Shown in pieces: positions 1 to 64,000 of a DNA stretch of 64,000 nucleotides. The stretch is from Nevskiales bacterium (GTDB taxonomy: Bacteria; Pseudomonadota; Gammaproteobacteria; Nevskiales; Nevskiaceae), in assembly GCA_028698335.1 (NCBI GenBank), contig JAQVDP010000004.1, forward strand, positions 62,001 through 126,000, given 5' to 3'. The notes beneath the pieces are model-generated. The model was not told the origin of the DNA and did no database searches. It worked only from the letters and a program-made list of their open reading frames with translations. The position numbers were made by a program, and so were the translations under genes. Within the stretch, counting starts at the first letter, position 1. Each line of letters opens with the position of its first letter.

Positions 1-1
1 G

Positions 2-1471
2 AGCGCGGAATACCTGATCGGGCTGGGGCAAGTGCCTCACCCTGAGCACGGTGTCTGCATGCGCGAGAACAACTGGGAGTACGCGCTCGACTGCTCTGCG
101 GGCAACGGCAACTACTACGCTGCCGACCGGGGCGAGGCCTATCTGTCCTACTGGGAGAAAGGCCTGGGCATCAGTTGGGATGGCTCCAATGTGCCCGAGT
201 GGCGTAAGCAGCTGGACCTCGTCGCCCGGCCCGCCACCCGCGTCGTCGCAGAGCTGGGCGTCTACTACACCTTGTCCGGCAACGAGGACGAGGAGCCTGT
301 GGCCGATACAGGCGCGGCGGAAGAGTTCGAGACAGCAGCAGCACCGGCCTGGCGCAGCAAGCGCCAGCAAAAGCGCACGGTTCATGGGCGGTTTCTGGGC
401 TGCCTACTCGGCGGCGCAGTCGGCGATGCGCTGGGCGCACCGGTGGAGTTTATGAAGCGGGCCGAGATTCTGCGTCGCTTCGGTACGAAGGGAATCACCC
501 AGTACGCACCGGCTTATGGTGGTCTGGGGACGATCACCGACGACACGCAGATGACCTTGTTCACCGCCGAGGGACTGATCCGAGGCTGGGTGCGTGGCTG
601 CTTCAAAGGCATCACGACCTATTCCGGGGTAACGGCGCACGCCTATCTACGCTGGCTGCAAACCCAAGGCGAACGTTCGACATGCGACATCGACTTCGGC
701 ACCGATGAGCCTGGCTGGCTGTTTCAGCAGCGTCAGCTGCACAGCCGTCGCGCACCGGGCAACACCTGCCTATCGGCCCTGCGGGCGATGAACTCGCTCG
801 GGGAGCCGGCCCGCAACGACAGCAAGGGCTGCGGCGGCGTCATGCGGGTTGCGCCGGTCGGTCTGTTCGCCTGGCGCCTGCGGCAGTACGAATCTCCCCA
901 AGACGCCTTCCGGCTGGGTACCGAGTTGGCTGCATTGACCCATGGGCACCCGACCGGAGCCCTGACCGGCGGTGTGCTGGCGGTACTGGTCCTGGCGTTG
1001 ACCGATGGCGCGTCGCTGCGCGAGGCGTTGGCCGCCGCCAAACTCCTGCTGCGAGCCGAGCCCGGCTTTGAGGAGACGCTGCGTGCGATCGAGATGGCTG
1101 AGGAGTTGGCCGATTCCGGATTGCCGCATGAAGAAGCCATTGCCCGGCTGGGCCAGGGCTGGATCGCCGAGGAGGCCCTGGCGATCTCCATCTATTGCGC
1201 GCTGGTCGCCCGCAATTTCAAACATGGCGTGATCCTGGCGGTGAACCACGATGGCGATTCCGACTCGACCGGAGCAATCGTCGGCAACCTGCTGGGCGCG
1301 ATGCACGGCGTGAAGGCGATCCCTGCCGAGTGGCTGGAGCCGCTGGAGCTGCGCGACGTCATCACCGAATTGGCGGAAGACCTCTACGCCTTCAAGGATT
1401 GGGCGATCGGCGAGTACAGCGACAACGAAGAGCTGAACCAGCGGATCTGGCGGAAGTACCCGGGATTCTGA
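2..1471 (+). CDS. ADP-ribosylglycohydrolase (DraG) family protein, 5' end outside window
   Basis: The frame is open to the left edge. The first in-frame start is a GTG at base 32, but readable protein continues before it, so the gene probably begins outside the window. From about residue 120 (counted from that GTG) it is an ADP-ribosylglycohydrolase: GGAVGDALGAP near 130, TDDTQM near 170 and HDGDSDSTG near 406 are the Asp-rich clusters that bind the metal pair in this family. Members remove ADP-ribose from modified proteins or nucleic acids. The first ~120 residues, with WEYALDC and an aromatic-rich stretch, form a domain I do not recognise. It heads a same-strand cassette with a zinc-ribbon-like gene and a glycosylase-like gene. 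The substrate is unknown. Confidence 0.85.
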   Translation, partial: SAEYLIGLGQVPHPEHGVCMRENNWEYALDCSAGNGNYYAADRGEAYLSYWEKGLGISWDGSNVPEWRKQLDLVARPATRVVAELGVYYTLSGNEDEEPVADTGAAEEFETAAAPAWRSKRQQKRTVHGRFLGCLLGGAVGDALGAPVEFMKRAEILRRFGTKGITQYAPAYGGLGTITDDTQMTLFTAEGLIRGWVRGCFKGITTYSGVTAHAYLRWLQTQGERSTCDIDFGTDEPGWLFQQRQLHSRRAPGNTCLSALRAMNSLGEPARNDSKGCGGVMRVAPVGLFAWRLRQYESPQDAFRLGTELAALTHGHPTGALTGGVLAVLVLALTDGASLREALAAAKLLLRAEPGFEETLRAIEMAEELADSGLPHEEAIARLGQGWIAEEALAISIYCALVARNFKHGVILAVNHDGDSDSTGAIVGNLLGAMHGVKAIPAEWLEPLELRDVITELAEDLYAFKDWAIGEYSDNEELNQRIWRKYPGF

Positions 1472-1487
1472 GATGGAGTGAACTGGC

Positions 1488-1997
1488 ATGAGCGGAAATC
1501 GATGGGACCAGCCGGGTGTGCCCCACAAAGGATGGCACTGCGTGGACGTGGTCGACCTGCGGGCCGACGGCGAGTCGGCGGACGAAACCGATTACGCGAC
1601 CTGCCAGATGTGCGGCAACGAGAAGATCCGCTACGTCCACATCATGGAGCATCCGGACCTGGACGAGAACTTCGACGTCGGGTGCGTCTGCGCCGAGAAG
1701 ATGAGCGGCGACTACGAGGGGCCGAAACGGCGTGAGGCCAAGTTGCGCAACCGAGCAGCACGCCGGACCCGATGGCTGCAGCGCAAGTGGCGGGTGTCCG
1801 CCAAGGGGAACAGCTTCCTGAATCTCGAAGGCTACAACCTCGTCGTGTACCCGACAAAGACTGGTCGCTGGGGCTACAAGATTGGCGATCGTTTTGGGCC
1901 TCGAACATACCCGACAAACAACGAAGCCAAGCTGGCGCTGTTCGATGACTTCTGGGCCGCGACCCAGGATGACGATCGGCTGTGGGCTTCGGACTGA
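1488..1997 (+). CDS. Hypothetical protein with Cys/His metal-binding pattern
   Basis: A 169-residue protein whose family I cannot name. Residues 39-68 hold CQMC, two histidines (51 and 55) and CVC, a pattern that suggests a zinc ribbon. A strongly basic stretch follows at about 77-98 (KRREAKLRNRAARRTRW). The C-terminal half looks like a small beta-rich domain (YNLVVYPTKTGRWGYKIG). A zinc site plus a basic patch would fit nucleic-acid binding, but this is inference. It starts 16 bases after the ADP-ribosylglycohydrolase stop on the same strand, so the two are probably cotranscribed. Confidence 0.75.
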   Translation: MSGNRWDQPGVPHKGWHCVDVVDLRADGESADETDYATCQMCGNEKIRYVHIMEHPDLDENFDVGCVCAEKMSGDYEGPKRREAKLRNRAARRTRWLQRKWRVSAKGNSFLNLEGYNLVVYPTKTGRWGYKIGDRFGPRTYPTNNEAKLALFDDFWAATQDDDRLWASD

Positions 1998-2043
1998 TTC
2001 CAGCAGGCTGGCGGACCAGTCGTAGACCAGGACACATCAAATA

Positions 2044-2805
2044 ATGAAAACAGACTTGATCGAAAAGTACGCGCCGATTCTTTGTGGGTCGACGCCTCCG
2101 GTGGTGCGCGACCCGCGCCTGTTGATGGATGCAAGCGGCGACGTGAAGATCTATTACGCACCATTCGAGTACATCAACCCCAGTGCGCGGATCGTTCTGG
2201 TCGGAATCACACCGGGCCCCACCCAGATGGTCAATGCCAACAACGAGGCGCGGCGCGCGCTTCAGGCCGGCAAGTCCAGCATGGAAGCGATCCAGGTCGC
2301 CAAGAGCGTCGGCGCGTTCAGTGGCGAGCCGTTGCGGAGCAACCTCATCAACCAGCTCAACCATTGGGGCTTTCACAAGTGGCTCGGCCTGACAGATTCG
2401 GCCGACCTGTTCTCCACTTCGCGCCACCTGATGCAGACAACCTCGTTGCTGCGCTATCCGGTGTTCGTCAAGGACGACGATTACCGTGGCTCACCTGACA
2501 TGACCAAGCACCCCTTGCTGAGGAAGTACCTGCTGGATAACTTCGCGGCGGAGGTCGAGGAACTGAAGGATGCGGTGTTCGTCGGGCTCGGGCCGCAGGT
2601 CCAGAAGGTGCTGGACCGTCTGATCCAGGAGCGGGTCCTGAACCCCGACCGGGTGATTGGCGGCATGCTGCACCCATCCGGCAACTGCACCTACCGGATC
2701 AATTACCTCATTGGGGACAGAAGCGCTCCGGTCCCCCACGCCACCAACCCTGTGCCTTACGACCAGGGCCGGCGAGCATTTCGGGAGCGGTTCGTCACCG
2801 CCTGA
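2044..2805 (+). CDS. Uracil-DNA glycosylase superfamily-like protein
   Basis: A 253-residue protein resembling the uracil-DNA glycosylase fold. VLVGITPGPTQ at residues 51-61 matches the GxxPGxxQ active-site loop that follows the first core strand, and HPSGNC at about 210-215 matches the second, His-containing loop that contacts the DNA minor groove. Glycosylases of this fold excise uracil or other altered bases. The usual DNA-repair genes are absent around it; instead it closes a cassette with an ADP-ribosylglycohydrolase and a zinc-ribbon-like protein. A role in processing modified or foreign DNA is possible but unproven. Family assignment rests on the two motifs only. The first codons are more AT-rich than neighbouring genes. 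Confidence 0.7.
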   Translation: MKTDLIEKYAPILCGSTPPVVRDPRLLMDASGDVKIYYAPFEYINPSARIVLVGITPGPTQMVNANNEARRALQAGKSSMEAIQVAKSVGAFSGEPLRSNLINQLNHWGFHKWLGLTDSADLFSTSRHLMQTTSLLRYPVFVKDDDYRGSPDMTKHPLLRKYLLDNFAAEVEELKDAVFVGLGPQVQKVLDRLIQERVLNPDRVIGGMLHPSGNCTYRINYLIGDRSAPVPHATNPVPYDQGRRAFRERFVTA

Positions 2806-2824
2806 TCGAAGGTCGGGTGAGTCG

Positions 2825-2868
2825 ATGCGGACGCGGGTTCAATTCCGAAAATGGGAATCGAACTGGCG
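2825..2868 (+). other. tmRNA 3'-end-like fragment, possible island attachment site
   Basis: Bases 2828-2846 read CGGACGCGGGTTCAATTCC, nearly identical to the T-arm segment of gammaproteobacterial tmRNA (ssrA), a frequent integrase target. The match stops before the acceptor stem and CCA end. An imperfect inverted copy of the T-arm (GGGAATCGAACTGGCG) follows at 2853-2868, so the stretch can fold on itself. No full ssrA is present in the window. I read it as an attachment scar marking the right edge of the cassette at 1-2805. Chance similarity is not excluded. Confidence 0.45.
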
Positions 2869-3002
2869 TTCTGTCTGATGCGCTCGGTTGGTGACCCTGC
2901 CAGGGCAGAACTGGTAGGATTGTCGGCAGTCGGGGCTGGATTCCGCACCTTCCCGCAGGAGTTCGAAGCGGTCGTAAGGCGCTGAGTTACATAGGTTTGG
3001 CG

Positions 3003-3022
3003 CAGGGTTCCACCCCACCACC
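3003..3022 (+). other. Degenerate tRNA-like T-arm and CCA remnant
   Basis: GGGTTCCACCCCACCACCA resembles a T-loop, acceptor and CCA end, but position 57 of the loop would be C instead of a purine and no matching 5' half is visible. It lies directly before a strong terminator, the arrangement expected at the 3' end of a tRNA or tmRNA gene. It may be an eroded RNA-gene end left by island integration. Confidence 0.25.
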
Positions 3023-3030
3023 AATCATGA

Positions 3031-3061
3031 AACCCCAACCGTTCTCGGTTGGGGTTTTTTC
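3031..3061 (+). terminator. Rho-independent terminator
   Basis: A perfect 11-bp stem (AACCCCAACCG / CGGTTGGGGTT) with loop TTCT is followed by a run of T. It is the strongest intrinsic terminator in the accessory part and separates the 1-2805 cassette from the toxin-antitoxin module. Confidence 0.9.
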
Positions 3062-3402
3062 TTGCCTGATCGCGCCGGTTCCCGCGTGTTCTTGGGAGTT
3101 CTTGCGGAAGCCTGCGGACTTCGCCGGTCAGCCTTTCAGCCCGTTCCGGGCCACATTTCACTCTCTCCTGGCCATTCCTCGCTCCGGCCTCGCTCCCCGC
3201 AACTGACCCGAAGTCCGCAAAGGCCGCAACGCGGGACCATAGAAATCAAATAGTTACGCGCGGACGAATCAAGCGGTTGGATTGCGGCATCGGGTAGCAA
3301 AGGAACTGCCGCAGTTGCGTTTCGTCGGTAGTTATCGAGAACTACCGACACATTGCAACGCGGAAGTACGTGCTGGATGGTGGCCAGAATAAGAAACACC
3401 TT
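3062..3402. other. Intergenic stretch without a recognisable gene
   Basis: Between the terminator and the toxin-antitoxin promoter region there are only short, low-complexity open frames. The one structured element is a perfect inverted repeat at 3324-3349, listed separately. I see no RNA gene or insertion-sequence end. Confidence 0.5.
3324..3349. repeat. Perfect 10-bp inverted repeat
   Basis: Arms GTCGGTAGTT and AACTACCGAC are separated by six bases (ATCGAG). There is no T-tract, so it is not a typical terminator. It could be an operator or a recombination-site arm. It lies about 115 bases upstream of the antitoxin start. Confidence 0.6.
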
Positions 3403-3404
3403 GT

Positions 3405-3419
3405 CAGGACAATGTCCGG
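3405..3419 (+). promoter_or_regulatory. Candidate antitoxin operator
   Basis: The palindrome GGACA-A-TGTCC at 3407-3417, extended by one more C/G pair outside one mismatch, lies about 45 bases before the antitoxin ATG. It is flanked by two similar AATAAG-A/G-A/C motifs. Antitoxins of this class repress their own operon by binding such palindromes; binding here is inferred. Confidence 0.45.
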
Positions 3420-3462
3420 ACGACCAAAATAAGAGCATCCAAGATCAGTCCGGAGGGGCACC

Positions 3463-3741
3463 ATGAGCACCGTGAATCTTTCCAAGACCGAACGCATTGA
3501 CGTTCGTGCCAGCACACCGGTCAAGCAACTGCTGCAAGAAGCCGCGCGCGCCTGCCACAAGAACGTCAGCGAGTTCCTGCTCGACGCGGGCGTGACGGCG
3601 GCCGCGCAGACGCTGGCAGATCGTCGCCAGTTCGTGCTGGACGATACACAGTGGCAGGCCTTCCAGGAGGCGCTGGACCGCCCGGTGCAAAGCAAGCCGC
3701 GTCTGAAGAAGTTGCTGCGTGAACCTGGGGTGCTGGGTTGA
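3463..3741 (+). CDS. DUF1778 (TacA-type) antitoxin
   Basis: A 92-residue protein of the DUF1778 family, the antitoxin half of TacA/TacT-type modules. The N-terminus (NLSKTERIDVRASTPVKQLL) is the ribbon-helix-helix part that binds the operator, followed by the helix with AARACHKNVSEFLLDAG. The C-terminal tail (residues 60-92) should wrap and neutralise the acetyltransferase toxin. A strong Shine-Dalgarno (GGAGGGG) precedes the ATG. The toxin gene overlaps its last codons by four bases, typical of translational coupling. It is probably autoregulated through the palindrome just upstream. Confidence 0.9.
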   Translation: MSTVNLSKTERIDVRASTPVKQLLQEAARACHKNVSEFLLDAGVTAAAQTLADRRQFVLDDTQWQAFQEALDRPVQSKPRLKKLLREPGVLG

Positions 3742-4241
3742 GCAATGACTACTCGCCCGTTCGCAAGCTGGCTGCAACGGATCAGGTCGATGCGTTCGAC
3801 TGCGGCCAGGCCGCGCTGAACCAGTTCCTGCAGCGCTACGCGCTCGTCAACCAGAAGGCCAACAGCGCGCAGACCTATGTCTGCTGCCAGGGTGACGTGG
3901 TGGTCGGCTTCTACAGCCTAGCCGTTGGTAGCGTCGATCCGGAAGCCGCGCCGTCGAGAGTGATGAAGGGGCTGGCGCGCCACCCGGTGCCGGTCATGAT
4001 CCTGGCGCGGCTCGCCGTGGACAAGGAGCATCAGCGTAAAGGTTTGGGCCAGGCCTTGCTCAAGGATGCACTGCTGCGTACCGCACAGGCCGCCGACATC
4101 GCCGGCATTCGCTGCCTGTTGGTCCATGCCAAGGACGACGCAGCGCGGCAGTGGTACGAATCGTGGGAATTCGAGCCCAGCCCGACCGATCCGTACCATC
4201 TGTTCCTGATGCTCAAGGATCTCAAGGGCTTGTTGAGCTGA
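3738..4241 (+). CDS. GNAT-family acetyltransferase toxin (TacT-like)
   Basis: A 167-residue GNAT acetyltransferase encoded directly after its DUF1778 antitoxin. TacT toxins acetylate the amino group of charged tRNAs and block translation. Acetyl-CoA binding motif A is visible as QRKGLG at residues 99-104 after ARLAVDKEH, and Y140 in RQWYESWEF fits the catalytic tyrosine of the family. The only plausible start is TTG at 3738, overlapping the antitoxin stop; a nearby ATG is out of frame. The weak start and overlap would keep toxin below antitoxin level. The gene looks intact. Confidence 0.9.
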   Translation: MSNDYSPVRKLAATDQVDAFDCGQAALNQFLQRYALVNQKANSAQTYVCCQGDVVVGFYSLAVGSVDPEAAPSRVMKGLARHPVPVMILARLAVDKEHQRKGLGQALLKDALLRTAQAADIAGIRCLLVHAKDDAARQWYESWEFEPSPTDPYHLFLMLKDLKGLLS

Positions 4242-4242
4242 G

Positions 4243-4278
4243 GTGGTGTCTCCACCTCAAAGCCCGACTCTCTCCCGC
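4243..4278. repeat. 36-bp direct repeat, copy 1
   Basis: Identical over 36 bases to 4309-4344, with a 30-base gap. It begins two bases after the toxin stop and contains a small hairpin (GGTGG-TGTCT-CCACC). On the minus strand it matches the 3' coding end and stop of the pseudogene at 4323-4591, so it looks like a duplicated gene end. Confidence 0.9.
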
Positions 4279-4308
4279 CAACGACTTCATCGTTCCCAGC
4301 CGTGACCA

Positions 4309-4344
4309 GTGGTGTCTCCACCTCAAAGCCCGACTCTCTCCCGC
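4309..4344. repeat. 36-bp direct repeat, copy 2
   Basis: Second identical copy. Its reverse complement encodes the last residues (RERVGL, stop) of the frameshifted recombinase-type HTH gene, so this copy is probably the original and 4243-4278 the duplicate. Confidence 0.9.
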
Positions 4345-4591
4345 TGCTCATCCCACAGCGCCGGCGGATCAACCGCCAGATCGAACAACGTGATGTGATT
4401 AGGCAGTGCGTCGTCCAGGATGGCCGCCACGATGTCGTGTGCAGCGCGGTCAGGTTGACCATCCGGCTCACGTAGCTGTTGTCGATTCCTTCACGCGCTG
4501 CGATTTGCTTCCGCGACTTCGCTTCACCTGATTCCAGCATGGCCAGCCAGCGATGCCCCCCAACCCAGCCGGGCCGCGTTTCCGTACGCAT
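4323..4591 (-). pseudogene. Frameshifted recombinase-type HTH protein remnant
   Basis: On the minus strand, GHRWLAMLESGEAKSRKQIA and EGIDNSYVSRMVNLTAL read in one frame, then DIVAAILDDALPN and FDLAVDPPALWDEQRERVGL continue in another frame to a stop. Together they match the HTH segment common in phage- and island-encoded recombinase-associated proteins (an ARRW..MLESGE...EIAAREG...YVSR pattern). The frame changes at about 4435-4442, so the gene is broken. Only the C-terminal ~85 residues remain, from ATG at 4591. It marks old mobile DNA next to the toxin-antitoxin pair. The exact parent family is uncertain. Confidence 0.65.
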
Positions 4592-4613
4592 GGCGTGCGG
4601 GGGGCTGTACATG

Positions 4614-4633
4614 GGCAATCGCGCATGATTGCC
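4614..4633. repeat. Short inverted repeat upstream of the RND pump
   Basis: Arms GGCAAT and ATTGCC are separated by eight bases, about 55 bases before the pump start. This is the only operator-like element in a region otherwise filled by the pseudogene. A regulatory role is speculative. Confidence 0.3.
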
Positions 4634-4685
4634 GCCAAAATAGGCAGCGTAAGATTCCCAATCCACCGCAACCTGCCCTCTCGCC

Positions 4686-7600
4686 GTGTGGCTCACCGAC
4701 ACCTCCGTCAGACGGCCGGTCCTGGCCACCGTCATCAACTTCCTGCTGGTCGTGTTCGGCCTGTTCGGTCTGGCCAGCACGTCGGTTCGTGAATACCCGG
4801 ACATCGACCCCCCGATCGTCTCGATCCGAACCGACTATCCGGGGGCGACCGCGGCGATCGTCGAAACCCAGATCACGCAGCTGATCGAGGACCGCATCGC
4901 CGGAATCGAGGGGGTGAAGCGCATCAATTCGTCGTCCAGCGAGGGCAGCTCGCGCATCACGATCGAGTTCGAACTGTCGCGCGACATCGACGCGGCCGCC
5001 AATGACGTCAGGGATCGCGTCTCGCGGGTGCTCGGCAATCTGCCGGATCAGGCCGATCCCCCCGAGGTTTCGAAGGCCGACAGCGACGCCCGCGCGATCA
5101 TGTGGCTGGTGCTCAGCTCCGACCGCATGAGCCGGCTGGAACTGACCGATTACGCCGACCGCTACCTGCAGGACCGCTTCGCGACGCTCGACGGGGTGTC
5201 GGAGATCCGGCTTGGCGGCGCCCGGCGCTACGCGATGCGGATCTGGCTCGATCGCGAGGCGATGGCCGGGCGTGGCCTGACCGCCGCGGATATCGAGAAT
5301 GCGCTGCGCAGCCAGAACATCGAACGCCCGGCCGGGCGCATCGAATCGATGCGTCGCGAGTTCACGCTGCGCACGACGCGGCCGTACAGCAGCGTGGCGG
5401 ACTTTTCGGAACTCGTCGTCGCCACGGGCGGCGACGGCTTCCCGGTCCGGCTTGGACAGGTCGCGCGCATCGAGATCGGCGCGGAAGACGAACGCGGCGA
5501 CTTCCGCGCCAACGGCGCGCCGACGCAGGGCCTGGGCATCATCAAGCAGTCGAAAGCCAATACGCTGGCGGTCGCGCAGGCGGTTCGCGCCGAGGTCGCG
5601 GCTCTGGCCACGCAGTTGCCCACCGGCATGAAACTGGAGGTCAATTACGACTCGTCGGACTTCGTCGCCGCGTCGATGCGCGAAGTGTCGATGAGCCTGC
5701 TCTACGCGGCGGCTGCGGTCGTGGCCGTGATCTTCGTCTTTCTCGGCAGTGCCCGGGCCGCGCTGGTGCCGGCGGTGACCGTGCCGATCTCGCTGATCGC
5801 GTCATTCATCCTGGTCTATGCGTTCGGCTTTTCGATCAACATCCTGACGCTGCTGGCGCTGGTGCTGGCCATCGGCCTGGTCGTCGACGACGCCATCGTC
5901 ATGACCGAGAACATCCACCGGCGGCTCACCCTGGGCGAGCCGCCGCTGCTGGCGGCGTATCGCGGCGCGCGCGAAGTCGGCTTCGCCGTCGTCGCGACGA
6001 CGGTGGTGCTGATTGCCGTATTCACGCCGATCGCATTCCTGGAGGGCAGTGTCGGACGCCTGTTCCGGGAGTTCTCGCTGGCGCTGGCGGCCGCGGTCGC
6101 ATGCTCGAGCATCGTCGCCCTGACGCTCTCCCCGGTGCTGGCATCGCTGCTGCTGCGCAGTCACGAGCGCGAGGGCTCATTCGCCGATCGGGTCAACCGC
6201 GCGATCGAGCATGTGACCGGCGTCTATCGGCGATCGCTCGAGCAGGTGCTCCGCGCCCGCTGGGTTCCGGTCGTGGCCCTGCTCGGCCTGACCGGTGCCC
6301 TGACGCTGCTGCTGGTGGAGCTGCATTCCGAGCTGACGCCGACCGAGGATCGCGGCGGCTTCTACGTGCGGGTCACCACACCCGAGGGCGCGAGCTTCGA
6401 CTACACGATGGAGGTCATGGACACGCTCGAAGCGCAGCTGCTCGAGCACGTCGGCGGCGGCGAGGTCGAGCGCGTTCTCGCGCGGGTTCCGGGATTCGGC
6501 AGCGCCTCGGAGGTCAACTCCGGGATCATGATCGTGACGCTGGCGCCGTGGCAGGCGCGCACACGTTCGGCGTTGGCGATCAGCGCGGACATCGAACGCC
6601 AGATCGGCGACATCCCGGGGGCGCGGGTCGTGATCCAGCAGCGCAGCGGCCTGGGCCAGCGCGCCGGACAACCGGTACAGATCGTCATCGGCGGGCCCGA
6701 CTACGACACCCTCGCCGCCTGGCGCGACCGCATTCTCGACCGCATCGCCCGGGACAACCCGCGCCTGCTGCGACCGGATTCCGACTACAAGGAGACCAAG
6801 CCCGAAATCGAGCTGCGCGTCGACACCGATCGCGCCGCTGACCTCGGCATCTCCGTCGCCGCGATCGCGCAGGCGCTCGAAACCTTCTTCAGCGGCCGCC
6901 GCGTCACCACCTACCAGGATCGCGGCGAGGAATACGATGTGATCCTCCAGGCTCCGCCCGAGGATCGGCGGACGCCCGACGCGTTGAATGGGGCCTATGT
7001 CCGTACCGGCAGCGGTGAACTGACCGACCTGTCCAACGTGCTGACGCGGACCGAGACGGCCGGTGCGCCGGCCTACCTCCGCGTCGACCGTCTGCGGGCC
7101 ATCACCATCACCGCCGGACTGGAGGCGGGCTACCCGCTCGGGGACGCCCTCGCCTATCTCGAATCGGTCGTGCGCGAGGAGCTGCCGGCGTCGGCGCGGC
7201 TGTCCTACGCCGGCGAGTCGCTGGAATTCAAGGAATCCGGGCGCGCGCTGTGGCTGAGCTTCCTGATGGCGCTGCTGATCGTCTATCTGGTTCTGGCCGC
7301 GCAGTTCGAAAGTTTCGTCCATCCGCTGGTCATCCTGACCACGGTGCCGCTGGCGTTGTTCGGCGCCCTGTTCGGGTTGTACGTGCTGGGCATGACGCTG
7401 AATATCTATTCGCAGATCGGGCTGGTCATGCTGGTCGGGCTGGCGGCCAAAAACGGCATCCTGATCGTGGAGTTCGCCAACCAGCGTCGCGATGCAGGAC
7501 TCGCGTTCCGGGATGCGTTGGTCGATGCTGCCGCAGTCCGTCTGCGGCCGGTGTTGATGACCACGCTGTCGACGCTGGCGGGCGCGGTGCCGCTGATGCT

Positions 7601-7814
7601 GGCCAGCGGCGCGGGCGCGGAGGCGCGCCGCATTCTCGGTGTCGTGGTGTTCTTCGGCGTTGCGTTTTCGGCGCTGCTGACGCTTTACGTCGTGCCCGCC
7701 TTCTACGATCTGATGGCACGCGGAACCGGTTCGCCCGAACGCAATGCCCGCAGACTGCAACTGGCCGAGCGCGCGATGTCGCGGCGGAGCGAGGACTCCG
7801 ATGTGGCTCAGTGA
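4686..7814 (+). CDS. RND (HAE1-type) efflux pump permease
   Basis: A 1042-residue inner-membrane proton/drug antiporter of the AcrB/MexB superfamily. It has the usual N-terminus (WLTDTSVRRPVLATVIN), a large porter domain after TM1, the proton-relay aspartates in VVDDAIVMTEN (about 400-403), and a second half repeating the fold with AAKNGILIVEF near residue 920 carrying the TM10 lysine. Length is normal. Start is GTG at 4686 with no clear Shine-Dalgarno, and the upstream DNA is pseudogene remnant, so its original promoter may have been lost. No adaptor or TolC gene is adjacent; an orphan adaptor lies at 12319. The 3' end overlaps pspF by seven bases, convergently. Confidence 0.95.
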   Translation: MWLTDTSVRRPVLATVINFLLVVFGLFGLASTSVREYPDIDPPIVSIRTDYPGATAAIVETQITQLIEDRIAGIEGVKRINSSSSEGSSRITIEFELSRDIDAAANDVRDRVSRVLGNLPDQADPPEVSKADSDARAIMWLVLSSDRMSRLELTDYADRYLQDRFATLDGVSEIRLGGARRYAMRIWLDREAMAGRGLTAADIENALRSQNIERPAGRIESMRREFTLRTTRPYSSVADFSELVVATGGDGFPVRLGQVARIEIGAEDERGDFRANGAPTQGLGIIKQSKANTLAVAQAVRAEVAALATQLPTGMKLEVNYDSSDFVAASMREVSMSLLYAAAAVVAVIFVFLGSARAALVPAVTVPISLIASFILVYAFGFSINILTLLALVLAIGLVVDDAIVMTENIHRRLTLGEPPLLAAYRGAREVGFAVVATTVVLIAVFTPIAFLEGSVGRLFREFSLALAAAVACSSIVALTLSPVLASLLLRSHEREGSFADRVNRAIEHVTGVYRRSLEQVLRARWVPVVALLGLTGALTLLLVELHSELTPTEDRGGFYVRVTTPEGASFDYTMEVMDTLEAQLLEHVGGGEVERVLARVPGFGSASEVNSGIMIVTLAPWQARTRSALAISADIERQIGDIPGARVVIQQRSGLGQRAGQPVQIVIGGPDYDTLAAWRDRILDRIARDNPRLLRPDSDYKETKPEIELRVDTDRAADLGISVAAIAQALETFFSGRRVTTYQDRGEEYDVILQAPPEDRRTPDALNGAYVRTGSGELTDLSNVLTRTETAGAPAYLRVDRLRAITITAGLEAGYPLGDALAYLESVVREELPASARLSYAGESLEFKESGRALWLSFLMALLIVYLVLAAQFESFVHPLVILTTVPLALFGALFGLYVLGMTLNIYSQIGLVMLVGLAAKNGILIVEFANQRRDAGLAFRDALVDAAAVRLRPVLMTTLSTLAGAVPLMLASGAGAEARRILGVVVFFGVAFSALLTLYVVPAFYDLMARGTGSPERNARRLQLAERAMSRRSEDSDVAQ

Positions 7815-8854
7815 TCCTGCTCGTTGCCGGTCAACTGATACTTGCGCAGCAGGCCGCGCAGCTGGTGATAGGTCAGACCGAGCAGTTCAGCCGCGCGCTT
7901 CTGGTTGTAGCGGGATTCCTCCAGCGCACGGTTGAGCAGGCCGGTCTCATACTCGGCGACGATCCGGGGAAAATCGACCGGCAGCCTGAACGCCTCGGCC
8001 GCTGTCTGATCGGGCTCCACCGTCGGCTCGGTGGAGGGGCGCTCCGTGTCACGGGTGTGTGTCTGCGGCCGGTACGGCGAGGCGAAGGGGTCGAACTCGA
8101 CCTCCTCGACCACCTGACGCGCGTGCTCCAGCCGGTATACAGCGCGCTCGACCACGTTGCGCAACTCGCGCACGTTGCCGGGCCAATGGTAGGTCTCCAG
8201 CGCCGCCGCGGCCGCGGGCGAGAAGCCGGCGAAATACTCGCGTTCGAGTTCGACCGCCATGCCTTCGGCGAAGCGCTGTGCCAGCAGCAGGATGTCCTCC
8301 CGACGTTCCCGCAGGGGGGGGACGGTCAGCACGTCGAATGAGAGCCGATCGAGCAGATCCTCCCTGAACTCGCCGCGGCGGGCCAGATCCGGCAGATCGA
8401 CATTGGCGGCGCCGACCAGACGGACATCGACCTTGATCGTCTCGCTCGAGCCGACGCGCTCGAATTCGCCGTATTCGATCACGCGCAGCAGCTTCTCCTG
8501 CAGACGCATCGACATCGAGGCGAGTTCGTCCAGAAAGATTGTGCCGCCGTTGGCGAGCTCGAAGCGCCCCACCCGTGGCCGCGACGCTCCGGTGAACGCG
8601 CCGGCGACGTGCCCGAACAGTTCCGACTCGAGCAGTTCCTCGTTGAGCGCGGCGCAGTTGAACTTCACGTAGGGGCGTGCCCAGCGTTCGGACAGATAGT
8701 GCATGCGCGCCGCGATCAGCTCCTTGCCCGAGCCGCGTTCGCCGATGATCAGTACCGGTTTGTTCAGCGGCGCGACGCGCGACACGCGCTCGAGAACGGC
8801 CAGGAAGTTGTCGGACTGGCCGATGATCGGGTCCGGGGAGCTGCGAGTGTCCAT
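7808..8854 (-). CDS. pspF: PspF, sigma-54 activator of the psp operon
   Basis: A 348-residue sigma-54-dependent activator without a receiver domain, as expected of PspF, which is held inactive by PspA until envelope stress. The AAA+ domain fills residues 10-250 with Walker A GERGSGKE (38-45), the sigma-54-contacting GAFTGA loop (85-90) and Walker B TIFLDEL. The C-terminus has a Fis-type HTH (RAAELLGLTYHQLRGLLRKY). A linker of ~60 residues before the HTH is rich in Thr, Pro and Glu. It is divergent from the psp operon, with a clear sigma-54 promoter in the shared region. Confidence 0.95.
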   Translation of the reverse strand: MDTRSSPDPIIGQSDNFLAVLERVSRVAPLNKPVLIIGERGSGKELIAARMHYLSERWARPYVKFNCAALNEELLESELFGHVAGAFTGASRPRVGRFELANGGTIFLDELASMSMRLQEKLLRVIEYGEFERVGSSETIKVDVRLVGAANVDLPDLARRGEFREDLLDRLSFDVLTVPPLRERREDILLLAQRFAEGMAVELEREYFAGFSPAAAAALETYHWPGNVRELRNVVERAVYRLEHARQVVEEVEFDPFASPYRPQTHTRDTERPSTEPTVEPDQTAAEAFRLPVDFPRIVAEYETGLLNRALEESRYNQKRAAELLGLTYHQLRGLLRKYQLTGNEQDH

Positions 8855-8934
8855 TGGCGAATTCTGCTACGCGGTAGCCAAATTTGCCATGTTTTCGGGG
8901 AAATGCCGTCCAGGCATCGAGGAAATCCACAGCC

Positions 8935-8961
8935 TTGAAATAAGTTTGTTTTTTATTTCAA
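8935..8961. promoter_or_regulatory. Candidate PspF upstream activating sequence
   Basis: A perfect 9-bp inverted repeat (TTGAAATAA / TTATTTCAA, nine-base spacer) sits in the AT-rich middle of the pspF-psp intergenic region, about 25-50 bases before the -24 element. Its position and symmetry fit a PspF-binding enhancer. Binding is inferred. Confidence 0.55.
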
Positions 8962-8983
8962 TGTGTTAGAAGAACATTGCGAC

Positions 8984-9000
8984 TTGGCACGGTGCTGGCA
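8984..9000 (+). promoter_or_regulatory. Sigma-54 promoter of the psp operon
   Basis: TTGGCACG, four bases, then TGGCA matches the -24/-12 consensus (TTGGCACG-N4-TTGCA) with one mismatch. The invariant GG (8986-8987) and GC (8998-8999) are 12 bases apart. Transcription should start near 9011, ahead of the gene at 9049. Confidence 0.85.
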
Positions 9001-9048
9001 ACAGATGGATCAAGACCACCGGACGCGAACCTACGAGGAGCCCCCCCA

Positions 9049-9339
9049 ATGCATACCGCCAAGAACAACAAGCTGCTGCAGAGTGCCGCGATTGCCGCAG
9101 TCCTGATGGGCATCAGCTTCGGCGCCCAGGCGCAGACCTCGCTTTCGAGCCGCATCGCCACCGGCGTCGGCCAGGCGATCGCCGCCCAGGGCAATGCCGC
9201 TCTGACGCAGATCCGTGACGAACTGCGCAAGAGCTTCGAGGACGCCCTTGAACCCCTGCTTCCGGAGCATGACAACGGCGCCAGCGCAGCGGCCACCCCG
9301 GACACCGAAACCGCCGAACACCCGCGCGCCAAGCTCTGA
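9049..9339 (+). CDS. Small secreted protein, first gene of the psp operon
   Basis: A 96-residue protein of unknown family. Residues 1-28 form a signal peptide (lysines, then SAAIAAVLMGISFGAQA), with cleavage expected after AQA. The mature part is mostly predicted amphipathic helix (GVGQAIAAQGNAALTQIRDE) with an acidic, Ala/Thr-rich tail. The ATG follows a GAGGAG Shine-Dalgarno and lies 38 bases after the inferred sigma-54 transcript start, so this is the first gene switched on by PspF. It is not one of the classical Psp proteins. A periplasmic role in envelope stress is suggested by context only. Confidence 0.8.
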   Translation: MHTAKNNKLLQSAAIAAVLMGISFGAQAQTSLSSRIATGVGQAIAAQGNAALTQIRDELRKSFEDALEPLLPEHDNGASAAATPDTETAEHPRAKL

Positions 9340-9391
9340 CCGGCCGCACGGCGACACGATTCAAGATAAGCGTTATTCAGGAGTAAGGACC

Positions 9392-10081
9392 ATGGGCATC
9401 TTTTCCCGTATCAGCGACGTCGTCAATTCCAACATCCACGCCATGCTCGACAAGGCGGAGGACCCGGAAAAGATGGTGCGCCTGATCATCCAGGAGATGG
9501 AGGACACGCTGGTCGAGGTACGCTCGACCGCCGTCCGGACGCTTGCGCGCAAGAAGGAGTTGCAGCGGACCGTCGCCCACCTCCAGACGGAGGCCGACGA
9601 CTGGCAGCGCAAGGCCGAGCTGGCCATCACCAAGGACCGCGAGGATCTGGCACGCGGGGCCCTGGCCGCACGCCAGCGGGTGCTCGATCACATCGCCGGC
9701 GTCGAGCAGGAGCTGACGCACGTCGAGGAAGAGGTCCGCAAGCTGGATGACGACACCAGCAAGCTCAAGGCGAAGCTGGCCGACGCGCGCCAGCGCCAGA
9801 AGACCATCATCCTGCGCCAGCAGTCGGTGGCCTCGCGGCTCAAGGTCAAGACCCAGATCAACGACCGCAAGATGAGCGATGCGATGGCGCGCATGGAGCA
9901 GTACGAGGGCAAGATCGACCGCATGGAAGCGGAAGTCGAGGCCTACGATCTCGGCAGCCGCAGCATCGCCGACGAGTTCGCGCAGCTCGAAGCCGACGAC
10001 AAGGTCGAGGCGGAACTGGCAAAATTGCGTGAAAAGGTCGGCAAGCCGTCCACCGGCGGACCGACCTCCGACAACGGTTAA
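9392..10081 (+). CDS. pspA: Phage shock protein PspA
   Basis: A 229-residue PspA/IM30-family coiled-coil protein. The N-terminal amphipathic helix (MGIFSRISDVVNSNIHAML) binds membranes, and long helices follow (residues 25-220) that build ESCRT-III-like assemblies. PspA both inhibits PspF and supports damaged inner membrane. The ATG at 9392 has a GGAG Shine-Dalgarno; an upstream in-frame extension overlaps the preceding gene and is not real. The length matches E. coli PspA closely. It is second in the operon, followed after 16 bases by pspB. Confidence 0.95.
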   Translation: MGIFSRISDVVNSNIHAMLDKAEDPEKMVRLIIQEMEDTLVEVRSTAVRTLARKKELQRTVAHLQTEADDWQRKAELAITKDREDLARGALAARQRVLDHIAGVEQELTHVEEEVRKLDDDTSKLKAKLADARQRQKTIILRQQSVASRLKVKTQINDRKMSDAMARMEQYEGKIDRMEAEVEAYDLGSRSIADEFAQLEADDKVEAELAKLREKVGKPSTGGPTSDNG

Positions 10082-10097
10082 GTCCAGGGAGCCTTGA

Positions 10098-10346
10098 ATG
10101 GGAGACTATGTCGCCCTCGTCAGCGTCATCATGCCGTTCGCGTTCGTCATCGCGCTGGTGGGCATGATCCTGCACTTCAAGGACCGCAGGCGCGCCCATG
10201 AAGCGATGATGGCGCAGGCAACGGGGAACCGAGAAGAGGAACTGCTCGCGATCGCGGACCGCATGGAACGCCGGATCGATGCGCTCGAACAGATCCTCGA
10301 CGCCGAATCACCCGGCTGGAGAAAGAAATACCATGAGCATTCGTAA
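10098..10346 (+). CDS. pspB: Phage shock protein PspB
   Basis: An 82-residue inner-membrane protein. The N-terminal transmembrane helix (VSVIMPFAFVIALVGMIL) is followed by a basic cytoplasmic region and a helix ending in RMERRIDALEQILD. PspB with PspC senses membrane stress and draws PspA away from PspF. Size and architecture fit the family, and the position between pspA and pspC is canonical. Its last 14 bases overlap the pspC start. Confidence 0.93.
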   Translation: MGDYVALVSVIMPFAFVIALVGMILHFKDRRRAHEAMMAQATGNREEELLAIADRMERRIDALEQILDAESPGWRKKYHEHS

Positions 10347-10740
10347 GCGCATCCGCTCCGGCGGGATCTTCTCGCGCCTGCACCGCTACCCGCGCGAAGG
10401 CTGGGTGGCCGGCGTCTGTCAGGGGCTTGCCGAGTTCTTCGACTGGAACGTCAAGCTGATCCGCGTGCTGTTCATCCTCTCCTTCATCGTCAGCGGGTTC
10501 TTTCCGGTCGGCGTGATCTATCTGATCCTCTGGTATCTGATGGAGAACGGCGACGACGCCGAGGCGCGCGAGGCCCCTCGCCCGCGGCCCCGGCGGCACG
10601 CAGAGGCCGCCCGCCCCGTCGGCCCGAACGAGTTGAAGCTGCGGTTCTCGCGACTCGAGCACCGCCTGCGCGACCTCGAAGCCTGCGTGACCAGCGGTGA
10701 CTTCGAACTGCGCCGCGAATTCCGCAAACTGGAAAGCTGA
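10333..10740 (+). CDS. pspC: Phage shock protein PspC
   Basis: A 135-residue membrane protein with the PspC domain: PREGWVAGVCQGLAEFFDWN, then a hydrophobic segment (LIRVLFILSFIVSGFFPVG and the following residues). The C-terminal half is charged with a short helix (LKLRFSRLEHRLRDLE) that probably contacts PspA. ATG at 10333 lies inside the end of pspB, so the two are translationally coupled. It is the last gene of the operon; a GC-rich hairpin follows. Confidence 0.93.
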   Translation: MSIRKRIRSGGIFSRLHRYPREGWVAGVCQGLAEFFDWNVKLIRVLFILSFIVSGFFPVGVIYLILWYLMENGDDAEAREAPRPRPRRHAEAARPVGPNELKLRFSRLEHRLRDLEACVTSGDFELRREFRKLES

Positions 10741-10753
10741 TTGACCCGGCAGG

Positions 10754-10779
10754 GCGCCGGTCCCGAAGCGGTCCGGCGC
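10754..10779. terminator. GC-rich hairpin after pspC
   Basis: GCGCCGG and CCGGCGC arms separated by 12 bases lie between the convergent ends of pspC and the HD-type gene. There is no T-tract, so termination strength is uncertain. Confidence 0.4.
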
Positions 10780-11426
10780 TAACCGAACCCGCTCACCAGC
10801 ACGACCCCCGACATCCGCCGCAGCGAGCGCTGAAGATTGGCCCGTGCCTGGGTCTCGAAACGCTGTTTGAACCAGTCCGTGTAGTAGATGCGCGGGCGTT
10901 CGAGCAGATCGCGGATCGCCTTCTTGCGCATGCTCTGATAAAGCGACTGCGGCACGTGCCGGTATTCCTGGCGCAGCTGGCGCTCGTATTCGGCATAGCG
11001 CGCCGGACGCGATCCCAGAATCGCCAGGACCATGTCGGCCATCACCGCCTCCTCCTCGCAGGCCGGTTCCGCCTCCGGCGCGGTTGCCAGCACCAGGTCG
11101 TAGACCCGCTCGACGAGTGCCGCCGATGCGCCGGCCACGGTGAGCACGGTGCGGGCCCATTCGGCGCTGCGCAACTCGTTGTCGGCACGACGCACGTCGT
11201 AGTGCGCGTCGTGAAACCAGATCGCCAGTTCGATTTCCTGCGGTCGCGCCAGCATCGGCCGGATCTGCTCGAACAGATCCAGACATTCGCTGACATGATG
11301 AAGCGTGTGATACGCCCGGCTCGGCTCGCTGTAGTGGCGGCGCAACTCGGCATGGACCTCCGGATCCCCGGCCAGTCCGAGTTCCTCGAAAATCTGTTTC
11401 CAGCGCGCCAGATTGCTCACGTTCAC
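10779..11426 (-). CDS. HD-like predicted metal-dependent hydrolase
   Basis: A 215-residue protein of the group often annotated as predicted metal-dependent HD-superfamily phosphohydrolase (NMDA-receptor-like misnomer). Histidines in YHTLHH (39-44) and the HD pair in WFHDAHYD (72-73) form the metal site. The remainder is helical. The substrate is unknown for the family. I chose the GTG at 11426; a second GTG lies two codons inside. Readable frame further upstream is low-complexity and overlaps the divergent TetR promoter region, so it was excluded. Confidence 0.8.
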   Translation of the reverse strand: MNVSNLARWKQIFEELGLAGDPEVHAELRRHYSEPSRAYHTLHHVSECLDLFEQIRPMLARPQEIELAIWFHDAHYDVRRADNELRSAEWARTVLTVAGASAALVERVYDLVLATAPEAEPACEEEAVMADMVLAILGSRPARYAEYERQLRQEYRHVPQSLYQSMRKKAIRDLLERPRIYYTDWFKQRFETQARANLQRSLRRMSGVVLVSGFG

Positions 11427-11623
11427 CGATCCGTACGGCCATCGACCCGCCCCGGCCGTGCAGCCGGAGCCCTCAATCGATGCTATCGGCCGTATGCCCG
11501 CTTTCCTGAATGCACTCGACAGACGTTGCCCCGCGGGCGTTTGACGGTGCAAGCGTCTGCCGAATCGGTCACAATCTGGCGCCGATTCAGCGGCATCCGA
11601 ATTCAAGAGCCGTCCAGACCGTA

Positions 11624-12259
11624 ATGCCCCGCAAACCCGCACACGAGCAGTTCGACACCCTCAAAGTCATCGGTGATCACGCATTCGAACTGTTCGGGCG
11701 ATACGGATACGAGGGCGTCTCGATCGGTGATATCGCCAAGGCGACGCGGCTCTCCAAGGGCGCGCTCTACTGGCACTTCAAGGGCAAGGAAGAGCTCTAT
11801 CTGGATTGTCAGCGTCGTCTGCACGCGCTCTTCAACGACTACATCTTCGACCCGATGCGCAACGAGGACGATCCGGTCCGCGCCGTCCTGGGATTGTTCA
11901 CCGGTCTCGAACGTCTGCTGCAGGATCCCCGCGTCGAAAAAGGCGTCGCCGGGTACTGGCTGATTCCGTCGCGTCCTGATACTTCGGCGCTGATCGAGGC
12001 GCAGCGGAAGTTCGAAACACGCTCGATCGAGGCGCTGCGCAACGCCCTGCAGCGCGGCATGGATGCCGGTATGGTGGACTTCGCCGGTGATCTCGAAGCC
12101 CTCGCGCGTGCCGTGATCTCGCTGGTGGAGGCCTGTGTGTTGCCGCTGCGTCACCGCAGCCCCGCGGAAGTGCGTGGCGAACTGTCGGTCCTTGCGCGGA
12201 CGCTGTTCCGCGCCTACGCCAACACCGACGAGGTGGTTCGCCTCGCCGAGCAGTTCTGA
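11624..12259 (+). CDS. TetR-family repressor
   Basis: A 211-residue TetR/AcrR-type regulator. The N-terminal HTH is clear (residues 31-55: GVSIGDIAKATRLSKGALYW, HFKGKEELY); the C-terminal helices form the ligand pocket. ATG at 11624 gives the usual length. The next gene, 59 bases downstream on the same strand, is an RND/MFP adaptor, so it most likely represses efflux in response to a hydrophobic ligand. I found no clear operator upstream. Confidence 0.9.
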   Translation: MPRKPAHEQFDTLKVIGDHAFELFGRYGYEGVSIGDIAKATRLSKGALYWHFKGKEELYLDCQRRLHALFNDYIFDPMRNEDDPVRAVLGLFTGLERLLQDPRVEKGVAGYWLIPSRPDTSALIEAQRKFETRSIEALRNALQRGMDAGMVDFAGDLEALARAVISLVEACVLPLRHRSPAEVRGELSVLARTLFRAYANTDEVVRLAEQF

Positions 12260-12318
12260 CGGACCCGATTCCGCCGCGGTGCAGCGTGCTGCGGCCAAAC
12301 CGCATCCAAGGTTGATCG

Positions 12319-13371
12319 ATGAAATTCAGCGCTCCCTGGACCCTGACGATCCTGCTGCCGCTGCTGCTGGGTGCATGCAGCGGTCAGTCGCCGCCGGCCC
12401 CCGCCGGGGCGCCACAGGACGCAGTCGCGGTGGAGGTGCAACTGGCCGAAACGACCACGCTGCCCCGCACGGTCGATGCCGTTGGCAGTATCGAGGCCGG
12501 TGAATCCGTGGTGATCCGGCCCGAAGTCGCCGGACGCATCGTCGACATCGCGTTCGAGGAGGGAGAAACGGTTCCTCGCGGGCAGCTTCTGTTCAGGCTC
12601 GACGATGCCATCCAGCGGGCCGAGCTGGCGCAGGCGCGCGCCGACCTCGCCCTGGCGGACAGCACCCATCGCCGCGCGACCCGGCTGCGCTCCGAGAAAC
12701 TCGCGTCGCAGGCCGATGCCGACACGGCGGCGGCCGCGCTCGAAGTGGCCGCCGCTGCGGTACAGCTGGCACAGGCGCGCCTCGACAAGACCCTGATCCG
12801 AGCGCCGTTTGCCGGCGTCGCCGGGTTGCGTGCGGTCAGCCCCGGCGCCTACGTCGAGGCCGGCGACGATCTGGTCCGGATCGAGTCGGTTGATCCGCTG
12901 CGGGTGGTTTTCCGTATTGCCGAAGCGCAGGCGTCCCGGATCGCGATTGGCCAGACCGTGCAGCTGCGAGTCGACGGACACGAGCAGCCGTTCGTCGCCA
13001 CGGTCGCGGCGATCGATGCACGCGTGTCCGCCGAAACCCGGTCGCTGACGCTCAAGGCGCGGCTCGCCAATCCGGACGGTGCGCTGCGGCCAGGCCAGTT
13101 CGCTCGCGTGCGGTTGCAAACCGGCGCCCCGAGTCCCACGGTGACGGTTTCCGAGGATGCGGTCTTCCCGCGCGGCGATGGGCAGTACGCCTACGTTGTC
13201 GAAGGCGGTCGTGCGGTTGAACGCGAGGTGAGCCTCGGGCAGCGGATCGCCGGTCGCGTGGAAATCCGGTCCGGCATCCGCGCCGGTGAGCCGGTCGTCA
13301 CATCGGGGTTGCAACGGATCTCCAACGGTGCGCCTGTCGTCACGTCGCCGGCCCGGTCCGACGACGGCTAG
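12319..13371 (+). CDS. RND efflux periplasmic adaptor (MFP) lipoprotein
   Basis: A 350-residue membrane-fusion protein of the AcrA/MexA type. Its signal peptide ends in LLLGAC (lipid-modified Cys20). The lipoyl-like half-motifs flank a short coiled coil (residues ~95-160: [11 protein letters not shown] to [20 protein letters not shown]), then come the beta-barrel and membrane-proximal domains. Such adaptors bridge an RND pump to TolC. No pump follows; the nearest RND permease lies upstream at 4686 and lacks an adaptor, so they may work together. It is coupled to the TetR gene just upstream. Confidence 0.93.
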
Positions 13372-13414
13372 ATCGGTTTCGCCATCAAGCCAGCAATCGA
13401 GAAGGAGCAGCAGC

Positions 13415-14227
13415 ATGTCCATGGACGTCATCGACTATCGGATCTACGGCACCGACATGCAGTTCGTCGAAATCGAACTGGACCCTGACGAGGCCGCCGT
13501 CGGCGAGGCCGGCGCCATGATGTTCATGGAAGACGGCATCGTCATGGACACCGTCTTCGGCGACGGCTCGGCCGCGCAGCAGGGGATCTGGGGCAAGCTC
13601 GTGGGCGCGGGCAAGCGTCTGGTGACCGGAGAGTCGCTGTTCACGACCGTGTTCCAGAACAAGGGCAGCGGCAAACGCAAGGTCGCCTTCGCAGCCCCCT
13701 ACCCCGGCACCCTGTTGCCGGTGCAGCTGAGCAGCGTCGGCGGCACCCTGCTGTGCCAAAAGGATTCGTTCCTCTGCGCGGCCAAGGGTGTGAGCCTCGG
13801 CATCGCATTCCAGAAAAGGCTGGGTGCCGGGCTGTTCGGCGGTGAAGGGTTCATCCTGCAGAAGCTCGAGGGCGACGGGTATGCGTTCGTGCATGCGGGC
13901 GGAACGTTGTACGAGCGCGAGCTTGCCGCAGGCGAGGTCATGCGCATCGACACCGGCTGTATCGTCGCTTTCGAGCCATCGGTGCAGTTCGACATCGAAT
14001 ATGTCGGCAAACTCAAATCGGCGCTGTTTGCCGGCGAAGGGCTGTTCTACGCAACACTGCGCGGCCCCGGCCGGATCTGGCTGCAGTCGCTGCCGCTGTC
14101 GCGGATGGCCAATCGCATCCTGATGGCCGCGCCGGCCCTGGGCGGCAGCTCGCGTGGCGAAGGCAGCGTGGTTCCGGGCGTCGCGGCTGGCGGACTGCTC
14201 GGTGGACTGCTCGGCGACAACGACTGA
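13415..14227 (+). CDS. TIGR00266/AIM24-family protein
   Basis: A 270-residue protein of the TIGR00266 family (AIM24-like, TRAP-like beta fold). It is rich in Gly and beta strands, with typical segments [40 protein letters not shown] and [13 protein letters not shown]. The C-terminus is Gly-rich ([16 protein letters not shown]). Bacterial function is not established. ATG at 13415 has a GAAGGAG Shine-Dalgarno. It begins 43 bases after the adaptor gene, on the same strand, and precedes the MMPL transporter. Confidence 0.88.
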
Positions 14228-14285
14228 ACGCCCGCTTCGGTGGTGAACGCGAGTCGTCGCGCCGGATGACTTCACGTCGCGCATC

Positions 14286-16664
14286 ATGGTGACGCCGGTG
14301 TCCGGTACGCGCCGTTCAGAGCGGTTGCTCGGCTGGGTCAGCATGCTGGTCTACGGGCGGCGGCGGCTGACGTTCGCATTGCTGCTGGCGCTGACCGGGG
14401 CACTGCTCGCGTCGGCGCTGCAGCTCCAGCCCGACGCCGGCTTCGAGAAACAGATTCCGCTCGACCACCCCTACATGGAGGTCTTCAAGCAGTACGAAGA
14501 GGCCTTCGGCGGCGCCAACCTGATCTCCGTGGCGCTGATCAACCACGACGGCGACATCTATCAGGGGCATTTTCTCGAAACGCTGCGCCAGGTCACCGAC
14601 GCGGTGTTCTTCCTGCCCGGCGTCGATCGCTCGCGGGTGTCGTCGCTGTTCACGCCGGGGGTCCGCTACATCGAGATCGTCGAGGGCGGTTTCGAGTCGG
14701 GCGACGTCGTTCCGCGGGACTATCGCCCCACCCCCGCGATGCTGTCGGACATCCGTGCCAACGTCGCCAAGGCCGGCGTCATCGGTCGGCTGGTGTCTCT
14801 GGACCAGCACGGTGCGATGGTGGTCGCCGAGCTGCTGGAGCACGACCCGACCACGGGTGCCAAGCTTGACTATCGCGCAGTCGCCGACCGCCTCGAGGCG
14901 ATCCGCAAGCAGTACGCGGACGAGGGTATTTCGATCCACGTCATCGGCTTCGCCAAGGTCGTCGGCGACGTCACCGACGCCAGCCGCGAGGTCATGGGGT
15001 ATTTCGGTGTGGCCGTCATTGCGACGCTGCTGCTGCTCTGGCTGTTCTGCGGCTCCATCCGCCTGGCGCTGTTGCCGCTGATGGCCGCGGTTGCCGCGGT
15101 GATCTGGGAACTCGGCTTGTTGCAGCTGGCAGGTTTCGGTCTCGATCCGTTCGCGATCCTGGTGCCGTTTCTGATCCTGTCGGTGGGCGTCTCCCACGGG
15201 GTTCAGTACATCAACGCCTGGGGACACGAGGTCTCCGAGAACGGCCGCGATTCCTACGCAGCGTCGCTCGAAACCTTCCGGCATCTGTTCATCCCCGGCA
15301 CGGTGGCCATCGTCACCGATGTTGTCGGTTTCGCCACGCTGGGCTTCATCCAGATCGACATCGTCCGCGAAATGGCCTGGAACGCCGCGATGGGCATGGC
15401 GGCGGTGATCGTGACCAACAAGATCATGCTGCCGATCGTGCTGTCATGGGTCCATTTGCACGACCTCGAGCGGTTCCGGCGGCAGGCGCATCGGCGCAGC
15501 GAGCTGATGGACGGATGGTGGCGCCGGCTGTCGGTGTTCGCGACCGCGCGTGCTGCCGTGCCGATGCTGATCGTCGCGTCCGCCGCACTGGCGTGGTCGG
15601 TGTGGATGTATCCACAGCTGACCGTCGGCGACAGCCAGGCCGGCGTCCCGGAACTGCGCCCGGACAGCCGCTACAACCGCGATTCACGCATCATCAGCGA
15701 ACATTTCGCGATCGGTGTCGACCTGCTCAAGGTCATGTCCGAGGCCGGCGAGTACGGCTGCGTCGATCCCGGGAAGATGGAGGAGATCGACCGCTTTGCC
15801 TGGCACATGCGTAACACGCCGGGTGTGCAGTCCGTGCTGTCGCTGCCACAACTGGCCCGCCAGGTCCGCTCGGCATGGCTGGAAGGATCGCCGAAGTGGC
15901 GGGTGTTGCCGAGAACCCAGGGGGGACTCGCGCATCTGGTCTCGGCCATTCCGAGCTCGATGGGGCTGAACAATCCGGATTGCAGCGTGATGCCGGTCCT
16001 GATCTTCACCGCCGACCATCGGGCGGACACCATCGACGGCATCGTCGATGCGGTCAAGGCCTTCAACCGGGACAATGCCGGCGGCGGCGTGGCGTTCAGG
16101 CTGGCTTCGGGCAACGTCGGTGTGATGGCCGCTACCAACGAAGTGATCCGCTCCCGTGAAATCGTTGTGATTCTCTGGGTCCATGCCACGCTGGCGTTGT
16201 TCGCCTGGCTGTCGTTCCGGACTGCGACAGCGGTCGCCTGCATCGTCTCGCCGCTGGTGTTGTGTTCGTTGCTGACCTATGCGCTGATGGCAACCCTCGG
16301 CATCGGCATGAAACCGGCGACCCTACCCGTCGCTGCATTCGGGGTCGGCATCGGTGTCGACTACAGCATTTACCTGTGGAGCGTTCTGGCGCGCCATCTC
16401 GAATATCAGCCGCTACGGGATGCGTACTTCGAGGCGCTGCGGCATACCGGCAAGGCGGTGGTTTTCACCTCGGCGTCGTTGCTGCTGAGCGTCTTCACCT
16501 GGTTGTTTTCGGGGCTGCAGTTCCAGGCGGACATGGGCCTGCTGCTGCTGTTCATGTTCACGACCAATCTGCTCGGCGCCATCCTGCTGCTGCCGGCGTT
16601 GGCATGGCTGATCACGCGCCGGCGTGTGGCGGCCGAACTCGACGGCGCAAGCGCCGTCCAATGA
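14286..16664 (+). CDS. MMPL-family RND transporter
   Basis: A 792-residue membrane transporter with the two-fold MMPL layout: TM1 (residues ~28-48), a periplasmic domain, a TM bundle with SVGVSHGVQYINAW, a second periplasmic domain, and a last bundle with GVGIGVDYSIYLWSVL. Proteins of this type are often encoded with DUF1329 proteins in Nevskiales, pseudomonads and relatives, and are thought to move hydrophobic compounds or lipids. The DUF1329 gene follows directly. The Shine-Dalgarno before ATG 14286 is weak. Cargo unknown. Confidence 0.88.
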   Translation: MVTPVSGTRRSERLLGWVSMLVYGRRRLTFALLLALTGALLASALQLQPDAGFEKQIPLDHPYMEVFKQYEEAFGGANLISVALINHDGDIYQGHFLETLRQVTDAVFFLPGVDRSRVSSLFTPGVRYIEIVEGGFESGDVVPRDYRPTPAMLSDIRANVAKAGVIGRLVSLDQHGAMVVAELLEHDPTTGAKLDYRAVADRLEAIRKQYADEGISIHVIGFAKVVGDVTDASREVMGYFGVAVIATLLLLWLFCGSIRLALLPLMAAVAAVIWELGLLQLAGFGLDPFAILVPFLILSVGVSHGVQYINAWGHEVSENGRDSYAASLETFRHLFIPGTVAIVTDVVGFATLGFIQIDIVREMAWNAAMGMAAVIVTNKIMLPIVLSWVHLHDLERFRRQAHRRSELMDGWWRRLSVFATARAAVPMLIVASAALAWSVWMYPQLTVGDSQAGVPELRPDSRYNRDSRIISEHFAIGVDLLKVMSEAGEYGCVDPGKMEEIDRFAWHMRNTPGVQSVLSLPQLARQVRSAWLEGSPKWRVLPRTQGGLAHLVSAIPSSMGLNNPDCSVMPVLIFTADHRADTIDGIVDAVKAFNRDNAGGGVAFRLASGNVGVMAATNEVIRSREIVVILWVHATLALFAWLSFRTATAVACIVSPLVLCSLLTYALMATLGIGMKPATLPVAAFGVGIGVDYSIYLWSVLARHLEYQPLRDAYFEALRHTGKAVVFTSASLLLSVFTWLFSGLQFQADMGLLLLFMFTTNLLGAILLLPALAWLITRRRVAAELDGASAVQ

Positions 16665-16711
16665 CAGACAGACTGCCGCATTCGCCGCCCGCGGATGCCG
16701 ATGGAGAGGAG

Positions 16712-18091
16712 ATGATCCGGATCAAAACGCAATACGCTTCCTCGCGCCGGTCGCTGGCCGCGGCCCTGTTGCTGACGGCGTGGCTCGTGCCGGCCACTCC
16801 GGCCCTTCCGGCGGTGACGGAGGATCAGGCGCAGGCACTCGGCAAGACGCTGACGCCGATCGGCGCGGAGCGTGCGGGCAATGCCGACGGCAGCATTCCG
16901 GAATGGACCGGCGGCCTGCCCAAGCACGACATGAAGCGTGGCGAGAACCCCTACGCCGACGACAAGCCCCTGTTCGTGATCACGGCGCAGAATGTCGACA
17001 AGTACGCCCGCTTCCTGTCCGAAGGCCACAAGGCGCTGTTCAGGACCTTCCCCGACTACAAGATGCTGATCTATCCGTCGCGTCGGTCGGCCTCGTACCC
17101 GCAGTGGTTCTACGATGCGACCCGGCGCAACGCAACCGGGGTCAAGCTGACCGACGACGGCTACGGGTTCTGCTGCGCGGCGCAGGGATATCCCTTCCCC
17201 ATTCCCGGGAACGGCACCGAAGTGATGTGGAATCACATCATGCGCTACAACACCAAGGGCTATAAGGGCTATCTGAATTCCGCGGCGACCGCGGCCGACG
17301 GTTCGTACGTGATCGAGCGCAGCTATCTGGAGCTCAGCTACGTCTACAACAACGTCAAGTCCACGGTCGAATCCCTCGGGGGGATGAACCTGTATGCGCT
17401 GACCAAGACAGTCGCTCCGCCGAACAAGGCCGGCGAAGCGCATCTACTGCATGTGCCGATCGACCGCATCAAGGACCAGACCGGGGTCTGGGTCTACAAC
17501 GCCAGCGTCGGGCGTGCCCGTCGCATCGGCGAGGTCGGCTACGACAACCCCCTCTACGACGGTCTGATGACGCACGACCAGATCGACATGTTCAACGGCC
17601 CGCTGGATCGCTACACGATCAAGCTGCTCGGCAAGCGCGACATGGTGATTCCGTACAACAGCTACAAGCTCTACGATCCGAAGCTGAAGTACAGGCAGAT
17701 CATCACCCCCGGTCATATCAACCAGGATCTGGCGCGCTACGAACTCCACCGGGTCTGGGTCATCGAGGCGGAAGTCCGGCCCGGGTTCTCGCATCGCTAC
17801 AAGAAGCGGGTGTTCTACGTCGACGAGGATTCGTGGATCGTTCACCTGCAGGACATCTACGACGAGCGCGATCAGTTCTGGCGCACCGCCGAATCCCATT
17901 CGGTCACTTTCACCGACGGACCGCTGGTCATCAACGGTGTGCAGGTGCACTACGATCTGCAGTCACGTCGTTATGTCATCCTCAACCTCACCAACGAGGA
18001 ACGCCGGCTGATCGAATACGACTGGGAGGCCGAGCCGGGCTACTTCACGCCGGGCATGCTCAAGCGCTTTGCGAGCTCGTCGCAAAAGTGA
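16712..18091 (+). CDS. DUF1329 periplasmic/outer-membrane protein
   Basis: A 459-residue DUF1329 protein. Residues 1-34 are a signal peptide (SLAAALLLTAWLVPATPALP). The family segments GNADGSIPEWTGGLP, RRSASYPQWFYDATRRNAT, PVPID-like HVPIDRIKDQTGVWVY and YELHRVWVIEAEVRPG are present. The fold resembles lipoprotein carriers, so it may hand a hydrophobic cargo between the MMPL transporter and the outer membrane. The usual third partner, a DUF1302 protein, is absent. ATG at 16712 was chosen for its GAGAGGA Shine-Dalgarno; an in-frame ATG at 16661 would overlap the transporter gene. Confidence 0.88.
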   Translation: MIRIKTQYASSRRSLAAALLLTAWLVPATPALPAVTEDQAQALGKTLTPIGAERAGNADGSIPEWTGGLPKHDMKRGENPYADDKPLFVITAQNVDKYARFLSEGHKALFRTFPDYKMLIYPSRRSASYPQWFYDATRRNATGVKLTDDGYGFCCAAQGYPFPIPGNGTEVMWNHIMRYNTKGYKGYLNSAATAADGSYVIERSYLELSYVYNNVKSTVESLGGMNLYALTKTVAPPNKAGEAHLLHVPIDRIKDQTGVWVYNASVGRARRIGEVGYDNPLYDGLMTHDQIDMFNGPLDRYTIKLLGKRDMVIPYNSYKLYDPKLKYRQIITPGHINQDLARYELHRVWVIEAEVRPGFSHRYKKRVFYVDEDSWIVHLQDIYDERDQFWRTAESHSVTFTDGPLVINGVQVHYDLQSRRYVILNLTNEERRLIEYDWEAEPGYFTPGMLKRFASSSQK

Positions 18092-18098
18092 TACGCCG

Positions 18099-18117
18099 AC
18101 GCCCGCCGGGCGGGCGT
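18099..18117 (+). terminator. Hairpin after the DUF1329 gene
   Basis: ACGCCCG and CGGGCGT with a five-base loop, seven bases after the stop codon. There is no T-run, so it is a weak or factor-assisted terminator. Confidence 0.4.
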
Positions 18118-18228
18118 GTGCGCGTTCCGGAGTTCAGGACGAATTCATGTTGTCAACCCTATTCTGACGGCCATTCCACTGCCGCAGGCCGCGTGTCCGA
18201 CCATGTTCCGCTTCCGTTCCCACGCCAT

Positions 18229-18330
18229 CGCACAGCGCCGTCACGCAACGGGTTCCCCGGTGCCGGCAGCCGCCGGGGCGAGGCCGCGCGGCCCGTGGAC
18301 GCAAAGCCGGGCGATCACTACAGTAGGCCC
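18229..18330 (+). promoter_or_regulatory. Possible degenerate c-di-GMP-I (GEMM) riboswitch-like leader
   Basis: The leader of the PepSY gene contains GGACGCAAAGCC (18297-18308), the most conserved block of GEMM-I riboswitches, and CGCACAGCGC upstream, similar to the GEMM 5' strand. A GGGC/GCCC pair follows. The GNRA-loop helix and the 3' closing strand are not convincing, and the element runs straight into the ATG. Treat as a weak candidate. Confidence 0.25.
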
Positions 18331-18627
18331 ATGCTTCGATCGTTACTGATCCGCGGCCTGTGTATCGCCAGCCTCTGCAGCAGCCTTCCCGCTCTGGCCC
18401 TCGGGCCGGATGCGCCGTTGCGCCGTCTGCCGCCCAGCCGGCAGGAAGCACCGCTGCGGCAGCCGGATCTCCAGACGCTGAATCCGCGCCTGACCCCCAG
18501 CCAGGCGGCGCGTCAGGTGCAGCAGGAGTATGGCGGTCGCATCCTGGCAGTCCAGCCGGCCGGAGCGGGCTACCGGGTCAAGGTCCTCAAGGACGGCGAA
18601 GTACGCACCTACATCGTGGATCCGTGA
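18331..18627 (+). CDS. Small secreted PepSY-like protein
   Basis: A 98-residue exported protein. The signal peptide (LLIRGLCIASLCSSLPALAL) is followed by a Pro/Arg-rich linker and a C-terminal PepSY-like domain (LTPSQAARQVQQEYGGRILA, GYRVKVLKDGEVRTYIVD). PepSY proteins bind or inhibit peptidases, or act as accessory sensors. It precedes a response regulator and histidine kinase by about 80 bases, an arrangement common in gammaproteobacteria, so it may modulate that sensor from the periplasm. ATG at 18331. Confidence 0.82.
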   Translation: MLRSLLIRGLCIASLCSSLPALALGPDAPLRRLPPSRQEAPLRQPDLQTLNPRLTPSQAARQVQQEYGGRILAVQPAGAGYRVKVLKDGEVRTYIVDP

Positions 18628-18706
18628 ACCCGACGAAACTCCGGATGTGACCCCGGTCACAATCCGCCCGAACCCGGCAGCAGACTGCATAGAAGGATCG
18701 ATACGC

Positions 18707-19384
18707 ATGCGTGTACTTGTCATCGAGGACGACCCCGACCTGCTCGACCAGCTGCGGCGTTTCCTCAGCGCCGACGGATTCGCGGTCGATACCGCGGCCG
18801 AAGGTGAACAGGGTGCCTATATGGCACAGGAATATCCCACCGACATCGCCATTGTCGACCTCGGTCTTCCGGGCGTGGCCGGCATCGACATCATCCGTCA
18901 GGTCCGCAAGGAGGGGCGCAAATATCCGATCCTGATCCTCACGGCCCGGGACGGCTGGGAATCGAAGGTCGAGGGCCTCGAGGCCGGTGCCGACGACTAT
19001 CTGGTCAAGCCCTTCCATCGCGAAGAGCTGCTGGCACGGGTGCGCGCGCTGGTTCGTCGCGCCGGCGGCTGGACCAGCGCCCGCCTGACGTCGGGCCCCT
19101 ACGTCGTCGACACCGGGGCGAAGACGATCACCGCGGACGGGCGCCCGGTCGACCTCACCAGCTACGAGTATCGTGTCCTCGAATATCTCCTGACCCAGGC
19201 CGGCAAGGTCGTATCGAAGTCCGAACTGACCGAGCATCTGTACACGGAGGACGAGGAGCGGGACAGCAACGTCATCGAGGTCTTCATCCGGCGCCTGCGC
19301 TCGAAGCTCGACCCCGAAAGCCAGTACAACCCGATCACGACCATCCGCGGCGCCGGCTACCGCTGGGATCTGCCGCGCGACTGA
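18707..19384 (+). CDS. OmpR/PhoP-family response regulator
   Basis: A 225-residue two-component regulator. The receiver domain has acidic pocket EDD (7-9), phospho-acceptor D51 in AIVDLGLPG, and K101 in YLVKPF. The C-terminal winged helix includes LTSYEYRVLEYLLTQAGKVV and SNVIEVFIRRLRSKL. It is closest in layout to PhoP/QseB. ATG at 18707 gives the standard length. It is cotranscribed with the kinase 50 bases downstream and probably with the PepSY gene upstream. Confidence 0.93.
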   Translation: MRVLVIEDDPDLLDQLRRFLSADGFAVDTAAEGEQGAYMAQEYPTDIAIVDLGLPGVAGIDIIRQVRKEGRKYPILILTARDGWESKVEGLEAGADDYLVKPFHREELLARVRALVRRAGGWTSARLTSGPYVVDTGAKTITADGRPVDLTSYEYRVLEYLLTQAGKVVSKSELTEHLYTEDEERDSNVIEVFIRRLRSKLDPESQYNPITTIRGAGYRWDLPRD

Positions 19385-19434
19385 TGGGTTCCGCACATCG
19401 GCGCGAGCCGCTCCTTTTCGCCTGCTGAACGGCC

Positions 19435-20817
19435 ATGCGTCCGGCCTGGCTCAAGCCCGAGCACCTCAATTCCCTGCGGGTCCGCCTGCTGATCTCGACG
19501 GTCGCGATCCTGGCCGCGTTCGGCGGACTGTCCGGGCTGACGCTGGAGCGAGCCTTCGCCAGCGGTCTGCTGCAGGCCCAGCAGGACAAGCTCCAGACGC
19601 TGGTCTACTCGCTCCTGGGTGCCGCCTCGCCCGCGATCGACGGGGATCTGACCATCGCCAGCGAGGCCATCCCCGATCCACGCCTGCGTCAACCCCTTTC
19701 CGGCCTTGAGGCGGCGTTGTTCAACGAGGAAGGCATCATCGTCTGGAGTTCGTCGGGCGACTTCCTGCGGCTGCCGCCGCCGGATACGCCGCTGGTCGGC
19801 GAGTGGCAGTTCCGCCGGCTCGACGAACCGCGGGCGTTCTCGTTGTCGTTCGGACTGCGCTGGATCGACACTGCGGACGATCCCCGGCGCTACACCGTCG
19901 TCGTCCTCGAAGACGCGGCTGCATTCGATCGCCAGTTGTCGGTTTTCCGCAACACGCTGTGGGCGTGGCTGGTCGCGCTGCTGGTCGCGTTGACCGCCGG
20001 TCTGCTGACGCTGATGCGCTGGGGCCTGTCGCCGCTGCGGCGGCTCGGCACCGAGCTGCAGGCCGTCGAATCCGGACGGCAACAACAGATCGACGGCCGT
20101 TATCCGGAGGAACTGCAGCCGCTGACCCGCGATCTGAATGCGATGATCGTCAACGAGCGGCATCAGCAGACGCGCTATCGCAACGCGCTCGGCGATCTCG
20201 CCCACAGCCTGAAAACACCGCTGGCCGTCCTGCGCGGGCTCGGGACCGAAGCGGACCTGGCCGAAGCGCATCGCCGCCAGCTCGACGAGCAGGTCGGGCG
20301 GATGCTGCATATCGTCGATCACCAGCTGCAGCGTGCGGCCGCCGCCGGTTCCCGGACGCTGACCGAACCGGTCGCGCTGCGCCCGCTGGCCGACAAGCTG
20401 CTCGCCGCGCTGAGCAAGGTCTACGCCGACAAGCAGCTGCGCTTCACCAATCGCGTGGATCCGGCACTGCAGATTCGTGCCGACCAGGGCGACCTGTACG
20501 AGCTGCTCGGCAATCTGCTCGACAACGCCGCCAAGTACGGTCGAGACGAGGTCTCGATCGACGCCGGAATCCGTGACGGCAACTATGTCATCACGGTCGA
20601 CGACGGTGGCCCCGGGTTTCCGCCGGACGCCACCGCCCTGATCGAACGCGGCGCACGCGCCGACACCCGCGAGCCCGGTCAGGGCCTTGGCCTTGCAGCC
20701 GTCTCCGACATCATCGGCGCCTACGGCGGTACGCTGGCCTTGCTGCGTTCAGCACTCGGCGGCGCACGGGTCGAGGTGACCTTGCCGCCGCACGCGGTTA
20801 CTGCGAAACGCGGATGA
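19435..20817 (+). CDS. PhoQ-like sensor histidine kinase
   Basis: A 460-residue membrane histidine kinase. TM1 (~15-35) and TM2 (~178-200) flank a periplasmic sensor domain, followed by HAMP, H-box [14 protein letters not shown] (phospho-accepting H257), N-box [13 protein letters not shown], and G-boxes VDDGGPGFP and GQGLGLAAV. It phosphorylates the upstream response regulator. The H-box wording AHSLKTPL is typical of PhoQ-type kinases. Its ligand is unknown. The last 20 bases overlap orn, which is convergent. Confidence 0.93.
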
Positions 20818-21349
20818 AATGTTCGCGGTAGTACCGCAGCTCGTCGATCGAATCACGGATGTCGTCGAGCGCCAGGTGTGACGACTTCTTCTTGAACCCG
20901 CCGGCCAGCAGCGGCGCCCAGCGTGCGCACAGCTCCTTGAGCGTGCTGACGTCGAGATTGCGGTAGTGGAAGTGGCGTTCGAGGTCCGGCATCCAGCGGG
21001 CCAGGAAGCGCCGGTCCTGGCAGATCGAGTTGCCGCACATCGGTGATGCCCCTGCGACCGTCCACTGCTGCAGGAAGTCCAGCGTCATGCGCTCGGCCTG
21101 CGCCTCGCCGATGGTGCTTTCGCGCACGCGCTGCACCAGCCCGGAGCCGTTGTGCTGGCGCGTGTTCCATTCATCCATCGCGTCGAGCTCGGTCTCCGCC
21201 TGGGAAATCGCGATGACCGGTCCCTCGGCGAGGATTTCCAGTTGTGGATCGGTCACGACGGTGGCGATCTCGATGATGCGGTGCTGCTCGGGGATCAAGC
21301 CGGTCATTTCCAGGTCGATCCAGATAAGATGGCGTGCGTCGGCAGGCAT
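20798..21349 (-). CDS. orn: Oligoribonuclease
   Basis: A 183-residue DEDDh exonuclease that degrades two- to five-nucleotide RNAs, including pGpG from c-di-GMP turnover. Motifs: WIDLEMTGL (D12, E14), [12 protein letters not shown] for the third acidic residue, and [11 protein letters not shown] with the catalytic His and final Asp. Length is that of E. coli Orn. It is convergent with, and slightly overlaps, the sensor kinase gene. Confidence 0.96.
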
Positions 21350-21524
21350 GATCAGCGCGGGTCCTGAGTCTGGAGTGGGCGGCGGGCCGTGATCGGCGCC
21401 GCATGAGGCATGTTGATCATGATACGGGGCGCGGGTCGGCTCGGCATCCTCTGCGCCCTTTCAGGCTTGCCGTGCGGAGTTGCCGCGGCGTGCCATTGTC
21501 CAACTCGCGAGGAATCCACTGTCC

Positions 21525-22376
21525 ATGCACGAAACGATCGCCGTTGTCTTCGACTTTGACGACACGCTCGCTCCCGACACGACCTCCGGGTTCCTGCGGG
21601 ACAGCGGCATGGCCGATGTCGGGCGTTTCTGGAAGGAGGACGTCGATCCGCTGATCACGCGGGACGACTGGGATCCGGTTCCGGCCTATCTCCACCGGAT
21701 GATCGAAGCCGGTCGCAGCGGACAGATGGCGCCACTGACCCGCGCGCGACTGGAAGACTGGGGTCGGCGGGCCCCGATTCATCCCGGGGTCGAAACCCTG
21801 TTCGGGCGCCTGCGCGATGCGGCACGCGACGCCAATCCGCGCGCGAACCTCGAGTTCTACGTGATCTCCAGCGGGATCGGCGACATCCTCCGGTCGACCC
21901 GGATCGCCGGCGAGTTCAATCAGATCTGGGCATCGGAACTGCACTATGGAGACGACGGTGCGGCAGTCTGCGCCCGGCGTGTGATCAGCTTCACCGACAA
22001 GACCCGCTATCTGTTTCACATCCAGAAAGGACTGGTCGGCCCCCAGCACCGGGGCAAGCCCTTCGAGGTCAACCGCAAACTCGCTCCGGAGCAGATGCGC
22101 GTCCCGCTGAACCAGATGATCTTCGTCGGTGACGGTTACACCGACATCCCCTGCTTCTCCCTGCTGCGGCAGCATCGCGGCATGCCGATCGCGGTCTACG
22201 ACAAGGGCCGTGAGGAAAAATGGGGCAACGCCTTCCAGTTCGTCAGGGACGGACGCGTGGCCAACCTGCATTCCGCCGACTACCGCGACGATTCCGACCT
22301 GAGTACCTTCCTGGCGATGGCGGTGCGCAGCATGGCGACCGATCTGGCGCTGTCCGCCAGGGCCTACCAGGGATAG
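21525..22376 (+). CDS. HAD-superfamily phosphatase
   Basis: A 283-residue HAD-family hydrolase. Motif I is FDFDDTLAP (nucleophile D10, general acid D12), motif II FYVISSG, and the final acidic motif GDGYTDIPCF follows the conserved Lys region. The cap is large. Specificity is unknown; the layout resembles serine-phosphatase-like and PHOSPHO-type enzymes. ATG at 21525 has a GAGGA Shine-Dalgarno. An upstream TTG would add an unlikely N-terminal tail. Confidence 0.85.
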   Translation: MHETIAVVFDFDDTLAPDTTSGFLRDSGMADVGRFWKEDVDPLITRDDWDPVPAYLHRMIEAGRSGQMAPLTRARLEDWGRRAPIHPGVETLFGRLRDAARDANPRANLEFYVISSGIGDILRSTRIAGEFNQIWASELHYGDDGAAVCARRVISFTDKTRYLFHIQKGLVGPQHRGKPFEVNRKLAPEQMRVPLNQMIFVGDGYTDIPCFSLLRQHRGMPIAVYDKGREEKWGNAFQFVRDGRVANLHSADYRDDSDLSTFLAMAVRSMATDLALSARAYQG

Positions 22377-22432
22377 GCGCGCACCGCGTTTCGGCGGCGT
22401 ACAATCCGCCCCCCGCAACTTGGAAGCATCCG

Positions 22433-22768
22433 ATGTCCGATCTCGCCAAGAAGAAATGCACCCCCTGCGAAGGCGGGGTGCCTCCGCTGGACCTGGCCGC
22501 GGCGATGAAGCTCAAGGGCCAGCTCGACGGACGCTGGAAGATCGTCAGGGACGGCAAGGCCATTCAGGCGACCTTCGATTTCGACAATTACTGGCAGACC
22601 ACCGCGTTCGTCAATGCGGTTGCGTGGATCGCGCACACCCAGGACCATCACCCCGATATCAGCTTCGGCTACAAGCAGTGCACGGTGGGATACTGGACGC
22701 ATGCCCTCGACGGGCTGAGCGAAAACGACTTCATCTGCGCGGCGCAGATCGACGACCTGCTCGACTGA
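22433..22768 (+). CDS. phhB: Pterin-4a-carbinolamine dehydratase
   Basis: A 111-residue dehydratase that recycles the tetrahydropterin cofactor of aromatic amino acid hydroxylases. The N-terminus KKKCTPCEGGVPPL and the central TQDHHPDISFGY with two adjacent histidines are diagnostic of the PhhB/PCD family. No phenylalanine hydroxylase gene is nearby. A TACAAT -10-like hexamer lies about 28 bases upstream, suggesting its own promoter. Confidence 0.93.
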   Translation: MSDLAKKKCTPCEGGVPPLDLAAAMKLKGQLDGRWKIVRDGKAIQATFDFDNYWQTTAFVNAVAWIAHTQDHHPDISFGYKQCTVGYWTHALDGLSENDFICAAQIDDLLD

Positions 22769-22798
22769 GCGCCGTCCCCATCGACGGCCGCGGCGGCA

Positions 22799-23398
22799 TC
22801 AAACCGGCGTGCGACCGCTGAGCGCGTGGGCCAGCGTGCTGCCGTCGACGAACTCGAGCTCGCCGCCCATCGGTACGCCGTGGGCGATCCGGCTCACGCC
22901 GACCTCGCAGGCTCTGGCCATTTCCGTCAGGTAGAACGCGGTCGCCTCGCCCTCGACGGACGGATTGATCGCGATGATCAGTTCGTTGACGTCGCCCCGC
23001 CCCAGCTGCTCGCCGAGCTGGCGCAGGCCGAGTTCGTCGGGACCGATGCCGTCGATCGGCGACAGGCGCCCCATCAACACGAAATACCGTCCGCGGTAGC
23101 CGGTGTTGCTCTCGATCGCGACCAGGTCGGCCGGCCCCTCGACGACACAGATCTGCCCGGTGCTCCGGCGAGACTCGCTGCAATAGCGGCAGCTGTCGTC
23201 CTCGCAGAACATCCGGCAGCTCGGGCAGCGGCTGATTCCGGACAGGGCTTCGCCGATCGCCGCCGACAGCTGCGCCGCGCCGTCGCGGTCGCGATCCAGC
23301 AGGTGAAACGCCATGCGCTGGGCCGATTTCGGACCAACGCCCGGCAGGCGGCGCAGCGATTCGATCAGACGGGTCAGGCGCGGAGAAAAGGTGCTCAC
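22799..23398 (-). CDS. recR: Recombination mediator RecR
   Basis: A 199-residue RecR that helps RecFOR load RecA on gapped DNA. It shows an N-terminal helix-hairpin-helix ([19 protein letters not shown]), a four-Cys zinc finger (C58, C61, C70, C73, with an extra C65), and a Toprim domain ([28 protein letters not shown]). I chose GTG at 23398; a TTG seven codons upstream is possible. dnaX and ybaB, its usual neighbours, are not here. Confidence 0.94.
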
Positions 23399-23455
23399 GA
23401 TGGGCGATGCAATCGGCAATACGCCGACCGGTCGCGGCGCAGCACCTAGGATACC

Positions 23456-25165
23456 TTACGGCGCCAGCGCCGGTGCGTCATCGCGGGCGGCCGTCTGCTC
23501 GGCCGCGATCAGGTGCTTGCTCCCGGCTTCGACCGCATACGCTACGCCGAGGCTCTGTCCGTCGCTGGGCTGCGTGATGTCGTCGACGTACCAGTGCTCG
23601 CCGACCATCCGCTCGGGGGTGATGTCGAGCAGCAGATAGCCCTTCTGCGACAGATCCGCGTACTTGATGTGCGGGTTGAGCAACTGCAGCAGCGGCACCA
23701 GCGGTTGTGCCGGATCGAGCCCGGGCGACGTGATCGAGGTGCAGACGAACTCGACGCCCAGCGAACCGCTGCCGTTGAGCGGGTTGTAGACCAGCGGATT
23801 GGCCGGATCGCGGGACAGGTCCATGGCCCAGGACGTGTGGATGTCCCCGGTCAGCACCACCGGATTCTCGATCTGCAGCGACTCCAGCAGGTCGAAGACC
23901 CGGCCGCGTTCGGCGCGGTAGCCGTCCCATTGATCGGTGTTGATGATCAGCCCGCCGGTTCCGACCAGCGGCAGACTCGACAACAGCGCCTGCAGCTGCT
24001 CGATCGACAGCCCGCTGAGTTCGGACAGCTCCGGCAGGCTGGGGATGCGCAACTGACCGAACATCACCTGCTGCCCGAGGATCTTCCAGGTTGCCCCGGG
24101 CGCGGCCAGCGCCGACTGCAGCCATGCGAGCTGTTCCGGGCCGATCAGTTGCCGCGTCTCGTCGTTGATGGTCGCGGCGTCGACCATTCCCGCCTGCAGA
24201 TCGCGATCGAACAGGCGCGTGTCCAGCATCACGAAGTCCGCGAGATCCCCGTAACGGAAGCTGCGGAAAATGCGGGTGTTGTCGTTGGGGTCGACCTGCC
24301 GGATCGGCAGCCATTCGTAATAGGCCTGGATCGCCCAGGCCTTGCGCTGGACCCAGCTGCCTTCCTCCCCCTCGGTGTGGTTGTTGGCGCCGTCGCGCCA
24401 GGAATTGTCCGCGGTTTCGTGATCGTCCCAGACGTTGATGAACGGATGCTGGCGATGGACCTCCTGCAGGTCCGGATCGGTCTTGTACTGCGCGTGACGC
24501 GTCCGGTAGTCGTCGAGGGTCAGGATCTCGTGCGCCGGCTGGTATTCGCGCGTGCTGCCGTACTCGCCGGAGCCGTATTCGTAGATGTAGTCGCCCAGAT
24601 GCAGGATGACGTCCAGATCCGCGCGTTCAGCGAGCCGTCGGTAGGCGTTGAAGTAGCCGTGCGCCAGGCTCGAGCAGGACACCACGCCGACGCGCAGACG
24701 GTCCGTTGCCGTGGCCGGCGCGGTCCGGGTCCGTCCGGCCGGCGAACGCACGCCATCGACGGAGAACCGGTAGTAGTAGGTCGTCGCCGGCATCAGGCCG
24801 GCCGCGTCGACCTTCACGGTGTAATCGCGCGCGGCATCGGTGACGAAGGTGCCGCCGCTGACGCGGACGGACAGCTCAGGGTCGGCATAGACCGCGTAGT
24901 CCACGGTCACGCTGCCGGACGCCACGCCGCTGACGCGGGTCCACAGCATCACCCGGTCGGCCAGCGGATCGCCGCTGGCGACGCCATGCCGGAACTCGAC
25001 CTTGCCGTCGACGGGGCCGCGACCGCCGTCGACGGGCGAGCTGGACCCGCAGCCCGGCAACAACGGCAAGGCGCCGAACGCGGCGCCGCCCCATCCCACT
25101 CGGCGAAGGAAATCCCTGCGATTCAGAACGGCAGGCTCGGGCTTTTGACGTCGTGGGCCGGACAT
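23456..25165 (-). CDS. PhoD-like alkaline phosphatase, Tat-exported lipoprotein
   Basis: A 569-residue PhoD-family phosphatase/phosphodiesterase. It has a twin-arginine signal (NRRDFLRRVG, R16-R17) combined with a lipobox (LLPGC, Cys39), so it is probably folded in the cytoplasm, exported by Tat and lipid-anchored. An N-terminal fibronectin-like domain precedes the catalytic domain with GDYIYEYGSGEYG, WDDHETADNSW and GDIHTSWAMD, which bind the Fe/Ca cluster of PhoD enzymes. It releases phosphate from mono- or diesters. A Pho-box was not evident upstream. Confidence 0.92.
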   Translation of the reverse strand: MSGPRRQKPEPAVLNRRDFLRRVGWGGAAFGALPLLPGCGSSSPVDGGRGPVDGKVEFRHGVASGDPLADRVMLWTRVSGVASGSVTVDYAVYADPELSVRVSGGTFVTDAARDYTVKVDAAGLMPATTYYYRFSVDGVRSPAGRTRTAPATATDRLRVGVVSCSSLAHGYFNAYRRLAERADLDVILHLGDYIYEYGSGEYGSTREYQPAHEILTLDDYRTRHAQYKTDPDLQEVHRQHPFINVWDDHETADNSWRDGANNHTEGEEGSWVQRKAWAIQAYYEWLPIRQVDPNDNTRIFRSFRYGDLADFVMLDTRLFDRDLQAGMVDAATINDETRQLIGPEQLAWLQSALAAPGATWKILGQQVMFGQLRIPSLPELSELSGLSIEQLQALLSSLPLVGTGGLIINTDQWDGYRAERGRVFDLLESLQIENPVVLTGDIHTSWAMDLSRDPANPLVYNPLNGSGSLGVEFVCTSITSPGLDPAQPLVPLLQLLNPHIKYADLSQKGYLLLDITPERMVGEHWYVDDITQPSDGQSLGVAYAVEAGSKHLIAAEQTAARDDAPALAP

Positions 25166-25276
25166 GGTGAGACACCCTCATTCAATGACATGACGATCCC
25201 CGCGATGGATGGGACCACCCGGGGCGCGCAACTTTATGACAGCACGGTGAAGGTATCGTGACAGCCGCCAGGCCGG

Positions 25277-26101
25277 TCAGAACCCGGGTTTGCGCAGCTT
25301 CTTCTCCTGCATCACCGTCGCCGCGATCTCCTCGATCGACATGTTCGCCGAGTTCACATAGGCGATTCCGTACTTGCGATACAGCTGTTCGGCCTGGCGC
25401 AGCTCATAGACGCACTGCGATATGGACGCATACCGCGAACCGGGACGCCGTTCGTTGCGCACGTGCGCGAGCCGTTCGGGGTCCGAGGTCAGCCCGAAGC
25501 AGCGGTCCTGCAGGTCCTGCAGCGCGGACGGCAGCCGCAACTGTTCAAGATCGTCCTCGATCAGCGGGAAGTTGGTGGAGTAGACGCCGTACTGCAGCGC
25601 CAGATACATGCTGGTCGGGGTCTTGCCGCAGCGTGACGGCGCGATCAGGATGATGTCGGCCCGGCTCAGGTCGCGGGTCGAGGCGCCGTCGTCGTGCTCC
25701 ATCGCGTAGTGCATCGCGTCGATGCGCTCGGTATAGCGCCGCTGATCCGCCAGTCCGTGTGCCCGTCCCTGCGCGTGGGTCGACATGACGGCCAGCTCGC
25801 CTTCGATCTTGCCGATGAACAGATCGAACAGATCGAGGAACAGCCCCTGCACGCCGCGCAGCACGCTGCGAGCCTCGTCGTGCACCGTCGTACTGAACAC
25901 CAGAGGCCGTTTTCCGGTCTGCTGCCCCACGAAATTGATATAGTCCACAGTGCTCTGGGCACGTTCGGCGCTGTTGACAAACGGCAAGGTGGCTTTTTCG
26001 AAGTTCACTCCGTCGAACTGGGTCAGGAGCGTGTTGCCGAGGGTTTCGGCGGTGATGCCGGTGCCATCGGAAACAAAAAATACAGGACGCGCGCTATTCA
26101 T
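25277..26101 (-). CDS. ppsR: PEP synthase regulatory protein (kinase/pyrophosphorylase)
   Basis: A 274-residue DUF299 protein that inactivates PpsA by ADP-dependent phosphorylation of a threonine next to the catalytic His, and reactivates it by phosphorolysis. N-terminal [19 protein letters not shown] and the P-loop [19 protein letters not shown] (around residue 155) are diagnostic. It is divergent from its target ppsA, 73 bases apart, the classical arrangement. Confidence 0.95.
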
Positions 26102-26174
26102 GGCTCAAATATGTCATGCGCGGCGTGCGCCGCATAGCAGTCCCACCAATTCACGAAGAGTATCTGGTAAGCGC

Positions 26175-28547
26175 ATGAGTAAGAACGTCCTCTGGTATGC
26201 CGAGCTTGGCATGAACGACGTCGAGATCGTCGGCGGCAAGAATGCCTCGCTGGGGGAGATGATCCGCAACCTGTCGGATTCCGGCGTCAGCGTCCCGAAC
26301 GGATTTGCGACGACCGCCTCCGCGTACCGCGAGTTCCTGTCGCACGAGGGACTTGCCGACCGCATCAACCAGATGCTCTCCGCGCTGGATATCGAGGACG
26401 TCCAGGAACTCGCTCGGGTCGGCCGCACCATCCGCGAGCTCGTCGTCGCCGCGCCCTTCCCGGCCAGTCTGGAGCAGGATATCCGCAGCCATTTCGAGGA
26501 GATGGAGCGCGATGCCGGCGCCGAGATGTCCGTGGCCGTCCGCTCGTCGGCAACCGCGGAGGATCTGCCGGACGCTTCGTTCGCCGGCCAGCAGGAGACG
26601 TTCCTGAACGTGCACGGCATCGACAATGTGCTGCAGGCGATCAAGGAGGTCTTCGCGTCGCTCTACAACGACCGCGCGATCGCCTACCGTGTGCATCACC
26701 ACTTCGACCATGCGGCCGTCGCATTGTCCGCCGGCGTGCAACGGATGGTCCGTTCTGATTGCGGCGCCAGCGGCGTCATGTTCACGATGGACACCGAGTC
26801 CGGCTTCCGCGACGCGGTGTTCATCACCGCCTCCTATGGCCTCGGCGAAGCGGTGGTCCAGGGGGCGGTGAATCCGGACGAGTTCTACACCTACAAGCCG
26901 GCGCTGAGCGCAGGCCGCCCGGCGGTGCTGCGCCGCAATCTCGGCGGCAAGGCCCGCAAGATGGTGTACACCGGCGACCGTACGGTCGGCCGCACGATCG
27001 AGTTCGTCGATGTGCCGGCGGAAGACCGCCAGCATTTCTGCATCAGCGACGCCGAGGTCGAGGCGCTGGGCCGCCAGGCAATGACGATCGAGGCGCATTA
27101 CGGCCGCCCGATGGACATCGAATGGGGCAAGGACGGCATCGACGGCAAGCTCTACATCCTGCAGGCCCGGCCGGAGACGGTGAAGTCCCGCGCCTCGGCC
27201 AACGTCCTGCGCCGCTACAAGCTCAAGGGCAAGGGCAAGCGCCTCGCCGAGGGCCGCGCGATCGGCCAGAAGATCGGCGCCGGTCCGGTGCGGGTCCTCT
27301 CGTCCATCGACGAGATGAACCGCGTGCGTCCCGGCGACGTGCTGGTCACCGACATGACCGACCCCGATTGGGAGCCGATCATGAAGCGCGCATCGGCGAT
27401 CGTCACCAACCGCGGCGGCCGCACCTGCCACGCCGCGATCATCGCCCGTGAACTCGGCATCCCCGCAGTCGTCGGCTGCGGCGACGCAACCGAGGTTCTC
27501 AGTGACGGCGGCGACGTCACGGTGTCCTGCGCCGAGGGCGACAACGGCTACATCTACGAGGGCAACATCGACTACGCGGTCGACGAGGTGAAGCTCGACC
27601 ACATGCCCGAAGCGCCGGTCAAGATCATGATGAACGTCGGCACGCCGGAACAGGCCTTCGACTTCGCCGCGCTGCCGAATGCAGGCGTCGGCCTCGCCCG
27701 CCTCGAATTCATCATCAACCGCCAGATCGGCATCCACCCGCAGGCCCTGCTCGAACTCGACAAGCTGCCGCAGGAGGAGCGCCGCATCATCGACCCGATG
27801 ATCGCGCCGTATGGCAGTCCGGTGGACTACTTCGTCAAGCGTCTGGCCGAGGGGGTCGCAACGATCGCGGCGGCCTTCGCGCCGCAGCCGGTGATCGTGC
27901 GCCTGTCGGACTTCAAGTCGAACGAGTATGCCAACCTGATCGCGGGCCGCCGCTACGAGCCGCACGAGGAGAATCCGATGATCGGGTTCCGCGGCGCGTC
28001 GCGCTACATCGCGGAAAACTTCCGCCCCTGCTTCGATCTGGAATGCCAGGCGCTGAAGTACGTGCGCGACGAGATGGGCCTGACCAACGTCAAGATCATG
28101 GTGCCGTTCGTGCGGACCGTCGACGAGGCGCGGCAGGTCAACGAGATCCTCGCCGCCAACGGGCTCAAGCGCGGGGACAACGGCCTGCAGCTCATCATGA
28201 TGTGCGAGCTTCCGTCGAACGCGGTTCTCGCCGACCAGTTCCTTGAATACTTCGACGGCTTCTCGATCGGCTCCAACGACATGACGCAGCTGACGCTCGG
28301 CCTCGATCGCGACTCCGGCCTCGTGGCGCACCTGTTCGACGAGCGCAACGATGCCGTCAAGGCCATGCTGCACATGGCGATCCAGGCTTGCCGCAAGCAG
28401 AACAAGTACATCGGCATCTGCGGACAGGGGCCGTCCGATCATCCCGACCTCGCCCGCTGGCTGGTCGACGAGGGAATCGAGTCGGTCTCGCTCAACCCCG
28501 ATACCGTTGTCGAGACATGGCTGTATCTGGCCGGTCAGACCGCCTGA
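26175..28547 (+). CDS. ppsA: Phosphoenolpyruvate synthase
   Basis: A 790-residue PpsA that makes PEP from pyruvate and ATP for gluconeogenesis. The N-terminal ATP-grasp domain contains [11 protein letters not shown] and [19 protein letters not shown]; the central phospho-His loop is [15 protein letters not shown] with catalytic His419 and the PpsR-target Thr two residues before; the C-terminal PEP/pyruvate domain has Cys749 in [14 protein letters not shown] at 26175; longer in-frame starts would overlap ppsR and its promoter. The gene end overlaps an RNase T2 gene by 31 bases. Confidence 0.97.
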
Positions 28548-29185
28548 TCCGCGGCTACGCTGCACTCCTGCTCCTCCTGGCTGCCGCCGTCACGTCGGCG
28601 GCAGCCAGCGAGAAGCCCGGTGCGTTCGACTACTGGATCCTCGCCCTGTCCTGGGGGCCGCAGTACTGCAAGTCCAACCCCGCCGACCCGCAATGCCAGG
28701 AACCGCACGGCTTCGTCGTGCACGGACTGTGGCCGCAGTACGAGACGGGCTATCCCGACTACTGCGGGCCCCGCCTCGAACAACTCCCCGAAGATCTCGA
28801 ACAGCGCATGCTGCCGCTGATGCCCAGCGTCAAGCTGATCCGGCATCAATGGCGCAAGCACGGCAGCTGCAGCGGGTACGCGCCCAAGGAATACTTCCTG
28901 CAACTCGAGCGCGTCTACCGCAGACTGGTGCTACCGCCTGAACTCGCATCGCCGGCGCAGCGGGTCCAGACCAGCCCGACGGCGCTGGAACAGCGCTTCA
29001 TCGAACTCAATCCCGCGCTGCGTCCGTCCGCCATTGCACTGCAATGCCGGGGACGCGACTTGAAGGAGGTCTGGATCTGTCTGGACCGTGCCTTCGAGCC
29101 GCGTGCATGCGGCCGCGAGGTCGACGATCGCTGCCGTTCCGACATCAGCATTCGCGCCCTTCGCGCCACGCAGCAAGCGCGGTAG
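28517..29185 (+). CDS. RNase T2-family ribonuclease, secreted
   Basis: A 222-residue RNase T2 (RNase I-like). The signal peptide covers residues ~1-30 ([14 protein letters not shown]). The two catalytic segments are intact: HGLWPQ (His69) and HQWRKHGSC (His110, His115). Cysteines for the family disulfides are present. It should act in the periplasm on scavenged or foreign RNA. It starts inside the last 31 bases of ppsA in another frame, so it is probably translated from the same mRNA; a later start would shorten the signal peptide. Confidence 0.9.
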
Positions 29186-29192
29186 AACGGCG

Positions 29193-29211
29193 TCATCCGC
29201 TTGTCGGATGA
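29193..29211 (+). terminator. Weak hairpin after RNase T2
   Basis: TCATCCG / CGGATGA arms with a five-base loop follow the RNase T2 stop and precede the tRNA promoter. There is no T-run directly after it. Confidence 0.35.
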
Positions 29212-29240
29212 GGCCTGTTAAAGAAGTTTCAAAATAGTGC

Positions 29241-29268
29241 TTCCCAAGCCGTCATGTTTAGGTATAAT
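29241..29268 (+). promoter_or_regulatory. Promoter of the tRNA-Ala/tRNA-Glu unit
   Basis: A perfect -10 box TATAAT (29263-29268) is preceded at 16 bases by TTCCCA, a poor -35. A GC-rich discriminator (GCGCGCCCC) follows, typical of stringently controlled stable-RNA promoters. The first tRNA begins 18 bases downstream. Confidence 0.75.
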
Positions 29269-29285
29269 GCGCGCCCCTAGCTTGT

Positions 29286-29361
<76 letters not shown>

Positions 29362-29370
29362 ATTTCCTCT

Positions 29371-29446
29371 GTCCCCATCGTCTAGAGGCCTAGGACATCG
29401 CCCTTTCACGGCGGTAACAGGGGTTCGAATCCCCTTGGGGACGCCA
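29371..29446 (+). tRNA. tRNA-Glu (anticodon TTC)
   Basis: A 76-base cloverleaf starting GTCCCCATCGTCTAGAGG. Anticodon loop CTTTCAC gives TTC; T-loop TTCGAAT; GCCA end. It lies nine bases after tRNA-Ala and shares its transcript. Confidence 0.97.
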
Positions 29447-29461
29447 AGGTATTTGGCAACG

Positions 29462-29490
29462 AAAAAGCCCGCCATGATGGCGGGCTTTTT
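29462..29490. terminator. Rho-independent terminator, bidirectional
   Basis: A 13-bp stem AAAAAGCCCGCCA / TGGCGGGCTTTTT with loop TGA. It ends the tRNA transcript on the plus strand and, by symmetry, can end the minus-strand gene at 29522. Confidence 0.92.
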
Positions 29491-29521
29491 CGTGCCTGCG
29501 GTCCGCAACCGCCGAAGCGGT

Positions 29522-30175
29522 TCAGCGCAGCGGTGCGTGCTGCCGCATGAAGCGCAGCGCCTGCCGGATTTCCGAGTTGAACAGATGTCCCCGCCGGCTG
29601 AAGGCATCGATACCGGCGTCGAAGCCCTCGCCGACGAAGCGCTTCCAGCGACGCTCGATCGGACGCTCGAGACGGGCATCATCCAGGGCCATGTCGACGA
29701 CGATCTGCAACCCGCAGACCCAGTGCTCCAGCCCCTCCGCCGCCGCGAGACCGAACACCCTGGTCGCCGCCGACTGCGTCTCGCGCGCCTGCCAGCCGGC
29801 TTCCGGGTCGAGCGATCCGAGCAGGCGCAGCGCGTGATTGCGCACCCGTGTCGGCGGAACCCAGTCGCTGTCCAGGAACCGGATCTGCAGATCGGCCTGC
29901 AAGCCCTGGATCTGGATGTTCGACTGATACAGCACGTTGTCGTCGCAGACGGTGCGGTAGCCCTGGCGGATGACGTTGCGCAGCGCCGATGCGACCAGCG
30001 GCGTCAGATCGACGGTCTCGCGGGGCGGCATCGACCGGTCGGCGATGTTGCGCAGCACCAGATGCTCACGGATCCAGCGCGGTTTCCACGGACGCAGCCC
30101 CTTGAAGGAGAACCCGTTCGACTCCGCCTGCTGCATCGCGCCGATTGCAGCAGTGCCCGCTACCCCGTAATTCAT
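29522..30175 (-). CDS. Hypothetical protein
   Basis: A 217-residue protein I do not recognise. It has no signal peptide or membrane segment. It is rich in Arg, Leu and Ala, with Trp-containing stretches (GLRPWKPRWIREHLVLRNIA, FLDSDWVPPTRVRN) and a helical, charged C-terminus. The coding frame continues upstream to an ATG at 30259, but ATG 30175 is preferred because the intervening stretch is basic and low in complexity. It lies between the tRNA terminator and the D-threonine-aldolase-like gene, same strand, 128 bases downstream of it. Confidence 0.6.
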   Translation of the reverse strand: MNYGVAGTAAIGAMQQAESNGFSFKGLRPWKPRWIREHLVLRNIADRSMPPRETVDLTPLVASALRNVIRQGYRTVCDDNVLYQSNIQIQGLQADLQIRFLDSDWVPPTRVRNHALRLLGSLDPEAGWQARETQSAATRVFGLAAAEGLEHWVCGLQIVVDMALDDARLERPIERRWKRFVGEGFDAGIDAFSRRGHLFNSEIRQALRFMRQHAPLR

Positions 30176-30303
30176 CACTTTAGTTGTCTCACTTGTCACC
30201 TGCCCTGGCTTGGCGCGCCGCAGTTTGCGACGCCCGGATGTCCCGGGCCGTACTGCCACCCTGCTGGCCGAGCCGGGTCCGGTCGGCCTTCACAAGTTCC
30301 CGG

Positions 30304-31611
30304 TCAAGCGCCCTGCTGGAACACCGGCCATGCGGCGGTGATGCGCTCACCGTCGAATACGGCGATATCGCCGAATTCAAGAAACACGAATTCACTCTGA
30401 TGCGGACGCAGGAACACGTAGTCGTCCACGCCGAGCTGTACCTGCTCGGAACCGTTGAGCATTTCCTGGTTGGTCGAATGTCCCCAGATCGGATTGCGCT
30501 GTAACCCCGGCGGCGACACCGTGTCGGCGTGCCAGTACCCGCCATAGATGTAGAACGTCCGTGCGGTATTGGGATCCCAGGCGCGGAACGCCGGGCTCAT
30601 GAATTCGATCCCCGGCAACCGTGTGCTCGGCAGCGCCTTGAGTACCGGCGTCGCGATGAAGGCCGCCGGACGGTGGTCCGCAAGCGTCGGTTTGTCGAAG
30701 TCGGTCGGCATGACCAGCCCCGAACCCATCGCCAGCTCATTGCACGGTGCCGCGTCGTCGTACAGCTGATAGGTCGAGCTGCCGCCGGCATTGAGCGTCA
30801 GCGTCCGCTCGTCGAAACCGGACCCGAGCACGTTCCGGGCCGTTGTGACGCTGTCGGCGTAGAAGGCCATCGCCTCATCGAGCGCCTTGCGCGGACCGCC
30901 CAGAATCGCCGGCATTTTTGAGGCATGGGCCTCGTATCCCATGAACCCGGCGAACCGCATCGACGGCTCGGCACCGAGCAGCATCAGCAGCTCCGCGACG
31001 GCTTCCTGCGTGCGCAGCCCACCGCGGTGCAGGCCGACATCCAGCTCGAGACTGACCTGCATCGGCTGTCCGGTTTCGTTGTGGCGCGCGCGCGCCAGCT
31101 CGCGGTACTGGACCAGATGCTCCGGCGTGTCGATCAGCCACTGCATCTGCTGCTGCGGATCGAACGCACCGGGCTTGAGGTATTCGAAGAAACGCGCAGC
31201 GGCGCCAACCGGCATCGGCTTTCCGATCAGGACCCGGGCGTCGGGCATCCGCTCGGCGATGAAATTGGCAAACGGCTGGTGAAACACCATCAGGCGATCG
31301 GTGCCGGTGCGCTCGCGCACGAAGCGGATCAGCTCGAGGCTCGGCAGCGACTTGGCGACGATGCGGTAATGCTTCGACTGCGGCAGATGTGCCTGCAGGC
31401 GACCGACATTGTGCTCGAGGGCCTGACGATCGACGACCAGTGTCGGACGCCACAGTCCGGCGTCGCGCAGCGCGGTCTGCAGCTTCGCGAAGTACGCCGA
31501 GTGACCGCCGCCGTGCTCGCGTGGCTTGAACGCCGCAAACGCCAGGAGCGGGCTTGCGGCGGCGGCGCCGATCAGCGTGCGGCGTTTGAGGTTGACCTTG
31601 GAATCAGACAA
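30304..31611 (-). CDS. Tat-exported D-threonine aldolase-like PLP enzyme
   Basis: A 435-residue fold-III PLP enzyme (alanine racemase N-terminal domain, DSD1/D-threonine aldolase type). A twin-arginine signal (LKRRTLIGAAAAS, R10-R11) precedes the barrel; Lys87 in RIVAKSLPS is the expected PLP lysine. The C-terminal beta domain ends with RPHQSEFVFLEFGDIAVF, where family members place metal ligands. Known relatives cleave or dehydrate D-beta-hydroxy amino acids. Export with bound PLP implies a periplasmic D-amino-acid substrate. It overlaps the upstream oxidase gene by eight bases, so it is the third gene of the cytochrome-oxidase-PLP operon. Confidence 0.85.
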   Translation of the reverse strand: MSDSKVNLKRRTLIGAAAASPLLAFAAFKPREHGGGHSAYFAKLQTALRDAGLWRPTLVVDRQALEHNVGRLQAHLPQSKHYRIVAKSLPSLELIRFVRERTGTDRLMVFHQPFANFIAERMPDARVLIGKPMPVGAAARFFEYLKPGAFDPQQQMQWLIDTPEHLVQYRELARARHNETGQPMQVSLELDVGLHRGGLRTQEAVAELLMLLGAEPSMRFAGFMGYEAHASKMPAILGGPRKALDEAMAFYADSVTTARNVLGSGFDERTLTLNAGGSSTYQLYDDAAPCNELAMGSGLVMPTDFDKPTLADHRPAAFIATPVLKALPSTRLPGIEFMSPAFRAWDPNTARTFYIYGGYWHADTVSPPGLQRNPIWGHSTNQEMLNGSEQVQLGVDDYVFLRPHQSEFVFLEFGDIAVFDGERITAAWPVFQQGA

Positions 31612-33013
31612 GACCGAAGACCTTCTTCAGATGATCGTTGAGCATCCGTCCCTGAGGATCGAGTGCGGCGCGGACTTCGAGGAAGTCCTTCCAGCGCGGA
31701 TAACGCGCGGCCAGTGTCCGCGCATCGAGCGTATGCAGCTTGCCCCAGTGCGGCCGCCCGCCGATGTCCTGATACAGCGGCTCGATATCGGCGAAATACG
31801 GCAGCGGATCTTCCTGGTAGTAGCGGTGCACGGCGATCGACCCGGAACGGGCATGTCCGTGGAACGGACTGAGCCAGGCATCGTCGCCTTTGACGGTGCG
31901 CACCTCGATCGGGAAGAACACTTCCGAATGCGCCGACTCGATCGTCTCGCGGACCCTGCGCAGCGTCGGCAACAGGCTTTCGCGCGGCAAGTGGTACTCC
32001 ATCTCGTTGAAGCGGACGGCGCGCTCCGACGGAAACACGCGGTACCACAGGTCGACCGCCTCTTCGGGCTCGTAGTCCTCGGTCGCCTTGTTCAGCAGCA
32101 GGCGCCGCAGCCCGGGCCACCAGCCGATCACGTCACGCAACTGCTTCATCTGCATGACCGCGTCGTTGTCGGGTTCCGCCTGCCGCGGCCGGATGGGCTC
32201 GTCGGTGGGATTGATCGTGATCCCGACAGCGCGATCGCAGAACGGAATGAAATACATCTCGAAGCTGTGGTTCGACTCGGCCAGCTCGTCGAAACGTTCG
32301 AGCAACTGGTCGAGCGGCTCGATCCACACCCGCCGCTTGAGGCGGTGCGTCGGCACGTTCTGCAGCGTCACCTCGGTGATCAGGCCCAGGCTGCCGAGGG
32401 ATACGCGCGCGGCATCGAATACCTCGGGATGGCGGTCCCGGCTGCATTCGATCACTTCACCCGCCGGCGTCACCAGGGTCAGCGCCGTCAACATCGAATG
32501 CAGCGCGCCGAGGTCCTGGCCGGTTCCGTGCGTTCCGGTCGAGATCGCGCCGGCGATGGATTGCTCGTCGATGTCGGGCATGTTCGGCAGCGCCTGCCCG
32601 ACGGGATCGAGCAACTCGCCGAGCTGGCCCAGCTTGGTTCCGGCACCGAGCGTTGCCGTCAGGGCCTCGGCGTCGTGGCGGACCAGACCCTCGAAATTGC
32701 GCAGCGAGACGATCGTGCCGTCGGTCGGCACCAGCGGGGTGAACGAGTGTCCGGCGCCGACCGGGCGGATCCCGCCGCGGGAGTGCCTGAGCGCATCGAC
32801 CAGCTCATCGAGGGACTTCGGCGCAATGCGGGCATCCGGCAGGCAGTGCTGATAGCCGGACCAGTTCTGCCACGGAATCCGGCGCTTGCCATCGGGACCG
32901 ACGGTGACCCCCGGCGATTTCGGCATGCCGGACGCCCCGTGGTCGTCGCAGGCGACGAGTGATCCCGCGGTGGCCAGGCTCAGAGAGGACAACAGGAATT
33001 CGCGACGATTCAT
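31604..33013 (-). CDS. Tat-exported FAD aldonolactone oxidase-like protein
   Basis: A 469-residue VAO-type flavoprotein of the D-arabinono-1,4-lactone oxidase family. Signal NRREFLLSS (R3-R4) plus SLVAC (Cys22) suggests Tat export and lipid anchoring. The FAD domain shows PVGAGHSF, with the His that often binds FAD covalently, and GAISTGTHGTG. The C-terminal ALO domain has the HWGK signature (422-425). Relatives oxidise sugar lactones to ascorbate-like products, some using cytochrome c as acceptor. A c-type cytochrome gene lies 28 bases upstream. The true substrate is unknown. Confidence 0.87.
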   Translation of the reverse strand: MNRREFLLSSLSLATAGSLVACDDHGASGMPKSPGVTVGPDGKRRIPWQNWSGYQHCLPDARIAPKSLDELVDALRHSRGGIRPVGAGHSFTPLVPTDGTIVSLRNFEGLVRHDAEALTATLGAGTKLGQLGELLDPVGQALPNMPDIDEQSIAGAISTGTHGTGQDLGALHSMLTALTLVTPAGEVIECSRDRHPEVFDAARVSLGSLGLITEVTLQNVPTHRLKRRVWIEPLDQLLERFDELAESNHSFEMYFIPFCDRAVGITINPTDEPIRPRQAEPDNDAVMQMKQLRDVIGWWPGLRRLLLNKATEDYEPEEAVDLWYRVFPSERAVRFNEMEYHLPRESLLPTLRRVRETIESAHSEVFFPIEVRTVKGDDAWLSPFHGHARSGSIAVHRYYQEDPLPYFADIEPLYQDIGGRPHWGKLHTLDARTLAARYPRWKDFLEVRAALDPQGRMLNDHLKKVFGLV

Positions 33014-33041
33014 CGGCAGCAGCTCCGGAGGGGTTCGCCCC

Positions 33042-33419
33042 TCAACCCTCGGACATGAACTGAATCAGGGCCAGGAAATCCGCCTCGCTGCAGTCCATGC
33101 AGGACCCCAGCGGTGGCATGCCCTTGTAGCCGGACAGGGTGTGATCCAGCAGCACCGATTCGCCCTGCGCCAGACGGGGCGCCCACGCCGCCACGTCGCC
33201 ACTCAACGGAGCGCCGCTGGCGGGATTGCTGTGACAGCCCTGGCAGGTCTGGCTGTAGATCTTTGCGAGTGCCGGGTCCTGGGGCAGCTTGGAGGCGACC
33301 TCGGACACAGCCGCCGGAGCGGGGGCATCGGACGGTCCGGATCCGCACGCGGCCAGCGTCGCGATCAGAGCGGCCGCCGGCAGGCGGAGGTAAAGCGGGC
33401 GAACTCGAGACAACAGCAT
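33042..33419 (-). CDS. c-type cytochrome lipoprotein
   Basis: A 125-residue monoheme cytochrome of the c5 type. The signal peptide ends at a lipobox (LAAC, Cys25). The heme site is CQGCH (59-63), the likely axial Met is M101 in GYKGMPP, and a CMDC pair (107, 110) matches the disulfide of c5 cytochromes. It is the first gene of the leftward operon and the natural electron acceptor for the flavoprotein encoded next. Export would be by Sec with heme attachment in the periplasm. Confidence 0.9.
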   Translation of the reverse strand: MLLSRVRPLYLRLPAAALIATLAACGSGPSDAPAPAAVSEVASKLPQDPALAKIYSQTCQGCHSNPASGAPLSGDVAAWAPRLAQGESVLLDHTLSGYKGMPPLGSCMDCSEADFLALIQFMSEG

Positions 33420-33532
33420 GACGGAGCGCTCCCCGGGCGGGTGATGGATACGACGGCAACGACCGGCCGCTCAGCCCTGCGCCGCATCGCCGGAACGATG
33501 GTCGGCCTCCGGCCATCGAGTCGCAACAGTAA

Positions 33533-33553
33533 AAACATACTAACGGTATGTTT
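33533..33553. promoter_or_regulatory. TetR-type operator between divergent operons
   Basis: Perfect 8-bp arms AAACATAC and GTATGTTT are separated by five bases (TAACG). Size and symmetry are typical of TetR operators. A -10-like TATGAT at 33570-33575 would place the operator over the -35 region of the rightward operon, which contains a TetR gene at 35380. It could also cover the leftward promoter. Confidence 0.7.
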
Positions 33554-33629
33554 CGGTGAATTGCAGCGATATGATGAGCCGACATCGATTGGCTGCCGGC
33601 AGCGCGGTCATAACCGGGAGAACGAGCTG

Positions 33630-34040
33630 ATGCATGCGTGGTTACTCTCACGCCTGTGGGAGGCACTGTTCATCAATGCCGAGCTGGCGGTGATCCCACC
33701 GGCGGCGTGGCTGTTGCTCGGCCTGGTGCTGGGAGGGATCTGGATCCATGCCCGGCCTCGGCGGTGCCCGGGGGGCGCCGGCACCGCGCGCCGGTGGATC
33801 GGCCACGGTCTGCGGACCGTGGCGCTGGTCGTCGCGGTCGGTGGCGGCCTGCTGGCAGCCGCCACGTGGTTCGCCGCGCCGTTGCTGGACGACGCCGACC
33901 TGAGCGCGACGATCAGGGTGCAGGCCAGGTCGATCGCCGCCGGACTGATGGCGGGTGCCGGTCTTGCGGCATTGGCGACGCTGGCGCTACGCGGGCCTGC
34001 CTCGGCACTCATGTGCGGTCGCGGCGGGGATTGGCGATGA
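33630..34040 (+). CDS. Small membrane protein of unknown function
   Basis: A 136-residue protein with three hydrophobic segments (around residues 22-35, 62-85 and 102-123) and an Arg-rich stretch after the first. I recognise no family. ATG at 33630 has a GGGAG Shine-Dalgarno. Its stop overlaps the ATG of the exported aminotransferase (ATGA), so the two are translationally coupled. It may anchor or assist the periplasmic enzymes; this is only context. Confidence 0.75.
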   Translation: MHAWLLSRLWEALFINAELAVIPPAAWLLLGLVLGGIWIHARPRRCPGGAGTARRWIGHGLRTVALVVAVGGGLLAAATWFAAPLLDDADLSATIRVQARSIAAGLMAGAGLAALATLALRGPASALMCGRGGDWR

Positions 34041-35383
34041 TCAGTCGCCGCAGCCTCCTCGGCATCGGCGCCATTGGCGCGGCGGGCGCTGCCGTCCACC
34101 CGCGCGCCGAGCAGGCCGCACAGTTGCTCGGCCGGATCGGAGCGGACGAGTCGGCGCCGGCGGGCTGGAACGCGGTGCGCGACGCATTCGACTTCGCGCA
34201 TGCCGCCGCGCCACGGATTCCGATGAACGCGGCCAATCTCACCCCGGAATCGGCACCCGTCTCCGAAGCGATCACCCGAGCCGCACGCCACCTGAACCTG
34301 GACGCGTCCTTCCATCACCGGCTGCTGTTTCTCAAGGCCCAGCGCCAGCGCCTGGCGACGCTGCTCCGCGTGCACCTGGGCATCGAACACCCGTCGAGTG
34401 TCGCAGTGGTCCGCAACACCACCGAGGCCAATGCCATCGTCATCAACGGGCTGGCGCTGAGTGCCGGGGACGAAATCGTGCTCTGGGCGCAGAATCACGA
34501 TACCAACTACCTGAGCTGGCACTACCGCAACAGTGACCGGGGCTGCCGCTGCGTCACCGTCGAAACCCCAGGGCAGCCGCGTGACGACCAGCAGATCGTC
34601 GATGCATTTCTCGCCAAGCTGACGCCGGCGACCCGGGTCGTCTCGTTCAGTCACATCTCCAACGTCACCGGCCTGCGCCTACCCGCCGCAGCGCTATGTG
34701 CCGCGATCCGCTCCTACAACCCCCGGATCTTCATCCATATCGACGGCGCTCAGAGTTGGGGCGCGGTGAGGCTGGATTTGCAGGCCCTGGACTGCGACAG
34801 CTACTCGGCCAGCGCGCACAAGTGGCTGGCGGGCCCGCGCGAACTGGGATTGTTGTACGTGCGCCCGGAATGGATCGAACGCCTGCAGCCCAGCACCGTC
34901 GGATACGACTACGCGATCGAGTATCCCGAGCATGGGCTTCCGTCCGACGCCGAGCGCTTTGCGCTGCTGGGCCAGCGCAACGACGCCCAGCTGGCCGGAC
35001 TCAATACGGCACTCGAATTGCAGATGAATTGGAATCCGGACCGGATCGAAGCACGCATTGCCGAACTGGGCCTGCAGCTCCGGCAGCGGCTCGCCGGCGC
35101 CGGCTTCCGGCTGGTCACCCCCGAGGATCGGCGCTACGCCCTGGGCGTGACCGTGGTCGACCTCGGCGTTGCCGCTGGCGAAGTCGTCAGCGTCTTTCGC
35201 AGGCTGTACGAAGTCCATCGCATTTATGGCGCCTACATTCATGGCCGTAAGGTCTACTGCGACGACCGGCCTCCCGACACACCCGTTGAACATCTGTATC
35301 TGAGACTGTGCCCACACATCTACAACACGCCGGACGACATCGAACGCGTCGCGTCGATTCTCCACACCGAACTGCACCGATGA
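34037..35383 (+). CDS. Tat-exported class V aminotransferase-like PLP enzyme
   Basis: A 448-residue fold-I PLP enzyme of the isopenicillin-N-epimerase/cysteine-desulfurase class. The twin-arginine signal is SRRSLLGIGAIGAAGA (R4-R5). HIDGAQSWG gives the PLP-binding Asp/Gln, and Lys262 in SASAHKWLAG is the Schiff-base lysine. A precedent is PvdN, a Tat-exported class V enzyme that modifies pyoverdine in the periplasm. It is coupled to the membrane protein upstream and to tetR downstream (ATGA overlap), and the TonB receptor follows. The reaction is unknown. Confidence 0.86.
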   Translation: MISRRSLLGIGAIGAAGAAVHPRAEQAAQLLGRIGADESAPAGWNAVRDAFDFAHAAAPRIPMNAANLTPESAPVSEAITRAARHLNLDASFHHRLLFLKAQRQRLATLLRVHLGIEHPSSVAVVRNTTEANAIVINGLALSAGDEIVLWAQNHDTNYLSWHYRNSDRGCRCVTVETPGQPRDDQQIVDAFLAKLTPATRVVSFSHISNVTGLRLPAAALCAAIRSYNPRIFIHIDGAQSWGAVRLDLQALDCDSYSASAHKWLAGPRELGLLYVRPEWIERLQPSTVGYDYAIEYPEHGLPSDAERFALLGQRNDAQLAGLNTALELQMNWNPDRIEARIAELGLQLRQRLAGAGFRLVTPEDRRYALGVTVVDLGVAAGEVVSVFRRLYEVHRIYGAYIHGRKVYCDDRPPDTPVEHLYLRLCPHIYNTPDDIERVASILHTELHR

Positions 35384-36003
35384 CCGAAAAGAACGGTCCG
35401 AGACAGCAGCGCGCGCGCGAGACGCGCCTGCGCCTGATCGACGTTGCCGAACAGCTGTTCGTGGAGCACGGCTACACGCCGGTCTCGGTGGAGCGCATCG
35501 TGCGAGCCGCCGAGGTGACCAAGGGCGCGTTCTATCATCATTTTCCCGACAAACTTGCGGTCTTCCGCGCCGCGTTCGAGCGTGTGGACCGGGAAATGGC
35601 CGAGCGCGTGATGCTCGGCGCGCTCCAGGGCAACTCGCCGCTGGAGATGGTCGGCAAGGGGATGCGTGCATGTTTCGAGCTCTGCACCACGCCCCGCTAC
35701 GGCCGTCTGGTCTATATCGAAGCCCCGAATGCCCTGGGCTGGGAAGAATGGCACCGGATCGATACCAGTATCGCCGCAGAGCTGGTCCATGCCGGCCTCG
35801 AGGCGGCCGTCGAGATGGGTGAACTCTCCGCTGAGGCGCACTCGATCGAGGCGCTGACCACCCTGCTGCTCGGCTCGATCCTCCAGGCGGCGATCACCAT
35901 CGCCCAGGCCGACGATCGCCAGGCGACCTGTCTGAAGCTCGCAGATGAAATGGACCAGTTGCTGCGTGCGCTCTCCTCCGCTTCCACATCCACAACCGTT
36001 TAG
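35380..36003 (+). CDS. TetR-family repressor of the divergent operons
   Basis: A 207-residue TetR regulator. HTH residues ~33-55 (TPVSVERIVRAAEVTKGAFY, HHFPDKLAVF); the ligand domain contains the WEEWHRID region seen in related repressors. Its ATG overlaps the aminotransferase stop. Location inside the operon and a perfect 21-bp palindrome in the divergent promoter suggest it represses both operons, including itself. The inducer is probably the imported or processed ligand. Confidence 0.9.
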   Translation: MTEKNGPRQQRARETRLRLIDVAEQLFVEHGYTPVSVERIVRAAEVTKGAFYHHFPDKLAVFRAAFERVDREMAERVMLGALQGNSPLEMVGKGMRACFELCTTPRYGRLVYIEAPNALGWEEWHRIDTSIAAELVHAGLEAAVEMGELSAEAHSIEALTTLLLGSILQAAITIAQADDRQATCLKLADEMDQLLRALSSASTSTTV

Positions 36004-36007
36004 ATCC

Positions 36008-38566
36008 ATGAACAGACTCGCATCGGGACTCATCGCCGCCGCCGTCGCTTGCTCGGCGCTCCCGGCCGCTCAGGCCCAGGATGATCTGGACTTTCTGTTC
36101 AGTGACGCCCCCCCGCCTCCGGAAAGCCAGGCCCAGACCGGCGCCGGCACCGAGTCGCCAACGCCGCAGCCGGCACCGGCGGCGGCCGATGACAGCCCGC
36201 CGGATGCGGACGGTACCGAGCCGCTGCAGGCGGTGATCCCGGTCGAACCGCTGCACCCTCCGCAGGAGGAGCCGCAACAGACACCGCCGCCCCGGCGCCA
36301 GATCGAGGAGATCGTTGTCACCGCCCAGAAGACGGAGCAGTCGCTGCAGGATGTCCCGCTCTCGGTCAGCGCGCTGAGCGGTGATTTCATCAAGCAGACC
36401 GGCGCGGCCGACCTCACCGATGTGGCCGCGTACGTCCCGAACGTACGCGTCGATACCGACGACCCGGGCTCGCCGCAGGTGTTCATCCGCGGATTCGGTA
36501 CCAACACCTTCAACCCGAGTTTCGAAAGCTCGGTCGGCTTCGTCCAGGACGAGATCTTCTTCGGTCGTGGCGGATACTTCACCGAGTCGATGTTCGATAT
36601 CGATCGCATCGAGGTGCTGCGGGGTCCCCAAGGGACGCTATTCGGGAAGAACACCATTGCAGGCGTCTTCAACGTCACCAGCGCAGGACCGACGGAAGAG
36701 TTCTCCGGCGACGTCCGCTACACCATGGGATCCTACGGAGACCGTCGCATCGAAGTCGGCATGGGCGGCATGGTGACCGACTGGGCCGGCATACGCGTGT
36801 CGGCCCTCAAACGCAGTTCCGACGGTCAGCTGTACAACAGCTTTCTCGATCGCGACGAGGAAAAGCTCGACCAGCGCGCCGAACGCCTGAAGCTGCGCCT
36901 GTATCCGTCCGATTCGGTCGATATGGAACTGACCGTGGTCGATTCGGACACCAGTATCGCGTTCTGGCCGTATCAGCTGTACAAGCTCGATGCTGGCAGT
37001 ACCGCCTATCTGCGGTCCTTCGACCCGGAAATCGAGGATCAGCCCAACGACCTGACCTCGATGGACACGGTCGGTTATCTGGACAAGGGGTCGACCACCG
37101 CAGGCCTGAAGACGGCCTGGTCGGTCGGCGACCTCGGCGGGATCCACGATTTCGAGACTGTCGTGGTGCTCGGCATCTCGCAGTTCTACATCGACCAGCT
37201 CAACGATCTGGACGTGTCGCCGTCCGACATCTCGCGGCTGGACAGTCATGAGGATCACGATCAGCGGACGGTCGAGCTGCGCTTCACCGGAAACAGCGAC
37301 GGCCTTTTCGGCCTCGGCGAGCGTCTCGAATTCGTCACCGGCCTGTATTACTTCGACTCGGACTACGTCCTCAACGCCAAGGTCATTGCCGGCCAGGACC
37401 TGGGATCCTATGCCGTCACGGGCGACGCCCTGGAGCTGATCAGCGGAACCAGCTTCGGGGGGCTGTTCGGCGGCATCACGCTGCCGGGCCTGCCGCTGCT
37501 GGGCACGATCACCGCTCCGCTGATCGGCGACGACTACTACGGGTTCCACTACACCCAGGGGATCACCGCATACGCGGCCTTCGGTCAGTTCACCTGGTAT
37601 CTCGACGAGCACTGGGCGATCACCCCGGGCATCCGTCTGAATCGCGAGAGCAAGGACGTTTCCGCGCAGGGTGGCGGGCATTGCCGGACCGAAGCGCTCG
37701 AGATCTGCATCATGCAGGCCCTGGTTCAGGGCAGCCCGTACGACGAACCCGATCTGCGCCGCAACGAGACCGACGTCTCGCCGAAATTCGTGCTGCAGTA
37801 TTTCTGGGACGACGACCTCAACTTCTATACCAGTTACGCGCGCGGCTACAAGAGCGGCGGCTTCAACGCGATCTCTTTCACCGGAGAAGGCATCGAGTAC
37901 GAGCCGGAAAACGCGCAGACCTACGAGCTGGGCATGAAGGGCAAGTTCCTGGACGGCACCCTGAGTCTGAACACGACCCTGTACCGCACCGAATTCGACA
38001 ACCTGCAGGTCCTGGCCTTCAACGGCTTCTTCTTCGATGTCAGCAATGCCGCGTCCGCCTATTCGCAGGGCCTCGAAGCCGATTTCATGTGGCTGACCCC
38101 CTTCGAGCCGCTGACGATCACCGGTTCACTCGGCATTCTCGACGCCCGTTACGACAACTACGTGGGGGCGCCGGCCCCCTACGGTTCCGAAGAGGACACC
38201 CAGGACCTGAGCGGAAAGCGGATCGCCTTCGCGCCGAGCAAGACCGCCACGCTGACCCCGACATTGTCGCTGCCGCTGTTCGGCAGTCTGGTCACGCAGC
38301 TGAGCGTGGACCTGCTTTATCAGGGCGACCAGTACACGGACACGGATCTGGACCCGAACACCTATGTCGACGATTACATGATGGTGTCGGCGCGGATCAG
38401 CCTCGCCGACGAACAGGGGCTGTGGAGCATCACCTTCGGCGGCAGCAACCTGACCGACAAGCGCGTATTGAATCAGGTCACCGACGCGACATTTTTCCCG
38501 GGCACATACTTCGCGCAACTCGGTGGCGGGCGGCAGCTGTTCGGCGCCGTGTCGATCAACTGGTGA
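36008..38566 (+). CDS. TonB-dependent outer-membrane receptor
   Basis: An 852-residue TonB-dependent receptor. The signal peptide is cleaved after AQA (residue 23). An unusual Pro/Glu/Ala-rich segment of ~75 residues follows, then the TonB box EEIVVTAQK (about 99-107), the plug (QDVPLSVSALSG, VEVLRGPQGTLFGKN-like RIEVLRGPQGTLFGKNT) and a 22-strand barrel ending in an aromatic-rich last strand with terminal Trp. It uses energy from TonB/ExbBD to import a ligand. It starts five bases after tetR, same operon. The plug resembles receptors for non-iron as well as iron ligands, so the cargo is open. Confidence 0.92.
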   Translation: MNRLASGLIAAAVACSALPAAQAQDDLDFLFSDAPPPPESQAQTGAGTESPTPQPAPAAADDSPPDADGTEPLQAVIPVEPLHPPQEEPQQTPPPRRQIEEIVVTAQKTEQSLQDVPLSVSALSGDFIKQTGAADLTDVAAYVPNVRVDTDDPGSPQVFIRGFGTNTFNPSFESSVGFVQDEIFFGRGGYFTESMFDIDRIEVLRGPQGTLFGKNTIAGVFNVTSAGPTEEFSGDVRYTMGSYGDRRIEVGMGGMVTDWAGIRVSALKRSSDGQLYNSFLDRDEEKLDQRAERLKLRLYPSDSVDMELTVVDSDTSIAFWPYQLYKLDAGSTAYLRSFDPEIEDQPNDLTSMDTVGYLDKGSTTAGLKTAWSVGDLGGIHDFETVVVLGISQFYIDQLNDLDVSPSDISRLDSHEDHDQRTVELRFTGNSDGLFGLGERLEFVTGLYYFDSDYVLNAKVIAGQDLGSYAVTGDALELISGTSFGGLFGGITLPGLPLLGTITAPLIGDDYYGFHYTQGITAYAAFGQFTWYLDEHWAITPGIRLNRESKDVSAQGGGHCRTEALEICIMQALVQGSPYDEPDLRRNETDVSPKFVLQYFWDDDLNFYTSYARGYKSGGFNAISFTGEGIEYEPENAQTYELGMKGKFLDGTLSLNTTLYRTEFDNLQVLAFNGFFFDVSNAASAYSQGLEADFMWLTPFEPLTITGSLGILDARYDNYVGAPAPYGSEEDTQDLSGKRIAFAPSKTATLTPTLSLPLFGSLVTQLSVDLLYQGDQYTDTDLDPNTYVDDYMMVSARISLADEQGLWSITFGGSNLTDKRVLNQVTDATFFPGTYFAQLGGGRQLFGAVSINW

Positions 38567-38576
38567 CGCGCGTCAA

Positions 38577-38610
38577 CGAAGAAGCCCCGCCATCCGGCGG
38601 GGCTTCTTCG
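38577..38610. terminator. Bidirectional hairpin terminator between the receptor and clpX
   Basis: A perfect 15-bp stem (CGAAGAAGCCCCGCC / GGCGGGGCTTCTTCG) with loop ATCC. The convergent receptor and clpX genes both end here. Confidence 0.85.
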
Positions 38611-38666
38611 TTGCTACAGCAGTGGATCTCCATCCTTCTGCGGCGTGAACGGACGCCGCCCGCGGA

Positions 38667-39944
38667 TCAGGCCGCCGTACTCTTGGCCCCGGAGCTGCCT
38701 GCGTCGTTGCTTTCGTAGACGATGAAGGGCTTGGCTTCGCCCCGCACCACGGCGTCGTCGATCACGACCTTGCTGACGTTCTGCATCGACGGCAGGTCGT
38801 ACATGACGTCGAGCAGGATGTTCTCCATGATCGTGCGCAGGCCACGGGCGCCGGTCTTGCGATCCTTCGCCTTCTTCGAAATCGCGAGCAGGGCTTCCTC
38901 GCGGAACTCGAGCTGCACGCCTTCCATCTGGAACAGCTTGCCGTACTGCTTGACCAGCGCGTTCTTCGGCTCCTTGAGGATCGACATCAGCGCCTCCTCG
39001 TCGAGCTCGTCGAGCACCGCGACGACCGGCAGACGGCCGATGAATTCCGGGATCATGCCGAAACGGATCAGATCGTCGGGTTCGACCTTCGACATCAGCT
39101 TGCTGACGCGCTCGCTGTCCTGCTCGGACTTCACATTGGCCGCAAAACCGATGCTCGTACGTTCGGTACGCCCCTGGATCACCTTGTCGAGGCCTGCAAA
39201 CGCGCCGCCGCAGATGAACAGCACGCCGCTGGTGTTGACCTGCAGGAACTCCTGTTGCGGGTGTTTGCGTCCACCCTGCGGCGGAACGCTTGCGGTCGTG
39301 CCTTCGATCAGCTTCAGCAATGCCTGCTGCACGCCTTCGCCGGACACGTCGCGGGTAATGCTCGGATTCTCGGACTTGCGCGAGATCTTGTCGATCTCGT
39401 CGATGTAGACGATGCCGCGCTGCGCCTTGTCGATGTCGTAGTCGCACTTCTGCAGCAGGCGCGCGATGATGTTCTCGACGTCCTCACCGACGTAGCCGGC
39501 CTCGGTCAGCGTCGTCGCGTCGGCGATCGCGAATGGGACATCGAGCAGGCGCGCCAGCGTCTCGGCCAGCAGCGTCTTGCCGGATCCGGTCGGGCCGATC
39601 AGCAGGATGTTCGACTTGGCGATCTCGACGCCGTCCGCACCCTTGAGTGACAGACGCTTGTAGTGGTTGTAGACGGCAACCGACAGAATCTTCTTCGCGG
39701 TGTCCTGGCCGATCACATATTCGTCGAGGACGGCGCGGATCTCCTGCGGCTTCGGCAAGCCCTTCGACTGCGGCTTGGCCTGGACTTCCTCGCGGATGAT
39801 GTCATTGCACAGATCGACGCACTCGTCGCAGATGTAGACCGACGGCCCTGCAATCAGTTTGCGAACCTCGTGTTCGCTCTTGCCGCAGAACGAGCAGTAC
39901 AGCACCCGTCCGTTGTGTGATCCATTGCGTGTCTCGTTGGTCAT
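38667..39944 (-). CDS. clpX: ClpX, ATPase subunit of ClpXP
   Basis: A 425-residue AAA+ unfoldase that feeds tagged substrates to ClpP. The N-terminal zinc domain has cysteines 17, 20, 39 and 42; Walker A GPTGSGKT lies near 118-125; the pore loop GYVGEDV and Walker [11 protein letters not shown] follow; the IGF-type ClpP loop appears as RTSIGF. It is downstream of clpP with an 88-base gap. The lon gene that often follows is absent; the TonB receptor system is found instead. Confidence 0.97.
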
Positions 39945-40032
39945 CTCTCGTCCTCATCCGGACGACTGCGCCCGGCGACACCTGTATAGCACAGTGTCAT
40001 TTTCCTGCAAAACGTCCGCTGGCGAGCGCCAC

Positions 40033-40653
40033 TTATGCGTCAGAACCCGCCCGTTCGACGAGGATATGGTCGATCAGACCGTACTCCTTGGCGGCCTCGG
40101 CATTCATGAAAAAGTCCCGCTCGACATCGCGCTCGATCTTCTCCAGCGGCTGGCCGGTGAACTCCGACATCATGCGGTTCAGACGCTCGCGCAGGAACAG
40201 GATTTCGCGTGCCTGAATCTCGATATCGGAGGCCTGGCCCTGAGCCCCACCCGACGGCTGGTGGATCATGACCCGTGCGTTCGGCAACGCATACCGCTTG
40301 CCCTTCGCCCCGGCGCCGAGCAGGAACGCCCCCATGCTCGCGGCCTGGCCGATGCACATCGTGCTCACGTCCGGCTTGATGAAGCGCATGGTGTCGTAGA
40401 TCGACAGGCCCGAGGTGATCACGCCGCCCGGCGAGTTGATATACATATGGATGTCCTTGTCCGGGTTCTCGGATTCAAGGAACAGGAGCTGCGCCACGAC
40501 CAGGTTGGCCATGTAGTCGTCGATCGGGCCGACGATGAACACGACCCGCTCCTTGAGCAGGCGCGAATAGATATCGAACGCCCGCTCTCCCCTAGCCGTC
40601 TGTTCGACAACCATCGGAACCAGGTGCTGAGCGCGAGTCGGAATATCGGTCAT
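40033..40653 (-). CDS. clpP: ClpP protease subunit
   Basis: A 206-residue serine protease forming the double-ring chamber of ClpXP/ClpAP. Catalytic Ser106 in [10 protein letters not shown] and His131 in VMIHQPSGG are visible, and the Asp lies in the segment around residue 180. ATG at 40653 gives a short N-terminal propeptide ([13 protein letters not shown]). It sits between tig and clpX in the canonical order. Confidence 0.97.
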
Positions 40654-40702
40654 GGCAGTTTTATATTTGATTTGAAGAGCTTTCGCCCGGGTGTTCAGGT
40701 AC

Positions 40703-40731
40703 GGCGGGCGGAGACGTCGCCTCCACCCGCC
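40703..40731 (-). terminator. Attenuator-like hairpin between tig and clpP
   Basis: A GC-rich stem with one mismatch (GGCGGGCGGAG region pairing with CTCCACCCGCC) and a seven-base loop lies in the 96-base gap. It has no T-run, so it probably reduces read-through or stabilises the tig 3' end rather than fully terminating. Confidence 0.5.
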
Positions 40732-40749
40732 GCCAGTGTACCCGGAGCG

Positions 40750-42072
40750 CTAGGCAGCCTGCTGCTGCGGCTTGAGCAACTCGTCGAGCGACTGGGTCTT
40801 GTCGGTCACGTCGGCCTGTCCGAGGACCGTATCGACGACCTGCTCTTCGAGCACCATCGCGCTGAGCCCCTGCATCATGTCGGGCCGCGAGCGGTAGAAG
40901 GTCTTGACCTGCTCCGGTTCCTCGTAGTCCGCCGCGATGTTGTCCAGCGCTTTCTCGACGCGCTCGGGATCGAGCTTGATTTCCTGGGCCTTGATCACCT
41001 CACTGACGAGCAGTCCCAGTGCCACCCGGCGGTTGGCGGTCTGCTCGAACAGGTTGTCCGGCAGCAGCTGCGCAAGCTTGTCGGCGTCCATGTTGCCCAT
41101 GTTCATGCGCGCCGCGGCCTCCTGGCGCAGGCGGGGCAACTCCTGTTCGATCAACGCAGCCGGAATGTCCATCGGGTTGGCTTCGATCAGCTTGTCGAAC
41201 AGCTGGCCTTTGAGCTGCGCCACAACGCCCTTGTCGCGCTCCTTCTCGAGCGCGCCCCGGCACTTCTCGCGCAGTCCGGCCTCGCCCGTCGCCGGGTCGA
41301 CCATGTGCGCCTTGAGGAACTCCTCGTCGATCTCCGGCAGTTTCGGTTCCTGGACCTGCTTGAGCGACACTTCGAACTGCGCGGTCTTGCCCCGCAGATT
41401 TTCCGCGCGGTAGTCCTCGGGGAAGCTGACGTCGACGGTGAAAGACTCACCGGCCGCGTGTCCGGCAATGCCGTTCTCGAGGTCGGGCAGGAACTGGCCT
41501 GCGCCGATTTCGAAGGTGACATCCTTGCCTTCGCTGCCGGCGAACGCTTCGCCGTCGATCTTGCCGACGAAGTCGACCTTCACCGTGTCGCCGGTCTGCG
41601 CCGCACGCTCGACGTCGTCGAACGTCCGTCGTGCCTTGCGCAGGTTATCGATCAGCTGATCGACGTCCGCATCGGTGACGTCGACCACCGGGCGCTCCAG
41701 CTTGAGCTCCGAGAACGGCTTGAGGCTGATTTCCGGGTACACCTCGAAGTGCGCCACGTACTCCAGCGCTTCTCCCGGCGTCTCGGCCGTGATGTCGATC
41801 TTCGGCTGGCCGGCCGGATTCACGCCGGCCTGGTTCAGCGCCTCCGGGTAGGTCTGCTGAACGATGTCCGAGATCGCATCCATGCGAGCGGATGCTCCGA
41901 ACTGCTGCTCCACGACCTTGCGCGGCGCCTTGCCCGGACGGAAACCCGGCACTTTCGCGCGGCTGGCGTAGCGCTGCAGGCGCTCGTCAACGGCTTTCGC
42001 GACCCGCTCGGCAGGAACGCGCACACGCATCTGCCGGCGCAGTCCGCCCGGCGAATCGACATTAACTTCCAT
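40750..42072 (-). CDS. tig: Trigger factor
   Basis: A 440-residue ribosome-bound chaperone and prolyl isomerase. The N-terminal ribosome-docking domain holds the GFRPGKAP signature, the middle FKBP domain runs from GDTVKVDFVGKIDGEAF, and the C-terminal helical arms follow. I chose ATG at 42072 (MEVNVDSPGG); a longer frame runs toward tRNA-Leu and is not plausible. It heads the tig-clpP-clpX block behind tRNA-Leu, as in pseudomonads. Confidence 0.97.
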   Translation of the reverse strand: MEVNVDSPGGLRRQMRVRVPAERVAKAVDERLQRYASRAKVPGFRPGKAPRKVVEQQFGASARMDAISDIVQQTYPEALNQAGVNPAGQPKIDITAETPGEALEYVAHFEVYPEISLKPFSELKLERPVVDVTDADVDQLIDNLRKARRTFDDVERAAQTGDTVKVDFVGKIDGEAFAGSEGKDVTFEIGAGQFLPDLENGIAGHAAGESFTVDVSFPEDYRAENLRGKTAQFEVSLKQVQEPKLPEIDEEFLKAHMVDPATGEAGLREKCRGALEKERDKGVVAQLKGQLFDKLIEANPMDIPAALIEQELPRLRQEAAARMNMGNMDADKLAQLLPDNLFEQTANRRVALGLLVSEVIKAQEIKLDPERVEKALDNIAADYEEPEQVKTFYRSRPDMMQGLSAMVLEEQVVDTVLGQADVTDKTQSLDELLKPQQQAA

Positions 42073-42111
42073 TAGTATGTCTCTGTATTTTCTCAGAATT
42101 ACACGCGGTGT

Positions 42112-42196
42112 TGGTGCGAAAGGAGAGACTCGAACTCTCACGCCTTTCGGCGCTGGAACCTAAATCCAGTGCGTCTACCAGTTCCGCCACTTTCGC
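42112..42196 (-). tRNA. tRNA-Leu (anticodon TAG)
   Basis: An 85-base class II tRNA on the minus strand starting GCGAAAGTGGCGGAACTGG. Anticodon loop TTTAGGT gives TAG; a long variable arm (GCGCCGAAAGGCGT) and T-loop TTCGAGT are present; CCA is encoded. It lies 39 bases upstream of tig. Confidence 0.97.
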
Positions 42197-42326
42197 GACA
42201 GCCGTACAGTATAGCAGCGCCCTGCTTTCGCATCGCCCACCATCGAAAGGCCGCCATTGTGGCCGAAATCCTCCCGCGACATCAGGCCTTTCGCGGCCAC
42301 CGCGCCGCTTTGACTCCATTTCGCCC

Positions 42327-43373
42327 ATGCCGACAGCTCCGCCGCACCTCCGACATTTCACCCCGCCTCTGATGTGGTCGGCACTCGGGCTCGTCACCGC
42401 CGCCGCTGCGGTGTTCGCACTGACGGTCGGTCCATTGCCGATCGGCCTGGATCAGCTGCTGTCGGCGCTGGGCATCCGCAGCGACAGCTCGCTGCGCGCC
42501 TACGAAACGGCGGCCATCGTCGATCTGCGCCTGCCGCGTGTGACTTTGGCGATCCTCATCGGCGCCGCCCTGGGCAGCTCGGGCGCGGCCATGCAGGGGC
42601 TGCTGCGCAATCCGCTGGCGGACCCGGGGCTTATCGGCGTCGCCAGCGGCGCCGCGTTGTCGGCGGCTGCGTTCATGGTGATCGGCGTGACCGCCTGGAT
42701 TCCGGAACGCCTCGCGCTGCCACTGGCGGCCTTCGCTGGCGGCAGTGCGGCAGCGTGGCTGGTCGTGCGCCTGAGTCTGGTCGACGGTCGCAGCCGGGTG
42801 GCGACGATGCTCCTGGCCGGACTCGCGCTCAACGCGATCGCCGGCGCCGGCATTGGCTTCCTGTCGTATATCGCAGACGATCTGGCGCTGCGCTCGGTCA
42901 CCTACTGGATGTTCGGTTCGCTTGGCAAGGCCGGCTGGGCCGAGCTGGCAGTGGCCGCCCCGATTCTGGCCCTTTGTATTGTTCTGCTCCCCCGTGCCGC
43001 GGTTCCGCTCAACGCCCTGCTGCTCGGCGAGGCCGAAGCCGGCCATCTCGGCATCGATGTCGACGCCCTGCGCCGCAGGCTGCTGACGCTGATCGTTGTG
43101 GCGGTTGCCGTCAGCGTTGCGCTTGCCGGCATTATCGGATTCGTCGGCCTGATCGTCCCGCATCTGCTCCGCCTCGTGACCGGTCCGGATCACCGTCTGG
43201 TCATCCCCGGCTCGGCGTTGACCGGTGCCCTGCTGCTGCTGCTTGCGGATACCGCGTCCCGGGCACTGTTCGTTCCGGCCGAGCTGCCGATCGGCATCTT
43301 CACCGCACTGATCGGCGGTCCTTTTTTTCTCGCCCTGCTGCTGCGTTACCGCAACGCGCCGGAACTGTCATGA
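42327..43373 (+). CDS. FecCD-type ABC permease (heme/siderophore)
   Basis: A 348-residue permease of the BtuC/FecCD/HmuU type with about ten membrane helices. Family segments AAIVDLRLPRVTLAILIGAA, AAMQGLLRNPLADPGLIGV and GFVGLIVPHLLR are clear. It forms the channel of an importer for heme, siderophore or cobalamin. Its stop overlaps the ATG of the ATPase (ATGA). The start ATG 42327 was chosen because longer frames run through tRNA-Leu. The periplasmic binding protein is not encoded nearby. Confidence 0.9.
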   Translation: MPTAPPHLRHFTPPLMWSALGLVTAAAAVFALTVGPLPIGLDQLLSALGIRSDSSLRAYETAAIVDLRLPRVTLAILIGAALGSSGAAMQGLLRNPLADPGLIGVASGAALSAAAFMVIGVTAWIPERLALPLAAFAGGSAAAWLVVRLSLVDGRSRVATMLLAGLALNAIAGAGIGFLSYIADDLALRSVTYWMFGSLGKAGWAELAVAAPILALCIVLLPRAAVPLNALLLGEAEAGHLGIDVDALRRRLLTLIVVAVAVSVALAGIIGFVGLIVPHLLRLVTGPDHRLVIPGSALTGALLLLLADTASRALFVPAELPIGIFTALIGGPFFLALLLRYRNAPELS

Positions 43374-44191
43374 CCTTGTGCGCGAGCCGGCTCGGCTACC
43401 GCAGCGGATCGCTGCAGCTCCTCGACGAGGTCGACATCACGCTAGACGCCGGCAGGGTCCACGCGATCCTTGGGCCCAACGGCGCTGGCAAGACGACGCT
43501 GCTGCGCATCCTCTCCGGCGAAATGCAGCCGCATTCGGGAGTGGTCAGCTATGCGGGGCGTTCACTGAGCGCCTGGGCGCCGCGCGAGCTGGCCCAGCGC
43601 CGGGCCGTGCTCCCCCAGCGTGACCACCTCACGTTCGCATTCACCGTCGAGGAAGTGGTCGCGCTGGGCCGTCTGCCGGCACCGGGCGGTCCGGCCGGCG
43701 AGGAGCGGCACATCATCGAAACCGTGCTGGACTGGGTTGGCGTGACGCACCTGCGAGCCCGCCGCTATCCACAGCTCTCCGGCGGTGAACGGACGCGCGT
43801 CCAGCTCGCACGCGTGCTTGCGCAGATCTGGCAGCCGCTCGGTGACGAGGTCCGCACCCTGTTGCTGGACGAGCCGACCGCAAGCCTCGACCTGGCGCAT
43901 CAGCACCGGTGCCTGCAGATCGCACGCCGAATGGCGGCAAGCGGCGTCGCTGTCGGTGTCGTGCTGCATGACCCCAACCTGGCCCTGCACTACGCCGACC
44001 ACGTGACGCTGATGTGCTGCGGCCAGGTGGTGGCCAGCGGCGCGCCAACCGACGTTCTGACTGCATCGCGGTTGAGCGGCATCTATGGCGTACCGATGGC
44101 GTCGCTGCGGGCAGGACACGAAGTTCTGCTACGGGTGGCGACCGAAGTCATGGACCTCGATTCAGGAGATGATCGCCTGCCACCGGCCTGA
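43370..44191 (+). CDS. hmuV: HmuV-like heme ABC transporter ATPase
   Basis: A 273-residue ABC ATPase. Walker A GPNGAGKT (35-42), signature LSGGERTRVQLARVL, Walker B LLLDEPTASLD and the switch His in VVLHDPNLALHY. The Q-loop region RRAVLPQRDHLTFAFTVEEV is typical of HmuV/HemV heme importers, which is why I favour heme over siderophore or B12. It is coupled to the permease upstream. Heme receptor, binding protein and degradation genes are missing here, so the substrate is tentative. Confidence 0.85.
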   Translation: MTLCASRLGYRSGSLQLLDEVDITLDAGRVHAILGPNGAGKTTLLRILSGEMQPHSGVVSYAGRSLSAWAPRELAQRRAVLPQRDHLTFAFTVEEVVALGRLPAPGGPAGEERHIIETVLDWVGVTHLRARRYPQLSGGERTRVQLARVLAQIWQPLGDEVRTLLLDEPTASLDLAHQHRCLQIARRMAASGVAVGVVLHDPNLALHYADHVTLMCCGQVVASGAPTDVLTASRLSGIYGVPMASLRAGHEVLLRVATEVMDLDSGDDRLPPA

Positions 44192-44319
44192 GCCGCATCC
44201 TCGCCATGCCGTTGAGTGCCGGGTGGCACCGCCCCCGCGTGTTCCTGAATGCATCGGGCGGAAACGGATCTGCGCCGGCACCCGCAAGGTGCAGACCGGG
44301 ACGAGTGATCCGAGAAAAA

Positions 44320-44396
44320 TGGTCGGGGCGACAGGATTCGAACCTGCGACCCTCTGCTCCCAAAGCAGATGCGCTACCAGCCTGCGCTACGCCCCG
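44320..44396 (-). tRNA. tRNA-Pro (anticodon TGG)
   Basis: A 77-base cloverleaf on the minus strand starting CGGGGCGTAGCGCAG. Anticodon loop TTTGGGA gives TGG; T-loop TTCGAAT; CCA encoded. Confidence 0.97.
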
Positions 44397-44455
44397 ACGT
44401 GCTCCGCCGCGCTCGAAGAATCGCGAGCTCGCGCAGTGTACCGTTTCGAGCGGAA

Positions 44456-44531
44456 TGGTGGGTCGTGTTGGGCTCGAACCAACGACCTACTGGTTAAAAG
44501 CCAGCTGCTCTACCGACTGAGCTAACGACCC
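44456..44531 (-). tRNA. tRNA-Lys (anticodon TTT)
   Basis: A 76-base cloverleaf on the minus strand starting GGGTCGTTAGCTCAG. Anticodon loop CTTTTAA gives TTT; T-loop TTCGAGC; CCA encoded. It is 65 bases after queC on the same strand, a linkage also known in pseudomonads. Confidence 0.97.
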
Positions 44532-44596
44532 GGTCTCCCGCAGGGGCGCGCATGATACCCGAATCGCCGCGCGCATCCCACCCGCCTGCGCGCGCT

Positions 44597-45283
44597 TCAG
44601 GGGAGATAGCGCGTCGGGTCCGGAATCCCCGCCGATTCGAAACCTTCACGGCGCAGTCGGCACGAATCGCAACGGCCGCAGGCGCGCCCGTCGGCGTCGG
44701 CCTGATAGCACGATACGGTCAACGCATAATCGACGCCGAGGCGCGACCCCTCGCGGATGATTTCGGCCTTGCTCATCCTGATCAGCGGTGCATGCACCCG
44801 GAACGGCCGTCCTTCCACCCCGGCCTTGGTCGCCACATTGGCCAGCCGTTCGAATGCGTCGATGAACTCCGGGCGACAGTCGGGATATCCGGAATAGTCG
44901 ACGGCATTGACGCCGACGAACAGATGGCTGGCGTCAAGGACCTCCGCCCAGCCGAGCGCCAGCGACAGGAACAAGGTGTTGCGCGCCGGCACATAGGTGA
45001 CCGGAATGCCGTCACCGCCCTGTTCAGGCACCGGAATGCTGAGGTCGGTCAACGCCGACCCTCCGACCGCATTCAGGTCTACATGCATCACCTGGTGCCG
45101 TGTCGCGCCGAGCGCCGCTGCCACCCGCGTCGCCGCCACGAGCTCGGCCTCGTGTCGTTGGCCGTAGGCCACGCTCATGGCGTAGACCTCGAACCCCTGC
45201 TCCCGTGCCATCGCCATGACCGTGGCGGAGTCCAGTCCGCCCGATACCAGTACGACGGCGCGCTCCGGCTTTGCGTCATTCAT
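44597..45283 (-). CDS. queC: 7-cyano-7-deazaguanine synthase QueC
   Basis: A 228-residue enzyme that converts 7-carboxy-7-deazaguanine to preQ0 with ATP and ammonia in queuosine synthesis. The PP-loop is SGGLDSAT (14-21), and a C-terminal cysteine cluster ([17 protein letters not shown]) binds zinc. It follows queE by three bases, so both steps are on one transcript. Confidence 0.96.
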
Positions 45284-45286
45284 CTG

Positions 45287-45949
45287 CTAACGCCCCTTCG
45301 CGTCGCCCCAGAGAATCTTGTGAAGTTGCAGCTGGAACCGGACCGGGAGCCGGTCCTCGAGGACCCAGTCCGCAAGCTCGCCCGGCGCGACCTGGCTCTG
45401 CGATGGTGAAAACCATACCGTGCAGCGGCTCGTCAGCGAGCGTTCCGAGACCACGGCGCGCGCCCACTCGTAGTCGGCACGATCACAGATCACGAACTTG
45501 ATCTCGTCCCTGGCGGACAGGTGCTCGATATTCTCCCACCGGTTGCGTGCGGATTCCTCCGACCCCGGGGTCTTCAGGTCCATGATCTTGACGACCCGCG
45601 GGTCGACCGGTGAAACATCGATCGCGCCGCTGGTTTCCAGGGAGACGGTGTAGCCCGCGTCGCACAGTGCCGTCAGCAATGGCAGACAGGGCTTCTGCGC
45701 GAGGGGTTCGCCACCGGTGACGCAGACATGGCGCACATCGAGCGCGCTGACCGCGTCCAGCACTTCGGGGATCGACATCGTCGTCCCGCCGTGAAAGGCA
45801 TACGCGGTGTCACAGTATCCGCAGCGCAGCGGGCAACCGGTCAGGCGTACGAACGCGGTCGACCAGCCGACCATGGAGCTTTCACCCTGTATCGACCGGA
45901 AGATCTCGGTGATGCGCAGGCGCTGCTGCGCAGATGCGGGCCGCGTCAA
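45287..45949 (-). CDS. queE: 7-carboxy-7-deazaguanine synthase QueE
   Basis: A 220-residue radical-SAM enzyme of the queuosine pathway. Cluster-binding CPLRCGYC (Cys39, 43 and 46) and CVTGGEPLAQ are visible. It rearranges 6-carboxy-tetrahydropterin to the deazaguanine ring, and QueC, encoded next, uses its product. It follows cpoB by 32 bases; the tol-pal to que order is common in gammaproteobacteria. Confidence 0.96.
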   Translation of the reverse strand: MTRPASAQQRLRITEIFRSIQGESSMVGWSTAFVRLTGCPLRCGYCDTAYAFHGGTTMSIPEVLDAVSALDVRHVCVTGGEPLAQKPCLPLLTALCDAGYTVSLETSGAIDVSPVDPRVVKIMDLKTPGSEESARNRWENIEHLSARDEIKFVICDRADYEWARAVVSERSLTSRCTVWFSPSQSQVAPGELADWVLEDRLPVRFQLQLHKILWGDAKGR

Positions 45950-45981
45950 GACAACACGGATGACGGAACCGGCATCACGCC

Positions 45982-46836
45982 TCAGTTTCCGAGCCGCTGC
46001 TGCGCCAGCCGCGCCGCACTCGATTGCGGGTAGGACTCGATCAACTGCCGCAACGTCGCCTTGCCCTCGGATTCCTGCTTGAGCTCGATCTGGGTCAGGC
46101 CGAGCTTGAGCATCGCGTCGGGCGCCTTGGGGCTGGCCGGAAAGCGCTTGAGCACGCCCCGGAACGAATCAAGGGCTGAACGGTAATCACGTTTCACGTA
46201 ATAGGCTTCGCCGGTCCAGTACAGGGCGTTGTCGGCGTAGCGCCCCTGCGGCCACTTGTCCAACAGAGTCTTGAAACCGCGGATGGCATTGTCGTACTTG
46301 CCGTTCTTCAGCGCATCGAAGGCCGTCAGATAAGCGCCCTCTTCTTCGGGCGAGGCACCCGAGCCGTTGGAGATCGTGACCGGCGGAGCACTGCCGGAGG
46401 GCCCGGCCGGAGGGGGAACCGGCGGCGTGGTCACCGTCCCGCCGGACTGCACCGTCGCTCCGATCGGGGCTCCGCCGTAGGTCGGCGCGCTGGAGCCGCC
46501 CTCGAAGCGCTGAAGCCGCCGGTCGAGGTCCAGATACTGCTCGCGTGAACGCCGCTGCGATTGGTCGAACTCGTAGCGCAGGCGTTCGAGCTCGCCCCGC
46601 AACTGACGCAGATCGTCACGCAGCCGCTGACTGTCCTGATCCATCGCCGGCAGATTGACGGCATCCAGGCGCCTGGACAGCTCAAGGAGGCGGCTTTCGA
46701 CGGCCTGTAGGCGGCGCTCCTGTGGCGGCAGGTTGTCGGACCCACCGGACAGCGGGCCACCGTACCCCGACGACGCACAGCCGCTGAGCACACTTGCGGC
46801 GCAGACGACACCGGCGACCAGACGAAAGCTCTTCAT
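45982..46836 (-). CDS. cpoB: CpoB/YbgF, Tol-Pal-associated coordinator of PBP1B
   Basis: A 284-residue periplasmic protein linking Tol to peptidoglycan synthesis at the division site. An N-terminal coiled coil (residues ~38-100, with RLQAVESRLLELSRRLDAV) is followed by a Gly/Pro-rich linker and C-terminal TPR repeats (YDNAIRGFKTLLDKWPQGRY and two more). Unlike E. coli CpoB it has a lipobox (VLSGC, Cys20), so it may be membrane-anchored. It is the last gene of the tol-pal set. Confidence 0.93.
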   Translation of the reverse strand: MKSFRLVAGVVCAASVLSGCASSGYGGPLSGGSDNLPPQERRLQAVESRLLELSRRLDAVNLPAMDQDSQRLRDDLRQLRGELERLRYEFDQSQRRSREQYLDLDRRLQRFEGGSSAPTYGGAPIGATVQSGGTVTTPPVPPPAGPSGSAPPVTISNGSGASPEEEGAYLTAFDALKNGKYDNAIRGFKTLLDKWPQGRYADNALYWTGEAYYVKRDYRSALDSFRGVLKRFPASPKAPDAMLKLGLTQIELKQESEGKATLRQLIESYPQSSAARLAQQRLGN

Positions 46837-46877
46837 ACCCCCGATCCCCTTTTCAGCAGGCTAGGTTCACACCAATC

Positions 46878-47402
46878 TTACTGGCGAACGATCTGCACGC
46901 GACGATTCAGCGCCCACGCATCCTCGTCGTGGCCTTCGGCAGCCGGACGCTCTTCGCCGTAGCTGATCACCGAAAGCTGCTGGGAGCTGACACCCTGCGC
47001 CCGCAGAGCGGCCTCAACAGCCATCGCGCGACGCTCGCCAAGGCCGATATTGTATTCGCGCGTACCGCGTTCGTCCGCATGCCCCTCGAGCCGGACCTTC
47101 GCCGCCGGATTGGCCACCAGATAGCGCGCATACGCGTCGACCACGCTCTGATACTCGGGCTTGATCGAGCTCTGGTCGAAATCAAAGTAGACCAGATTGC
47201 TCTTCAGGTTCCGCTCGGCGGCCATCGACGCGTCAAAACCCTCGCCTTCAAGCGCGCTGCCGCTCGGTGCGATCGAATCGGTGTACGGCTCGCTGGTCTG
47301 CGACGGCGCGGTGCTGGCGTCGCTGCGGGACCCGGTCGAGCTGCACGCGCTCAGCATCGTCATCGCCACGACCGCGGCGGGCAACCAGTATTTCATTTGC
47401 AT
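46878..47402 (-). CDS. pal: Peptidoglycan-associated lipoprotein Pal
   Basis: A 174-residue outer-membrane lipoprotein (MLSAC, Cys20) with a C-terminal OmpA-like peptidoglycan-binding domain (YFDFDQSSIKPEY, RLEGHADERGTREYNIGLGE). It tethers the outer membrane to the wall and pairs with TolB. Order tolB-pal-cpoB is canonical. Confidence 0.97.
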   Translation of the reverse strand: MQMKYWLPAAVVAMTMLSACSSTGSRSDASTAPSQTSEPYTDSIAPSGSALEGEGFDASMAAERNLKSNLVYFDFDQSSIKPEYQSVVDAYARYLVANPAAKVRLEGHADERGTREYNIGLGERRAMAVEAALRAQGVSSQQLSVISYGEERPAAEGHDEDAWALNRRVQIVRQ

Positions 47403-47450
47403 TTGAGGCTCCTTGAGAATTGCTATTGCTGTTGATTCCGCCAGCGGCCG

Positions 47451-48740
47451 TCAGCGCGCCAGAGGGGACCACGCCGGTTCACGGACATCACCGGTCGTCT
47501 GCCGAAGTCGTTGCCGCACGCGCCCGTCGACGGACACTGTAGCAAGCTCTGCGCCATGGGGCCCCTGCGTCGCGTAGATCACGACCGCGCCACCGGGCGC
47601 GAAACTGGGGCTTTCATCGAGGCGGCCATCGCTGAGAATCCGCAGATCGCCGCTGGTCAGATCGACCATGCCGATGCGGTAGCGTCCGCCGGCATAGTTG
47701 ACGACCACGATCGAGCGGCCGTCAGGCGCATAGCTGGCCCGCAGATTCTGCCGCCCTTCAAAGGTCACACGCCGCGCGTCTCCACCGTCGACGCTGACCT
47801 GGTAGATCTGCGGCTGGCCGCCGCGATCGGAGGTGAACACCAGGGTGCGGCCATCCGGGGAGAATGCCGGCTCGGTGTCGATCCCGTAGTGATCGGTCAG
47901 ACGGCGACGTGCCCCCGACTGCAGATCGATGACGTAGATGTCGGGATTGTTTTCGAACGACAGCGTCACCGCGAGGTAGCGTCCGTCCGGGGAGAATGCC
48001 GGCGATCCGTTGATGCCGCGCTCCGATACCAGGCGCTTGACCTTTCCGGTCGACAATGTGTGGAGGTAGATCGCCGAGCGCCCGCGCTCGTATCCGACGA
48101 AGGCAAGCTGCTTGCGGTCGGGCGACCACGCCGGCGACATCAGCGGCTCGCGCGACATCGCGATGACCCGCGGATTCTCGCCGTCGGCATCGGCCACGAT
48201 CAGTTCGAAGCGCCGTTCGTGCTGCAGGCCGGTCGCCGACACATAGGCAATCTTGGTGTTGAAGTAGCCCGGCACGCCGAGCAGCTTCTCGTAGACCAGA
48301 TCGGCAATCTGGTGGGCGACGTAGCGCATCTGTGCGAGCGACCGGGCCGGGATGTCGTAGGCCATGATCTGCTGGCCGCTGACCGTGTCGATCAGGAAGA
48401 AACGCACGACATAGCCCCCGTCGGACTTGGCCGCCTGGCCGATCACCAGGTTGTCGATGCCCTGTGCGCGCCAGGTCTTGGCGTCGACCTGTGTCGGCGT
48501 CACCGGCTTCTGCAGCATGTCGCCACGCGGCAGCGTCCGGAACCGGCCGCTGCGCGAAAGGTCGTTGTCGACCACCTGCGCCAGGTCCAGCTGGATGTCC
48601 CCATCCTGCGTGAACGGCACGATCGCGATCGGCAACGCGCCGACATCGCCGCCGGTGACGGTGATCTCCAGCTCGGCATGGGCCGCGCCGCTGCATACGA
48701 GCAGAAGAAAGGTAAACAGAACCGCTTTAAGTGAGCTCAT
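47451..48740 (-). CDS. tolB: TolB periplasmic protein
   Basis: A 429-residue periplasmic beta-propeller protein that cycles between Pal and TolA. The signal peptide ends in GAAHA (about residue 22). The N-terminal domain with AIVPFTQDG is followed by propeller repeats such as [30 protein letters not shown] and [15 protein letters not shown]. It has the usual place between tolA and pal. Confidence 0.97.
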
Positions 48741-48812
48741 AAGCCGGACTCTTTTACTGGAATTTCATGAAGGCTTCCTGAACGCGGACGCCAAGCTCTG
48801 GATCAGGCCCGT

Positions 48813-49763
48813 CTAGCAGGCATCAATCGAAGGACAGAACTCCACCGATATCGTACGCTCAAACAGATCCGGTCTCGGCGGCTGCGGCAGCGGACTGGCC
48901 TTGATCACCGCGTTCTCGACCGAGCGATCGAGCACCGCATTGCCGCAGCTGCGAACGACCTTTGCGCGTATGACCTCGCCGCCCGGCAGCTGCTCGACCC
49001 GCACGACGCAGCTGAAGCGATCCCCCGCCCCCGGCGGCCGCTGCCAGTTGCGTCGGATCTTATCGGCGATGGCCGCCACCCACGGCGTCTGCGCGGCCCG
49101 CCGTTCGGCAGCGACCCGCTCGGCTTCCTCGGCCGCCAGTGCCGCCGCAACCGCCGCACGCCGGCGGCTTTCCTCGGCTTCGCGCTCCTGCTTGATCCGC
49201 TCGATCGCCGCTTGCTCCTCCGCGATCTGGCGCTGACGCTCGGCCTCGATCCGCGCGCGCTCCTCCGCCTCGCGTTTCTTGCGCAGCTCATCCTGGCGGC
49301 GCTTCTCCTCCTCGGCCTTCTTGCGGGCCTCGTCCTGCCGGCGGCGCTCGGCTTCGGCTTCCAGACGCAGCTTCTCCTTCTCGCGTTGCTGCTCTTCCTG
49401 GAGCTTGCGCTGCGCCTCTTCCGCGGCCGCCTTTTCCTGAGCCTTGCGCTGGCGTTCCTTCTCCTGCTGTTCGCGCTGGCGCTGTTCCTGGGCCTGGCGC
49501 TCCCGTTCGCGCTGCTCGTCCTCGCGCTTTTGCCGCTCCTGTTCCTGCTGCCGTAGCTTCTCGAGTTCCCTCTGCTTCTCGAGTTCCTTCTGGCGCTCCA
49601 GCTCCTGCTGCTGCTGGATTGCCACCGGATCCTCGACCAGCTCGGCAATGAACACCGGCGGGGTGGCGATTTTCCGCGAGAACATCGCGCCGACGAACAG
49701 CAGCGAGAACAGCAGAACGTGCAGCAGCGCAGCGGCTACCAGATAGCGCGGCTCCAATCGCAT
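48813..49763 (-). CDS. tolA: TolA
   Basis: A 316-residue inner-membrane protein spanning the periplasm. One N-terminal TM helix (residues ~7-28) is followed by a long Glu/Arg/Gln/Ala-rich helix (~45-230) and a globular C-terminal domain (WVAAIADKIRRNWQRPPGAG, FSCVVRVEQLPGGEVI) that binds TolB and Pal. It transmits force from TolQR. ATG at 49763 was chosen; upstream frame overlaps tolR. The low-complexity middle also gives false Arg/Ser-rich antisense frames. Confidence 0.95.
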   Translation of the reverse strand: MRLEPRYLVAAALLHVLLFSLLFVGAMFSRKIATPPVFIAELVEDPVAIQQQQELERQKELEKQRELEKLRQQEQERQKREDEQRERERQAQEQRQREQQEKERQRKAQEKAAAEEAQRKLQEEQQREKEKLRLEAEAERRRQDEARKKAEEEKRRQDELRKKREAEERARIEAERQRQIAEEQAAIERIKQEREAEESRRRAAVAAALAAEEAERVAAERRAAQTPWVAAIADKIRRNWQRPPGAGDRFSCVVRVEQLPGGEVIRAKVVRSCGNAVLDRSVENAVIKASPLPQPPRPDLFERTISVEFCPSIDAC

Positions 49764-49767
49764 TTGA

Positions 49768-50184
49768 TTAGGGCGCGTCCTCGCGCGGCTGGGTAACGAA
49801 TCCGACCTTGTGCGCACCGGCTTGCTGCAGCAGTGCCATGGCATGGGCGACACGCTCGTAAGGCACGCGTGCATCGCCGTGGATCAGGATCATCTGCTCG
49901 GGATTGTTGCGCACGATGGCGCCGACATTCCGGACCACGTCCTCGTCGGTCAGCGCCTCGGCCTGCTTGTCGCCGACGCTCAGGAACAGCTGCCCGCGCT
50001 CGTCCACGGACAGCACGATCTCCTCCTTGTCGGAAGTCATCGACTGGGCGTCGGTCTTGGGCAGGTCGACCTGGATTCCCTGGACCAGCAACGGCGCTGT
50101 CACCATGAAGATGATCAGCAGCACGAGCATGACGTCGATATAGGGAACGACGTTGATGTCCGAAGACAGCTTCCGCTTGGCCAT
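49768..50184 (-). CDS. tolR: TolR
   Basis: A 138-residue ExbD/TolR-family protein. A single TM helix (VPYIDVMLVLLIIFMVTAPLL) carries the conserved Asp used for proton conduction; the C-terminal periplasmic domain binds peptidoglycan. It is encoded four bases after tolQ and four bases before tolA. Confidence 0.96.
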   Translation of the reverse strand: MAKRKLSSDINVVPYIDVMLVLLIIFMVTAPLLVQGIQVDLPKTDAQSMTSDKEEIVLSVDERGQLFLSVGDKQAEALTDEDVVRNVGAIVRNNPEQMILIHGDARVPYERVAHAMALLQQAGAHKVGFVTQPREDAP

Positions 50185-50188
50185 GACG

Positions 50189-50872
50189 TCAGGCCTTCGG
50201 TTCGTGGCGCAGACCGCGATCGATGATGCCGATCATTTCCTCTGAGAAGGTGTGATAGCGGTTCTCCATGCGTTCGACGCCGCGCGTGAAGAAGTTGTAG
50301 GCGATCACCGCCGGGATTGCCGCGAAAAGCCCCATCGCGGTCGCGATCAGCGCCTCCGCGATCCCGGGCGCGACGGTCGCCAGCGACGCCTGCTTGACGT
50401 TTCCGATCGAGATGAAGGCATTCATGATGCCCCAGACCGTCCCGAACAGCCCGACGTAGGGACTCGTCGAACCGATCGTGGCGAGGATCGCCAGCCCGCC
50501 CTCGAGCCGTTCCACCTGGCGCAGCTGCGAAACCCGCATCTGACGCTGCACGGCTGCGATCGCGTCGTCGGGATCGCTGCGGCCGGCGGTCTGGTGCCGC
50601 GTATATTCCTCGTAACCCGAGACGAAGATCGACGCGGTTCCGACGTTGTCTTCGTTGGTGCGCTCGCTGTCATAAAGCGTTGACAGGCTGCCGCCACTCC
50701 AGAAGCGATCCTCGAACGTATCGGCTTCCTTCTTGGCTTCCGCCAGCAACTTGCGTTTGGACAGGATCACCGCCCACGACAGCACCGATGCAGCCACAAG
50801 CAGGACCAGGACGACCTGGGCCAGCGCGCTGGCCTGGAGGACGAGATGCGACAGGGACATATCGGCGTTCAT
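50189..50872 (-). CDS. tolQ: TolQ
   Basis: A 227-residue MotA/ExbB/TolQ-family protein with three TM helices (around 15-35, 135-157 and 168-190) and the family segment GIAEALIATAMGLFAAIPAV. With TolR it forms the proton-driven motor. It opens the tolQRA part of the operon, about 140 bases after ybgC; I see no clear extra promoter in that gap. Confidence 0.96.
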   Translation of the reverse strand: MNADMSLSHLVLQASALAQVVLVLLVAASVLSWAVILSKRKLLAEAKKEADTFEDRFWSGGSLSTLYDSERTNEDNVGTASIFVSGYEEYTRHQTAGRSDPDDAIAAVQRQMRVSQLRQVERLEGGLAILATIGSTSPYVGLFGTVWGIMNAFISIGNVKQASLATVAPGIAEALIATAMGLFAAIPAVIAYNFFTRGVERMENRYHTFSEEMIGIIDRGLRHEPKA

Positions 50873-51014
50873 GAAATCGCTGGGATCTTGGTTCGACGTG
50901 GACGGGACGGAACACGGCGGTGGTGCACAGACTGCCGCCGGATGGCATTGGCCATGTGGCCCAGAACATTACCACAGGCCACCGCCACTTCTCGCGGCAG
51001 TTGGGATGTTTTTT

Positions 51015-51419
51015 TTACTCGGAGATCACCGCCACGAACGGATCCGGCAACCGCGCGGGACGAAACCGTGTCGCGTCGACGCAGGCGACGGTGACGCTCG
51101 CCCGTGTCAGGCGCCCGCCATCGGCATCGACGATGTCCTGCGCGAATACCAGGCTCGCCCGCCGCCGTTCGCCGACCGTCGTGTTCACGATCAGTTCCTG
51201 GTCCAGGCGTGCCGGCTTGCCGTATTCGATCTCCAGCCGGGCAACGGTGAAAACGACTCCGAACTGTTCCCGCAGCCGGTGCTGTTCCAGCCCGAGCTGG
51301 CGCAGCCACTCGGTGCGGCCGCGCTCCAGCCAATGCAGGTATCGCGCGTGGTAGACCACGCCACTCGCATCAGTGTCCTCGTAGTAGACCCTGACCTTCA
51401 GCTGGCTGGGCCCGTTCAC
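51015..51419 (-). CDS. ybgC: YbgC acyl-CoA thioesterase
   Basis: A 134-residue hotdog thioesterase usually found at the head of tol-pal. The motif [19 protein letters not shown] has the catalytic Asp (Asp17). It hydrolyses short acyl-CoAs and may serve phospholipid metabolism. It overlaps the ruvB stop by four bases, linking the ruv and tol groups. Confidence 0.95.
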
Positions 51420-52450
51420 AGATCGAACAGATCCGCTGTGCCGAGGCGGTCGGGCATGGCCAATCCATAGTGCTCGTAGGCCAGGCGACCGGCGACACGC
51501 CCCCGCGGCGTCCGCATCAGGTACCCCTGCTGGATCAGATACGGCTCGATGACATCCTCGATGGTGTCCCGGGACTCGCCAATCGCCGCAGCCAGATTGT
51601 CCACTCCGGCCGGTCCACCGTCGAAGCGCTCGATCAGGGTCATCAGCAATTTGCGGTCCATCAGATCGAACCCATTGCTGTCGACACTGAGCAGCTGCAT
51701 CGAAGCGGTTGCGATCCCGGCGGTGATGACGCCATCGCCGCGGACCTCGGCAAAATCACGTGCCCGACGCAGAAGCCGGTTGGCGATCCTGGGGGTACCG
51801 CGCGAGCGTCGCGCGATCTCGGTCGCCCCTTCGGGTTCGATCGGCGTCCCGAGGATTCCGGCGCTCCGGGTCACGATATACGCCAGATCGCCCACCGAGT
51901 AGAACTCCAGCCGCTGGACCAGTCCGAACCGATCGCGCAGCGGGCTGGTCAGAGCGCCGGCGCGGGTCGTCGCGCCGACCAGCGTGAACGGCGGAAGATC
52001 CAGGCGGATGGAGCGCGCCGCAGGCCCCTCGCCGATCATGATGTCGAGCTGAAAGTCCTCCATCGCCGGATACAGGACTTCCTCGACGACCGGCGACAGG
52101 CGGTGGATCTCGTCGACGAACAGCAGGTCACGCGGCTCCAGGTTGGTCAGCAGCGCCGCCAGATCGCCCGGACGTTCCAGCACCGGACCGGACGTCTGGC
52201 GAAGATTGACGCCCATCTCGGCCGCCAGAATGTGGGCCAGCGTGGTCTTGCCCAGCCCGGGCGGGCCGAAGATCAGCACATGATCCAGTGCGTCGCCGCG
52301 CCTGCGCGCGGCCTCGATCGCGATGCCCAACTGGTCACGGACCGCCGGCTGGCCGATGTAGTCCTGAAGCCGATGCGGCCGGATCGCCCGCTCGACGCGC
52401 TCCTCCTCGGGCAACGCCGTGGCGCTGACGGGTCGCTGCGGATCGCTCAT
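51416..52450 (-). CDS. ruvB: RuvB, Holliday-junction branch-migration ATPase
   Basis: A 344-residue AAA+ motor. Walker [12 protein letters not shown] (62-72), Walker [11 protein letters not shown], sensor region [18 protein letters not shown], and a C-terminal winged helix. It works with RuvA to move Holliday junctions. It overlaps ruvA and ybgC by four bases each. Confidence 0.97.
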
Positions 52451-53037
52451 CGCACTGCCCGGCGCAGGGCTTCCTGGATGATCTGCTCGGTACTCATGCC
52501 ATCCTTGTACACCGAATCAGTCAACTTCTGAATCTCGGCGTTGCGGTAACCGAGCGCGGCCAGCGCGTGGCGCGCCTCATCCAGCGGGCTGCCGATCGGC
52601 TGAACCCCGGACGTCAGTTGCGTGGGTTCGCCCACGGCACCGGCGCGGTCGCGCATCTCGACGATCAGGCGTTCGGCGGTCTTGCGTCCGACTCCGGGCA
52701 CCTTGGTCAGTCGCGCAACATCGCCGGCGCGAACCGTCTCCCAGAACTGATCGACGCTGCCGCCGGACAACACCGCCAGGGCCATCTTCGGGCCGACGCC
52801 GGAGACACGGATCAGATCGCGAAACAGGGCCTTCTCGGTCGCCGAGGCGAAGCCGAACAGCAGATGTGCGTCTTCCCGGATCGTCAGATGCGTGTGCAGC
52901 GTGACCGTCTCACCGACCGCCGGCAGGCCGTAGAAGGTCGACATCGGCGCTTCGAGCTCATAGCCGACGCCAGACACGTCGATCAGCAGCGCTGGCGGCT
53001 GCTTCGCCAGCAAACGTCCGGTCAGCCGCCCGATCAT
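52447..53037 (-). CDS. ruvA: RuvA, Holliday-junction DNA-binding protein
   Basis: A 196-residue tetrameric junction binder. The N-terminal OB fold starts [10 protein letters not shown], two helix-hairpin-helix motifs include [14 protein letters not shown] and [14 protein letters not shown], and the C-terminal domain III ([12 protein letters not shown]) contacts RuvB. It overlaps ruvC and ruvB by four bases each. Confidence 0.97.
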
Positions 53038-53549
53038 CGCCGTCTCCAGCGCCGGCTTGCGGGCAGTCCGGTCCGCAGCCGGGTGCTGCGGACATGTGCG
53101 TGCGTCAACGCCACCGCCAGCGCGTCGGACGCGTCTTCGGCCAAGCTTTCCTGAAGATTGAGCATCACCCGCACCATGTGCTGAACCTGATCCTTGTCCG
53201 CCCGGCCGGAACCGGTCAGAGCCATTTTGACCTGCGACGCGGCGTACTCCGAAGCCGGCAGTCCGGCGCGGGCGACCGCGCAGAGCGCGACTCCGCGCGC
53301 ATGCCCGAGAATCAATGCGCTGCGCACATTGCGACTGACGAAGACCTCCTCGAATGCGGCTTCGACCGGCCCGAACTCGCCCAGCAGCCGGTCCAGTTCG
53401 GCGTCGATCTTCAGCAGTCGGTCGCGCAGCTCCCCGCTACCGGCAACGATGCGCCCGTGCGCGACCAGCCGGTTGTTGCCGGATTCCACATCGATGATGC
53501 CGTAGCCGGTATATCGGGACCCCGGATCGATGCCGAGAATGCGGGTCAC
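53034..53549 (-). CDS. ruvC: RuvC, Holliday-junction resolvase
   Basis: A 171-residue endonuclease. Catalytic acids lie in [12 protein letters not shown] (Asp8), FEEVF (about Glu67-68) and [12 protein letters not shown] near residue 140. It cuts junctions bound by RuvAB. It overlaps yebC upstream by four bases; the yebC-ruvC-ruvA-ruvB order is standard. Confidence 0.97.
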
Positions 53550-54265
53550 GCCAGATCGGCGTTCGAATAGACTTTCTGCACGTCGTCGAGATCTTCGAGC
53601 ATGTCGATCAACTTGTGGACCGACTCGGCCTGCTCACCGCTGACGGCGACCGTCGTTGCCGGCCGCATCGTCACATCCGCCTCGACCGCCGCAAGCCCGG
53701 CCGCCTGCAATGCCGCCTTGACGCCCTCGAACGCGTCGGTCGACGTCAGGACCTCGGTATAGCCCCCTTCGCTGAGCACGTCGTCGGCACCGGCCTCGAG
53801 CGCCACATCCAGAATGCGTTCCTCGGCATCGGTGTCACCACCGGTTTCGAAGAACAGCTGCCCGACGTGGGCGAACAGATAGCTCACGGCCCCGCTGGTG
53901 CCCATGTTGCCGCCATTCTTGCTGAAGGCGTGGCGTACATCCGCAACGGTGCGCGTGGGGTTGTCGGTCATGCAATCCACCATGATCGCAACCCCGCCGG
54001 GGCCGTAGCCCTCGTAGCGGACTTCCTCGAACTGATCCCCGCCGAGTTCGCCGGTTCCCCGCTTGATCGCGCGTTCGGCGGTGTCCTTCGGCATGTTGGC
54101 GTCGAACGCCTTGTCCAGCACCAGACGCAGACGCGCGTTGGCCCGCGGATCGCCGCCGCCGGCGCGGGCGGCCACGGTGATCTCGCGGATGAACTTGGTG
54201 AACAGCTTGCCGCGGCGCGCATCCTCGGCGCCTTTGCGTGCAGCAATACTCGGACCTCGACCCAT
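53546..54265 (-). CDS. yebC: YebC/PmpR-family protein
   Basis: A 239-residue TACO1/YebC protein, now linked to relief of ribosome stalling and earlier described as a transcriptional regulator. Typical segments are [38 protein letters not shown] and [20 protein letters not shown]. It heads the ruv-tol operon. Confidence 0.96.
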
Positions 54266-54288
54266 GGACGTCTCTTGGTTTCGATTGC

Positions 54289-54873
54289 TTAGAAGAAGCT
54301 CAGGCGCAGACCGCCGTGCAGCCCATTGTCGGCCGTGATGTCCGGCCCGGCCTCCAGGCCGACCTGAACGTTGCGGTAGCCGACATAGACCGACGCACCC
54401 TTGATGAGCTGGTAATCGATCGCAGTCCCGACTTCGTGATAGCTGTCGAACTCGCCGAAGCTCAGCATGTCGGGCGCGTAGTAGCCGTAGATCGACCAGC
54501 CGATACGGTCGTATCCGGGAAAGCGGGCTTCGAGCTGCCCCCCGACAGCCAGCGCCCCGCCGCTGTCGTGATCGCGGCCGATATAGACGCCGCGCACGCC
54601 GAGGCCGGCGGCGAGGTTGAACTGCTGCATGCCGGCGTCGCCCGTCACCAACGCCCCGACGTGCGCGACGAACAGGTCGTCATCGCGTTCCGGCTTGAGG
54701 ATCACGCCGACATCGTACTGCCCGCTGGTCTGGTCCACCGCGCGCGACAGCGGTCCGTAAATCGCCGCGCGCACACTGTTGTCACCCAGACTCAGGTCGA
54801 AGATTTCCGCATGCGCCGGCACAACCGCCGCCAACGCCAAAAAGCCACCCAACAGTCCCCTGAAGACGCTCAT
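54289..54873 (-). CDS. YfaZ-like outer-membrane protein
   Basis: A 194-residue exported protein with a signal peptide ([17 protein letters not shown]) and alternating beta strands ending in a terminal Phe (LRLSFF), as in small outer-membrane beta barrels. Segments [12 protein letters not shown] and [13 protein letters not shown] resemble the YfaZ family, whose function is unknown. ATG at 54873 is preceded by GGGGAAA; longer frames run into lpd. It sits between lpd and yebC. Confidence 0.8.
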
Positions 54874-54914
54874 CCGTTTCCCCGTGTTATCGATATGTGC
54901 CCGATCGGGCCGTT

Positions 54915-56354
54915 CTATTTCTTCTTGACCTTGTTGACGGCATGCACCGCCCGGCCATCCACTGCCAGAACCGCCTCGTGGAAGTTCTCGGACAGGGTCG
55001 GATGACCGTGCATCGTCAACGCGATGTCCTCGCAGGTGGCCGCGAACTCCAGCGCCAGTACGGCCTCTGCGAGCAGCTCGGACACGTAAGGCCCGCACAT
55101 GTGCACTCCGAGAATCCGGTCGGTCTTGGCATCGGCGATCACCTTGATCGTTCCGGCGGCCTGCTCCATCGCCTTGGCGCGACCATTGGGCATGAACGAA
55201 CCGGCTCCGGTCTTGACCTCGTAACCCTGCGCCTTGGCCTGCGCTTCGGAGAGACCGACCCAGGCCACTTCGGGCGCGGTATAGATCACGCTCGGAATGG
55301 CCTTGTAGTTGACCTGGGTGTGCTCGCCGGCGAGTTGCTCGGCCAGCGCGACCCCCTCTTCGATGCCCTTGTGCGCCAGCATCGCGCCACCGATCACATC
55401 GCCGATGGCGTAGACGCCCGGAATGTTGGTGCGATAGTGCTCGTCGACCTTCACGAATCCGCGCTCGTCGAGTTCAAGCCCGACGGTATCCGCGCCGACG
55501 CCGGCGGTGAACGGTTTGCGCCCGACCGCGACGATCAGCTTCTCGAAGGTTTCGGACTTGGTCTCGCCACCGGTTTCGTACTCGACCTTGACGCCCTTGG
55601 CGCCGGCCTTGGCCCCAAGCACCTTGGCGCCGAGGCGGATATCGAGGCCCTGCTTGCCGAAATGGCGCAGCATCTCCTTCGAAATCTGCGCATCGACCAT
55701 CGGCAGAAAATCGGGCAAGGCCTCGAGGATGACCGTCTTGGCGCCGAGTCGGCTCCAGACGCTTCCCAGCTCGACACCGATCACGCCGGCGCCGATGATG
55801 CCCAGCGTCTTCGGGACCTCGGTGAGGTCGAGCGCGCCCCAGGAATCGATGATCCGCTCGCCGTCGAACGGCGCGATCTTCAGGTTGACGGGTTCCGAGC
55901 CGGTCGCCACCACGATGTACTTGGCCGACAACTCCTGCGTGCTGCCGTCATGGCCGCGGAACTCGACCTTGCCGTCGCCGAGCATCTTGCCGTACCCCTG
56001 CAGGCCGGTGACCTTGTTCGCCGAGAACAGGGTCTTGATGCCACCGGTGAGCTGACGCGAAATGCTGTCCTTGCGCGCCTGCATCTTCGCGATGTCGACT
56101 TCCACCTTGGAGACGCCGATGCCGTGTGCATCGCTCTCGTGCCCGATCCGGTGGTACAGCTCCGATGATTCGAGCAACGCTTTCGACGGAATACAGCCTG
56201 CATTGAGGCAGGTGCCGCCGAATGCCGGCGTCTGGTCCTTGTTGAGCCAGCTGTCGATGCAGGCTGTCTTGAAGCCCAGCTGCGCAGCACGGATGGCACA
56301 GGGGTAACCGGCCGGTCCACCGCCGATCACCACGACGTCGAATTGGTCGCTCAT
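54915..56354 (-). CDS. lpd: Dihydrolipoyl dehydrogenase (E3)
   Basis: A 479-residue FAD flavoprotein that reoxidises lipoyl groups in 2-oxo acid dehydrogenases. FAD site VVVIGGGPAGYPCA, redox disulfide GGTCLNAGCIPSK (Cys49, Cys54), NAD site GIIGAGVIGVELG, and the His/Glu pair in HGHPTLSENFHEA are present. It is on the same strand as sucAB but separated from sucB by two unrelated genes. A small GCCC-GATC-GGGC hairpin lies just after its stop. Confidence 0.97.
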   Translation of the reverse strand: MSDQFDVVVIGGGPAGYPCAIRAAQLGFKTACIDSWLNKDQTPAFGGTCLNAGCIPSKALLESSELYHRIGHESDAHGIGVSKVEVDIAKMQARKDSISRQLTGGIKTLFSANKVTGLQGYGKMLGDGKVEFRGHDGSTQELSAKYIVVATGSEPVNLKIAPFDGERIIDSWGALDLTEVPKTLGIIGAGVIGVELGSVWSRLGAKTVILEALPDFLPMVDAQISKEMLRHFGKQGLDIRLGAKVLGAKAGAKGVKVEYETGGETKSETFEKLIVAVGRKPFTAGVGADTVGLELDERGFVKVDEHYRTNIPGVYAIGDVIGGAMLAHKGIEEGVALAEQLAGEHTQVNYKAIPSVIYTAPEVAWVGLSEAQAKAQGYEVKTGAGSFMPNGRAKAMEQAAGTIKVIADAKTDRILGVHMCGPYVSELLAEAVLALEFAATCEDIALTMHGHPTLSENFHEAVLAVDGRAVHAVNKVKKK

Positions 56355-56483
56355 GATGCTCCTTGTCTTGGCGACCGGCATTCTATCGATCCACGCACGC
56401 GCCCGCCACGACCAGAGGGTCGCAGCCGGCCCCGAAGCCGTATGAATTCGACCAAGGTCGCCCCCGAGCGGAGGCGTCTGAAC

Positions 56484-57365
56484 TCAGGCTGCGTTGGGCA
56501 GCGGATGCCCCAGGACCGCATCGGCCGCTGCAACCGCATCGCCGCCACTGCGTTCGAAATTCTCGATCCAGCGGTCGTAGACGTCGAGGTCGCCGTGCTG
56601 CCAGGGGTGGAAGCCCGGTTTGAAATAGACCAGGTAGTGCCGCATCAGACGCGGGTACAGCCCGCCGTGGCCGTACAGCCACCACAGGCCCTTGGCCCAG
56701 AACCGCAGGCCGGTCTTGATGCCGTCGACCTTGAACATGTGCGCCATGATCATGAACACATGCAGCGGGAAGGTCATCGAGACCTGCAGCATGCTCAGGA
56801 TGCGGACCCAGTAACCACCATGAGCCACGGTCCGGTACACGTCGAAGGCAACGGCCTTGTGCTCGATCTCCTCGACCGCGTGCCACGCATACATCGCCCG
56901 GATGCGCGGATCGGCGTCCTCGAACATGCCATTGGCGAAGAAGCCGTGCGCCATCAGTGCGGTCATGTGCTCCGCGGCGGCAGTCTGCCCCAGCGTGAAC
57001 ACCCGCGGCATCCGGCGCCTGAAGAATCCGAACATGATGTCGCGCTGACGCTTCAGGATGTGATCGACGGCGATGCCCTGCGCCTTCAGACGGTTGTTGA
57101 AGCGGGTATGCACGATGCCGTGCTGGCCTTCCTGGTACATGAAGTCCTTGACCTGCGCCTGCAGCTGCGGGTCGTCGATCCGGTCACGGTAGTCGCGCAC
57201 ACAGGCGATGAAGAACTTCTCGCCCTCGGGAAACAGCAGCGACATCGCATCGAAGAAGCGCGTCTTGAAAGGATCGTTGCCGAACCAGTACTTCGGGATG
57301 TCTCCGTCAAGTCCCAGCTCGGGCCCCTGGCGCGTGACGATGGCGTGCTGACGCTTGGTTTCCAT
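56484..57365 (-). CDS. PF10118-type metal-dependent hydrolase
   Basis: A 293-residue protein of the predicted metal-dependent hydrolase family PF10118. Ferritin-like iron-ligand patterns are visible: MYQEGQHGIVH, AAAEHMTALM and AVEEIEHKAVAF, suggesting a di-metal helical bundle. A hydrophobic stretch (LHVFMIMAHMF) follows. Reactions are unproven in the family. It lies 97 bases after an AraC regulator on the same strand, a frequent pairing, and both interrupt the sucAB-lpd order. Confidence 0.85.
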   Translation of the reverse strand: METKRQHAIVTRQGPELGLDGDIPKYWFGNDPFKTRFFDAMSLLFPEGEKFFIACVRDYRDRIDDPQLQAQVKDFMYQEGQHGIVHTRFNNRLKAQGIAVDHILKRQRDIMFGFFRRRMPRVFTLGQTAAAEHMTALMAHGFFANGMFEDADPRIRAMYAWHAVEEIEHKAVAFDVYRTVAHGGYWVRILSMLQVSMTFPLHVFMIMAHMFKVDGIKTGLRFWAKGLWWLYGHGGLYPRLMRHYLVYFKPGFHPWQHGDLDVYDRWIENFERSGGDAVAAADAVLGHPLPNAA

Positions 57366-57462
57366 GCACCCGACTCCTCGTGATCGTTCTGATCACCGAC
57401 TGTAGGAGCTGTCCCCCGGTGCGGCTATGACTTCAGGCGACCAAAAGGAACATTTCACGACA

Positions 57463-58515
57463 TCACGCCGACGGCGGACCGATCCCGTCCAGCCGGCGCT
57501 TGCGGAATTCGCTCGGGGACACCCCGGCCCAGCGCGTGAAGGCGCGCGTGAAACTGCGCCGATCCGAGTATCCCAGGCGCTCGCTGAGCCGTTCCAGATC
57601 GAGCCCCGGCTCTTGCAGGGCCCGCAGTGCCAGGCGGTACCGGACCCGATCGAGCAACTGCGAAAATACCTCGCCCTCCTGTCGCAGCCGGCGCTGCAGG
57701 GCGCGTGGATGCATCGCAACGTGCGCGGCCATTGCGTCGATCCCGCCCTGCCGCAGCTCGGCGTGGGATTCCAGCGCCGTCTCTAGCGCCGCCACCAGGC
57801 CGCTCTGCCGCAGCAGCGGCGCCTGCGCCAGGCGCTGTTGCACCCGCAGCTCGGCCTGCCGGTGCAGAGCCGGAAACGCGCCGGGCAACGGCCGACACAG
57901 CTCCTCGCGCGACATCGTCAGCGCATTGAACGGCTGTCCGAATTCGACTTCGGCGGCGAAGTAGGCGCCGTACGCGGCGGCGTACTCCGGCGCCGGATAG
58001 CTGAAACGCATGCCGCCGATCCCGTGCGCATCCCGCGTCAACACGCGTGTGAAGTGCGCGACCGCGGCGAAGATGGCCTCGATGAAATAGCGGGAAAGAT
58101 CCCCTGGCGGAAATGGTGTCATCAGGGTCAGCTGCGCAGCGTCGGCGCTCTCGTCCAGGCGGAAATCGATCATCGGATTGATCAGTTCCCGCACCCAGTC
58201 GAACACCCGCATCGCGTCGCGCAGGGTGGGACTGGTCGTCAGAAAGGTGCCGATGTCCGGCAGATAGTCGAACGCGAACGACTCGCCCAGGACGAATGGA
58301 AAATGCCCCCGCCGCGACAGACCGACGCAGGCTTCCATCACCTGGGCGAGATGCTGCGGGTCGATCGTCGCCTGCTCGAGATGGATCAGATCGGTCTCGA
58401 TCCCGATCCGCGCGAAGACCGGTTCGATGTTGAACCCGCACAGCGCGGCGGCCTTGACCCAGTTGGGCAAAGTGATGAACGGAATCGGCTCGGCGTGCAG
58501 CGGTTCACGGGGCAT
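57463..58515 (-). CDS. AraC-family transcriptional regulator
   Basis: A 350-residue AraC regulator of the OruR/ArgR-like type with the Arabinose_bd (PF12625-like) N-terminal domain and two C-terminal HTH motifs (AMHPRALQRRLRQEGEVFSQ, and SERLGYSDRRSFTRAFTRWA followed by GVSPSEFRKRR). ATG at 58515 gives the normal family length; the upstream frame is low-complexity and contains the sucB terminator. It probably controls the adjacent PF10118 hydrolase. Confidence 0.9.
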   Translation of the reverse strand: MPREPLHAEPIPFITLPNWVKAAALCGFNIEPVFARIGIETDLIHLEQATIDPQHLAQVMEACVGLSRRGHFPFVLGESFAFDYLPDIGTFLTTSPTLRDAMRVFDWVRELINPMIDFRLDESADAAQLTLMTPFPPGDLSRYFIEAIFAAVAHFTRVLTRDAHGIGGMRFSYPAPEYAAAYGAYFAAEVEFGQPFNALTMSREELCRPLPGAFPALHRQAELRVQQRLAQAPLLRQSGLVAALETALESHAELRQGGIDAMAAHVAMHPRALQRRLRQEGEVFSQLLDRVRYRLALRALQEPGLDLERLSERLGYSDRRSFTRAFTRWAGVSPSEFRKRRLDGIGPPSA

Positions 58516-58593
58516 CGCCGCAGTATGCCGACAGCGCGTCCGACCGCAAGGCGGCGGCCGGTCGGCAGCGTCCGCCGTCCCTTCGCAAAGACA

Positions 58594-58617
58594 AAGGGCC
58601 CGCGCTCGCGGGCCCTT
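58594..58617 (-). terminator. Terminator after sucB
   Basis: A 10-bp stem AAGGGCCCGC / GCGGGCCCTT with loop GCTC lies 27 bases past the sucB stop, on the minus-strand path. It suggests that sucAB transcription ends before the AraC gene, so lpd needs another promoter. Confidence 0.75.
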
Positions 58618-58643
58618 GCCGTCACCAGGACCTGATTCTCGCC

Positions 58644-59867
<1,224 letters not shown>

Positions 59868-59925
59868 ACCTGCTCCGAGATTCTTGACGTTGTAACGTTC
59901 TGTTATGGGGAAAGCCCCGAAATTC

Positions 59926-62775
59926 TTATACCGGCTTGCCGCCGCTCAGTGCCTCGCGGACGACGGCTTCCTGCTGCATGTGATGCACCTTGAGATAGCC
60001 GACCGCGGTGGTCGCCGAACCCTTGCGGGTCGCATACAGCAGACGGTGCTGCGGCTTCAGGTAGGCCGCCAGCCGGTGCTTGATCTGGTACCACGCACCC
60101 TGGTTCTCGGGTTCTTCCTGGCACCAGACCACATCGGTCGCCTTCGGAAATGCGTCGAGCGCCGCTTCGTACCCTTCGCGCGGGAACGGATAGAGCTGCT
60201 CGATGCGCACCAGCGCGACATCCTCGATCTTGTCCTTCTGCCGGGTCTGCAGCAGGTCGTAGTAGACCTTTCCGGAGCAGAACACGATGCGCTTGACCTT
60301 CTTGGCGTCGAGCGCCTCGAGTTCCTGGATGACCGGCTGGAACCCGCGCTTGGTCAGATCGTCCAGCGACGAGGTCGACATCGGGTGGCGCAGCAGCGAC
60401 TTCGGCGTCATCACGATCAGCGGCAAGCGCAGGCTCCGCTTCATCTGGCGCCGCAGCAGGTGGAACATCTGCGCCGGCGTCGACGGCACGCAGACCTGCT
60501 GGTTGTTTTCCGCGCACAGCTGGAGGTAGCGCTCGAGGCGCGCCGAGGAATGCTCCGGCCCCTGCCCTTCGTAGCCGTGCGGCAGGAACACCGCCAGGCC
60601 GCACAGGCGCCCCCACTTGGCGTATCCGCTGGCGATGAACTGGTCGAACATCACCTGCGCGCCGTTGGCGAAGTCACCGAACTGCGCTTCCCAGATCACC
60701 AGCGAATCCGGATCGGTGGTGCTGTACCCGTATTCGAAACCGAGCACCCCGACCTCGGACAGCAGCGTGTCGTTGACCACGAAGCGGGCGTCCTTGCCCA
60801 GATGCTCCAGCGGGGTATACCGCTCTCCGCTGTGATAGTCGTGGATCGTGGCATGGCGATGGAAGAACGTGCCGCGCCGGGCATCCTGGCCCGAGAGGCG
60901 CACACAGAAGCCCTCGTTGATCAGCGAGCCGTATGCCATGGTTTCGGCGAAACCCCAGTCCATCGGCAGCTCACCGACGGCCATCTTGGCGCGATCCTGG
61001 TAGATCTTCGAGACGCGCGGGTGCAGCGCAAAGCCTTCCGGCAACTGCAGCAGGCGCTCCGACAGTTTGCGCAGGGCATCGGCCGTCACCGTGGTGTTGA
61101 CCTTGCTGTCCCAGGTGCCCTTGCGGTACTTGTCCCAGTCCACCGTATGCTTGTTGCCGACCAGTCCCAGGGTCGTGCGGGCGATGTTCTCGCCCTTGTC
61201 CAGCCCGTCGCGATAGGCGCCGATCAACGCCTCGGCGGCATCCTTCTGCAGGTGCCCCTCTTCCTCGAGCTTGCGCGCGTAGACCGCCAGCGGCGTCGGG
61301 TGCGACTTGACCTGCTCGTACATCTTCGGGGACGTCACCGACGGCTCGTCGGCTTCATTGTGGCCCCAGCGGCGGTAGCAGCAGATGTCGACGATGACGT
61401 CCTTGTGGAACTCGTTGCGGAAGTCCATCGCCAGCCGCGTCACGAACACGACTGCCTCGGGGTCGTCGCCGTTGACGTGGAACACCGGCGCCTCGAGCAT
61501 CTTCGCCAGATCGGTGCAGTAACGCGAGGTGCGGGCTTCCGCCCCGGGCGCCGCCTCGATCGGATTCGGCGTCGTGAAGCCGATCTGGTTGTTGACGATC
61601 AGGTGGACCGTACCGCCGGTGCCGTAGCCGCTCGAATGTGACAGCTGCAGGGTCTCCATGACCACGCCCTGGCCGGCGAATGCAGCGTCGCCGTGGATGA
61701 GCAGCGGCACGATGCGTTGCCCGACGCCGTCCTCGCGACGGGTCTGGCGCGCCTTCACGGAACCCTCGACCACCGGATTGACGATCTCCAGGTGGGACGG
61801 GTTGAAGGCCAGCACCATGTGAATGCGCTTGCCGTCGACCTCGACGTCGGTCGAGAAGCCCATGTGGTACTTCACGTCGCCGGCCTTCTTCAGATCCTGC
61901 GCGCTGTACTTGCCCTCGAACTCCGCGAACAGCTCCTTCGGCGACTTGCCGAGGATGTTGACCAGCACGTTGAGGCGGCCGCGATGCGCCATGCCGATGA
62001 CGATTTCCTCGACGCCGCGTGCGGCGCAGGCGTGCATCACCTCGTCCATCGCCGGAATCAGGGCATCGCCGCCCTCCAGCGAGAAACGCTTCTGACCGAC
62101 GTACTTGCGATGCAGATACCGCTCGAGCCCCTCGGCAGCGACGAGCTGACGCAGAACCTCCATCTTGCGCTCATCCGAGAGCTTCGGCTGGAAGGCCATG
62201 GGCTCCAGACGCTTCTGGATCCAGCGCTTCTCCTCGGTCTCGGTGATGTACATGTACTCGGCACCGATGGTGTCGGTGTACACCGCCTTGACGATCCGGA
62301 TGATCTCGCGCAGCGGCAGCCGGTCCGCATCGATCGCCAGACTGCCGGTGTTGAACACCGTCTCCATGTCCTCCGGGCCGAGCCCATGGAACGACGGGTC
62401 CAGATCCGGCACTACGGTCACCGGGGCGATGCCGAGCGGATCGAGTCGCGCAGCCTGATGGCCACGCACCCGGTAGTAGTTGATCAGACGCAGGACCGCA
62501 GCCTGCTTCTCTGCCGCCTGGGCATCGAAGCCCGCTTCGGCTGCGGCGACCCGGCGCGGTTCCCGCGCCAGCCGCTCGAAGCGCGCGACGACGTCGCTGT
62601 GCGGGACCTCGCGCGGCGCGCTCTGGTCCTGGATCAGGCGGAAGTAGGCGCGCCAGCTCGGATCGACCGCTTCGGGATCCTCAAGGAAGCGCTCGTAGAA
62701 CGCCTCGATGTATGGAGCGTTGGCGCCCTGAATGGAGGAAGACTCGATGAAGCTCTGATATTTGCTCGTTGCCAT
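59926..62775 (-). CDS. sucA: 2-oxoglutarate dehydrogenase E1
   Basis: A 949-residue thiamin-diphosphate enzyme that decarboxylates 2-oxoglutarate and succinylates the SucB lipoyl arm. The N-terminal E2-binding segment (ANAPYIEAFYERFLEDPEAV), GMAHRGRLNVLVNILGKSP, the ThDP motif region with VHLIVNNQIGFTT, and the transketolase-like domain with FEYGYSTTDPDSLVIWEAQF are present. Length matches E. coli SucA. First gene of sucAB. Confidence 0.97.
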   Translation of the reverse strand: MATSKYQSFIESSSIQGANAPYIEAFYERFLEDPEAVDPSWRAYFRLIQDQSAPREVPHSDVVARFERLAREPRRVAAAEAGFDAQAAEKQAAVLRLINYYRVRGHQAARLDPLGIAPVTVVPDLDPSFHGLGPEDMETVFNTGSLAIDADRLPLREIIRIVKAVYTDTIGAEYMYITETEEKRWIQKRLEPMAFQPKLSDERKMEVLRQLVAAEGLERYLHRKYVGQKRFSLEGGDALIPAMDEVMHACAARGVEEIVIGMAHRGRLNVLVNILGKSPKELFAEFEGKYSAQDLKKAGDVKYHMGFSTDVEVDGKRIHMVLAFNPSHLEIVNPVVEGSVKARQTRREDGVGQRIVPLLIHGDAAFAGQGVVMETLQLSHSSGYGTGGTVHLIVNNQIGFTTPNPIEAAPGAEARTSRYCTDLAKMLEAPVFHVNGDDPEAVVFVTRLAMDFRNEFHKDVIVDICCYRRWGHNEADEPSVTSPKMYEQVKSHPTPLAVYARKLEEEGHLQKDAAEALIGAYRDGLDKGENIARTTLGLVGNKHTVDWDKYRKGTWDSKVNTTVTADALRKLSERLLQLPEGFALHPRVSKIYQDRAKMAVGELPMDWGFAETMAYGSLINEGFCVRLSGQDARRGTFFHRHATIHDYHSGERYTPLEHLGKDARFVVNDTLLSEVGVLGFEYGYSTTDPDSLVIWEAQFGDFANGAQVMFDQFIASGYAKWGRLCGLAVFLPHGYEGQGPEHSSARLERYLQLCAENNQQVCVPSTPAQMFHLLRRQMKRSLRLPLIVMTPKSLLRHPMSTSSLDDLTKRGFQPVIQELEALDAKKVKRIVFCSGKVYYDLLQTRQKDKIEDVALVRIEQLYPFPREGYEAALDAFPKATDVVWCQEEPENQGAWYQIKHRLAAYLKPQHRLLYATRKGSATTAVGYLKVHHMQQEAVVREALSGGKPV

Positions 62776-62824
62776 GTCCGTTACCTGTGCGGCGTCTTCT
62801 TCCTGTCTTCAGAGCGCCTTGCCG

Positions 62825-63730
62825 TCAACCCTTGGCCGCTTTCGGCGTTTCCGCGTTCCAGCCTGCGGTCAGCCCCTCCAGGTAGCTCCTGAAGTCGTCG
62901 GCCAGTTCGGGATGCTTGAGCCCGAATTCGACGTTGGCGCGCAGATATCCGAGCTTGGATCCGCAGTCGTAGCGGGTGCCTTCGAACTCGTAGGCCAGCA
63001 CCGTCTGTTCGTTGAGCATCGCGCTGATCGCGTCGGTCAGCTGGATCTCGCCGCCGGCACCGCGCGGGGTGCGCTCGATCAACTTGAAGATTCGCGGGGT
63101 CAGGATATAGCGCCCGACCACCGCCAGATTGCTCGGGGCCTCTTCGGGCTTCGGCTTCTCGACGATGCGGCGGATCTCGCTGAGCCCGGGGCCGACCGGC
63201 TGGGTTTCGACGATGCCATAGCTGCCGACATCGTTCTTGGGGACCCGCTGCGTTGCCAGCACACTGGTACCGTACTGCTGGTACACCCGGTGCATCTGGG
63301 CCAGCGCCGGCTGCAGGCGGCCGTCGATCAGATCGTCGGCCAGAATCACGTAGAAGTCCTCGTCACCGACCGCTGGCCAGGCGCAGGACACCGCGTGCCC
63401 CAGCCCGAGTGCCTCGGCCTGGCGGATGAAGATGCAGGTGACGCCCGGCGGAACGATGTCGCGGACGGTCTCGAGCATCTTGGTCTTGTTGCGGGCCTCG
63501 AGCTCGGCCTCCAGCTCGTAGGCCTTGTCGAAGTGATCCATGATCGAATTCTTCGACCGCCCGGTGATGAAAATCAGCTCCTGGGCGCCAGCACTGATCG
63601 CTTCCTGAACGGCGTACTGGATGAGCGGCTTGTCGACGATCGGCAGCATTTCCTTCGCGCTGGCCTTGGTCGCGGGCAGGAACCGCGTACCGAGTCCGGC
63701 GACGGGGAATACGGCTTTTCTGATTCGCAT
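62825..63730 (-). CDS. galU: UTP-glucose-1-phosphate uridylyltransferase
   Basis: A 301-residue nucleotidyltransferase making UDP-glucose for polysaccharide and lipopolysaccharide synthesis. N-terminal VFPVAGLGTRFLPATKASAK and EMLPIVDKPLIQYA, plus the nucleotide segment ALGLGHAV and the metal Asp region ILADDLIDG, are diagnostic of GalU. It is on the same strand as sucA, 49 bases upstream of it, probably with its own promoter. Confidence 0.96.
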   Translation of the reverse strand: MRIRKAVFPVAGLGTRFLPATKASAKEMLPIVDKPLIQYAVQEAISAGAQELIFITGRSKNSIMDHFDKAYELEAELEARNKTKMLETVRDIVPPGVTCIFIRQAEALGLGHAVSCAWPAVGDEDFYVILADDLIDGRLQPALAQMHRVYQQYGTSVLATQRVPKNDVGSYGIVETQPVGPGLSEIRRIVEKPKPEEAPSNLAVVGRYILTPRIFKLIERTPRGAGGEIQLTDAISAMLNEQTVLAYEFEGTRYDCGSKLGYLRANVEFGLKHPELADDFRSYLEGLTAGWNAETPKAAKG

Positions 63731-63823
63731 AGCTTCTCCTTAGCGGCGCGTAGTCTAGTTCAGTACCTTCTACAAATCATTAGATCTTCGTCTAATTGAT
63801 CTCCCCCGCGCACGTTTTTCGGC

Positions 63824-64000
63824 TCAGCTCATCCCCCCCCTCAGATGGACTTTGTCCGAGCGACTGGACAACAGTGCAAACTCCAGCTTGCCGTCGGCAG
63901 ACGGGTTGAATTTCAGCGCCGCGCTGCCCGGCAGGAACAGGGGCTGCAGGAACTGTACGCTCAACTCCGTGGGCGCCGACGCCAGCTCTTCCTGCAGCAG
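63824..64000 (-). CDS. C-terminal part of a MaoC-like dehydratase, cut by window edge
   Basis: On the minus strand an open frame enters from the right edge and ends at TGA 63824. Its last 58 residues (LSVQFLQPLFLPGSAALKF, LEFALLSSRSDKVHLRGG) resemble the C-terminal hotdog strand region of MaoC-like acyl dehydratases. A run of eight G on the coding strand (63833-63840) lies three codons before the stop. Family assignment from so short a piece is tentative. Confidence 0.55.
   Translation of the reverse strand: MLQEELASAPTELSVQFLQPLFLPGSAALKFNPSADGKLEFALLSSRSDKVHLRGGMS

What the first reader, a model, noticed from the sequence alone, without database searches (positions are those of the whole stretch)
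30304..38566. Periplasmic two-PLP-enzyme, cytochrome-linked oxidase and TonB receptor system under one TetR
Seven genes in two divergent operons look like one system. Seen: three gene products carry twin-arginine signals (D-threonine-aldolase-like, aldonolactone-oxidase-like, class V aminotransferase-like), one is a cytochrome c lipoprotein, one a TonB receptor, one a small membrane protein, and one a TetR regulator; the gene overlaps are tight. Known: PvdN is a Tat-exported class V PLP enzyme that modifies pyoverdine in the periplasm. Inference: a ligand with amino-acid and possibly sugar-lactone-like parts is imported and chemically processed in the periplasm. Two cofactor-loaded PLP enzymes exported by Tat in one locus is rare to my knowledge.
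Basis: partly seen in the sequence, partly recalled or inferred. Interest (0 to 1): 0.72.

Follow-up and report, generated by a model that had tools for sequence, protein, structure and literature searches.

The report
Relative of bacterial sphingosine-breakdown operon
The locus holds a relative of the three-gene operon that Pseudomonas uses to break down sphingosine, an antimicrobial lipid, here joined to a likely repressor site, an outer-membrane receptor and a second exported vitamin-B6 enzyme, which makes the unsolved chemistry of that operon easier to test.

Summary
The seven genes are as described. The minus-strand trio (cytochrome c lipoprotein, FAD enzyme, PLP enzyme) is homologous, in order, to Pseudomonas aeruginosa sphB-sphC-sphD, a sphingosine-metabolism operon (62.6, 48.7, 45.0% identity). 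It is the conserved unit: of 112 loci 103 have the FAD gene, 97 directly beside the PLP gene. The window lies in a side branch where a TonB receptor sits beside the trio (12 of 14 rows). A palindrome CATAC-N5-GTATG lies in the divergent gap of the window and of the four other loci with this tetR, and in none of the other 34 order loci searched. The small membrane protein and PvdN-like enzyme are a separable pair; the PvdN-like family also precedes a second cytochrome/FAD pair in Pseudomaricurvus and lies near a ceramidase gene in another genome. The trio's PLP enzyme is no canonical D-threonine aldolase: the metal His is Gln, Val or Ile in 113 of 113 rows. Proposed: periplasmic oxidation of a sphingoid base, with one or two exported PLP enzymes acting on the product. 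Substrate and chemistry are inferred; siderophore or sugar-lactone ligands lack support.

The parts
30304..31611 (-). A: SphD-like, Tat-exported fold-type III PLP enzyme (alanine-racemase N-terminal fold)
   Evidence: PF01168 E 1e-18; 45.0% over 407 aa to the P. aeruginosa protein beside sphR; Lys87 in 112 of 113 rows, one gap
31604..33013 (-). B: SphC-like FAD enzyme of the aldonolactone/alditol oxidase family, Tat signal plus lipobox
   Evidence: PF01565, PF04030; TIGR01679 526 bits, cut-off 292; 48.7% over 429 aa to SphC
33042..33419 (-). C: SphB-like cytochrome c lipoprotein
   Evidence: PF13442; 62.6% over 99 aa to SphB
33533..33553 (.). Predicted TetR operator AAACATACTAACGGTATGTTT in the divergent gap
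   Evidence: core in the window and 4 of 38 wide order loci, the four that have an F homolog of 54% or more; exact 12-base form in 4 of 85 genomes, each time here
33630..34040 (+). D: small membrane protein, about three hydrophobic segments
   Evidence: no Pfam match; hydropathy; weak homolog directly upstream of E in five other order genomes
34037..35383 (+). E: PvdN-like class V (fold-type I) PLP enzyme with twin-arginine start
   Evidence: PF00266; best solved relative PvdN 5i90, E 2.8e-27, PLP lysine aligned; 108 bits to the PvdN model, cut-off 650
35380..36003 (+). F: TetR-family regulator
   Evidence: PF00440 and PF21351; homologs of 54-58% only in the four other loci that carry the palindrome
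36008..38566 (+). G: TonB-dependent outer-membrane receptor
   Evidence: PF07715, PF00593 (the query began one codon upstream or further); 58-88% homologs beside the trio in 9 of 10 fetched order loci of this branch, 52-53% in L073 and L074

Best explanation
C-B-A is a SphBCD-type module for periplasmic oxidation of a sphingoid base or a closely similar long-chain amino alcohol. Steps: G brings the lipid, or a lipid-bearing ligand, through the outer membrane (inferred). B, held on the periplasmic side, oxidises an alcohol of the base and passes electrons to cytochrome C and the respiratory chain; that SphB and SphC together are needed for sphingosine loss is shown in P. aeruginosa, direct action is shown neither there nor here. 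My inference: oxidation of the C1 alcohol to the acid turns (2S,3R)-sphingosine into a D-configured beta-hydroxy-alpha-amino acid, the substrate class of the D-threonine-aldolase fold; [quoted passage not shown] E is a second, alternative PLP partner of the same chemistry, placed under the same TetR operator (inferred from gene context in three settings). F represses the divergent promoters through CATAC-N5-GTATG until a ligand binds (indicated by sequence, not shown).
For: Same three Pfam families in the same order as PA5328-PA5326 and 62.6/48.7/45.0% identity. In the P. aeruginosa record the trio is followed by a transporter gene and sphR. SphR binds sphingosine and induces sphBCD and the ceramidase gene (PMC3900636 passages); sphBC are needed for sphingosine metabolism and SphC is Tat-secreted (PMC11893366). 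A and B adjacent in 97 of 112 loci. Neutral ceramidase (family f17) lies within the loci of six modules of the sister branch, next to or within about 1.2 kb of the trio; 4 of 4 members tested confirmed, one a fragment. Operator. G-linked A rows cluster: 12 of 14 in one clade, support 99. E family: directly upstream of a second SphBC-like pair and downstream of a TonB receptor in L123, and about 4 kb from a ceramidase in G121. B keeps the covalent-FAD His and the Glu/Arg/His/Lys that align with alditol oxidase, 104 of 105 each; the gatekeeper position is not Gly in 97 of 105.
Against: The window's branch is not the Pseudomonas branch (A 45% identical), and no sphA or sphR homolog was found in the 27 kb around it. 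In P. aeruginosa sphD is dispensable under the conditions tested, and sphBC deletion in P. fluorescens WCS365 or sphC deletion in C. crescentus shows little or no sphingosine phenotype. A lacks the metal His and the His193 equivalent of D-threonine aldolase, so aldol cleavage is uncertain. Ceramidase co-occurrence (28 of 38 module genomes, 12 of 47 others) vanishes when labels are shuffled within genera (p 0.54), and the ceramidases next to a trio are in the sister branch. G relatives of 54-61% occur in 14 genomes away from a trio of this type.
Confidence: 0.65

Rival explanations
1. Same SphBCD family, but this branch has shifted to another amino alcohol or hydroxylated amino compound delivered by the TonB receptor; TetR and TonB replaced SphR and SphA because the ligand changed.
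For: Separate clade of A; other regulator and outer-membrane protein; 11 of 85 genomes have this type, 27 the 40-48% type, none both.
Against: The active-site positions that could be checked are shared by both branches. That genomes have one type or the other but never both fits replacement with the same job. 10 of the 11 genomes of this type have a ceramidase gene, though this is no more than expected within their genera.
Confidence: 0.2
2. One reading: periplasmic tailoring or processing of a siderophore or similar peptide ligand, by analogy with PvdN.
For: E is PvdN-like; a TonB receptor is present.
Against: One short Condensation-domain match in the genome, 34.8 bits, just over its cut-off of 30.6; E scores 108 bits against a PvdN cut-off of 650, and G is under the cut-off of every model shown, 25 of 29; D-E is in 1 of 38 fetched order loci.
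Confidence: 0.05
3. Sugar-lactone or polyol oxidation by B and C, with PLP enzymes that merely ride along.
For: B is closest to an alditol-oxidase-like protein, alditol oxidase and galactonolactone dehydrogenase among solved structures.
Against: A and B are adjacent in 97 of 112 loci, and in L123 each of two FAD/cytochrome pairs has a PLP gene next to it, one of type A and one of type E: a joint pathway on an amino compound. The studied homolog acts in sphingosine metabolism.
Confidence: 0.06

Closest known systems
P. aeruginosa sphBCD (PA5328-PA5326) with sphR and sphA
   Same: Three homologous genes in the same order; Tat-exported FAD enzyme, cytochrome c lipoprotein, PLP enzyme with the same RPxQSE motif
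   Different: TetR with its own predicted operator instead of the AraC activator SphR; TonB receptor instead of the SphA porin; extra D-E pair; 45-63% identity; sister clade
PvdN and PtaA, Tat-exported periplasmic PLP enzymes of pyoverdine tailoring (review passages)
   Same: E: fold-type I PLP enzyme with Tat signal, best solved hit PvdN
   Different: Far below the PvdN model cut-off; genome nearly without NRPS condensation domains; company of SphBC-like and ceramidase genes. PtaA was not compared
D-threonine aldolase / D-3-hydroxyaspartate aldolase / D-serine dehydratase (DSD1 superfamily)
   Same: Fold, PLP lysine, stacking Tyr
   Different: Metal ligands His-x-Asp replaced by Gln(Val/Ile)-x-Glu; His193 equivalent not conserved; no PF14031; exported
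Alditol oxidase and galactonolactone dehydrogenase (VAO family)
   Same: B: covalent-FAD His of the oxidases and aligned catalytic residues
   Different: Tat lipoprotein with a cytochrome partner; Pro at the gatekeeper position in the window

Membership tests
SphBCD module | cytochrome c, ALO-family FAD enzyme and alanine-racemase-fold PLP enzyme, in that order on one strand | tested here: met
SphBCD module | FAD enzyme exported by Tat, cytochrome a lipoprotein | tested here: met
   by sequence only:
SphBCD module | A in the same clade as the Pseudomonas protein | tested here: not met
   window in its own clade of 14, support 99; P. aeruginosa SphD falls with other Pseudomonas inside the 40-48% group: homologous module, orthology not shown
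SphBCD module | control by SphR, company of SphA | tested here: not met
   no homolog of either among the kept ORFs of window 21001-48000; TetR and predicted operator instead
SphBCD module | needed for sphingosine metabolism | not testable with these tools
   needs deletion strains or purified enzymes
D-threonine aldolase | PLP lysine | tested here: met
   Lys87 in 112 of 113 rows, one gap
D-threonine aldolase | divalent-metal ligands His347 and Asp349 (A. xylosoxidans numbering) | tested here: not met
   position 405 Gln 107, Val 4, Ile 2 of 113; Glu407 113 of 113; aligned by hhalign, probability 99.85, to 11 relatives of which 4 carry the HCD motif
D-threonine aldolase | PF14031 domain | tested here: not met
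   absent in A, in P. aeruginosa SphD and in a deaminase-like relative (L207); present in the aldolase-like L209
PvdN | score over the NCBIfam equivalog cut-off | tested here: not met
   108 against 650 bits
Aldonolactone oxidase versus dehydrogenase | Gly at the flavin gatekeeper position in oxidases, Ala in dehydrogenases | tested here: inconclusive
   Pro146 in the window; Pro 76, Ser 10, Ala 10, Gly 8, Thr 1 of 105
TonB siderophore receptor | score over the model cut-off | tested here: not met
   TIGR01783 106 against 223.5 bits

The most novel reading that the evidence does not exclude
A TonB-fed, TetR-controlled pathway that takes sphingoid bases apart outside the cytoplasm: the FAD enzyme makes a long-chain D-beta-hydroxy-alpha-amino acid, and two exported PLP enzymes of different folds, a metal-free aldolase-like one (SphD type) and a PvdN-like one, process that intermediate by alternative routes.
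Probability: 0.28. Interest if true: 0.8.

Novelty: new variant of a known kind. Interest (0 to 1): 0.6.

Why it matters
The product that SphB and SphC make from sphingosine is unknown and SphD has no assigned role (PMC11893366). This locus ties the module to a regulator with a mappable operator, a candidate uptake receptor and a second PLP enzyme; comparison over 112 loci shows that SphD-type proteins lack the aldolase metal site; and the stereochemical argument predicts a definite product to look for. It also suggests that environmental bacteria outside Pseudomonas break down or detoxify sphingoid bases, which are antimicrobial lipids of animals and plants.

Tried and rejected
The alignment over the metal site scores below zero on its own; one search is firmer, but only 4 of its 11 template rows have the HCD motif, the other 7 being deaminase-like with RHAKAGE, so a deaminase-like activity of A is also open. 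Siderophore tailoring: rejected. Own sphingolipid synthesis: TIGR01825 gave one match under its cut-off (360.6 of 535.4 bits), inconclusive. Neighbours of 14 unlinked G relatives: a gene that by eye is alanine dehydrogenase just upstream in four close relatives, otherwise nothing that I could read as shared. Co-occurrence: Fisher tests were nominally significant (A with ceramidase 28 of 38 against 12 of 47; D-E 6 of 6 in genomes with A and 6 of 6 in genomes with G) but not when labels are shuffled within genera (p 0.54, 0.13, 0.23; G with A 0.08); at genus level A with ceramidase gives p 0.03. For this I dropped 7 of the 47 ceramidase-positive genomes by hand as weak matches (best E 2.6e-9 to 2.6e-14 and the like); all 7 have the module, and one of them (G056) was later confirmed as a ceramidase fragment. 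Tat filters undercounted B (73 of 105, 55 of 105) because they reject the acidic or basic residues after RR; residue conservation was used instead. Promoter and terminator scan of the divergent gap found nothing. The control of the operator search (pattern read backwards) also hit 4 of 85 genomes, once each: the 12-base form is not rare as such, its place is the evidence. Weak TetR matches (33-36%) near five sister-branch modules (L045, L046, L050, L058, L067) have no palindrome. Rows dropped before the 112-locus counts: L063 and L068 (weak A relatives) and five recognised duplicates, L069-L072 and L146. Only 11 candidates per genome were scored in the G search.
Full report
What is there. The window is G000:C23:62001-126000 of a 4.3 Mb draft genome in 44 contigs. 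Two genomes placed in the same genus have contigs of the same length as records of Sinimarinibacterium sp. CAU 1509 (452,977 bases) and Solimonas variicoloris (103,265 bases); NCBI puts Sinimarinibacterium in Nevskiales. The species of the window itself was not named. Pfam: A alanine-racemase N-terminal domain, B FAD-binding plus ALO, C cytochrome c, E class V aminotransferase, F TetR, G TonB plug and barrel, D none.

How much of it is a unit. A matches 47 of 85 genomes of the order at E <= 0.001; 38 of 85 are strong (E 3.4e-86 or better), 11 at 62-100% identity (own included) and 27 at 40-48%, and no genome has both types. Of 398 genomes drawn from the phylum 23 have a match at E <= 1e-60. 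I fetched 38 wide order loci: 36 strong ones (all but the window itself and G029, whose hit is at a contig end) and two weak ones. Window, 36 order loci and 75 of the 80 (five duplicates dropped) make the 112-locus set. A is in all 112, B in 103, adjacent on the same strand in 97, elsewhere in the locus in 6, absent in 9. An ORF with CxxCH lies just upstream of B in 71 of 100 testable loci (controls 4 of 99 and 4 of 100). Besides A, B and C no family is in more than 25 of the 112 loci. So the conserved unit is C-B-A.

What the unit is. In a P. [quoted passage not shown] The window proteins are 62.6% (C, 99 aa), 48.7% (B, 429 aa) and 45.0% (A, 407 aa) identical to these. This is the sphBCD operon, PA5328-PA5326; Okino and Ito list the same three domain names (passages of PMC5150637). 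SphR binds sphingosine and induces sphA, sphBCD and the ceramidase gene (passages of PMC3900636). In P. aeruginosa sphingosine accumulates without sphBC, SphC is Tat-secreted, SphB is a predicted cytochrome c lipoprotein, sphD was dispensable, and the product is unknown (PMC11893366: outline, one part of the text and sections 3, 18, 20 and 22). [quoted passage not shown]

Branches. On a quick tree of 112 A rows the window lies in a clade of 14 (support 99) of which 12 have a G-type receptor beside the trio: ten of the order and two others, a Spongiibacteraceae MAG (L073) and Litorivivens lipolytica (L074); the two without are L040 and L075. P. aeruginosa SphD falls with other Pseudomonas rows inside the 40-48% group. 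Of the 11 order genomes with the window type of A, 10 have a G relative of 58% or more beside the trio; 14 further genomes have a relative of 54-61% elsewhere, and none of these has the window type of A. Some genomes also have second, more distant receptors of 36-52%. Linkage of G needs at least four changes on the receptor tree. In the sister branch a neutral ceramidase lies in the same locus in six cases, of four genera (L044, L047, L049, L055, L064, L065), 4 of 4 tested confirmed, one a fragment; AraC proteins related to SphR are in 13 loci, two of them at 45% and 65% identity and the rest at 23-29%. The window genome has a ceramidase gene on another contig.

Regulation. Window 33533-33553 reads AAACATAC-TAACG-GTATGTTT. 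The core CATAC-N5-GTATG occurs once in the 64 kb window and in 4 of the 38 wide loci, L031, L035, L036 and L037, each time in the gap upstream of C; these four and the window are the five loci with an F homolog of 54% or more. In a further 1.83 Mb of loci only re-fetched copies of the same places matched (L070, L149, L151). The 12-base form is in 4 of 85 genomes, once each and at this place; its backward control also hits 4 of 85. In L035-L037 the order is C<-|->F-G; in the window and L031 it is C<-|->D-E-F-G, so D-E lies between operator and tetR; that it was inserted there is inferred.

D-E. E relatives of 53-56% are in G044 (linked, L031) and in G040, G048, G053 and G054 at other places, with a weak D homolog directly upstream in each. 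Outside the order two relatives of the E family show what company it keeps. In Pseudomaricurvus alkylphenolicus (L123) one stretch reads A-C-B, tetR-like gene (no Pfam match, 27.5% to F over 80 aa), TonB receptor, E-type enzyme with a Tat start (43.9% over 396 aa to the window's E), then a second cytochrome c and a second FAD enzyme (50.6% over 83 aa to C, 43.8% over 447 aa to B). So there an E-type PLP gene stands next to its own SphBC-like pair, as A does next to the other. In G121 (43%) an 8 kb contig carries the E-type gene, a penicillin-amidase-family gene, an AraC gene (33.6% to SphR over 113 aa only) and a neutral ceramidase (PF04734, E 2.7e-76). This company is the best evidence that E works on the same class of substrate as A.

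Chemistry. A keeps Lys87, Tyr226 and Ser278 (112 of 113 rows each, one gap). The D-threonine-aldolase metal ligands His-x-Asp correspond to position 405 (Gln 107, Val 4, Ile 2) and Glu407 (113 of 113), and the His193 equivalent is Lys 57, Ala 23, Ser 15, Met 8 and others (numbering from passages of PMC4401734; the His193 match is read from the alignment). P. aeruginosa SphD has the same RPTQSE motif. B: His89 for covalent FAD, Glu370, Arg372, His396 and Lys425 104 of 105 each; that the last four are the alditol-oxidase catalytic residues is recalled, their alignment is. Gatekeeper Pro146: Pro 76, Ser 10, Ala 10, Gly 8, Thr 1 of 105. In plant-type GalDH, Ala here limits oxygen and Gly admits it (passages of PMC11099136); Pro is not covered, so 'dehydrogenase' rests on the cytochrome partner. 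Stereochemistry, from CIP rules and no call: in (2S,3R)-sphingosine, oxidation of C1 to the carboxylate swaps the priorities at C2 and gives an R, that is D, amino acid with a beta-hydroxyl. This would explain a D-type rather than an L-type aldolase fold.

Limits. I found no experiment on this branch (paper searches, an open-access library only). The substrate is assigned by homology to a sister branch in which direct action on sphingosine is itself unproved. Ceramidase co-occurrence is confounded by relatedness. The trees of A are quick ones.

Noticed in passing
window 23456-25165: Another protein with a twin-arginine start; ORFs of one family with it are in L031 and L041 among others (family 39). 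Its function was not searched.
   Followed up: no
L123 9001-18503: Two cytochrome/FAD pairs in one stretch, one beside an A-type and one beside an E-type PLP gene, with a TonB receptor between and two related tetR-like genes.
   Followed up: partly
L184 300-7863: E-type gene, penicillin-amidase-family gene, AraC gene and neutral ceramidase on one 8 kb contig.
   Followed up: partly
L193, L197, L198, L199: Unlinked G-type TonB receptors directly downstream of a gene that by eye is alanine dehydrogenase, in four close relatives.
   Followed up: partly
L086 3270-7109; L087: A di-haem oxidoreductase (PF06537) and a sodium:solute symporter just upstream of the trio (tested in L086 only; L087 has the same two families).
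   Followed up: partly
L096, L098, L112, L129: Nearly identical A proteins in a Hyphomonas MAG and Acidobacteriota MAGs: recent transfer or misbinned contigs.
   Followed up: no
L213 (NZ_CP070468.1): A record named as a P. aeruginosa plasmid carries a chromosome-like stretch rph-pyrE-sphBCD-sphR-argB-dut.
   Followed up: no
L063 8676-9998, minus strand: A distant relative of A (26% identity) with a start like a Tat lipoprotein and no B match in the locus.
   Followed up: no
window 33496-33518: A GC-rich inverted repeat (CGATGGTCGGCCTCCGGCCATCG) beside the predicted operator; no counterpart among the top repeats printed for 12 relatives.
   Followed up: partly
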